Positions 1 through 36,181 of a DNA stretch of 36,181 nucleotides are shown in pieces. Source of the DNA: Saprospiraceae bacterium (GTDB taxonomy: Bacteria; Bacteroidota; Bacteroidia; Chitinophagales; Saprospiraceae); contig JALHRK010000021.1 of assembly GCA_022841505.1 (NCBI GenBank), positions 557 to 36,737 of the forward strand, in the 5' to 3' direction. Within the stretch, counting starts at the first letter, position 1. Each line of letters begins with the position of its first letter. The translations under genes were made by a program, and so were the position numbers. The notes beneath the pieces are model-generated. The model was given only the letters and a program-made list of their open reading frames with translations, searched no databases and was not told the DNA's origin.

Positions 1-1284
1 CAGGCGGTCGCCGACCGGGGCGGCGAAGCCACCACCCTCAACAACATCGGCAGTGCCTGGTCAGCGTTAGGCGAGGTGCGTCAGGCGCTGGACTTCTACC
101 AGCAGGCGCTGCCCTTGAGACGGGCGGTCGCCGACCGGGGCGGCGAAGCCACCACCCTCAACAACATCGGCAGGGCGTGGTCGGACTTGGGCGAAGTGCG
201 TCAGGCGCTGGACTTCTACCAGCAGGCGCTGCCCTTGAGACGGGCGATCGCCGACCGGGGCGGCGAAGCCACCACCCTCAACAACATCGGCAATGCCTGG
301 TCGGACTTGGGCGAGGTGCGTCAGGCGCTGGACTTCTACCAGCAGGCACTCCCTCTCTTCCAGGCGGTCGGCAACCGGCGCGGCGAAGCCACCACCCTCA
401 ACAACATCGGCAGTGCCTGGTCAGACTTGGGCGAGGTGCGTCAGGCGCTGGACTTCTACCAGCAGGCGCTGCCCTTGAGCCAGGCGGTCGGCAACCGAGG
501 CGGCGAAGCCGCCACCCTCAACAACATCGGCAGGGCGTGGTCGGACTTGGGCGAGGTGCGTCAGGCGCTGGACTTCTTCCAGCAGGCGCTGCCGCTCTTC
601 CAGGCGGTCGCCGACCGGCGCGGCGAAGCCGCCACCCTCAACAACATCGGCTTGGCGTGGTCAAACTTGGGCGAGGTGCGTCAGGCGCTGGACTTCTTCC
701 AGCAGGCGCTGCCGCTCTTCCAGGCGGTCGGCAACCGAGGCGGCGAAGCCACCACCCTCAACAACATCGGCAGTGCCTGGTCAGACTTGGGCGAGGTGCG
801 TCAGGCGCTGGACTTCTTCCAGCAGGCGCTACTGCTCTTCCAGGTGGTCGGCGACCGGCGCGGCGAAGCCATCACCCTCAACAACATCGGAGGAGCGTGG
901 TCGGACTTGGGCGAGGTACGGCAGGCGCTGGACTTCTACCAGCAGGCGCTGCCCTTGAGACGGGCGATCGGCGACCGGGGCGGCGAAGCCACCACCCTCC
1001 ACAACATCGGCAATGCGTGGTGGGACTTGGGCGAGGTACCTCAGGCGCTGGACTTCTTCCAGCAGGCGCTGCCCTTGAGACGGGCGATCGGCGACCGGGG
1101 CGGCGAAGGCTACACCTGCTACGGTATGGCGGTTATCTATGAAGCTATTGGAGACCTGGAAAAGGCGATCACATATGCCGAGCGCAGCACCGACCTTTTG
1201 CAGCAAATTGAGGATGTGAATGCTGCAACAGCCAGTGCGACTCTTGAACGTCTTAAAGGCCAGCGGGACAGTCAACACATTTGA
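1..1284 (+). CDS. C-terminal TPR array of NLR2 (5' part lies at the other end of the window)
   Basis: Frame 1 is open from the first base to a TGA at 1282-1284. It encodes nine canonical 40-residue TPR units (starts at 37, 157 and so on to 997, consensus LNNIGxAWSDLGEVRQALDF) and a diverged last unit followed by an acidic/polar tail ending in ERLKGQRDSQHI. There is no N-terminus here. The 118 terminal bases match 36064-36181 exactly and in frame, so this is most likely the end of the NB-ARC protein starting at 33877, giving about 1,156 residues and 13 TPR units. TPR arrays of this type form the ligand-sensing superhelix of NLR-like proteins. The units are almost identical in DNA, so their true number could be larger if the assembly collapsed copies. 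The last unit and tail closely match those of NLR1. Confidence 0.85.
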   Translation, partial: QAVADRGGEATTLNNIGSAWSALGEVRQALDFYQQALPLRRAVADRGGEATTLNNIGRAWSDLGEVRQALDFYQQALPLRRAIADRGGEATTLNNIGNAWSDLGEVRQALDFYQQALPLFQAVGNRRGEATTLNNIGSAWSDLGEVRQALDFYQQALPLSQAVGNRGGEAATLNNIGRAWSDLGEVRQALDFFQQALPLFQAVADRRGEAATLNNIGLAWSNLGEVRQALDFFQQALPLFQAVGNRGGEATTLNNIGSAWSDLGEVRQALDFFQQALLLFQVVGDRRGEAITLNNIGGAWSDLGEVRQALDFYQQALPLRRAIGDRGGEATTLHNIGNAWWDLGEVPQALDFFQQALPLRRAIGDRGGEGYTCYGMAVIYEAIGDLEKAITYAERSTDLLQQIEDVNAATASATLERLKGQRDSQHI

Positions 1285-1556
1285 AAACTCAACAAACTAG
1301 GACTTCTTTGGCTCTCAATTTGGAAGGAAAAATCATACTGACTAGAGGATATGAAGGTGGGATTTTCAGTATCCGTGCCATAAGTGATACGCTTTGGTGA
1401 ATGGGCGACTGAAGTGGATTTTCTAGGTTACTGGCGGTGCCATCTGGCAAGCTTGTTGCCCTGCCAAACGATAATTCACAAACCGTATCATTCAGCAGAC
1501 GTTAGTAATGATTACTGCATAGAATCGGAAAATATATTGGAATAGGAGCATGAGTT
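1285..1556. other. Intergenic region between NLR2 and the TIR gene
   Basis: There are 272 bases without a convincing gene. A TAGAAT hexamer at 1520-1525 is a possible -10 box for the TIR gene, but no good -35 box accompanies it. The TIR start has a clear ribosome binding site (AGGAG at 1544-1548, eight bases before ATG 1557). No terminator hairpin was found after the NLR2 stop. Confidence 0.4.
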
Positions 1557-2495
1557 ATGAACATTTTTCTGAGCTATTCACATAAAGACAAAGATGCTGC
1601 ACTGACACTCCAGAAAGCGCTCTTTAGCGGCGGGCAGACGGTCTGGATGGACGATGGCCTCACTATTGGGCATGAGTGGCGCACGCAGCTGGCCGACGAA
1701 ATTGCCCGCGCCGATGCTATTGCCCTTGCGATCACGTCCAACTGGCTGGCTTCGCCTTACTGCCAGTGGGAGTTTGTCACGGCGGTTGAACAGGGTAAGA
1801 AAATCATTCTTGTAATGCTGGAAGCAGGATTAAAGCTGCCAGATCGTTTGAGCAAGTACCAATATGCTGATTTCACCAATGGTTTCAACGACCCTGCCAA
1901 AACACAGAAATTCCTGGATGACCTGCTCAAGCTGGCGGTGACAGTCGATAAAAGCACGGTCGCGGGCGTGGATAAGGAGCAGTATGCCATGAAGATTGAC
2001 CAGCAGAATAGTGATGGGGGGCAGAATTTGAATGTGCCAGGAAGTGGCAATACCATTGCAGGGAGAGACCTTGACCAGAGCAGCACGAGCGTCAAAATCG
2101 GCGGTAATGTGCAGGGGGGGAACGTCGTCATCGGGGGCAAGCAAACGGTCGGTGGGAATCTTACAATCACGATGCACGACCTGACACAAACGATTAGCAA
2201 AGGGAAAGCCGCTCCATCAGATAAGGAAACACTGCAAAAGCTGATGGACGACCTGAAAACTACGCTAATGAATGTTCCCTCTGAGCATGAGGAGAGTGGA
2301 AAAAAGGTTGTGGAGCGCACGGAAGAGCTGGTCACTGAAGTCAGCCGCCCGCAAGCGGATCCAGAGGACGTGAAGGACAGTGCCAACAAACTTAAGCGCG
2401 CGGCTGAAAACATAAAGGCAGTGCTGCCAGCGGTATTCACCATCGCGACTAGCATCATTGCGCATGTGTTGAAAATGAGTGGTGCTGGGGCGTAG
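1557..2495 (+). CDS. TIR-domain protein with Gly-rich signalling motif and hydrophobic C-terminus
   Basis: This 312-residue protein begins with a bacterial TIR domain (about residues 1-130). It has the first-strand signature FLSYSHKD (4-11), and Glu72 in SPYCQWEF sits where TIR NADases carry the catalytic glutamate. Known TIR effectors cleave NAD+ or make signal nucleotides from it; catalysis here is inferred. Residues 150-176 are a Gly/Asn/Ser linker. Residues 178-204 hold a repetitive Gly/Val/Ile motif (core GGNVVIGGKQTVGGNL) that also occurs in both neighbouring NLRs. The C-terminal 100 residues are helical, with a hydrophobic stretch (AVLPAVFTIATSIIAHVL, about 288-305) that could be a membrane helix or an oligomerisation helix. 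The start is set by AGGAG at 1544-1548. It lies between NLR2 and NLR1 on the same strand (97 bases before NLR1), which suggests an effector partner of these receptors. Confidence 0.85.
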   Translation: MNIFLSYSHKDKDAALTLQKALFSGGQTVWMDDGLTIGHEWRTQLADEIARADAIALAITSNWLASPYCQWEFVTAVEQGKKIILVMLEAGLKLPDRLSKYQYADFTNGFNDPAKTQKFLDDLLKLAVTVDKSTVAGVDKEQYAMKIDQQNSDGGQNLNVPGSGNTIAGRDLDQSSTSVKIGGNVQGGNVVIGGKQTVGGNLTITMHDLTQTISKGKAAPSDKETLQKLMDDLKTTLMNVPSEHEESGKKVVERTEELVTEVSRPQADPEDVKDSANKLKRAAENIKAVLPAVFTIATSIIAHVLKMSGAGA

Positions 2496-2592
2496 TTGAG
2501 AGGGAATACACCCACGTGTGCAGATGTAAACCGCTTCTACTGCGTAAATCATAATTAATCAGGTCGTATTTACGAGCATCGGAGAAAGTGTC

Positions 2593-5500
2593 ATGTCGTT
2601 GCTAGAAGACTGGCGTCACACCCTGGCATCTACCTCACCTCTGTTTGCCACACTTCTCAAAGAAGACCTCACGATTTCTGTCCCTTATGGGATCACTGCG
2701 AGCGCTATTTTATGGTATGTGCGTGACAAGCTGAGTACGCCGATGATGATTCAGGTGCTGACTGATATTTGCGGGGAGATAGCCTTGCCACTGCTGCGCG
2801 AGGCACTGATGAACTGGGGGGAATTTGAACCGCACGAGGCAGCGCGGACGCTTACGCGCTTGTCTCATGACAATGAGGCACTGCGTTCGATGCTAGACAA
2901 GCTGCTGGCATACTTCCGTGACGATCTGCTGGCGTTGCATCTGCTCCAAGTGGCACCCTCGAACATCACTATTGAGGGCAGCGTTTCAGGTGGGAATATT
3001 GTTATCGGTGGCGTGCAGTATGTCGCAGGTGATCTGATTATTCAATACCTTAAGCCGAAAACCGCGCGTATGTGCCCCAAACCTCCGCCGGAGCCTGAGA
3101 AATTCGGCGGGCGTGATGTCCGTCTGCGTGAGATTATGGAAAAAATAAAAGCGGGGACAGATACTGCCATTACCGCTGTCCACGGGCTGAGCGGCATTGG
3201 CAAGACGACGCTGGCGCGGGCATTGGCGGCACATCTGTATAGCGATAAGACATTCCGTGCGGTGCTATGGGCGGATGTGACTCGCACACCCAGTGCCGTA
3301 AACATCCTTAGTGCCTGGGTGGTGAGCTATGCCGACTCTACTTTCGACTTGGCCGTGTTCAAGGGTGATGAAGGACAGATTGCTGCGGCGGTGAAAGCCC
3401 AGCTTGATAGCGTGATCGCAGAGCAGTGCGAAGACTGCGACCCGCCGCGTGTGCTGATGGTCTTGGATGATGTGTGGGATAACGGGCGCGATGCCGCTCG
3501 GCTTATCAAACGTGCCTGTCCTGCCCATACAACCATCCTCATCACCACCCGCTCGGAGAATGTAGCGATTGACTTGGGTGCGCAGGCTGAGTCTTTGGCT
3601 TATATGACGCCCGATGAATCGGTCGGAATGCTGAAAATGTACTTATTCAATATTCCTGATGATACCCTGCGACGGTTGGGCAAGGCTTTGGGAGGGCATG
3701 CACTGGCGTTGGAATTGGCTGCCCGCCGCATTCAAAAGGAAAAACGCCCTGGCGAGAGTGAAGCAGAGCGGCTGGAACGCTGCATCCATGATTATGAAAC
3801 AGGCATCCCGGCAGGTAGCCCGTTCGATCGGCTGAAATTAGAGCAGGGCGAGCAAAAAGAGGATAATCTGACACACTCGCTGGCCTACAGCTATGGCGAG
3901 CTGGATGAGGACGGTCAACAACGCTTCCGAGCTTTGGGTGTGTTGGCCTTTGATGTGGCCTTTGATGCAGCACTACTAGCGGCATTGTGGGAACTGCCCG
4001 TGGATGAAGTTTACGACCACACAAATCGTCTTGCCCTCCTTTCACTTCTCGAGATTACGCAGGATGGTTATTATCAGCACCCGCTGCTACGGGCTTATGC
4101 TCGCGCGCTGCTCATCGCCGCTGGCGAAACAAACACAGCTTTCAACCGTTATGCCGACTTCGTGATCGCACAGGCGGCGCGGTTCGACGAACTCCCGCTG
4201 GAGCAGTGGACTGCGCTTGATCTGCTGCTGCCGCATATACAAGAGGTGGGGGATACGCTGGTACGTCAATGGGAGGCGGCCACTCCACTTGATGACCCTC
4301 TCAAAGTACGCGCCAGAGATTTTGCTTACAACATTATAAGCTATGTTCATAATCGTCCGCAGATGATCGAGACACCGCAGGGACAGCAGCGACTCGGTAT
4401 GCGCTGGTTGGAAATGGGACTGGTGGCGGCGCGTGAAACCGGTAATTCGGATCGTCAGACGCTGTTTCTCAACAGCATCGGCGTGGTATGGGCGCAGTTG
4501 GGCGAGCCGCGGCGGGCGCTGGACCTCTTCCAGCAGGCACTGCCGCTCTTCCAGGCGGTAGGTAACCGACACGGTGAAGCTACCACCCTCACCAACATCG
4601 GCAGTGCGTGGGCGGCTTTGGGTGAGGTGCATCAGGCGCTGGACTTCTATCGGCAGGCGCTACCCTTGAGACAGGCGGTGGGCGACCAGCGTAGCGAAGC
4701 TACCACCCTCACCAACATCGGCGCGGCGTGGGCGGCTTTGGGCGATCAGCACCAAGCGCTGGACTTCTTCCAGCAGGCACTGCCACTCTCTCAGGCGGTG
4801 GGCGACCGACACGGCGAAGCTACCACCCTCAACAACATCGGCGGTGCGTGGGCGGATTTGAGTGAGCCGCGGCGGGCGCTGGACTTCTTCCAGCAGGCAC
4901 TGCCACTCTCTCAGGCGGTGGGCGACCGACACGGTGAAGCTACCACCCTCAATAGCATTGGTAGTGCGTGGGCAGATTTGGGTGAGCCGCGGCGGGCGCT
5001 GGGATTCTTCCAGCAGGCACTGCCACTCTCTCAGGCGGTGGGCGACCGACACGGTGAAGCTACCACCCTCAACAATATCGGCTCAACATGGGCGACTTTG
5101 GGCGATCAGCGCCAAGCGCTGGACTTCTTCCAGCAGGTACTGCCACTCTTTCAGGCGGTGGGCAATCGGCGGGGCGAAGCCGCCACTCTCAACAGCATCG
5201 GCGTAGCGTGGGCGGAGTTGGGCAAGCCGCGGTGGGCGCTGGGCTTCTTCCAGCAGGCACTGCCACTCTTCCAGGCGGTGGGCGACCAGCGCGGTGAAGC
5301 CGTCACTCTCAATAGCATTGGCGGTGCGTGGGCGGAGTTGGGCGATCAGCACCAAGCGCTGGAGTTCTACCAGCAGGCACTGCCCTTGAGACGGGCGGTG
5401 GACGATCGGCGTGGTGCAGCTACCACCCTCAACAACATCGCCAATGCGTGGGCGGAGTTGGGCAAGCCGCAGCGGGCGCTGAAGTTCTATCAGCAGGCAC

Positions 5501-5721
5501 TGCGGCTCTTCCAGGCGGTGGGCGACCAGCGCGGTGAAGGCTACATCTGCAACGACATGGCAGTTACGTATGAAGAGCTTGGAGATCTGAAAAAAGCGAT
5601 TGCATTTGCTAAGCGCGGCGCTGACCTTTTGCAGAAAATTGATGATGTAAATGCTGCAACGGCCAGTGCATATCTTGAACGTCTTAAAGGCCAGCGCAAA
5701 GGCGGCAGTAAACCCTCATAG
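2593..5721 (+). CDS. NLR1: NB-ARC STAND ATPase with C-terminal TPR array
   Basis: The protein has 1,042 residues in four parts. Residues 1-120 form an unrecognised helical domain containing YGITASAILWYVRD. Residues 124-152 carry the Gly-rich motif (SGGNIVIGGVQYVAGDL) shared with the TIR protein and NLR2. About 165-620 is an NB-ARC/STAND module with P-loop GLSGIGKTT (198-206), Walker B RVLMVLDDVWD (286-296), sensor-like TTILITTRS (313-321) and a GxP-like GGHALALEL (367-375). From residue 626 there are nine TPR units of 40 residues and one diverged final unit. STAND NTPases of this kind act as ligand-triggered oligomerisation switches in antiphage defence and cell death. The start is supported by GGAGAA six bases upstream. 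The region from about 4080 to 4420 is nearly identical in DNA to NLR2, while the N-terminal half is far more diverged. Confidence 0.9.
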   Translation: MSLLEDWRHTLASTSPLFATLLKEDLTISVPYGITASAILWYVRDKLSTPMMIQVLTDICGEIALPLLREALMNWGEFEPHEAARTLTRLSHDNEALRSMLDKLLAYFRDDLLALHLLQVAPSNITIEGSVSGGNIVIGGVQYVAGDLIIQYLKPKTARMCPKPPPEPEKFGGRDVRLREIMEKIKAGTDTAITAVHGLSGIGKTTLARALAAHLYSDKTFRAVLWADVTRTPSAVNILSAWVVSYADSTFDLAVFKGDEGQIAAAVKAQLDSVIAEQCEDCDPPRVLMVLDDVWDNGRDAARLIKRACPAHTTILITTRSENVAIDLGAQAESLAYMTPDESVGMLKMYLFNIPDDTLRRLGKALGGHALALELAARRIQKEKRPGESEAERLERCIHDYETGIPAGSPFDRLKLEQGEQKEDNLTHSLAYSYGELDEDGQQRFRALGVLAFDVAFDAALLAALWELPVDEVYDHTNRLALLSLLEITQDGYYQHPLLRAYARALLIAAGETNTAFNRYADFVIAQAARFDELPLEQWTALDLLLPHIQEVGDTLVRQWEAATPLDDPLKVRARDFAYNIISYVHNRPQMIETPQGQQRLGMRWLEMGLVAARETGNSDRQTLFLNSIGVVWAQLGEPRRALDLFQQALPLFQAVGNRHGEATTLTNIGSAWAALGEVHQALDFYRQALPLRQAVGDQRSEATTLTNIGAAWAALGDQHQALDFFQQALPLSQAVGDRHGEATTLNNIGGAWADLSEPRRALDFFQQALPLSQAVGDRHGEATTLNSIGSAWADLGEPRRALGFFQQALPLSQAVGDRHGEATTLNNIGSTWATLGDQRQALDFFQQVLPLFQAVGNRRGEAATLNSIGVAWAELGKPRWALGFFQQALPLFQAVGDQRGEAVTLNSIGGAWAELGDQHQALEFYQQALPLRRAVDDRRGAATTLNNIANAWAELGKPQRALKFYQQALRLFQAVGDQRGEGYICNDMAVTYEELGDLKKAIAFAKRGADLLQKIDDVNAATASAYLERLKGQRKGGSKPS

Positions 5722-5740
5722 AAAAGCTAGAACATTCGCG

Positions 5741-5879
5741 ATATTGTAGTGCAAAAATCAGGAATATATCTACCAATTGGGCATCTCTCGGTGAGGATTT
5801 TGGTAAAAAGCAGGTAGAATTCCAGATTGTCTATGAAGACGAGTGGCAAACGAAGATTAACGAGCTATTCATAGACTAG
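5741..5879 (+). pseudogene. Scar: remnant of small repeat element joined to the 3' end of a type III res gene
   Basis: Bases 5769-5879 can be read as 36 codons plus TAG and match the last 36 codons of the intact res gene (to 32576) with two residue changes (D to N, E to Q). The other DNA differences in the block are silent, so this piece diverged while still under coding selection. Just upstream, about 5741-5771 matches the end of the small repeated element at 28053-28162 (shared GTAGTG, CAAAAAT and ATATATCT). In the intact locus these two pieces are 4.3 kb apart with mod and res between them. The simplest reading is an internally deleted second mod-res locus. Its TAG overlaps the TAG of the recombinase gene on the other strand. 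Confidence 0.8.
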
Positions 5880-6529
5880 CGATCTTCTTCTTCAGAAATC
5901 AGCATATTTCGTACTGTCATTGCATACCATAACCCGCCCCGTGCGGTGGGAATTTTCCGGCTGTTTAATTCTTCTGCTATGGCTGTGAGGGTATATCCCT
6001 GAGCGCGAAGCTGCTCGATAAGCGGCCTCACGGTATCGCGAAACAGCCTGGTCTGTTCCTTCAAGACATTGGAAGCAATTTCCAAAGCGGGCAGGGGGGT
6101 AGGATTGCCCAGCTTCACGCCACGCGCCTTTGCTGCTTTCAAAGCGTCTTTCGTCCTTTTTGAAATCATTTCTCGCTCATGTTCCGCGACGGCTGCCAGG
6201 ATATGAATAGTGAACCTGGTGGCTTCAGGCATATCGACGGCCACAAAATCAACATGGCTTTCCATCAGGTTTGAAATAAACGCGACGTTGCGGGCGAGGC
6301 GGTCAAGGCGGGCAATCAGAAGAGTGGCTTTGTGTTTTCTACATGCATCAAGAGCGGCTTGCAGCTCCGGCCGTTTATTGCGGGTGCTTTCTATTTCGGT
6401 GAACTCCTGCACGATCTGGCCGCGATTTGCTACAAAATCGGCAACCGCTTGGCGCTGTGCATCCAGCCCTAGACCACTTCTGCCTTGTTTATCTGTAGAT
6501 ACCCGATAATAGGCTACGAATTTGCTCAT
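5876..6529 (-). CDS. Serine recombinase (resolvase/invertase family)
   Basis: The 217-residue protein has the N-terminal catalytic domain of serine recombinases: YYRVSTDKQ with nucleophile Ser11 and Arg9, then ARLDRLARN with Arg74, Asp76 and Arg77. A long helix follows (about 115-150), then a C-terminal helix-turn-helix region (YTLTAIAEELNSRKIPTARG, 174-193) like that of the resolvase-type recombinases common on plasmids. The enzyme cuts DNA at a two-base crossover through a phosphoserine link. On plasmids it usually resolves multimers or moves or inverts segments. A 34-bp inverted site lies 23 bases in front of its start (6552-6585). No strong ribosome binding site is visible. Its 3' end touches the type III res scar, which suggests a role in, or a history of, rearrangement at this spot. 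Confidence 0.9.
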   Translation of the reverse strand: MSKFVAYYRVSTDKQGRSGLGLDAQRQAVADFVANRGQIVQEFTEIESTRNKRPELQAALDACRKHKATLLIARLDRLARNVAFISNLMESHVDFVAVDMPEATRFTIHILAAVAEHEREMISKRTKDALKAAKARGVKLGNPTPLPALEIASNVLKEQTRLFRDTVRPLIEQLRAQGYTLTAIAEELNSRKIPTARGGLWYAMTVRNMLISEEEDR

Positions 6530-6551
6530 AAAAGCAGTATAGCAGGGTCAT

Positions 6552-6585
6552 TTATAAAACTCAAACGGGCGTTTGCATTTTATAA
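6552..6585. other. 34-bp inverted repeat, candidate recombinase crossover site
   Basis: The left arm TTATAAAACTCAAACG (6552-6567) and right arm CGTTTGCATTTTATAA (6570-6585) are inverted copies with two mismatches around a central GG. An arm length of 16 and a two-base centre match the geometry of serine-recombinase dimer sites. It lies directly upstream of the recombinase start. A weaker inverted pair (TCGAAAAC and GTTTTGA, about 6591-6609) follows and may be an accessory subsite. It could also be an operator for the recombinase gene. Confidence 0.65.
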
Positions 6586-6695
6586 GACTGTCGAAAACAA
6601 TCGTTTTGATAAGGTAATATTAAAATGGAATGTCATATTTACAGCTGGAACAAACGATCATATCAATAATGGCGGATATTTTCACAGCCCATTGC

Positions 6696-7760
6696 TCAAG
6701 GCCCTGGGCTTAATGCTGTAGCAGTGGCGGCAGCCTCTCTTGTTGCGGCTCTTGCTGTTGAAGTCATTTGATAATGACGAGCCTCTAGAGTTAAGTTACT
6801 GATAAATTGAGCACGATGAGTTACAACAACACTTGGAGCAAGATCAAATAGATTAAGATAGTAGCCAATTTCTGGAAATTCATTGCTATTTAGAACAACT
6901 GTGAAATCTGAAGCCAGCAAGTCGCTGAGGTAAGATTCATCGAAAAAATATATATTTGCCTGTCTAGGGACTGGGGTTGTAAATAGGCTATGAATCAATA
7001 TTTTGAGTTGTTTTGGTAATGTAATTTGAAGTTCGGTGAAAGACGATTTTTCAAGTAAAAACGAAGACGCAAATTCAATTCTCATGATTGTGTCATTACA
7101 ACCACCAAAAGTACCCTCAATCGCGTAAGAAAAACTTGATTCCTTACTCTCTCGTAATGTTCCTTGAAACGTGAAATCTTGTTGAGTCATTGATGTAATA
7201 ACAATCGTATCATCTATCGTGACAGGATATAAACTACATTGCAAAACTCCCGGTCTACGATCAAATTTTGAGATTGAGACATGATTAATTAGTATGTCAG
7301 AATCAAGTGGGTTGCGTATCGATACGCGCACCATATATGAATTCTCGCTTTCACCAATTAAGATGTTATCAATACTTGGAGAAAAACGTGGAGCCAAGAG
7401 TGGTGTAGGTGTCGGAGAACCGCTAATAGCAACCGTGACAAACTCCTTTAGGGATGGGGTCAATAATGTAACAAAAATGATTGTTATTGTTAGCATCGTA
7501 AAAATAATTAAAAAGCCTATTCGAGTACGCTTTGAGTATTTATGAAGTTGCTTATTATCGAGTATACGTCTTTGTTTTGCTGTAAATAAATATATTCCAA
7601 TAAAGAAGATAATTGTCCATATAAAAGTAATAATCAGTAGAAGAGTTAATTCCTGATTTTGGCGAAATACTATGATAATTCCTATTAGTTGCGATAATAA
7701 AAACACAACAGGAATAATTATACCTCCATATTTTTCTACAATATTTTTTATATCATCCAT
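6696..7760 (-). CDS. Membrane protein of unknown function with TPTP linker
   Basis: This 354-residue protein is not a family I recognise. It begins with three hydrophobic segments (about residues 12-33, 38-58 and 82-105) separated by a short basic stretch. A Pro/Thr linker (SGSPTPTPLLAP, about 113-124) follows, then about 200 residues predicted to be a mostly beta-rich soluble domain. The tail is low in complexity (Ala/Thr-rich, ending TATALSPGP). The TPTP linker and Ala/Thr tail are a style I associate with Chloroflexota surface proteins. Base composition is clearly more AT-rich than that of the plasmid backbone, which suggests separate acquisition. It reads in the same direction as the recombinase but with a gap of more than 160 bases. 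Confidence 0.7.
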   Translation of the reverse strand: MDDIKNIVEKYGGIIIPVVFLLSQLIGIIIVFRQNQELTLLLIITFIWTIIFFIGIYLFTAKQRRILDNKQLHKYSKRTRIGFLIIFTMLTITIIFVTLLTPSLKEFVTVAISGSPTPTPLLAPRFSPSIDNILIGESENSYMVRVSIRNPLDSDILINHVSISKFDRRPGVLQCSLYPVTIDDTIVITSMTQQDFTFQGTLRESKESSFSYAIEGTFGGCNDTIMRIEFASSFLLEKSSFTELQITLPKQLKILIHSLFTTPVPRQANIYFFDESYLSDLLASDFTVVLNSNEFPEIGYYLNLFDLAPSVVVTHRAQFISNLTLEARHYQMTSTARAATREAAATATALSPGP

Positions 7761-8034
7761 AAAATTCCAGTGTAAAACTTTTTGTTTATTACTATATCAG
7801 TTTAACATAAAACCTATATCTATGATCACTGACAATAGGTTAGTAATTTAGGTCTATCGTTTTGCCATTGGTCTAGAAATTATTGGTGCTCTTGGCCTTC
7901 GGGTAGATGGTGGGGTAGGCAGCAGACATAAAAGCTTACACAGCTTTTCTGGTTATATGACTGTAAAAATCATCATTTGGGGAGAGCAATAGCCAAAAAC
8001 TGTTACCTAGTCTAATAAAGCATATCCTCGAATA
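7761..8034. other. AT-rich intergenic region
   Basis: No gene is supported in these 274 bases. The only item noted is the 17-base string GCAATAGCCAAAAACTG at 7986-8002, which recurs with one mismatch at 12226-12242. The two copies bracket the GIY-YIG/WD40 accessory block. Confidence 0.4.
7986..8002 (+). repeat. Short direct repeat, copy 1 (partner at 12226-12242)
   Basis: GCAATAGCCAAAAACTG differs by one base from GCAATAGCCACAAACTG at 12226-12242. Each copy lies 24-33 bases beyond the 3' end of a minus-strand gene (GIY-YIG protein and MazF-like toxin). Chance is possible at this length. Confidence 0.35.
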
Positions 8035-8931
8035 TTATTTGGAGAGCTGTTCTGCCTCCCATTGTTTGTATGTCTTATCCTGACCCTGAACTTTCCATGC
8101 CGTTGTACCATTTGCAGGACGCCCATTAATGACGGCTGCTGCTGCACTTGGGCTGGTAAACGCATAATTCTCGCTGAAGACTCGATGTGTTCCTGCTTCT
8201 TGCAATATCCCTATACGCACCAATTCTTCGTGAAGATGATTATAGGTGTGTTCCCCGCCACGCCCTTCCCATGCCAAACGTGCGCTCGAACCTGCTAATA
8301 CAATAAACTCACCTTCTTCTAGCTTCGCGGTAGCGTTTAATCCATGTTTGGGCGTGCGTAACTCAAACACAGGTATTTTCGTAGTCGTTTTCCGTTCTAT
8401 ATCTGTAGGAAGAGAAGGACGAGTATTTTTGAGGAAAGAATCGATCCGCAAAGCTGGAAGGACCAAAAAGATATTTTCTAAGAAGGTTTCCATATTTGAT
8501 AATGCAGACTCAGAAAGGCCTGGACGGGCTGGATGATTGCCATTTTCGAGTGTAATTTTGCCAACGGCGGTCGCCTCCTCGATAAGGCGAGCTTCCAAGT
8601 ATTTAGCATGAGCCTTGTTTAAAAGATTGGCGGCTGATGTAATCAGCACAGCAGTATGCCACCAATCTTTTTTTGTGTCATGATTGCGGATACGCTCACT
8701 CACATCTTCGGCTTCGCCAATATAAAGTAGGGGCGTAATATCCCTTTCCCCAATGAGAAGATACACTCCAACATAGCTTGCCTCTTTCCGTTTTAGCGCC
8801 TCGCCAATCTGGGTACGTGGTGTCATCAGTATGTGACCCGTCCAGTTGAATAACTCGGCGGTCAACATTCCATCAGGCCTTCCGTCAATAAAATACAGTT
8901 CTAGTGAACGCCCTTTTGCTGATGTAGTCAT
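8035..8931 (-). CDS. GIY-YIG nuclease family protein with C-terminal DUF4357
   Basis: In this 298-residue protein the GIY-YIG signature appears as GVYLLIG (55-61) and LLYIGEAEDV (68-77), followed by SERIRNH with a probable catalytic arginine (80 or 82) and Glu113 in KYLEARLIEEA as the probable metal-binding residue. The last 65 residues (SPSAAAAVINGRPANGTTAW and onward) fit DUF4357, a domain that often follows GIY-YIG domains in proteins near restriction-modification genes. The expected activity is metal-dependent DNA cleavage, with an unknown target. It is transcribed divergently from the WD40 gene across about 230 bases. No ribosome binding site is obvious. Confidence 0.85.
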   Translation of the reverse strand: MTTSAKGRSLELYFIDGRPDGMLTAELFNWTGHILMTPRTQIGEALKRKEASYVGVYLLIGERDITPLLYIGEAEDVSERIRNHDTKKDWWHTAVLITSAANLLNKAHAKYLEARLIEEATAVGKITLENGNHPARPGLSESALSNMETFLENIFLVLPALRIDSFLKNTRPSLPTDIERKTTTKIPVFELRTPKHGLNATAKLEEGEFIVLAGSSARLAWEGRGGEHTYNHLHEELVRIGILQEAGTHRVFSENYAFTSPSAAAAVINGRPANGTTAWKVQGQDKTYKQWEAEQLSK

Positions 8932-9163
8932 ATTATTTATTCATCCCTGGGAAGAAAATCTCGTAGCTTCCTGCATTGCTCCGTCAAAGAAAATTAGTGA
9001 TGATCTTAAAAGCGAAAGTTTTTCGGGGCAATGCACCCTATTTCCTTTATCTGTTCCAAAATAAAGCACCAAAGCATCTTTTTGTAAAATATAGCTTTAC
9101 AACCTAATATTCACCATAATGTTAAGGCGTTCTGCGCCTCGTAAGTCACGAAGGACTGATCTG

Positions 9164-11863
9164 ATGCAAGAGTTTGCACCTGCCTTTCTGAAAAACACAA
9201 AAGAGAACATCAAGATTGTTACCCTGGCTACCCACATCCGCCGTCAACGCACGCATTTTCCCCTGATAATTTTGCTATTTATAGCAGCGATTATCATGAG
9301 CGTGTTGGTCCCGGCCAGTGTAATCAATGCACAAGCCGAGCGTAAGGATACTGCGTTTGGAGCGGTATGGAATAGAGATGATAGTCGCATCCTGTCATGG
9401 TGGCGGGAAGGCACAGCACGGGTGTGGGATGCCACCAGCGGTGAGGAGCTGGTAATACTAGACCATAACGGTGCGGGAGTACAGTCTGCAAAGTGGAACG
9501 AAGATGAAAAACTCATCCTGACATGGGCGTTTGACAGCACAGCGCGGGTGTGGGATGCCACCAGCGGTGCTGAGCTACTGACGCTAAGCGACGTGACTGG
9601 GGCGATATGGAACGAAAAAAATAGGCTCATCCTGACATGGTCAAATAACGACACAGCGCGGGTGTGGAATTACTTCACCGGTGCAGAGCTGCTCACTCTG
9701 CGCCATGAAGACGATGTGAGAGGGGGAGTGTGGAACAAGGATGAAAGCCGCATCCTGTCATGGTCGAGTGACGACACAGCGCGAGTATGGGATTCCAGTA
9801 GCGGCACGGAGCTACTCACTCTGCGCCATGAAGGCGATGTGAAGGGAGCAGTGTGGAACAAGGATGAGAGCCGCATCCTGTCATGGTCGAGTGACGGTAC
9901 AGCACGGGTGTGGGATACTAGCAGCGGTGCAGAGCTGTTGAAGATGCAGCATGGAATCATGGCTAGGGCGGTGTGGAACAGGGATGAGAGCCGTATCCTG
10001 ATGTGGTCGGACGGTGTAGCGGTTGTGCGGGATGCCCTCAGCGGTGAGCTACTACTAACGATGAATCATGGAACTATCAATAATATGCCTGGCGCAATAT
10101 GGAACAGGGATGAGAGCCGCGTCCTGACATGGTCGGATGACGGCACAGCACGAGTGTGGGATGAGAACGCGATACTAGGCCCGCTGATGACGCTACAACA
10201 TGAAAAAGGAGTGAATGGAGCTGTGTGGAACAGCAATGAAACTTTCATCCTGACATCGTCGAGTGACGGTACAGCGCGAGTGTGGGATGCCAGCAGCGGT
10301 GCAGAGGTATTGAGGCTGCAACATGAAGGCCTTGAAGATGCGTTTGTGAAAGGGGCGGTGTGGAGCAACGCTGAGAGCCAAATCCTGACATGGTCGGGTG
10401 ATGGCACAGTGCGAGTGTGGGATATCGAGTCCGGTATGGCAACTTTGATTCTAGGGCCGTCTGGTGATGGGACGGCTGTTGCTTCTGCTCAAGATGGCGA
10501 AACCAGTGAACTTATTACCCAAACATTTCTGTTAGATGAACCTGGTAGATTGCACTGGGATATTAGAATTAGCCCAAATGACGAACAAATTCTAGCAATA
10601 TCAGAAGGACCTAAGGTATGTGACCTTCTAGTTTGGGATATAGAAAATGGTCCGCCACCACTTGCTATAGGATTAAAGACTGCTTGTGGGATAGCTAGAA
10701 TTAGTAACAACGGGGATCGTCTTTTAGCTTTCCTTCGAGATAGGGATGATGAATTCAAAATCATCAATATGAACTCAGGAGAAGAGCTTAGGAGTGGCGA
10801 AGCCGAGTGGGTAAGTATGAGTCCTACAGGGAAATATCTATACTTTGTGCCAAAGCAAAGGCCAACTGAAATCTGCCAGGGTACATTAATTGAAATAGAT
10901 AGTTTGGCAATTGTGCGCTTTTTTGATCATCCCAGTTGCGTCGAGCGTGTCGCTGCCCCTCAATTTGTTGGATGGGTATCAAATGACCAAGGGCTGATAA
11001 TTAAAGAGAATAATCATGTCTTGCAATATGATTTTGAAACTAAAAATACATTTGAGATTATAGGAGATTGGTGGTGGTGGAGTCCTAGTAGCAAATATGT
11101 GGTTGAAATCTCAAGGAATCAGACGATAGGAATACGAGACAGTTCCACCGGTGAGTATATTTTGCAGGCTGATGTATCTAATTTAACTAGTGATCCTTAT
11201 GATATTGAAAAGCTAATTTCACCTGGAAGCATGTTATTTAACAAATCGGAAACAATGTTGGCCGCAATACTTGGAACGAAGGTAGTTGTCTGGAATATTG
11301 AAACCGGAGAACTGAAGACATTGTATTCTCAAGCGCTCGATACAGTTGAATTGCGCCAAGCCCCGTTAAGTAACCGCGCTTTATACGATATTTATTGGAG
11401 TGGTGACGGTCAAAAGTTGGCCTTGCTTCCCTGGACTAGCCTTAACATAAATGTTGAAGAGCAGGTTGCTCTTGATCCAATGGTTAGAGTTTGGGATGTA
11501 GGAAGCAGTGAGGAAATTCTGGCTATACCAGTGATCGAATTACTGCAAGAGGGTGAAACTACTATTAATTTTCATGGACTTTCGTGGAGTCCTGAAGGCG
11601 ATCAATTGTTTGTTTTTGTTCAGGGCCTGATTCCCACTAATGACTCTTCAGACATGAGGATGCACGTTATTAACCTTTCAGGCCAAGAGGTTTTGATCCA
11701 ACCTATTCCAGGGAGAATCGCTAATCCTAAGTCGCTTGATGCTTTTAATTGGCATGAGGATGGAAAACATTTAGGGATGCTTTTAGCTGAAAGAGATCCG
11801 GAGAGTGGCGATACTCAGTATATGTTTATATCTATGGATATGACGAGTGTGCTTGAATCTTAA
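9164..11863 (+). CDS. Membrane-anchored or secreted WD40-repeat protein
   Basis: I prefer the ATG at 9164, which has AAGGA at 9151-9155; an upstream in-frame ATG at 9119 lacks a binding site. The 899-residue product starts with a basic segment and one hydrophobic helix (about residues 32-54, LIILLFIAAIIMSVLV), ending in NAQA, which could be a signal peptidase I site. Nine regular WD40 units follow (about residues 65-430), with phrases such as GAVWNKDESRILSWSSDGTA and ARVWD. The C-terminal half keeps weak propeller-like signatures and is much more AT-rich, so the gene looks composite. WD40 propellers are protein-binding scaffolds; the partner here is unknown. The orientation is probably extracytoplasmic. 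Confidence 0.8.
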   Translation: MQEFAPAFLKNTKENIKIVTLATHIRRQRTHFPLIILLFIAAIIMSVLVPASVINAQAERKDTAFGAVWNRDDSRILSWWREGTARVWDATSGEELVILDHNGAGVQSAKWNEDEKLILTWAFDSTARVWDATSGAELLTLSDVTGAIWNEKNRLILTWSNNDTARVWNYFTGAELLTLRHEDDVRGGVWNKDESRILSWSSDDTARVWDSSSGTELLTLRHEGDVKGAVWNKDESRILSWSSDGTARVWDTSSGAELLKMQHGIMARAVWNRDESRILMWSDGVAVVRDALSGELLLTMNHGTINNMPGAIWNRDESRVLTWSDDGTARVWDENAILGPLMTLQHEKGVNGAVWNSNETFILTSSSDGTARVWDASSGAEVLRLQHEGLEDAFVKGAVWSNAESQILTWSGDGTVRVWDIESGMATLILGPSGDGTAVASAQDGETSELITQTFLLDEPGRLHWDIRISPNDEQILAISEGPKVCDLLVWDIENGPPPLAIGLKTACGIARISNNGDRLLAFLRDRDDEFKIINMNSGEELRSGEAEWVSMSPTGKYLYFVPKQRPTEICQGTLIEIDSLAIVRFFDHPSCVERVAAPQFVGWVSNDQGLIIKENNHVLQYDFETKNTFEIIGDWWWWSPSSKYVVEISRNQTIGIRDSSTGEYILQADVSNLTSDPYDIEKLISPGSMLFNKSETMLAAILGTKVVVWNIETGELKTLYSQALDTVELRQAPLSNRALYDIYWSGDGQKLALLPWTSLNINVEEQVALDPMVRVWDVGSSEEILAIPVIELLQEGETTINFHGLSWSPEGDQLFVFVQGLIPTNDSSDMRMHVINLSGQEVLIQPIPGRIANPKSLDAFNWHEDGKHLGMLLAERDPESGDTQYMFISMDMTSVLES

Positions 11864-11879
11864 TTGCATAAGGTGACGC

Positions 11880-12104
11880 ATGAGAAAAAGTGTTGAAAGT
11901 TACAATGTGAACGCTGGTGGTGTATGCGCAATATGGAAGGAAGAAGACGGCCTTTTTTCTTGGGAAGTAACCTATCCCGAAATACCGGGGCGTCCGCCAA
12001 AGACCAGTGAAAAACGATATGATACCCATCAGGAGGCAAGGGAGGCCGCTCCTCATGAGGTGGTAAAACCAACTACATTTGGTAGTGGGAATCTTAATAA
12101 ATAG
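11880..12104 (+). CDS. Small protein of unknown function, faintly HicB-like
   Basis: This 74-residue protein starts 16 bases after the WD40 stop, with a good ribosome binding site (AAGGTGA at 11869-11875), so it is probably co-transcribed with it. The stretch AIWKEEDGLFSWEVTYPEIP resembles the first strands of HicB-type antitoxins (acidic-Gly turn, then a Pro-Gly loop). There is no DNA-binding tail and no HicA toxin beside it, so I do not assign it to that family. Confidence 0.6.
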   Translation: MRKSVESYNVNAGGVCAIWKEEDGLFSWEVTYPEIPGRPPKTSEKRYDTHQEAREAAPHEVVKPTTFGSGNLNK

Positions 12105-12225
12105 GGCAAATTTAGTGTAGAATTAGGCGTTTCCCTGGGATGATCGGGTAACAGCTTTTTTCTTCCCTGTGAGCTATTTTGCTTTAAATCCGTAGGAAAT
12201 TCCTGTATATTGAAGATACAAATTG

Positions 12226-12242
12226 GCAATAGCCACAAACTG
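12226..12242 (+). repeat. Short direct repeat, copy 2 (partner at 7986-8002)
   Basis: GCAATAGCCACAAACTG, one mismatch from the copy at 7986. It overlaps the edge of a weak hairpin after the MazF-like gene. Confidence 0.35.
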
Positions 12243-12258
12243 CCTCCTTACGGGGGCA
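12241..12258 (-). terminator. Possible weak terminator after the MazF-like gene
   Basis: TGCCTCC and GGGGGCA pair around TTAC (one G-T pair), just beyond the stop of the minus-strand gene. The run of T expected after a strong intrinsic terminator is poor. Confidence 0.35.
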
Positions 12259-12265
12259 GGATATT

Positions 12266-12649
12266 TTAGAGCATGGCTTTCAAAGCTCCTCTCACGCCCT
12301 CAAATTGATCTTTCGGTAGTTGCCCCATTTTTCTGGTTAAGCGTCTGCCTTCCAACAAACGCAATTGAGCCAGCATAACGCACTGCTCGCGCCCTTTGAA
12401 TTGAGTGCAGTGATAATAGGGGTTTTGCTTGATCTTCGTGGTCAAGGGGACACCTAGAAAGATATGCCGATTAAATTTGCGAACGATCAGCACAGGGCGA
12501 CTGAATAGCTCGCTTTTACCATCCGCTTCATACCCGATATTCAAACCGATACTGCACCACCATATTTCACGCTGCTGAAATGTCGGGGCCTGGCTCTGAC
12601 TATGCAGATTACTTTTTAATAGATGCCAGTCAGTGAAATCTTTCTCCAT
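12266..12649 (-). CDS. MazF/PemK-family toxin, apparently without its antitoxin
   Basis: The 127-residue length is typical for the family. QREIWWCSIGLNIGYEADGK (27-46) followed by SRPVLIVRKFN and FLGVPLTTK matches the PemK/MazF fold: an early strand with a Gly-rich loop, then RPVLVV and the PLTT region. These proteins cut mRNA at short sequence motifs. An antitoxin gene is normally directly upstream, but the 170 bases upstream on this strand hold only a terminator and no credible small ORF. It may therefore be a solitary toxin, inactive, or controlled from elsewhere. No ribosome binding site is visible at the start. Confidence 0.8.
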   Translation of the reverse strand: MEKDFTDWHLLKSNLHSQSQAPTFQQREIWWCSIGLNIGYEADGKSELFSRPVLIVRKFNRHIFLGVPLTTKIKQNPYYHCTQFKGREQCVMLAQLRLLEGRRLTRKMGQLPKDQFEGVRGALKAML

Positions 12650-12702
12650 GCAAAAGTTAATGCCACAAAATACTCACGCAGCATAGTGATTTTAGTAAGA
12701 AA

Positions 12703-12723
12703 CCGCTCCGATAAACGGGGCGG
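12703..12723 (-). terminator. Intrinsic terminator after DUF3768
   Basis: CCGCTCCG and CGGGGCGG pair over eight positions (one G-T pair) around ATAAA. Reading the minus strand, TTTCTTACTAAAA follows the stem. It lies 100 bases beyond the DUF3768 stop. Confidence 0.65.
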
Positions 12724-12822
12724 TATCACTACCTAGTATTCCTTTGCTAGCATGATCGTTAAAACTCTAACTGTCTGTTTCGGATCGGCGGAGTCTTCGC
12801 TGCCGTGTTGCATATCCGGGGC

Positions 12823-13068
12823 CTAATAGTCAATCTTCCAAAAGATGCGCCTGCCATTGTGGCTGAATGCCCCAAAATCCCGCTCGTTAAAGGGGTCATT
12901 GTCTTTGCTGAAATTGTTAAACTTTTCCACTTTCTCCCGGATCGCGGATTGATCGGCCTGGGGCAGTGCAGAAATTCCGCATGTCTGCACCCATCTGCCT
13001 GCAAGCCCTGGGGTTGTGCGGCATAGGTCGTTAAGCACTGCAACACGGTTTTTAGGGGTAGTTTTCAT
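12823..13068 (-). CDS. DUF3768 family protein
   Basis: I place the start at ATG 13068, which has AAGGAAAGAG just upstream; the frame stays open further upstream but that part looks non-coding. The 81 residues contain the conserved features of DUF3768: VAVLNDLCRTT, TCGISALP, then FNNFSKDNDPFNERDFGAF and the terminal FWKIDY. This is a small plasmid-associated family of unknown function, mostly seen in proteobacterial plasmids. It is followed by a terminator, and its 5' leader carries an 8-bp hairpin (13088-13108). Confidence 0.8.
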   Translation of the reverse strand: MKTTPKNRVAVLNDLCRTTPGLAGRWVQTCGISALPQADQSAIREKVEKFNNFSKDNDPFNERDFGAFSHNGRRIFWKIDY

Positions 13069-13087
13069 TGTCTCTTTCCTTCGGGTT

Positions 13088-13108
13088 GGGGTTGAAACAT
13101 TCAACCCC
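13088..13108 (-). promoter_or_regulatory. Perfect hairpin in the leader of DUF3768
   Basis: GGGGTTGA and TCAACCCC pair perfectly around AACAT, 20 bases upstream of the DUF3768 start. It could be an operator, or an RNA structure in the leader. No regulator can be named. Confidence 0.4.
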
Positions 13109-13241
13109 TGCCACTCTGGCGAAGAGCAGGGTAGCAAGGTCAAGGGGAGGGGGATCACCCGGCCTGCACGGAGCGCAAGCGGAGGAAGGTCGGGGACACC
13201 CCTTGACCGCGCGAGGGCAGCGCCCTTAGCCTTTCTGCTTA

Positions 13242-14045
13242 TCAAAAAAGGGGTAATTGCCTCGGCAGCTCTGGCGGGTCGTCGGGAAATTCCCTGCTCT
13301 CCGACTTCCTGAATCTTGGCGCGATTTTATCCGGGTCGTTTTCCGGCTCAATATCCTGCGTCTTGCTGTCGGGAAATAGTCGCCCATGATGCTGATAGAA
13401 GGGCATGGCTGCTGCTGTCCAGGCGGCCTCAAATCGCTCTAAGCCCAAGGTGTTGGCTCGTTCCACAAAGGCAGGGATGCCTTTAAAGTTCAATTGCAGA
13501 TAGCACATATGAAAACACAGGGGAAAAACATCGACGGCATGAACCAGCATATGAAGCTGCGGATTGTACCCCTGAGAGGCCAGCACATCGGCGGCGGCGA
13601 GGATCATGCCGCCTGCTCCGGCTGCGGGTTCTGCAATCGTAATAAACCCCTGTTTTTCGATCAGCGCCCCAGCGTCCTGGAGGAGCATTTCAGCCATCAT
13701 CCGGGACACGCTCTGCGGGGTGAAAAACTGGCCGCCTCGTGCATCCAGAATTTCCAGAATACTTGCCACGCTGCCTAAAAAGTCCTGCCCGCCGTTGACC
13801 GCCTCCCATGTCATTGCCAGCAATTCAGGGTAGGCGCGAACGGTGTCTTTGTCCTGGTACGTGCCGACGATGTGCATATAGCGGGTTTCCAGCCTCTCGG
13901 CGCGTGCCGGGTCGGAAGTCAGCTTGGCATAGGCGCAATAGGCCAGCTCGCAAAAATCCCGGAATTTATCGTAAGTGGACTTAGAGCGGTCTAGCTCATG
14001 CAGTCGCTTGATAAATGCCTTTGTTTCTGGTGTTTCCTGTGCCAC
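13242..14045 (-). CDS. N6-adenine methylase-like protein lacking a visible NPPY motif
   Basis: This 267-residue protein starts at GTG 14045. FLGSVASILEILDARGGQFF followed by TPQSVSRMMAEML is the entry to the HsdM-type N6-methylase domain, and ITIAEPAAGAGGMILAAADV (135-154) is the SAM-binding motif I. After it, DVFPLCFHMCYLQLNFKG continues the family pattern, but the catalytic [DN]PPY/F motif IV is absent and no specificity subunit is nearby. It belongs to a class of short plasmid and phage HsdM-like proteins. It may bind SAM or DNA without methylating, or use an atypical active site. It ends 174 bases before DUF3768 and probably shares its transcript. Confidence 0.75.
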   Translation of the reverse strand: MAQETPETKAFIKRLHELDRSKSTYDKFRDFCELAYCAYAKLTSDPARAERLETRYMHIVGTYQDKDTVRAYPELLAMTWEAVNGGQDFLGSVASILEILDARGGQFFTPQSVSRMMAEMLLQDAGALIEKQGFITIAEPAAGAGGMILAAADVLASQGYNPQLHMLVHAVDVFPLCFHMCYLQLNFKGIPAFVERANTLGLERFEAAWTAAAMPFYQHHGRLFPDSKTQDIEPENDPDKIAPRFRKSESREFPDDPPELPRQLPLF

Positions 14046-14191
14046 GCTTTCTTCAAGCGCGGAAACACTACCATGTCAAGCTAGAAGACACCTCGGTCAT
14101 GCCATTGGCAGACAGAAAACCGCTCAATATTCTCGTGAATCACGGTCAATGGCAGTTTAAGGCTGTCGAGTATGATAGATGTTTTGAGTCA
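14046..14191. other. Intergenic gap
   Basis: 146 bases between two minus-strand genes. A 46-codon plus-strand frame from ATG 14099 has no ribosome binding site and no family resemblance. I see no supported feature. Confidence 0.3.
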
Positions 14192-14659
14192 CTATCTACG
14201 CTCACTTCTAAGGATACGAAGGCTTCCATAGGATAAAAGGATGCTAATAATGGTATATAAAAACAGAGCGGGGCCTCCTTGCCAACAATTGACTACATTA
14301 CAATTAAGAATCACTCTAATAAAGTTAAAAACCATTAAAATGGACATTAATCCGAAATAGAGAAACCCCAGAGTAAAAAAGAGTCGGCGAAAAATACTAG
14401 CAATTAAAGCTATACCGATTAGACCAGGAAAATCTGAAGAGAAATTGATTGATGCTGGTTGCAAAATCAATATTCCTCCGATAATTAACACCATGATAAT
14501 TAGAAAATATTTTGGTATTTGCCTAAAGGTGGGTCGAAAAAGAGCCGTACATCCATCTCCCCCTGTAAGGGTATAAGACTCTCCTTGTCTACCAGGCGCA
14601 TTAGCATCGTTGATCATGCGCTTTTTTTCATCGTCGGGTGAATCATAATTAAATCCCAT
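14192..14659 (-). CDS. Small polytopic membrane protein of unknown function
   Basis: This 155-residue protein has a hydrophilic N-terminus (about 45 residues) and then about four hydrophobic helices (near 49-66, 72-92, 95-115 and 128-147). The start is supported by GAAAGGTAAAAA just upstream. It lies downstream of the coupling ATPase and its membrane neighbour on the same strand, so it may belong to the mobilization operon. I do not recognise the family. It is AT-rich compared with those neighbours. Confidence 0.65.
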   Translation of the reverse strand: MGFNYDSPDDEKKRMINDANAPGRQGESYTLTGGDGCTALFRPTFRQIPKYFLIIMVLIIGGILILQPASINFSSDFPGLIGIALIASIFRRLFFTLGFLYFGLMSILMVFNFIRVILNCNVVNCWQGGPALFLYTIISILLSYGSLRILRSERR

Positions 14660-14779
14660 GTTTTTACCTTTCTACTTGAAACAGTGAATAAACGGGTAGC
14701 GATAGGTCTATTACTTATCGTCGGTTAAGAAAAACCAGTCAGGGAAGCTCTCAGAAATTACAAAAGTCGCATTGCCTGG

Positions 14780-15712
14780 TTATTTATCGTCCTCATCCGA
14801 AGGGTCTTCATCCGATGGTTCTTCATCCTCGGTTCTGCCTAGCATGGATGCAACCGTTCCAGCAAAACGCGTGGGTGTCGGATTGACGCGAGGATCGGCC
14901 TCTGGATCGTCGGCTGGATTGGCAACTTCGTTGCCTGCCATTGTCTCGCTCACGGTTTTAGCAGAATCGAAAGGGGATTTCTTTGGTAATACGGGCCAAA
15001 TGGCCTTGACCACTGCAATTCCGGCTGCATTGCTTTTGGACTCGCCAAAAGCCGCTGCATTGTAATAAGTTCCTTCGATCTGGGCATCGATCAGGTCTAA
15101 GATGCGGCTGCGCTGGTGGAAATAAACCATCTGATTTTTCATAAACAGGGCAATAGATGAAACGATAATCCAGTTACCGAGATTTCTATCTATCCGTAAT
15201 AAAATCCACCCTAGCACAAGGCAGAGAATGGGTTCATACCAGCGGTAAAGTGTCCAGTCATCATGGCCGATCACAGGCAAATTAAGCGCCGAAAGACGGG
15301 ATGTGCCAAAACTGAAGCTATGCCAGGGGATGCGTCTTTGATAGCGTAACCATATCTTCAGTCGGTGTATGATGGCTAAGACAATATAGGCGATGAAAAA
15401 AATATAAAATAGATTTACCGGACCCGATGTCCGCCCAAAAGTCACAGTAGCAGAAAATGCTGACGACAACACAAATAGCGTAACCATCATGAAACCCGCC
15501 AGAAAAAGCCTCATGACACTTAAATAGCGCTCTCCGAAATCATATCTGATGAAAACTTCAACAGAAACACTAAGCCATCCAAAGACAATCAACAGGATAT
15601 TGCTGATCGTTGTAACGGCCTGCATTGCCCCTGGCATAATAGCGTTGGCGATATAGGCGGTTTCCTGATTGCCGGGATCAATACCGCCTGAACTCCCTGT
15701 GTGATGCATCAT
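14780..15712 (-). CDS. Membrane protein coupled to the coupling ATPase gene
   Basis: This 310-residue protein has about six hydrophobic segments (roughly residues 33-55, 68-90, 98-116, 160-178, 180-196 and a shorter one) and a long acidic tail ending EEPSDEDPSDEDDK. It starts 30 bases after the coupling ATPase stop, with AAGGGGGG abutting two adjacent ATG codons. The ATPase itself has no membrane helices, whereas VirD4/TraD proteins normally carry an N-terminal pair. I infer that this protein may supply the membrane anchor, with the acidic tail as a possible docking segment. The family is not recognised. Confidence 0.65.
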   Translation of the reverse strand: MMHHTGSSGGIDPGNQETAYIANAIMPGAMQAVTTISNILLIVFGWLSVSVEVFIRYDFGERYLSVMRLFLAGFMMVTLFVLSSAFSATVTFGRTSGPVNLFYIFFIAYIVLAIIHRLKIWLRYQRRIPWHSFSFGTSRLSALNLPVIGHDDWTLYRWYEPILCLVLGWILLRIDRNLGNWIIVSSIALFMKNQMVYFHQRSRILDLIDAQIEGTYYNAAAFGESKSNAAGIAVVKAIWPVLPKKSPFDSAKTVSETMAGNEVANPADDPEADPRVNPTPTRFAGTVASMLGRTEDEEPSDEDPSDEDDK

Positions 15713-15742
15713 CCCCCCTTAAATAGTCAAAAAAGCAGAGAA

Positions 15743-17179
15743 TTATCCCTGCTCAAAAACTGAAGTCAGATAAGTGTCATTTGTAGCTTTCCAGATGCGC
15801 CCTCCCTGAAAAACAACGCCAGAAACCTGAAAGTCATTCTCAGGGCCTCCTTTGCGAAGGGTGGTAAATTCAGCGGGCAGAATTTTATATTGCACCACCT
15901 CCCCGCCTCCGCCAGTGTTGGATGGGCCTTGTCCGGCGTTACTGACGCTGTAGCTGGCTGCCGTCTGCCATTTCTGCCCGATGGTATCCGCTGCGTACTG
16001 ATTCGTGGCGTGATCCCCGTTAGCATGAAAAATCTTGGTTTGCAGGTTGGCAAGAAAAGCATGGGCTTCGGACTGGCTGTTAGGGCCTCCCAGCACCGAA
16101 TAATAATTGCTGATATTCTGCGTCATGTAGACGGTACAGGATCGTGCTGACCTGGCTACAGCCTGATATTGATAATCAAAGCTGCTCACGAAATTTTGCG
16201 CTTCATCTGCCCATAAGAACACGGGCAATGGGTCTGTTTTGGGATTTCTGCGAAGGATTGCCCGCTGGAACATAAACTTAAAAATGCCCTGCGTGATCCG
16301 GCCTAACACCTGATATTCCTGGATTGGCAGGTCTAGGATAATCACCGCGCCGTCCTTATAGGTCATCTCTGGGACGATGTTGGTTTCCGTGCAAAACATC
16401 TCCCAGGCGATACCATGCAACAATTGATCGGCAACGCTGGTAAACGTAGCAATAATGCTGCTGCGGGTGCGGTCGCCAAGATTTGGGAATTCATGCAACC
16501 AGTAATCCTCTGCCATTTCAAAATCATTTAGTTCGCGGGGTGTTTTGGCGTTCTCGCTGGCTGTAAGCAGGCATTTAGCGCAATATGAGGTGTCCCACCA
16601 TTTTGCATCCTCCCCGATCTGTTCAAGGCTATTAGGTGCATCCCTGACCAGTTTGACGATATCTTTTAGTGTCAGTGTCTTTTGACTCAGGGCTATGATC
16701 TCGATAGCATTTCGGACAAGCTGACGCATTGCTCTTTCCCAAAACTGCTCTTTGCCCGCAATGTCGTGCGTTCCCTCGGCTATCTCGCTAATCCGGGTGA
16801 TAAGGTTGACAATAATTTCTGTCTGCCCTCCACCTCTGCCCGTTCGCTGAAGCTCGTATTCCAAAAAATTAAACCGCCAAAATTGATTATGCCGTTTGTC
16901 TTTGTCAGGCGAGAAAATAACAAGGCTGTCGCTGCGTCCGGTTTCCTTCGCGTATTGCTCCCAGAGTAATCGCTCTTCCGGCTTGGCACACATCACAAGG
17001 CCACCCATTCCCGCGCGTAAAAATGCCTTAGCTAAGGTCGCTCCGCTACCGCTGGTTTTCCCGCTGCCGGTGGCTCCCATGATACTGATACCCTGAGTCG
17101 CATCGTTGACTGTCCACGCATCTTTAGATGAAAAAAAGAGCAGCGGAGAATTAAGGTCAATACTATTGCCTGTGCTCAT
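15743..17179 (-). CDS. VirD4/TraG-type coupling ATPase without N-terminal membrane helices
   Basis: The protein has 478 residues. Walker A is GATGSGKTSGSG (35-46) and Walker B is VFLWADEAQNF (320-330), followed by the TraG-family element VYMTQNIS (350-357). GGLVMCAKPEE after Walker A is also typical (residue run beginning at 59). Type IV coupling proteins bring the relaxase-DNA complex to the transfer channel and pump DNA. Here the usual N-terminal transmembrane pair is missing: the motif begins only 34 residues in. The next gene encodes a polytopic membrane protein. The gene is divergent from the relaxase, with oriT between them. Confidence 0.9.
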   Translation of the reverse strand: MSTGNSIDLNSPLLFFSSKDAWTVNDATQGISIMGATGSGKTSGSGATLAKAFLRAGMGGLVMCAKPEERLLWEQYAKETGRSDSLVIFSPDKDKRHNQFWRFNFLEYELQRTGRGGGQTEIIVNLITRISEIAEGTHDIAGKEQFWERAMRQLVRNAIEIIALSQKTLTLKDIVKLVRDAPNSLEQIGEDAKWWDTSYCAKCLLTASENAKTPRELNDFEMAEDYWLHEFPNLGDRTRSSIIATFTSVADQLLHGIAWEMFCTETNIVPEMTYKDGAVIILDLPIQEYQVLGRITQGIFKFMFQRAILRRNPKTDPLPVFLWADEAQNFVSSFDYQYQAVARSARSCTVYMTQNISNYYSVLGGPNSQSEAHAFLANLQTKIFHANGDHATNQYAADTIGQKWQTAASYSVSNAGQGPSNTGGGGEVVQYKILPAEFTTLRKGGPENDFQVSGVVFQGGRIWKATNDTYLTSVFEQG

Positions 17180-17453
17180 CTATCCACCATTCATAAATTG
17201 AAAGATGGTGCGAAATTCTAACACACTATGTTGTGATAAAATAAAAGTCATGTAATGACGCTAGCAGACCATTGGAGCTGAAAGCTCCGATGGGATGTTC
17301 CAACGTAGCCCTGGGGGCGGAGGTGGAAACGCCTCGCAGAGCGCCTAACATGTTGGAGAAAAAGCTGTCGTCAGACGGATTTTTTGCCGACATGTGTAAG
17401 TGCGCAATCCTAACGCTCGCTACGCTCACTGTGTCAGGGAGGCTAGAAACGCT
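17180..17453. other. oriT region with multiple hairpins
   Basis: This gap between the divergent coupling ATPase and relaxase genes is rich in structure. It holds GTCAT-GTA-ATGAC (17247-17259), a 9-bp stem ATTGGAGCT-GAA-AGCTCCGAT with one G-T pair (17271-17291), GAGGTG-GAAA-CGCCTC (17320-17335), the inverted repeat at 17348-17395 and the nic core at 17397-17405. It probably contains the promoters of both operons. Confidence 0.65.
17348..17405 (+). other. Candidate origin of transfer (oriT): inverted repeat plus nic core
   Basis: ACATGTTGG (17348-17356) and CCGACATGT (17387-17395) form an inverted repeat with one G-T pair. Immediately 3' is GTAAGTGCGC (17396-17405). TAAGTGCG followed by C is the nic core of RSF1010/R1162-type (MOBQ) plasmids, where it also follows an inverted repeat. 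The relaxase gene begins 50 bases downstream and belongs to the matching MobA/MobL family. Confidence 0.75.
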
Positions 17454-19040
17454 GTGGTGAGGCAAGGCCACTATCATCTGCATACGGAACCCGTGTCGCG
17501 CATGAAGGGACACTCTTCGGTTGCCGCTGCTGCCTATCAATCCAAGCAAAGTCTTGCCCATAACCAGCAATTACAAGGCTCGGTCAGTCTCGACCATCGT
17601 AAGCAGCTCAACAAAGGGCATGTTACCGCTGGGCTTCGCGAAGAGCTGAACGCCGCTGGTATTCAACTCTCTGACAAGGCAACGGCTCAAAAAGATGGGC
17701 GGCGTGATTGGACAATCACCGATGAAAACAGCACCTACAAAATCCGCGAAGTGGAAAAAAAGGTGCTTAATGAAGCGACCGGGAAACGGGAAACGGTAGA
17801 CCGCTATTTGGATGTCTATGCCAAACGTATCCATAACTATGCCACGCGGGAAGATGTCGCGGAAACATGGATACAAGCTCCCAATCATGCGCCCGAATGG
17901 ATCAAAGCGGCAGCCGCAAAAGGGGATGCTGTCGAAAAGAAAGAAAGGGAAGCATTATGGAATGCGGTTGAGGAGGCGGACGTTGCGAGGGACGCCAGAC
18001 CTGCCCGCAAAATTCAGGTAGCGCTTATTCGGGAACTGTCGCCAGAACAGAATATTGCGATACTCAGAGAGTATGTTTCCGAGCAATTTGTTGATCGCGG
18101 CCTGGTCGCAGATGTTGCCATCCATCAGAAAAAAGCCAGTGATAGCCGATTGAATCCCCATGCCCATATCCTGATCACGACGCGGGAAATCAACGCTCAA
18201 GGGGAGTTTGCCGAAACCAAAAATAATTACTGGAAAAGCGATCAGCGCGTAGTTGATTGGCGCAAAGCGTGGACAGAAAAAGTGAATAGCGCGCTGGAAG
18301 AAAATGGCAGTGATACCCGCATTGATGATCGCAGTTACAAAAAGCGGGGCGTCCAGATTATTCCGGGGGAGCACATGGGGGCTTCTGAATGGAATCGCGC
18401 CCAACGTGGCGATAAAACCAGCAAAGCGCAGCGTAATGAAGCTATTGAAGCCCAAAATGCCAAATGGGATCAATACTGGAGCGCCATGCAAAAGCGGGTG
18501 CGGGCTAGAAATCCCGATTATACCTCTGAAAATGTAGCGGAATATGAGAAGAAACAGGAACGCGAATTAAACAAAATCTATGAGCCGGATACAACCTCCC
18601 TTGAGGCGAACAGCAAAAAAATCGAAGCGGTAGAAAAGAAGGCTGAAGCTGAAAAGGAACACTATGCGGGACGGATAACCGTGCGGCGATGGGCGGGCCT
18701 GGGCAGTAAGACAACGCACACTTATTTGCCAGGAGTGGCAAGCCTGCCTCGCAAGCAGCGCATGGAATTCGCCAAAAGCACTCCCTATATGACCGTTGCA
18801 GAAGAACAACAAAGGCTGACGGAATATCATGAGCGAACCCTCGCTGGGTATCTTGGCAATAATCAATCAGGCGGAAAGCCGCAAGAAGCGATGGAGCATA
18901 TTCAGCGCATGGCGAAAACTGTCCGGGAAAAAGCATCTGAAGTTAAACAGCAACTCACTGAGCAGTATTCGGGATGGGTAGCCCGTCTCAGGCAGGAAAG
19001 GAAAGAGCAGCGGCAAAGCAAAAAAGATCATGAACGGTGA
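17454..19040 (+). CDS. mobA: MobA/MobL-family relaxase
   Basis: The relaxase nicks oriT and stays bound to the 5' end during transfer. The frame opens at a GTG inside the nic core, but the family N-terminus (HYHLHTEPVSRMKGHSSVAA) begins later, so I use GTG 17454, with GGAGG at 17438-17442; GTG 17457 is equally possible. The product is 528 residues. Tyr28 in AAAAYQSK aligns with the catalytic tyrosine of R1162 MobA, and the metal-binding HUH motif is NPHAHILI (234-241). About 75 residues between the tyrosine and the APEW element look like an insertion compared with usual relatives. The C-terminal 200 residues are charged and coiled-coil-like, with no primase domain. It heads an operon of at least three genes. 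Confidence 0.9.
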   Translation: MVRQGHYHLHTEPVSRMKGHSSVAAAAYQSKQSLAHNQQLQGSVSLDHRKQLNKGHVTAGLREELNAAGIQLSDKATAQKDGRRDWTITDENSTYKIREVEKKVLNEATGKRETVDRYLDVYAKRIHNYATREDVAETWIQAPNHAPEWIKAAAAKGDAVEKKEREALWNAVEEADVARDARPARKIQVALIRELSPEQNIAILREYVSEQFVDRGLVADVAIHQKKASDSRLNPHAHILITTREINAQGEFAETKNNYWKSDQRVVDWRKAWTEKVNSALEENGSDTRIDDRSYKKRGVQIIPGEHMGASEWNRAQRGDKTSKAQRNEAIEAQNAKWDQYWSAMQKRVRARNPDYTSENVAEYEKKQERELNKIYEPDTTSLEANSKKIEAVEKKAEAEKEHYAGRITVRRWAGLGSKTTHTYLPGVASLPRKQRMEFAKSTPYMTVAEEQQRLTEYHERTLAGYLGNNQSGGKPQEAMEHIQRMAKTVREKASEVKQQLTEQYSGWVARLRQERKEQRQSKKDHER

Positions 19041-19087
19041 TACAATAAACTATCTGCCCCTTAAAGGTATTGAGGTAATTAAACCCA

Positions 19088-19807
19088 ATGGCTCGAAAGC
19101 CGCCTCCCGATACTGAAAAAAAGCATCAACAAAATATCGCCCAACGCGCCCAGACTCCGGCTAATCCCGAACTTCAAGCAGCTATTAACGCCAGCAAAGG
19201 TCAACCAGTCAGGGGCGTCCCAAGCGTCTCGCGCCGTGAACTAGGCACGCTAACGCCTGGGCAGCAACCACGCGATAATCCAGGATTACAAGCGCAAATC
19301 AAAGCAGGCCCCCAATATACAGGTGGTAAAAATGTCTCACAAAAGGAGTTGAGTGAGCTATCCTCGTTTAGGGCTTTGAACGATTACTCAAATAACACCC
19401 AGAGTTCTCTGCCACGCCAACGCAGTGAAACACAAGCGGCGGCCAACCAAGCGAACACAGGCGTGAAAGACGCCTCTCGCTCTCAAAGTTCAGCTCCGCC
19501 CAACCCTTTCCGACCTCGTGATCAACAGCATCAGGAAAACATCGCCCAGCGATCACGTTCCAACCCTGAAATACAAGCGACCAGTACCGCTGCCCCTGCT
19601 CAGGCACAGGCGAATACAAAACATAGTGCAGAGATGGCGAGACATCAGCAACATACGGAAAAGCAGCGGTCTGATGTGAAAAATGATTTAGATCGTGACG
19701 GGCAGGGAAAATCGGGTCACAATACCGAAAAAAGCCTCAGCAAAGATAAGGGGCAATCAAAAGAAAAGTCACAGGATAAGGGCAAGGATAAAGACTATGA
19801 GCGGTAG
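19088..19807 (+). CDS. Disordered, highly charged protein of the relaxase operon
   Basis: This 239-residue protein is rich in Gln, Ser, Lys, Asn and Pro, with no hydrophobic core, so it is probably intrinsically disordered. It repeats one phrase internally: HQQNIAQRAQTPANPELQA near residue 13 and HQENIAQRSRSNPEIQA near 147, with a shorter NPGLQAQI between them. The tail is alternating Lys/Asp/Ser. It may be an accessory DNA- or relaxase-binding factor, but this is inference from position only. It starts 47 bases after the relaxase stop and overlaps the next gene by 11 bases (ATGAGCGGTAG). Confidence 0.7.
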   Translation: MARKPPPDTEKKHQQNIAQRAQTPANPELQAAINASKGQPVRGVPSVSRRELGTLTPGQQPRDNPGLQAQIKAGPQYTGGKNVSQKELSELSSFRALNDYSNNTQSSLPRQRSETQAAANQANTGVKDASRSQSSAPPNPFRPRDQQHQENIAQRSRSNPEIQATSTAAPAQAQANTKHSAEMARHQQHTEKQRSDVKNDLDRDGQGKSGHNTEKSLSKDKGQSKEKSQDKGKDKDYER

Positions 19808-20282
19808 CTTACGCGACCGATATTTAAAGCCAAAAGAAGACCCCCAGGAACCGCCGGAAGAAGAGCTGATAGATGAGGATGATGAACTACCAGACCCCCT
19901 CACCTACCAAGCATATGCCAAAGGAACACAGGGCGGTAGGCGGGGAGAAATGGGCCTAGTCCTCTATTATGAGGATGGCATAACCATTGAAGTGCTTTAC
20001 TATACCTATCTGATGAGGGTAATCGCTACAGGTCAAGAATTTCTTGCCTTGATGTGTACTGATTCCGTCTATACTCTCACTGGGCAAAACCTCCACAAAC
20101 TTCTGCCGTTGCTGCGGGAACACAGAATCCGCTTTCTCCAAGCTTTTCAGCCACAAAAACATGCTCCCCTGCCCGCTAATGATGACGAGCCAGTCATTGA
20201 TTCGATTTCAATGTTGCTTACAGATGCCTGGTGGGAGCAATATCTGAGGCGAAATAGCGTGCGGGAAACCGACGAGACATAA
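19797..20282 (+). CDS. Unknown protein, first of two tandem paralogues
   Basis: I start it at ATG 19797, which overlaps the preceding stop by 11 bases; the frame upstream of this only shadows the preceding gene. The 161 residues comprise an acidic N-terminal part (PEEELIDEDDELPDP) and a compact domain with TYQAYAKG, YYTYLMRVIATGQEFLALM, LTGQNLHKLL and a final DAWWEQYLRR. The gene at 20398-20880 shares this domain (IYLMDISCTAGEYLSLM, LEGRNLSALL, DNWWKQYLEN). No known family was recognised. The position suggests a role linked to mobilization. Confidence 0.7.
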   Translation: MSGSLRDRYLKPKEDPQEPPEEELIDEDDELPDPLTYQAYAKGTQGGRRGEMGLVLYYEDGITIEVLYYTYLMRVIATGQEFLALMCTDSVYTLTGQNLHKLLPLLREHRIRFLQAFQPQKHAPLPANDDEPVIDSISMLLTDAWWEQYLRRNSVRETDET

Positions 20283-20397
20283 ATCCATACCGAGATATGC
20301 CAAAACGCATAATGACCTGGCTGGGCGATAAATCTTCCGGCAGCTTTCGTGACAGTTATGTGAAATTATCGGCTTTGCGAACACAGCTCTTGAGCCA

Positions 20398-20880
20398 TTG
20401 CGCCTGTTTATGGTAAGTTACCTCATGCGCGATAATGTATTTCCCCTGTTTAAAAGGTGTAAAACTGCTGTTATCCCCCTTGCCAGCAAGAAACCCTATC
20501 AGGCATTCGCAACCAGCTCTCCCGATAGAGATCGGCCAGAAACATTCCTCTTGTTTGAGGGATTGAGCCGTGATCCCGACCTTCGGCTAATGCTGTCCTA
20601 TATTTACCTCATGGATATTTCCTGCACTGCGGGTGAATACCTTTCACTGATGTATAGCAATGTGATTGTTACCCTGGAAGGCCGTAATTTATCCGCTCTC
20701 CTGGAACCACTTCAAAATTCACGCCTACGGACACTTCAATGCTATATACCTGAGCGCCATTTTGAACCCTCGACCACCGACGGCGGGGTGATAATCTATA
20801 ACATCACTTCACTGAGTATCGACAACTGGTGGAAACAATATTTAGAGAATCAGGCAAAATGGGACGCCGAACAGTCATGA
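20398..20880 (+). CDS. Second tandem paralogue, probably frameshifted at its 5' end
   Basis: From TTG 20398 (or ATG 20410) the frame encodes about 160 residues clearly related to the preceding gene from PYQAFATS to DNWWKQYLEN. No ribosome binding site precedes this start. A different frame just upstream (ATG 20297 to TAA about 20416) reads MPKRIMTWLGDKSSGSFRDS, and SGSFRDSYVKL matches the true N-terminus SGSLRDRYLKP of the first paralogue. The gene therefore looks like a single ORF broken by a frameshift between about 20350 and 20416, or a sequencing error there. If real, the domain may still be made from an internal start. Confidence 0.6.
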   Translation: MRLFMVSYLMRDNVFPLFKRCKTAVIPLASKKPYQAFATSSPDRDRPETFLLFEGLSRDPDLRLMLSYIYLMDISCTAGEYLSLMYSNVIVTLEGRNLSALLEPLQNSRLRTLQCYIPERHFEPSTTDGGVIIYNITSLSIDNWWKQYLENQAKWDAEQS

Positions 20881-20883
20881 AAA

Positions 20884-20912
20884 CACGGCGCAGGCTTGAC
20901 GCCTGCGCCGTG
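20884..20912. terminator. Strong bidirectional hairpin between convergent genes
   Basis: CACGGCGCAGGC and GCCTGCGCCGTG form a perfect 12-bp stem around TTGAC. It lies a few bases after the stop of the plus-strand paralogue and just before the stop of the minus-strand small gene. There is no T-run, but placement between convergent ends fits transcription termination. Confidence 0.7.
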
Positions 20913-20918
20913 ACCGTA

Positions 20919-21137
20919 TCAACTCGCTTGATCTTCGTAAGGTACGAGGATTAGCTCACAATCGCGCAGTTCAAAACTCGCGGGGATAATATCCCATAGG
21001 ATGCGTTGATTGCCCTTCTTGGTTTCAAATGCCACGCCTATTTTGGCAGGGTAACTGCGTCGTCCATCCGAACGTAGTAATTTGACGGTATAGGTCGGCT
21101 TTTTCGTTTCGGCTGGTGCGTCGGTTTCTTCAGTCAT
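20919..21137 (-). CDS. Small conserved-looking protein of unknown function
   Basis: This 72-residue protein has a good ribosome binding site (AAGGAG, seven bases before ATG 21137). The N-terminus is Glu/Thr/Lys-rich, then TYTVKLLRSDGRRSYPAKIG, FETKKGNQRILWDIIPASFE and a final LILVPYEDQAS suggest a small beta-barrel-like domain. Short proteins of this general pattern occur next to mobilization and primase genes on plasmids. I cannot name the family. It is divergent from the primase gene across a structured gap. Confidence 0.65.
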   Translation of the reverse strand: MTEETDAPAETKKPTYTVKLLRSDGRRSYPAKIGVAFETKKGNQRILWDIIPASFELRDCELILVPYEDQAS

Positions 21138-21191
21138 TTGCTACTCCTTTTGTGATAGGCCAACACCCTGTCGGCCTGATAGCGAGTGTCG

Positions 21192-21276
21192 GCCACAACG
21201 AAAGCCGGATTTATCAACATCTTTTCGGGACACCGCTTGCGGCGGAAGATGATTGAAAAATCCCGGATGTTGTGGC
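21192..21276. other. 85-base imperfect hairpin upstream of the primase gene
   Basis: GCCACAAC (21192-21199) pairs with GTTGTGGC (21269-21276). Inside, GCCGGATTTATCAACATCTT partly pairs with AAGATGATTGAAAAATCCCG, and CCGC-TT-GCGG (21233-21242) forms the tip. Long hairpins of this kind serve as single-strand initiation or conversion origins on mobilizable plasmids. The primase gene follows 80 bases later. It could also be a structured mRNA leader. Confidence 0.5.
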
Positions 21277-21356
21277 TAACTCAAGCGATATGGCTGATGG
21301 GTTTGGTCTGGAAGATGGGTGTTGCTGGGCGAAAAACGGCGCTGGTGAAAAGAAAA

Positions 21357-22244
21357 ATGAACACGTATCAGGCAAAGCGGCTACGTTTAAAGGACATTCT
21401 GGCGACCCTGGGGCATGAGCCAAATAAGGTACTCCAGGGGGAATTATGGTATCTAAGTCCCTTCCGGCAGGAAACAGAACCCTCGTTTAAGATCAACCTG
21501 GAGCGCAATGTCTGGTATGATTTCGGCCTGGGCGCGGGCGGCAATATTATCGATTTCGGCCTAAAGTATTTTCAGGTGTCTACCGTCGCTGCTGTCCTAC
21601 ATGAACTGGAAGCCCTGATAGGCGGGCAAAAAACGGTGCTGCCTCTTGCACCTGCTAAAAATGCACCAACTGAGCCTGAAGAATCATTTAAAGTGCAAAA
21701 AATTGCGCCGTTGCAAAATGTGGCGCTTCTCAAATACCTCGCCTCGCGCGGGATTGAAGCGGCACTTGCCCAAAGTTATGTGCAGGAAATCTACTATACC
21801 CGACAGAATAAGCGCTACTTCTCCCTCGCCTTCCCTAACGCCAGCGGCGGCTATGAGCTGCGCAATGCCTATTTTAAGGGTGTGCATGGTCACAAGGATG
21901 TCTCCCTCATCAATGGAGCCTCTACCGCTGGGGTGATGATATTTGAGGGCTTCATAGACTTTCTCTCTGCCTTAGCGTGGCATAAGGTCACTGCTCCCCC
22001 GTTATCAGTGATTGTCCTCAACTCCGTCGCCCTGCGCGATAAAGCACTTTCCACGATCCGGGATAAGGGCGTGCAATCGGTACATCTCTACCTTGACCAT
22101 GATCCAGCCGGGCGCGAGTTGACAACCTTCCTTCAGCAGCAATTAGCCGCGATAGAAGTCGTCGATCAATCGGGCTTGTATCAGGGTTTTAAGGATGTGA
22201 ATGCCTTCCTAGTCGGCCAGCGGCAATTGCAAAAACAGCTATAA
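21357..22244 (+). CDS. Toprim-domain DNA primase with CHC2-like N-terminal domain
   Basis: I start at ATG 21357, since the family N-terminus (QAKRLRLKDILATLGHEP) begins there and the 57 upstream codons run through a hairpin. The 295-residue product has the CHC2-like core WYLSPFRQETEPSFKINLER and VWYDFGLGAGGNIIDFGLKY, as in DnaG-type plasmid primases, but without the zinc cysteines. A Toprim domain follows: GVMIFEGFIDFLSAL (Glu in the first acidic motif) and HLYLDHDPAGRE (DxD motif). It should make RNA primers for plasmid replication or for complementary-strand synthesis after transfer. Close relatives are known to me mostly from Bacteroidota elements. Confidence 0.85.
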   Translation: MNTYQAKRLRLKDILATLGHEPNKVLQGELWYLSPFRQETEPSFKINLERNVWYDFGLGAGGNIIDFGLKYFQVSTVAAVLHELEALIGGQKTVLPLAPAKNAPTEPEESFKVQKIAPLQNVALLKYLASRGIEAALAQSYVQEIYYTRQNKRYFSLAFPNASGGYELRNAYFKGVHGHKDVSLINGASTAGVMIFEGFIDFLSALAWHKVTAPPLSVIVLNSVALRDKALSTIRDKGVQSVHLYLDHDPAGRELTTFLQQQLAAIEVVDQSGLYQGFKDVNAFLVGQRQLQKQL

Positions 22245-22456
22245 CCTCTTCTTAGGTGTTATAGCTGCCCACACCCTATAAAACCTTCTTTTTTCTTTTC
22301 ACCAGCGCAATTTAATTTTTTATTTTTATAGCAAAACAAAATGTGTGAGCGTAGCGAACTCAGTTTATAGGCCACGCCATAGGCGTGGGGCGCAGCGACT
22401 CCGGCAAAGCCGGGGGAGCGGAGGGTAGGTCTATTGGCGCGTAGCGCCAAATGAAG

Positions 22457-22465
22457 TTATCCACA
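22457..22465 (+). promoter_or_regulatory. DnaA box TTATCCACA
   Basis: Perfect match to the DnaA consensus TTATNCACA in the origin region. Confidence 0.75.
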
Positions 22466-22519
22466 AGTATTCTTATGTGCCTTTGTGTGTTAAATATAGT
22501 GTTAAATAATGTGTTACGC

Positions 22520-22528
22520 TGTGGATAA
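22520..22528 (-). promoter_or_regulatory. DnaA box TTATCCACA (minus strand)
   Basis: Perfect inverted copy (TGTGGATAA on the plus strand), 54 bases from the first box. The AT-rich repeats lie between them. Confidence 0.75.
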
Positions 22529-22571
22529 CCCGCCGTAAGACGCTGAAAAAATTGGTGTATTTTCAAGGTCT

Positions 22572-22745
22572 GGTTTCTAATCCCCCGATGAAAGGTTTCT
22601 AATTCCCAGATTTTGGTTTCTGATACCCCGAAACTTTGTTGAGGTTTCTAATACCCCGATACCTTACTTAAGGTTTCTAATACCCCAATACTTGACATTG
22701 GTTTCTAATACTCCGATACTGCCCACATGGTTTCTGATACCCCGA
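22572..22745 (+). repeat. Seven 17-bp iterons overlapping the rep start
   Basis: The consensus is GGTTTCTAATACCCCGA. Copies begin at 22572, 22594, 22615, 22643, 22672, 22700 and 22729. Spacing is 21-22 bases for the first three and 28-29 for the rest, so two helical phasings are present. The last copy lies inside the rep coding sequence, starting at the third base of the start codon. Iterons bind the initiator for replication, copy control and autorepression. Confidence 0.92.
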
Positions 22746-23764
22746 AAGAAAAAAAGCTCCTGCCTGATCGACATCCGCAGCACGATCTGTTCGTCTGCGA
22801 CGTGGCTGACGCGGTGCTGAAAGACGATATGGCTTCAATGGAGCATCCTTTTTTCTCCCTATCCAAGAAACCGGAAATCAGCGTGCGCCGCTATGAGAAT
22901 GGCAATAAGTGGATTGAGATCGTACCAAGTGTCCGGGGGCTGGCGACCATCTATGACAAGGATATTTTGATTTACTGCATTAGCCAGATGATTGCCAAGA
23001 TGAATGAGGGCAAAGCCCCCTCCCCTTATGTCAGCATTGTGGCGAAAGACTTGCTGGTGTTTATCAACCGCACAACGGGCGGCAAGGATTACGATGCGCT
23101 CAAGGAGGCGCTAGATCGGCTGGCTGGCACGCGCATTCATACCAATGTTCGTACAGGGGGCGAAGAGGAATATGAAAACTTCGGGTTGATCGAATCCTTC
23201 AAGTTGCGACGTTCCGAGAAAACAGGCCGTATCCTAGAAATTGCGGTGAAGCTCTCCGATTGGGTCTTCCGCTCCATTGCTGCGAAAGAGGTTTTAACCC
23301 TGCACCGAGATTATTTTCGCCTGCGCAAGCCCATCGAGCGCCGGGTGTATGAAATTGCCCGCAAACACTGCGGCAAGCAGGATAGCTGGCGTATCTCGTT
23401 GGAAATGCTGAAAAATAAGTGTGGTTCACGCGCCCCAACAAAGGGCTTTCGCCATGACATTAAAGAACTTGCCAAAGGCGACCACCTCCCCGATTACACA
23501 ATCCGCTTTGAGGAAGATATGGTCGTGTTCCATAATCGCACGACACTCAAGGAGATGGATTCGGCTGGTTTCATCTCCTACCCGGTATTAGATACCGAGA
23601 CTTACCATGATGCTCGAACCATCGCTCCTGGCTATGATATTCACCTTCTGGAACAAGAGTGGAAAAATTGGTGGTATGAAAGCGGAAAGCCCCCTCTCTC
23701 CGATCCCGATAAGGCATTTCTCGGCTTTTGCAAACTACGATATACCCGCAATCCTCATCCATAA
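22727..23764 (+). CDS. Replication initiator protein, RPA (RepA-like) family
   Basis: The 345 residues match the RPA initiator family throughout: DDMASMEHPFFSLSKKPE, GLATIYDKDILIYCISQM, LLVFINRTTGGKDYDALKEA, FGLIESFKL, LSDWVFRSIAAKEVLTLHRD, then YFRLRKPIERRVYEIARKHC. This is a winged-helix initiator that binds iterons and opens the origin with DnaA. The family is best known from alphaproteobacterial plasmids. The start at ATG 22727 matches the usual family N-terminus. There is no Shine-Dalgarno sequence, and iteron 7 covers the start, so bound Rep would block its own expression. It converges with the RHH gene across a 116-base gap. Confidence 0.93.
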   Translation: MVSDTPKEKKLLPDRHPQHDLFVCDVADAVLKDDMASMEHPFFSLSKKPEISVRRYENGNKWIEIVPSVRGLATIYDKDILIYCISQMIAKMNEGKAPSPYVSIVAKDLLVFINRTTGGKDYDALKEALDRLAGTRIHTNVRTGGEEEYENFGLIESFKLRRSEKTGRILEIAVKLSDWVFRSIAAKEVLTLHRDYFRLRKPIERRVYEIARKHCGKQDSWRISLEMLKNKCGSRAPTKGFRHDIKELAKGDHLPDYTIRFEEDMVVFHNRTTLKEMDSAGFISYPVLDTETYHDARTIAPGYDIHLLEQEWKNWWYESGKPPLSDPDKAFLGFCKLRYTRNPHP

Positions 23765-23782
23765 TTGGAAAGTCGTCAACAA

Positions 23783-23804
23783 GTAGACAAGCATACTTGT
23801 CTAC
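23783..23804. other. Inverted repeat GTAGACAAG/CTTGTCTAC, candidate parS (or terminator)
   Basis: Perfect 9-bp arms around CATA, in the gap after rep and the RHH gene. The half-site CTTGTCTAC recurs at 24858-24866 and a related GTCTACAAG at 24805-24813, in front of parA. Recurrence on both sides of the ParA/RHH genes favours a partition or operator site over a simple terminator. Confidence 0.5.
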
Positions 23805-23880
23805 AATCCGAGAGATATACAAGTTGTCTTTCCTACACCTCTGCATGTTAACATGCTGGCACTTAAGGAATGGAGCCAGT

Positions 23881-24150
23881 TCAGGCAATGGGTTTAAGAT
23901 GATGTTTCTCAAATAAGTCGTTGAGCGCTTCACCCAAAAGGTCTTGAACAGTGCTGTTCTGATCTAGTGCTAATTGCTTGAGTTGGCGGGATACAGCGGG
24001 ATCGAAAAACCCACTGATAGGTTTTTTCCCTACGCGGCCAGGCTGTATGCTCTGAGTTGAATTACTGGGTTTCTCAGCGAGAGCGACTGGCAAAACAGGT
24101 TTTTTACTGGCCTCATGCAGCGCGGCGGTGAGACTTGGCTTTTTTCCCAT
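23881..24150 (-). CDS. Ribbon-helix-helix partner of ParA
   Basis: This 89-residue protein has a disordered N-terminus (about 40 residues, Lys/Pro/Ser-rich), then KKPISGFFDPAVSRQLKQLA and STVQDLLGEALNDLFEKH, a ribbon-helix-helix DNA-binding fold. It is the same arrangement as the small partner encoded beside ParA on many alphaproteobacterial plasmids. It overlaps the 3' end of parA by 38 bases, so the two are translationally coupled. It probably acts as the centromere-binding factor (ParB/ParG role) and as operon repressor. Confidence 0.85.
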   Translation of the reverse strand: MGKKPSLTAALHEASKKPVLPVALAEKPSNSTQSIQPGRVGKKPISGFFDPAVSRQLKQLALDQNSTVQDLLGEALNDLFEKHHLKPIA

Positions 24151-24772
24151 CGTTTAATCCCATTTGTTGACAAACCCACACATATAAACGTCTCGCTTCA
24201 GCGGCAGCTTTGCCTTTGGGTTCATATTCCTGGGCGGCTTGACCTCCTGTCAAGGCGTGCATGAATGCAGCACGCTGGCGTAACTGCATCGGAGCAATAG
24301 CAATCCCATATCCTGCTACGGCAGTGGCCGCGTCCTCAGCCAAACTACCACGCGGCGGCACAGAATTCAGCACAACAGAAACGGGCTTGTTGGCAATCCG
24401 AGCAATATCAATCGTGTTACTGATGGCACGGAGATCAAGAATGGCTGGCCGACAAGGAATCAGAATCAGATCAGCAGCGCGGGCAGCGGCAAGGGAAGCG
24501 CTCTCGGAGTGGGGCGCGGTGTCGATGATCGCCAATTTTGCGCCGCCTTTTTTGGCAGCGTCCATCACACTCACAAGCCGGGAAGCCTGCGCGGAAACAA
24601 CTGCCGGGGTTTCATCTTTGCGGCTGTCTTTCCAGCTTGTCGCACTGGCCTGGGGGTCTAAATCAATAATAACGGCGGCATGGTCATGCTGCTCGGCAGC
24701 AATGGCTAAATGGATCGCAAGAGTGGTTTTTCCTGCGCCGCCTTTCTGTGAGAGAATCGCTATCACTTTCAT
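24113..24772 (-). CDS. parA: ParA-family partition ATPase
   Basis: The 219-residue protein has the deviant Walker A KGGAGKTT (10-17), Walker A' IIDLDPQASAT, Walker B AIIDTAPH and a late element VLNSVPPRG, as in short (type Ib) ParA/Soj-like plasmid ATPases. It moves plasmid copies apart by cycling on the nucleoid with its DNA-bound partner, here the RHH protein. It lacks an N-terminal HTH, so operon control would fall to the RHH partner. The upstream region (24773-24907) carries GTCTAC half-sites. Confidence 0.93.
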   Translation of the reverse strand: MKVIAILSQKGGAGKTTLAIHLAIAAEQHDHAAVIIDLDPQASATSWKDSRKDETPAVVSAQASRLVSVMDAAKKGGAKLAIIDTAPHSESASLAAARAADLILIPCRPAILDLRAISNTIDIARIANKPVSVVLNSVPPRGSLAEDAATAVAGYGIAIAPMQLRQRAAFMHALTGGQAAQEYEPKGKAAAEARRLYVWVCQQMGLNDGKKAKSHRRAA

Positions 24773-24804
24773 AGCATCTTATATACACGCCGAAGTGTTT
24801 ACGA

Positions 24805-24866
24805 GTCTACAAGTTTCTTTGTCTTCTCTTCCACTTCCAGACTTATTAGCCAGTATGCTTGTCTAC
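24805..24866. promoter_or_regulatory. GTCTAC half-sites upstream of parA
   Basis: GTCTACAAG (24805-24813) and CTTGTCTAC (24858-24866) share the core of the inverted repeat at 23783-23804. They are candidate operator or centromere sites for the RHH protein. Confidence 0.4.
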
Positions 24867-24907
24867 TTGATGACACATCTACTACTCTACTTCTAGGACA
24901 ACCAGAA

Positions 24908-25321
24908 TCACCCAATCCACGCCCTACGGGTGGATGAATAGGAGAGTCCTGATTCCGCCAGAATCGCTTTCAGCCTCGAAACCGGCTGTGTCTCGATCAG
25001 CTCAACCGCTTTCTCTTCCGGCAGGCGATAGAGCGCGATCAGCGCGGCGGGGAGGGCAGCTTTCATATGTCGATGGTACAGGGTGCGGCAGCTCGTGGAG
25101 CAAAACTTTGAGCGGCGGGTTTTGCCGAAAAACGTCCCTGTGCAATGCTCACATACCATAACCCGAAGCAGTATGGCTGGCCGAGTTTTCTTTGCCGTGC
25201 CGGATTGCTTTCTCTCCCGGTAGGCTGCCTGGCGGCACTTGTTGGAACAATACAACTGGTCAATTTTCCGGCCCTGAAATGCTTTTTTACAATGCCCGCA
25301 TTTGTGCGCGAGTCGGTTCAT
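24908..25321 (-). CDS. Small protein with two treble-clef-like zinc fingers
   Basis: The 137-residue protein contains CGHCKKAFQ then YCSNKCRQAAYRERK (Cys8, 11, 24, 28), and a second unit CEHCTGTFFG then FCSTSCRTLYHRHMK (about 58-85). Each is a CxxC...CxxxC finger followed by a basic helix, as in small phage and plasmid DNA- or RNA-binding proteins. The C-terminal 50 residues are helical with no named domain. The start has AGGAG nine bases upstream. It lies upstream of parA on the same strand, about 135 bases away. No specific function is assigned. Confidence 0.75.
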   Translation of the reverse strand: MNRLAHKCGHCKKAFQGRKIDQLYCSNKCRQAAYRERKQSGTAKKTRPAILLRVMVCEHCTGTFFGKTRRSKFCSTSCRTLYHRHMKAALPAALIALYRLPEEKAVELIETQPVSRLKAILAESGLSYSSTRRAWIG

Positions 25322-25502
25322 GCTTCACGCTCCTGCTGTAACGCGGTTAATCTCGCCCCGCGTAACAACCCGTTCCGTAAACCCCTGCGAAAAATCGGGC
25401 GGTTTTGATGACCTGCCCGCTTGTATCCACTTATTCTACAACTACCTTTCCGGTATCGCTAGTGGTGGAAAGTAAACGGAACGTTCCTATCTATTTGCAC
25501 TT

Positions 25503-25529
25503 AGTGCCACTGGCACTATAAGCCAGTGG
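25503..25529. promoter_or_regulatory. Two overlapping, mutually exclusive hairpins
   Basis: AGTGCC-ACT-GGCACT (25503-25517) competes with CCACTGGC-ACTATAA-GCCAGTGG (25507-25529), since they share 25507-25517. It could be an operator array of CCACTGGC half-sites, or a switchable RNA. Confidence 0.45.
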
Positions 25530-25564
25530 AAAATGTTGGGAAATCAAAGCCCCTCTGACCTTCC

Positions 25565-25584
25565 GAACGCGTGCGCACGCGTTC
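25565..25584. promoter_or_regulatory. Perfect 20-bp palindrome, candidate operator
   Basis: GAACGCGTGCGCACGCGTTC is perfectly self-complementary. It sits where the -35 box would be for the TATAAT at 25604. It is probably an operator, perhaps for the MerR-like protein encoded next. Confidence 0.6.
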
Positions 25585-25603
25585 CAGCACTTTCGATTTG
25601 CGG

Positions 25604-25609
25604 TATAAT
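25604..25609 (+). promoter_or_regulatory. -10 box TATAAT, implying a leaderless transcript
   Basis: Consensus -10 box whose last base is only seven bases before the ATG at 25617. A start site at the usual distance would fall at or next to the start codon. No Shine-Dalgarno sequence is present. Confidence 0.55.
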
Positions 25610-25616
25610 GGGGTCT

Positions 25617-26117
25617 ATGAACGACACCAACACCTACACCACGAAAGACATTGCCACCATCTTCAAAGTCAGCACTCAGACCGCTAAAATCTGGGCGCGG
25701 GAATTTGCGGATTATCTCTCCCCCACTGCTCGCCCAGAATCCGGCAAGCGTCGGCTGTTTACTGATGACGATGTGAGAATCTTCGCCCTGGTGCGGGAAT
25801 ATACGCAAGGCGGCTTCACCTTTGTCGATGCGCATGTAGCACTGAAGGCTGGGCAACGCGGCAACGTGCCAAGCGTGCCAGATGACATTATCCCGACACC
25901 TCCGCCTCAGCTCCTCGTGGCACTGCGAACAGAGATCGCCGCTTTAAATCAGCGCCTTATTCAGGAGAAAGCTCGCGGGGATGAAGCAACCGGGCAGGTG
26001 AAACTACTTGAACGGCTACTCGACAAACTTCAGGAACAGAAGGATCAGCAGACACGCGGGCTTTACGAGGAGATAGGCCACCTCAAGGCGCAGCTTGATT
26101 CGCGTAGTGAGGAGTAG
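25617..26117 (+). CDS. MerR-like HTH regulator with coiled coil
   Basis: I start at ATG 25617; the 28 codons upstream lie within promoter elements. The 166-residue protein begins with a MerR-type winged helix: TTKDIATIFKVSTQTAKIWA, then RLFTDDDVRIFALVREYTQG (wing and following helices). A Pro-rich linker (VPDDIIPTPPPQ) leads to a long coiled coil (about residues 100-165) rich in Glu/Gln/Leu. The layout resembles plasmid DNA-binding factors with an HTH plus coiled coil (KfrA-like or MerR-like) that act in gene control or segregation. It is convergent with the prim-pol gene. A 20-bp palindrome upstream is a likely self-operator. Confidence 0.75.
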   Translation: MNDTNTYTTKDIATIFKVSTQTAKIWAREFADYLSPTARPESGKRRLFTDDDVRIFALVREYTQGGFTFVDAHVALKAGQRGNVPSVPDDIIPTPPPQLLVALRTEIAALNQRLIQEKARGDEATGQVKLLERLLDKLQEQKDQQTRGLYEEIGHLKAQLDSRSEE

Positions 26118-26173
26118 AGCGCCCTGAATCCTTTCGCTGCTCTACGGCCTGCTGAGACGGTTTACGAAGTAAC

Positions 26174-27898
26174 CTACATTGGCCGCCACGTAGTAGCATC
26201 GCCGCAAAAGTCACATTCAAAGGGCGGCTCAAGCCCTGGCACTGACCATATTTGACCGCAATTACCGCATACAAAGGCAGCGGGCTTCCCTGTCACAACC
26301 TCCATACCTTTACCGAATCGCACCTTATAGAGGCGTTCGCCCGCTCGTCGCGCCCGCTCCTTCTGATGCTGCTGTCGGCGCTGCTCTCCCTTGCCAAGTG
26401 TTCCGGCTGGCTGGGCTACGCGCTCGTCCAGATCGGCATTTGTCATCACGATGGCCACATACTTTCCGCCTATCTTCGATACAAGGGAATGCTCCTTCAA
26501 ACGTTTAAGGGCGCGGGATACTTGGTATTTGGATAGCTTTGTCTGCTGCTGGATTGCGGCGGGCTTCACCGGCTGCTCTTGCTCCCTCAAGCATCCATAG
26601 ACCAGGTAAGCGGTTTTATGAAGCGCACCCCATTCCGCTGCATCGGGAAAGAGGGGAAGAGAATCTTGCGTAAGCGATACACTGACTCCACCACTGGTTA
26701 AATTAGTAGTGTATCGCTTACGCAATTTCTGAGTGGTTGCTCCTAGCCGGTAGAGATGGCCTCCGCTGTCTCGGTCTTTACCGCAGAAAATGAGATATTT
26801 GGCCGATTCCAGTCGTTTTAGAGCGGTGCTGGCGGTGTTGGGACGGATCCGCGCATATTCGGCAATTTCACGGGTTGCGGCGCGAAATATGCCAGTCTCT
26901 CCGGCGGTTTTGGCGCGTTTGCAACAGGCTAGGAATACGGCTCGATCAGTCTGCCCGGTGCGGCCTGCCCAAAGGTGTTCGTCTGCCCAAGCCTGCGCAA
27001 TCTGCCATTGTGCGGGACGGTTTTCTCTCCTTGCGGTAGGCTTGGCAGGGCTGCGGGGTTTACTATAGGCGCTCTGGATCGTGTCGCGTGTTTCCCGCTC
27101 TGGCAGCCCGATTTTTCGGGCAATGGGGATTAGGAGGCGCTGCGCGTCGTACTGGTCGTAGTCATTGCCTGCCAGGTCGCAGGCGGCGGTAAACAGGCGG
27201 TTGTTGCGCTCGCCCTCGGATGCGCCGGTTAGAATAAACTCACGGGTTGCAGCTGATAGCTCGCCAAAGGGCTGCGGCTCGCGTGGGGAAGGGCGGTCTT
27301 GGGTGATGGTCAAGCCTAACCACTGCACCTGCTGGGCGCTCACTTCAGGCGGCGTGGCGGTTTCCAGCTCGTCCCATTCATAGGTGCGCTTTGTGTCCGG
27401 GTGTAGGGAAGGGGGGCAAAGCACATAGCAGCGGTTGCCGCGTATCTCCATGTCTCTGCGTGTGCCTGGCGGGATATTTTTCACCTGGCCGTCAAGGCAG
27501 CGCAGATAGAGGTGGCCGCCGTCTTGCTTGCCCCGGCTTAGAACGGAGTAGATCGGGACGCCTGCACCGCGTAGCAGTTTCTTTTGAGCATTGAAAACGG
27601 AATTGGTTTCACAGTCGATCACGAACAGATTGCCGCTGGTGCGGCCAGTCATGATCGCGATATTGCAATTACCGCGAAACAAAGGTGTGATGTCCTCTGG
27701 ATTCAGCCTGGTATATTGCAGCATTTGCCAGGGATAGCCGCCTTTTTTGCCATAGGGCAGGGGGAAAACATTTAAACCAAGCATATGCAGTCGCATGGCG
27801 GTTTCCTGGATTGGGGAAATATCCGCAATCGGGACATGAAAAAGCTGCTGGGCTAAATCATCAATTTTGGGTGCGCGTTGCCGCCGCCGCTCGCTCAC
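26174..27898 (-). CDS. Bifunctional primase-polymerase (prim-pol) with HTH and zinc ribbon
   Basis: The start is GTG 27898 and the product has 574 residues. The N-terminal 200 residues are a prim-pol domain: GLNVFPLPYGKKGGYPW, IAIMTGRTSGNLFVIDCET with acidic Asp95 and Glu97, SRGKQDGGHLYLR (His129) and DMEIRGNRCYVLCPPSLHP. These enzymes make primers and extend them and are common in plasmids and phages. The middle carries winged-helix-like segments (for example REIAEYARIRPNTASTALKR and AAIQQQTKLSKYQVSRALKR). The C-terminus has a zinc ribbon (CGNCGQIW then CDFCGDATTW). No helicase domain is fused. This is the second primase on the replicon. Confidence 0.88.
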   Translation of the reverse strand: MSERRRQRAPKIDDLAQQLFHVPIADISPIQETAMRLHMLGLNVFPLPYGKKGGYPWQMLQYTRLNPEDITPLFRGNCNIAIMTGRTSGNLFVIDCETNSVFNAQKKLLRGAGVPIYSVLSRGKQDGGHLYLRCLDGQVKNIPPGTRRDMEIRGNRCYVLCPPSLHPDTKRTYEWDELETATPPEVSAQQVQWLGLTITQDRPSPREPQPFGELSAATREFILTGASEGERNNRLFTAACDLAGNDYDQYDAQRLLIPIARKIGLPERETRDTIQSAYSKPRSPAKPTARRENRPAQWQIAQAWADEHLWAGRTGQTDRAVFLACCKRAKTAGETGIFRAATREIAEYARIRPNTASTALKRLESAKYLIFCGKDRDSGGHLYRLGATTQKLRKRYTTNLTSGGVSVSLTQDSLPLFPDAAEWGALHKTAYLVYGCLREQEQPVKPAAIQQQTKLSKYQVSRALKRLKEHSLVSKIGGKYVAIVMTNADLDERVAQPAGTLGKGEQRRQQHQKERARRAGERLYKVRFGKGMEVVTGKPAAFVCGNCGQIWSVPGLEPPFECDFCGDATTWRPM

Positions 27899-27956
27899 GG
27901 CTAATAAGCCTTTCTTTTAACGCACGAGCTGGGACGGCAGATTAAGCCTCAAAGAC

Positions 27957-27984
27957 TTGTTTTGTCGTGAATGCGATGTAGAAT
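27957..27984 (+). promoter_or_regulatory. Promoter for the small ORF/type III RM operon
   Basis: TTGTTT (27957-27962) and TAGAAT (27979-27984) are separated by 16 bases. A strong ribosome binding site AAAGGGGG follows and ATG 28009 lies six or seven bases after it. Confidence 0.55.
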
Positions 27985-28008
27985 TGATTCAGACAAAGGG
28001 GGTTCATC

Positions 28009-28203
28009 ATGCCCCACTATAACCGCCCGCTCGTGTGGGTATATAGGCGCAAGCACCCGCGAAGTTTCTCAGGCTTATGGCGGGTGTTTGTACGTTTGGT
28101 AAAAATGGGTTTCCCCAACACCCCGAACTATACCGCGCACTATGTAGTGCTGCAAAAATTAGAGATATATCTTGTTGATATAAAGCGGATAGAAGGTTTT
28201 TAG
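28009..28203 (+). CDS. Small ORF carrying the repeated element (copy 1)
   Basis: The 64-residue ORF has a good promoter and ribosome binding site. The phrases HPRSFSGLWRVFVRL and NYTAHYVVLQKLE recur, broken by a stop and a frameshift, at 33661-33772 (SFSGFWRVFVIL and NYIAHEAVLQKL), and a shorter piece is at 5741-5771. In copies 1 and 2 the matches stay codon-aligned, so a real small protein family is possible. It precedes mod by 75 bases and could be a leader or control peptide of the RM operon. No family is recognised. Confidence 0.5.
   Translation: MPHYNRPLVWVYRRKHPRSFSGLWRVFVRLVKMGFPNTPNYTAHYVVLQKLEIYLVDIKRIEGF
28053..28162 (+). repeat. Repeated element, copy 1
   Basis: About 110 bases from GCACCCGCGAAGTTTCTCAG to GTGCTGCAAAAATTAG, with conserved ends and a diverged middle. 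It matches 33661-33772, and its last part matches 5741-5771. The left part can fold (CACCCGC with GCGGGTG). Confidence 0.75.
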
Positions 28204-28278
28204 CTATTTTTCATTGAAAAAGCTACAATTTACATTGATATTACAAATGCGTTTGCTTTGTGCTAGAAAGCGTTCAAA

Positions 28279-30066
28279 TTGCCGAATCTCACCTTTAAGG
28301 GAAAGAGTTTCGTTGAAAATCATCATCTTTCGATACCCTATCACCAGCTTATACCTAACGAGGAAGCAAGCCTGACTGATAAGGTTAGTTTGAATGACAA
28401 TTTAATCATTCATGGTGACAATCTTATTGCGCTCAAAGCGCTGATGCCGAGTTATCAAGGGCGTGTAAAGTGCATCTACATTGATCCTCCATATAACACA
28501 GGGAATGAAAGCTGGCGTTATAACGACAACGTAAATAGTTCCATGATGCAAGAGTGGCTAAAGCTAAATCGACCTGTTGATAAAGAGGATTTAACGAGGC
28601 ACGACAAATGGCTTTGTATGATGATGCCTCGCCTTAATTTGCTTAAAGATTTTCTTCGCGACGATGGGGTAATTTTTATCAGTATTGATGATAATGAGGC
28701 TCATCATTTGCGAATGCTCATGGATGAGATTTTCGGTTCTGCAAATTTCATTGCGCAACTTGTATGGGAAAAGGGCAGAAAGAATGATGCAAAACTTTTC
28801 TCCGTAGGTCATGAATACATGCTGGTCTATGCTAAATCTTTAGCTCGACTCAAAGAATTGAAAACCATTTGGAGAGAAACGAAACCTGGCGCAAAAGAAA
28901 TTTGGGAAGAATACCTTCTTTTGCGTGAAAAACATGGTGCTAATAACCAGAAAGTACAAGCAGCGCTAAAAGAATGGTTTTCTAATCTAAATGATAAGCA
29001 CCCTTCAAAACGTCTAAGTCGCTATTGGCGCGTTGACAAATATGGCCCTTGGCGAGATCGTGATATTTCCTGGCCGGGAGGGGGAGGGCCTCGCTACGAT
29101 GTGATGCACCCTGGTACTAAACAACCTTGTGCAGTACCGGAAAGAGGTTGGGGGTTTGCAACGCCAGAAGCCATGAAAAAACAAATAGATTTGGGGTTGG
29201 TGGTCTTTAGAAAGGATCATACTAAACCGCCTTTTCGCAAGGCTCATTTACGCCCTATCTCCGAGGAGCTTCTTGAAGATGACGAAGCTGAAATTGATGA
29301 TGAATCAAATGTAGATGGAGAAATTGGTACACAGGTGATGTCGAGCGTCATCTATAAACAAGCGCAAGTAGCCGTGAAATATCTTCGCAATCTTATGGGC
29401 GGTAAAGTTTTCAATAATCCGAAAGATCATGAGATTATCGCCAAAATCATAGATTATGTAACGCTACCTCATAATCATGATATAGTGCTTGATTCATTTG
29501 CAGGTTCAGGCACGACAGGCCATGCAGTTTTGCAACTTAATAAAGATGACGGCGGAAATAGACAGCTTATCCTGATAGAAACGGAAGACTACGCTACTAC
29601 CGTCACCGCAGAACGGCTAAAAAGGGTAATTAATGGTGTTCCAGAAGCCACAGACGAATCATTACAAAAGGGCATAAAAGGCTCTTTTAGTTTCTTCGAG
29701 TTGGGCAACCCCATAAATATAGATGCTGTATTATCAGGTGCTGGGCTGCCTTCCTATGAAGAACTTGCACGGTATCTCTTTTATACAGCCACAGGCGAGG
29801 AATTTGACCCGGATAGCGTTCTGGAAAAAGAAAACTATATCGGTGAAAGCACACTGTTTCACGTCTACTTGTTTTATAAACCCGATCTTGAGTATTTACA
29901 GAATACCTCGCTCAACCTGGATTTGATACGCAAACTCCCTGATAATCAGGAAAAACCGCGCCTTATCTTTGCGCCTACCCGTTTTGTCGATAACGAATAC
30001 CTGGAAAGACATAACATCCGTTTCGTGCAACTACCATTCGAGATTTATAGGTTTCCATCCAACTAA
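28279..30066 (+). CDS. mod: Type III restriction-modification methyltransferase subunit
   Basis: The start is TTG 28279; the N-terminus LTFKGKSFVENHHLSIPYHQ is typical of this group. The 595-residue protein has catalytic motif IV DPPYNTGNE (68-76) before the SAM motif LDSFAGSGTTGHAVLQL (about 411-427), the beta-class order of type III Mod and N4/N6 methylases. The central region (about 150-360) should include the target recognition domain. Mod methylates one strand of an asymmetric site and, with Res, forms the restriction complex. Res begins two bases after the mod stop, so they form one operon. Confidence 0.93.
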   Translation: MPNLTFKGKSFVENHHLSIPYHQLIPNEEASLTDKVSLNDNLIIHGDNLIALKALMPSYQGRVKCIYIDPPYNTGNESWRYNDNVNSSMMQEWLKLNRPVDKEDLTRHDKWLCMMMPRLNLLKDFLRDDGVIFISIDDNEAHHLRMLMDEIFGSANFIAQLVWEKGRKNDAKLFSVGHEYMLVYAKSLARLKELKTIWRETKPGAKEIWEEYLLLREKHGANNQKVQAALKEWFSNLNDKHPSKRLSRYWRVDKYGPWRDRDISWPGGGGPRYDVMHPGTKQPCAVPERGWGFATPEAMKKQIDLGLVVFRKDHTKPPFRKAHLRPISEELLEDDEAEIDDESNVDGEIGTQVMSSVIYKQAQVAVKYLRNLMGGKVFNNPKDHEIIAKIIDYVTLPHNHDIVLDSFAGSGTTGHAVLQLNKDDGGNRQLILIETEDYATTVTAERLKRVINGVPEATDESLQKGIKGSFSFFELGNPINIDAVLSGAGLPSYEELARYLFYTATGEEFDPDSVLEKENYIGESTLFHVYLFYKPDLEYLQNTSLNLDLIRKLPDNQEKPRLIFAPTRFVDNEYLERHNIRFVQLPFEIYRFPSN

Positions 30067-30068
30067 TC

Positions 30069-32576
30069 ATGGAAATAAAAGACTATCAACAGAGAGTGCT
30101 AAATCAAATAGAAGCGTACCTCCAAGCATTGGATAGGGAGGGTGAAAAGAAAAGGAAGCTCATCGAAGCTAAGATTGATATTGAGCATGATGCTCCGGCT
30201 GCCGCGTGGAGAGCGCTGAATTTTCGCAAAGATTACAAAACATGGAAAAATGGACTGGGGGAAGATACGCCATCCGTATGTCTCAAAGTTCCTACAGGCG
30301 GCGGGAAAACATACTTAGCTGCTCGTTCCATAGGGCTTATCAATCTTAATTACCGTAAAGAGCGTACTGGATTTGTACTTTGGATCATGCCAAGCAACCA
30401 AATTTATAAGCAAACTCTGGCGGCGATGCGAAATCGGGAACACTTCTATCGACAGGTTTTAGACCAGATCAGCGGCGGAAAAACTTTAATTCTTGAGAAA
30501 ACAGATCGGTTTAACCGTCAACAAGCGAATGAACATTTAATTGTGATGCTGCTGATGCTGCCCTCTGCAAATCGCATGGACAAAGAAACCCTCAAAGTCT
30601 TTCAGGATAGTGCTGGTTTCGAGAGTTTCTTTCCGCCAGAAGATGCTTCTCCCGCGCACGCTGAGATGCTGTCACAATTCCCAAATTTAGACCATTTTGG
30701 GAGCGTAAAGCAGTTTACAGGGGTGGCAATTAAAACCAGCCTGGGCAATACACTCCGTATTCTCAAACCCCTTATCATCCTGGATGAAGGGCATAAATCC
30801 TACAGTGCTGGCGCTCGAAAAACCATCCAGACCTTTAATCCCTGCTTTGTGTTGGAATTATCGGCAACACCAAAAAAAGAAAGCAATATTCTCGTTGAAG
30901 TCACTGGACAAGAGTTAAACCGGGAAGAAATGATAAAGCTCGACCTCAACATCATGAGCAAAGCCAGCCCTGACTGGCGGGATACGCTTTTAACAGGATT
31001 CGAGCAGATTCAGAAGCTGGACAGCCAGGCAACGGAATACAGAAATGAAAGTGGGCGGTATATTCGCCCAATTTGCCTTATCCAGGTGGAACGAACAGGT
31101 AAAAAGCAAGATACAGGCCAATTTATCCATGCCAATGATGCGATGCACTACCTCATTGAAAAATGCGGGGTAAACCCTGGTCAGATCGCTATCAAGAGTG
31201 CAGAAAATGATGGCCTGGAAGATATTGATCTCTTAAGTCCAGAGAGCCGAATTCAGTACATCATCACTAAAAGTGCTTTACAGGAAGGTTGGGATTGCCC
31301 GTTCGCTTATGTCTTGGTGATATTAACCAAAGCGACTTCAAAAACGGCGCTCACTCAATTGGTTGGGCGTATATTACGTCAGCCTGACGCCAAGAAAACT
31401 GGCATGAAATCCCTGGATGAAAGTTATGTGTATTGCTATCAGCGGAATACACGCGAGGTTCTCAGCGCAATCGAGCAAGGTTTTGAGAAAGAGGGTCTAG
31501 GCGATTTAAGAGGTCACATACGACAGGCGGAAAATGAAGTTGCTCAAACCGTTGATGTGCGCTACCGCGAACGTTTCCGCAAATTTGAGGGCAAAATTTA
31601 CCTCCCGCGATTTGTGGTGCAGGAAGCAGAAGGATTTCGTTCCCTCAGCTATGAGATGGATATTTTGCGGTATATCGACTGGAACGCTATCGACATACCA
31701 GCGAATCTCAATGTTACTTTGGGCGTATTATCGGATGAGGATCGGCAAACTAAGGTTGGGCTAAGTGATAATCCTTATAAATTGATAGAGGAACATCATG
31801 TCGAAACACACGATGTAGTGCTGGATATTGATTTCATTTTTGTGACTCGGCAGCTCTCCGATATTGTGCCAAATGCCTGGATTGCCTACAAAATCGCCAA
31901 AGACACATTCAATCTTTTTCTGGCAAAGCACCCGGAAGCCCAAGTTTCCGCCAACATCGCGCTTATCATTGGTCAACTCAGACAGTTGCTTATTACCGAA
32001 AGAGATAGACTGGCGCACAGGGAATTCAGAAAACGCATCGAAAATAAACAGATTTTCTTCTTTTTGGAGGCAACAACCGATTTTGCGCTACCCTCAACCG
32101 TGCGTGTAAAAGCCAACGGCTCTAAGCTTGTTCAGGATAATAATGATCCTATTCAGCTATCCCTGTTTGAATACGAACAGGAGGACGCCTTCAACAATAC
32201 GGAGAAAGCGGTAGCTATTTACTTAGATAAGCAAGCAAATTTGCTATGGTGGTATCGTAACCTCGTTGGAAAGCAATCCTATAAAATTCAAGGCTGGCAA
32301 CCTCCACCGATTTACGCGGATTTTCTGGCCGCTAAAAAAGATGATAGCAATGCAATGGATTACAGCAAGGTCTTTGTACTTGAAACTAAAGGGCTGCATC
32401 TCAAAGGCAATCCAGACACGGAATACAAGAGAAATATCTTTGATCTTTGCACTGAGCTTGGAAAATCAACTGATTGGGCGTCTCTCGGTGAAGATTTCGG
32501 TAAAAAAGAGGTAGAATTTCAGATTGTCTATGAAGACGAGTGGCAAACGAAGATTAACGAGCTGTTCATAGACTAG
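30069..32576 (+). CDS. res: Type III restriction enzyme Res subunit
   Basis: The 835-residue protein contains a superfamily 2 helicase-translocase core: Walker A PTGGGKT (75-81), Walker B LDEGH (238-242), SATPKK (motif III-like) and QLVGRILRQP (motif VI). The C-terminal nuclease is PD-(D/E)xK-like, with IYADFLA and then VFVLETKGLHLKG. Together with Mod it moves along DNA and cuts near unmethylated sites in head-to-head pairs. Length and motifs look complete. The last 36 codons recur at 5769-5879 as a scar. The 3' end overlaps the convergent gene by 11 bases. Confidence 0.93.
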   Translation: MEIKDYQQRVLNQIEAYLQALDREGEKKRKLIEAKIDIEHDAPAAAWRALNFRKDYKTWKNGLGEDTPSVCLKVPTGGGKTYLAARSIGLINLNYRKERTGFVLWIMPSNQIYKQTLAAMRNREHFYRQVLDQISGGKTLILEKTDRFNRQQANEHLIVMLLMLPSANRMDKETLKVFQDSAGFESFFPPEDASPAHAEMLSQFPNLDHFGSVKQFTGVAIKTSLGNTLRILKPLIILDEGHKSYSAGARKTIQTFNPCFVLELSATPKKESNILVEVTGQELNREEMIKLDLNIMSKASPDWRDTLLTGFEQIQKLDSQATEYRNESGRYIRPICLIQVERTGKKQDTGQFIHANDAMHYLIEKCGVNPGQIAIKSAENDGLEDIDLLSPESRIQYIITKSALQEGWDCPFAYVLVILTKATSKTALTQLVGRILRQPDAKKTGMKSLDESYVYCYQRNTREVLSAIEQGFEKEGLGDLRGHIRQAENEVAQTVDVRYRERFRKFEGKIYLPRFVVQEAEGFRSLSYEMDILRYIDWNAIDIPANLNVTLGVLSDEDRQTKVGLSDNPYKLIEEHHVETHDVVLDIDFIFVTRQLSDIVPNAWIAYKIAKDTFNLFLAKHPEAQVSANIALIIGQLRQLLITERDRLAHREFRKRIENKQIFFFLEATTDFALPSTVRVKANGSKLVQDNNDPIQLSLFEYEQEDAFNNTEKAVAIYLDKQANLLWWYRNLVGKQSYKIQGWQPPPIYADFLAAKKDDSNAMDYSKVFVLETKGLHLKGNPDTEYKRNIFDLCTELGKSTDWASLGEDFGKKEVEFQIVYEDEWQTKINELFID

Positions 32577-33525
32577 GCATTTCCTGTCCATGTTGCCGGG
32601 CCGCTTCTTGCTCATGGTCAAGATAATGGGCCAGGGCAATCCCCAAAATTGACCAGTAGGACGCCTGCAACGCCTCGCTGATGCTCTCAGTAAGGGAGGT
32701 TAGCTCGTCCTCCGCTAGCCTTGAAATTCCCTCGGCCAGATACGGCAGGTGCTTTCGGATATGCTCTCGCTCCATCCACAAGCCTGGCACAACATCTTGG
32801 GTTTTGAGGTGAGGCTGCCGGGTGCGAACATGGCGTTGCTCACGCCGCAGTCGGGCGCGGAATCCTTCCTCTGCTATAGGTGCTTCTCGGATTATCGGCT
32901 GCGAGTGGATAGGCGTGAAGTCTGCGCTGCTGGTATCTACTATGACGCCCGGAACCTGCGCCGCCGCTTCGTGCTCCCGCTTGCCCTGAAATTCGCCGAT
33001 CTGCATCGCAGCGCTGATCTCAGCGCTCGTTAATCCCGCACCCTGGGCGGCGAGTATGGCTTCTGGCAACTGGGCGTAGAATCGCCCGCGATAGGTTTCA
33101 TCGACCCAAAGCGTCACGGCCTGTTCGTGGGCAAGATTGACCAACGCATGATAGCACGATAATTTCGTAGCTTTTTCGCTGACAGCAGGGGGTAGGGGCG
33201 GCGGGACATTTTCGTGATCCGGCTCTGGTTGCTCCGGCGTATCCTTATTCTCTGGTAGTGCTTCGCTGGCAAACATGGGCGTGGTCAGCGCTTCGGCTGC
33301 CCGCCGCTGATCGCGCTCAATCTCTTCCGGCGTGCGCACATCTTCGAAGATCAGCTCAAGGGTCGGCGCTGCCGCTGCTGCAAGCCAGGGACGTGCCTGC
33401 TGCCCAAAGACAAACGTCTCGTTGATCGAGAACATTGTGGTTTGCTCCGGGCGACTGCGGGGCGTGCGCTTGGTTTCCCATGCGCCAGTAAACATATTTG
33501 CTTGTTGAAGGGACTCTGCTGACAT
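32566..33525 (-). CDS. Unknown protein with Pro/Glu-rich linker
   Basis: I use ATG 33525 (GTG 33543 is possible). The product has about 319 residues. Residues 1-110 are low in complexity with Ala/Pro/Glu stretches (PENKDTPEQPEPDHENVPPP). The middle (about 120-200) has a compact helical part (KLSCYHALVNLAHEQAVTLW), and the C-terminal 100 residues are helical with ASYWSILGIALAHYLDHEQE. There is no catalytic signature and no family I recognise. High GC and a style like the prim-pol and zinc-finger genes suggest a backbone gene. It is convergent with res (11-base overlap) and divergent from NLR2. Confidence 0.65.
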   Translation of the reverse strand: MSAESLQQANMFTGAWETKRTPRSRPEQTTMFSINETFVFGQQARPWLAAAAAPTLELIFEDVRTPEEIERDQRRAAEALTTPMFASEALPENKDTPEQPEPDHENVPPPLPPAVSEKATKLSCYHALVNLAHEQAVTLWVDETYRGRFYAQLPEAILAAQGAGLTSAEISAAMQIGEFQGKREHEAAAQVPGVIVDTSSADFTPIHSQPIIREAPIAEEGFRARLRREQRHVRTRQPHLKTQDVVPGLWMEREHIRKHLPYLAEGISRLAEDELTSLTESISEALQASYWSILGIALAHYLDHEQEAARQHGQEMPSL

Positions 33526-33543
33526 TCTGCAACGTAGCAACAC

Positions 33544-33876
33544 CCCCTACATGGCGTCAACCAAAAGTCAAATAGGCAATCAGGTATGAGTAGAAATCAG
33601 CCGCAATAGTAGAGCAGTATTTTAGGTATTGTCTGCCTCGATTTCATCTTTTAGCGCACTGCACCCGTGAAGTTTCTCAGGCTTTTGGCGGGTGTTTGTC
33701 ATTCTGACAGAAATTACTCTGCTTCACACATTAAGAACTACATCGCGCATGAGGCTGTGCTGCAAAAATTAGGCAGTATGCACTCCGGTTTGAGTCTTGC
33801 TTCTTTGTCGCAGTCTTTAGGGAGATATTTTTAAGGTTATAATGCAATAACATATGTTGGGGTAAGGGAGAATTTG
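33544..33876. other. Intergenic region before NLR2, with repeat copy 2
   Basis: About 330 bases hold the degenerate repeated element (33661-33772) and the NLR2 leader. AAGGGAG at 33864-33870 is the NLR2 ribosome binding site. No other feature is supported. Confidence 0.6.
33661..33772 (+). repeat. Repeated element, copy 2 (degenerate small ORF)
   Basis: It matches copy 1 at both ends (AAGTTTCTCAGGCTT, TGGCGGGTGTTTGT, and GTGCTGCAAAAATTAG). In the copy 1 reading frame it has a TGA and a frameshift, so any protein is broken. It lies between the unknown gene and NLR2. Confidence 0.75.
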
Positions 33877-36181
33877 ATGATCGCACTGGACATCTGGCGC
33901 GTAAATCTGAAATCTCATTTAGTCGAATTTGCATCCCTAGCCGACCAAGACCATAGCATTGACCTGATCTATGGGATTACGGCAGCAGCAGTGCTGTGGG
34001 ATGTTCGTCAAGCGCCCTTCGAGGATACTCAGAAAGAAGCCCTCATGACCTCATGTGGTGATGCAAAGCATTTGCCACACCTAATTCGAGCGTTGGGTGG
34101 ATGGGATGCGTTTACGCCCATTGAGGCTGCCCGCAACTTGAGCAAACGCCAACGTGAGAGCAACGACCTGCACGAGGCCCTGACGGCTGTATTGGGCTAC
34201 TTCATTCAAGACCTGTTCGCGGAAAAGATGGTGCAGCAGAACATCACCATCGCCGGGAATATTTCTGGCGGGAATATTGTCATCGGCGGCTATCAGATCG
34301 TCGCGGGCGATCTCATTAGCCAATACATACGACAGAATGTTACGACCTGTCCGACGGCTCCTAATCCTCCAGCCCATTTTACGGGGCGCGAACAAGAGCT
34401 GAAAGCTTTACGCCAGGAACTTTCCGGCGATAATGTGGTGGCAATTACGGCCGTGCGAGCAATGGGCGGCATGGGTAAGACGACGTTAGCCCAGGCCCTG
34501 TGCCATCTGCCAGATAAATCCTTTGATGCGGTATTGTGGGCGAACATTGGTGAAAATCCGCAGGTGACTTCGATTCTATTGGAGTGGGCGCACTACGCGG
34601 TAGATGATTACGCGCTAAAGCCTGACGCGAAACCGGAAGAAATCGCTGGATGGGTGCGCGGGCAGCTCACCCAGATCATGAATAAGTCGGATGGCTGCGG
34701 CCAGCGTTGGCTGGTGGTTTTCGATGATGTATGGAACAAGCAGGTCTGTTATGACACGTTAGCCCTGCTCCAGACCGCATTGCCGCCGGGCACGAAAACC
34801 CTCATTACGACACGCCAGGTCGATACGGCCACCTATCTACGGGCGCGCTCCATCGAACTCTATGAGTTGTCAAATGATGATGCACTAACACTCCTCCAAA
34901 AACTGCAAGACAATCGCCATCTAACGAACGATCACCTCCATCGCGTGGTGGCACTGATTAAAGGGCATCCCCTCACATTGGAGATCGCTATCGCTAGGCT
35001 GAATAATGCTGAAGACTCTGCCGACATCGATGCTATCCTGGACGATTACCAGCGAGGAATCCGCGATGGCAGCCCTTTTGACGCCCTTGATTTGGGCGTT
35101 GAAACACCTCGAATTCTAAATGTGGTGTTCGGACGCAGTTACAACGCATTACCCGAAGCGGATCAGGGTCATTTCCGGACATTAGGGATTCTGGCAGCCA
35201 GCACAACCTGGGAGCGCCCCCTGGCGGCTGCACTATGGGAAATGAATGATACGAACGCGCTCACGCAGGCGCACAAGACCCTGCGCTTGGCAGCTCTCAC
35301 ACAGCAGTACGAAAAAGCGGAAAGCAAGTCAGGTGGCTGGTATCGCCAGCACCCACTGCTGCGAGCTTATGCTCGCGCGCTGCTCATCGCCGCTGGCGAG
35401 GATGGCGTGGCCTTCAACCGCTACGCTGACTTCGTGATCGCACAGGCGGCGCGGTTTAATGAACTACCGCTGGAGCAATGGGCTGTGCTGGACCCCCTGC
35501 TACCGCATATACAGGAGGTGGGGGATACGCTAGTCCACCAATGGGAGGCGGCTATCCCATCTGACGAGTCTTTGAGAGTGCGAGCGGGAGCCTTCGCCGA
35601 CACTATCGGCAACTATATTCATAACCGTCCGCAGATAATCGAGACACCGCAGGGCCAACAACGGCTGGGCTTACGCTGGCTGGAGATGGGACTAGCGGTG
35701 GCGCGTGAAACGGATGATCCAGCCCGTCAGGCTCTGTTTCTCAACAACATCGGCTTGGCGTGGTCGGACTTGGGCGAAGTGCGTCAGGCGCTGGACTTCT
35801 ACCAGCAGGCGCTGCCCTTGAGACGGGCGATCGCCGACCGGGGCGGCGAAGCCACCACCCTCAACAACATCGGCAATGCCTGGTCGGACTTGGGCGAGGT
35901 GCGTCAGGCGCTGGACTTCTACCAGCAGGCACTCCCTCTCTTCCAGGCGGTCGGCAACCGGCGCGGCGAAGCCACCACCCTCAACAACATCGGCAGTGCC
36001 TGGTCAGCGTTAGGCGAGGTGCGTCAGGCGCTGGACTTCTACCAGCAGGCGCTGCCGCTCTTCCAGGCGGTCGCCGACCGGGGCGGCGAAGCCACCACCC
36101 TCAACAACATCGGCAGTGCCTGGTCAGCGTTAGGCGAGGTGCGTCAGGCGCTGGACTTCTACCAGCAGGCGCTGCCCTTGA
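33877..36181 (+). CDS. NLR2: NB-ARC STAND ATPase, N-terminal part (runs off the window, continues at 1)
   Basis: 768 residues are visible. Residues 1-118 form the same unknown helical domain as in NLR1 (YGITAAAVLWDVR). Residues 122-150 are the Gly-rich motif (SGGNIVIGGYQIVAGDL). The NB-ARC has P-loop MGGMGKTT (196-203), Walker B WLVVFDDVW (278-286), TLITTRQ and KGHPLTLEI (362-370). TPR units start at residue 622 and reach the window end in frame with base 1. The start is ATG 33877 with AAGGGAG upstream; TTG 33874 is an alternative. About 35350-35700 is nearly identical in DNA to NLR1, whereas the first 450 residues are much more diverged, so the gene is a mosaic. Confidence 0.9.
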   Translation, partial: MIALDIWRVNLKSHLVEFASLADQDHSIDLIYGITAAAVLWDVRQAPFEDTQKEALMTSCGDAKHLPHLIRALGGWDAFTPIEAARNLSKRQRESNDLHEALTAVLGYFIQDLFAEKMVQQNITIAGNISGGNIVIGGYQIVAGDLISQYIRQNVTTCPTAPNPPAHFTGREQELKALRQELSGDNVVAITAVRAMGGMGKTTLAQALCHLPDKSFDAVLWANIGENPQVTSILLEWAHYAVDDYALKPDAKPEEIAGWVRGQLTQIMNKSDGCGQRWLVVFDDVWNKQVCYDTLALLQTALPPGTKTLITTRQVDTATYLRARSIELYELSNDDALTLLQKLQDNRHLTNDHLHRVVALIKGHPLTLEIAIARLNNAEDSADIDAILDDYQRGIRDGSPFDALDLGVETPRILNVVFGRSYNALPEADQGHFRTLGILAASTTWERPLAAALWEMNDTNALTQAHKTLRLAALTQQYEKAESKSGGWYRQHPLLRAYARALLIAAGEDGVAFNRYADFVIAQAARFNELPLEQWAVLDPLLPHIQEVGDTLVHQWEAAIPSDESLRVRAGAFADTIGNYIHNRPQIIETPQGQQRLGLRWLEMGLAVARETDDPARQALFLNNIGLAWSDLGEVRQALDFYQQALPLRRAIADRGGEATTLNNIGNAWSDLGEVRQALDFYQQALPLFQAVGNRRGEATTLNNIGSAWSALGEVRQALDFYQQALPLFQAVADRGGEATTLNNIGSAWSALGEVRQALDFYQQALPL

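Follow-up and report, generated by a model that had tools for sequence, protein, structure and literature searches.

The DNA analysed here, referred to as the window, is a stretch of 36,181 nucleotides from contig JALHRK010000021.1 of a Saprospiraceae bacterium (GCA_022841505.1). The contig, which looks like a bacterial plasmid, has 36,737 bases with identical 425-bp ends and is linear as deposited. It carries an intact type III restriction-modification (RM) locus, mod-res, two NLR-like genes with a TIR-domain gene, and a small serine recombinase gene. A second, short copy of the res 3′ end, the res relic, lies between the NLR-like gene NLR1 and the recombinase gene. The features, in window positions, are as follows.

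1557–2495, plus strand: TIR-domain protein, between the two NLR-like genes (Pfam TIR_2, E 3.1e-22)
2593–5721, plus strand: NLR1 (NB-ARC and TPR), ending 46 bp before the relic
5729–5772, plus strand: possible tail of a small repeat, joined to the res relic (score 40 to the copy before mod; ATCT fits either side)
5768–5879, plus strand: res relic, the end of a diverged res allele, without a start codon and without the ETK taken for the nuclease motif
5876–6529, minus strand: small serine recombinase (Pfam Resolvase, E 2e-29), conserved core complete by comparison with four plasmid homologues
28053–28173, plus strand: small repeat, copy before mod (the matched part ends at 28162 and the alignment extends to 28173)
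28279–30066, plus strand: mod, type III methyltransferase, intact (PADLOC MTase_III, E 2.2e-152; Pfam N6_N4_Mtase; DPPY in the translation; a single match in the genome)
30069–32576, plus strand: res, type III restriction subunit, intact (PADLOC REase_III, E 8.7e-181; Pfam ResIII; homologous end at 32465–32576)
33661–33772, plus strand: small repeat, second clear copy, before NLR2 (74% to the mod copy)
33874–36180, plus strand: NLR2 (NB-ARC and TPR), running off the window and open to window position 1284 if the contig ends are joined

By gene content and motifs, the intact locus is a type III RM system. Its restriction subunit is like EcoP15I-type Res in its Pfam ResIII and PADLOC REase_III matches, and has a weak match to EcoP15I Res itself (4zcf_C). 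Searched against its own genome (7.5 Mb, E ≤ 0.001), Mod matched one place, and Res matched nothing beyond the intact gene and the relic. The intact res overlaps by 11 bp with a convergent minus-strand ORF (32566–33543), a frame of 325 aa for which no relatives were found in PLSDB or in 297 other genomes of the family. ORF 6696–7760 also had no relatives in PLSDB. At 8035–8931 there is a DUF4357 protein that matches the PADLOC candidate defence family PDC-S14 (E 1.5e-114). The N-terminal part of NLR1 matched nine PLSDB records, all at below 60% identity and every one of those listed cyanobacterial; within its own genome it matched only itself and NLR2.

In a whole-genome search the res relic aligned with 32465–32576 over 112 nt, ungapped, with 102 of 112 positions identical (91%), and its E-value of 4.1e-39 rules out a chance match for the res part. 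The relic consists of the last 36 codons of the intact res plus its TAG stop, and the likeness ends at that stop codon. The relic and the recombinase gene converge, and their stops have the letters CTAG in common. An earlier note on this DNA, made from the letters and open reading frames, had placed the last 36 codons of res within 5741–5879, and the alignment to the stop confirms this. The relic sequence had no third place in its own genome (7.5 Mb, E ≤ 0.001). The recombinase gene is not truncated by the junction: its product has the whole conserved core and a length of 217 residues, next to approximately 217 to 229 in the four plasmid homologues.

Read from stop to stop, the frame of the relic is open for 55 codons (55 aa) and contains no ATG, GTG or TTG start. 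The same note had named a fragment lying inside an intact unrelated gene as evidence against its reading; no such gene appeared, and the missing start codon rules out this origin. The relic begins at Res residue 800 in the alignment, and the ETK of the intact Res, at residues 772–774, therefore lies before the relic start. In view of the protein family, we take this ETK to be the PD-(D/E)XK nuclease motif. Because its frame has no start codon and the relic begins after the putative nuclease motif, it is probably inactive; judged from that frame, it is a dead remnant that cannot encode a functional Res protein. It differs from EcoP15I-type Res in having neither the helicase part nor the ETK, and so is not a Res protein. 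The relic thus combines significant similarity to res, in frame to the stop, with a coding-type source and no encodable functional protein.

Ten bases in ten codons differ between the relic and the intact res, eight of them silent and two replacements (Asp to Asn, Glu to Gln). As few replacements arose in 2 of 3,000 neutral simulations (P = 0.0007). The estimates were dS 0.57 over approximately 20 silent sites, few enough to leave dS rough, and dN 0.023 over approximately 88 replacement sites (Fisher P = 1.3e-5). In an alignment of 78 homologous Res ends (82 loci were taken, and four with 750 residues or fewer were dropped), both replacements sit at variable columns, ranking third and sixth in variability among the 36. 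The relic shares 34 of its 36 residues with the intact Res and no more than 19 with any of the 78 aligned homologues, which argues that its source was a sister allele. The silent excess and the variability of the replaced columns together indicate that most of the divergence arose while the sequence was coding, so that the truncation is younger. Neutral change since truncation has a 95% upper bound of 0.072 per replacement site, against a total dS of 0.57. Thus, on the codon pattern, the relic is derived from a sister res allele under coding constraint, and its truncation is more recent than most of its divergence from res. The earlier note had read the mostly silent differences as the mark of a functional, diverged allele and not of a fresh duplication, which our counts bear out; the codon-position comparison it proposed gave an excess of silent changes, and the contrary pattern, an excess of replacements, was absent.

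The differences are unevenly placed, with nine of the ten in the first 55 nt of the relic (Fisher P = 0.008; P = 0.028 on silent sites alone). At 44 nt, the longest identical run between the two res ends does not clearly stand out (P = 0.055; P = 0.14 on third positions). The crowding in the 5′ half hints at an exchange between the res ends near the 3′ end. In the test for such recombination, also proposed beforehand, the clustering was a hint in its favour and the run-length tests were not significant.

The sequence before the relic brings in the small repeat, an element of approximately 110 bp that stands before mod and before NLR2 and is possibly a common control region. The copies at 28053–28162 and 33661–33772 are 74% identical over 112 positions (E 1e-14). 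The mod copy lies between mod and the primase gene, which diverge, and the NLR2 copy lies between ORF 32566–33543 and NLR2, which likewise diverge. A CACCCGC/GCGGGTG hairpin is possible in the mod copy, and the first hairpin (CACCCGY...CGGGTG) can be formed by both copies; folding of the whole element was better than that of shuffled sequences for the mod copy (z −2.70) but not for the NLR2 copy (z −0.51). There was no clear third full copy on the contig, no match in PLSDB at E ≤ 0.1 and no Rfam match at gathering scores, and 60 relatives gave only short matches outside the contig itself (best E 0.0106).

At most the last ~45 nt of the repeat are present at the scar. The query 5722–5772 scored 40 against the mod copy, a value that 1 of 4,000 shuffles attained and that no window did, whether among 3,945 of the contig or among 1,540 matched in GC. 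This is the best place on the contig for the mod copy, yet in a slightly coarser scan of the contig 1 of 40 shuffled queries scored at least 40 at some place, and a two-copy profile of the repeat gave the place an E of 0.24, behind one unrelated place. Without its last five bases, which possibly belong to res, the query scored 32 against the mod copy, and an unrelated place on the contig scored 34. That score of 32, which belongs to the 46 nt before the relic, was matched by 3 of 6,000 windows and 3 of 6,000 shuffles; the same 46 nt scored 29 against the NLR2 copy (16 of 6,000 windows) and 27 against the recombinase 3′ end (20 of 6,000 windows). The part of res that immediately precedes the homologous stretch gave a score of 14, no match. 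At the junction, ATCT fits both the repeat side and the res side, a four-base overlap; short overlaps are usual at illegitimate deletion joints. On these scores, a repeat tail at 5729–5772 is likely. The proposal that a fragment of the repeat is fused to the res end stood in part: the repeat exists in a second clear copy elsewhere, the best-of-contig score favours a tail at the scar, and the contig-wide test, being near chance, does not.

We consider the relic to be probably what is left of a mostly deleted second mod-res locus, which had diverged from the intact one but belonged to its family. All but the last 36 codons of this second res (res′) are absent from the relic's place. A mod′-res′ pair would once have lain between NLR1 and the serine recombinase gene, convergent with the latter, and an illegitimate deletion of approximately 4.3 kb would have fused codon 800 of res′, at the ATCT overlap, to the end of the repeat-like element that preceded mod′. 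The 46 nt before the relic resemble the sequence before mod and not the upstream part of res, the pattern expected of a deletion that had one of its ends before mod. Such a loss would have been cheap, since a related intact system remained, and if the lost system had the same recognition site, the intact Mod would still have guarded the DNA. That the sister system persisted may explain why the loss was tolerated. Passages of PMC3874152 describe, for Dcm and EcoRII, how the killing that follows loss of an RM system can be lessened by a methyltransferase that recognises the same sequence.

If a complete second mod-res was deleted in place at the scar, its 5′ side would be marked by the repeat tail, which is suggestive. 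Against this reading are the near-chance standing of the repeat tail across the contig, the NLR2 copy and recombinase 3′ end scoring almost as well as the mod copy, and the clustering of differences, which favours recombination. What holds of the earlier note's scar of a deleted second type III RM locus is a diverged, constrained res remnant; the in-place deletion of a complete mod-res held less well, the repeat tail being suggestive and no undeleted relative having been found. The relic most likely records ordinary gene loss, not a working device, and probably has no function.

Whether the two res ends bracket the NLR genes depends on the form of the molecule. The best other match of the contig end within the same TPR array is 95%. 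One run of ten Ns, at contig positions 547–556, lies just before window position 1 and inside the NLR2 TPR array, and leaves the array length uncertain. With the ends joined, the NLR2 frame is open for 1,240 codons, across the N gap, to window position 1284; this would be weak support for a circle, because the TPR unit is 120 bases. On a circle of 36,312 bp the two res ends, in the same orientation, would separate arcs of 9,615 and 26,697 bp, the first holding ORF 32566–33543, NLR2, TIR and NLR1 and the second the replication, transfer and recombinase genes. Of the claim that NLR2-TIR-NLR1 is bracketed by res ends pointing the same way, the orientation is confirmed, and the bracketing holds if the contig is circular, as its 425-bp ends support. 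The TPR parts of NLR1 and NLR2 share 78% DNA identity over 830 bp, and both genes flank the TIR protein on the presumed circle.

This bracketing by two 112-bp res ends is the starting point for a rival history that we regard as rather less probable than deletion, though a serious contender. The res tail would have arrived with the NLR2-TIR-NLR1 segment when a donor circle or related plasmid carrying a res end crossed over with the res already present; the products would be an intact hybrid res at one edge and the tail at the other, and a complete second locus beside the recombinase gene on this plasmid would be unnecessary. A single crossover between res alleles would leave similar sequence, and the differences cluster away from the 3′ end, as noted above. 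RecA exchange acts on homology in a usually quoted size range that includes 44 nt, the length of the longest identical run. Looping out would give a replicon of 26,697 bp, with the intact res convergent with the recombinase gene, and a circle of 9,615 bp. However, the donor would still need a truncated res, so a deletion is not avoided; the crossover leaves the repeat-like sequence before the tail unexplained; and no donor was found. Taken further, the res ends could be the edges of an exchange unit, in which recombination between res alleles shuttles NLR2-TIR-NLR1 among plasmids and rebuilds an intact res each time, the res 3′ end being a docking site for defence genes; we hold this extension to be doubtful.

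It is improbable that the junction is an assembly or strain chimera, in which reads from two plasmid variants were joined and the junction is absent from any one molecule. The genome is in 999 contigs, and this contig has the ten-N gap and long TPR repeats, all of which speak for this reading. Yet the relic differs from the intact res at ten sites and so is no copied stack of reads, and NLR1, the relic and the recombinase gene are contiguous without an N, the contig's only N run being elsewhere.

Still less probable is a tail that remains in use as an expressed peptide, as the end of the NLR1 transcript or as a target of the recombinase. In favour are an open frame of 55 codons, a well-kept peptide sequence and, on the minus strand, a weak promoter-like site that overlaps the tail (5772–5743; one of three found, against 1.4 in shuffles). 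The frame has no start codon, however, and there is no terminator-like site in 5500–6750. As to the recombinase, the four relatives viewed have other downstream genes, and a better candidate for its site is a palindrome at 6552–6585, on the other side of the gene; an attachment site at the res end thus has no support. This palindrome, just upstream of the recombinase start, is a near-perfect one of 34 bp (16-nt arms, 88% complementary, 2 nt between) and is plausible as a resolution site.

A long target duplication or fresh duplication, with the res end doubled on insertion of the NLR segment, is extremely unlikely: the direct repeats of ~100 bp that bracket the segment resemble the long, variable target duplications of about that size with which some RM systems insert (described in passages of PMC3874152), but such copies would start identical and a non-coding one is not expected to collect eight silent against two replacement codons, whereas these differ by 9%, mostly silently, and are flanks neither identical nor neutrally decaying, which rules out their having been made by that insertion.

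A complete mod-res between NLR1 and the recombinase gene was sought in related plasmids, as had been proposed, and none was found. The undeleted arrangement had no relative in PLSDB, IMG/VR, a GTDB scan or the genomes of the family, order and class, where any other Res was at most 52% identical over its full length, too distant to be a sufficiently close relative. The closest other full-length Res was at 49% in PLSDB, 51% in the best 80 of 569 GTDB relatives (with one partial match at 54%), 50% in 396 genomes of the order and 52% in 395 genomes of the class. There was none in IMG/VR, where the search reaches close relatives only. The DNA of the relic and recombinase gene matched 1 of 298 family genomes, its own. 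No second res 3′ end was found near other res genes at any of 81 loci with a complete res end (at most 79 of these 81 being distinct, since two repeat others; 89 loci were given), in flanks of at most 8 kb as against the 9.6 kb of the nearer arc here, so that a similarly spaced pair could escape. A relative of the recombinase (E ≤ 1e-6) occurred at 1 of the 89 res loci, approximately 4.3 kb upstream of res.

The backbone has other affinities. The replication initiator RPA (22727–23764) is at ~59% to alphaproteobacterial plasmids, which are top among the matches listed, and the recombinase (5876–6529) is nearest to alphaproteobacterial plasmids, at ~60% identity. An alphaproteobacteria-like backbone in a genome assigned to the Bacteroidia may reflect transfer between hosts or a wrong assignment of the contig. 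Composition was indecisive on this point: the contig GC of 0.503 compares with 0.470–0.526 in 15 genome samples, and the median tetranucleotide correlation was 0.34 to 0.40 for three stretches of the contig vs 0.57 among the genome samples. A wrong assignment would mean that the searches within family, order and class covered the wrong group; it would leave those of PLSDB, IMG/VR and the GTDB scan unaffected.

As a gene remnant the relic is of a known kind; its neighbourhood is unusual. Like other remnants of RM genes left by deletion or rearrangement, it is a gene end, truncated and once under constraint, that lies next to mobile-element genes; it differs from them in that a diverged sister system is intact on the same contig and just 36 codons are left. 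Movement of RM systems is often tied to genome rearrangements, according to passages of PMC3874152. A narrow search of the open-access literature found no description of such a scar beside an NLR-TIR segment. The relic indicates that this plasmid line, or a recombination partner, once had a second type III system, diverged but of one family with the first, and that most of it disappeared, its sister and the defence genes around it being kept. It is a small case of RM turnover, and if the res ends recombine, they would offer a simple route for the exchange of an NLR-TIR cassette between plasmids.
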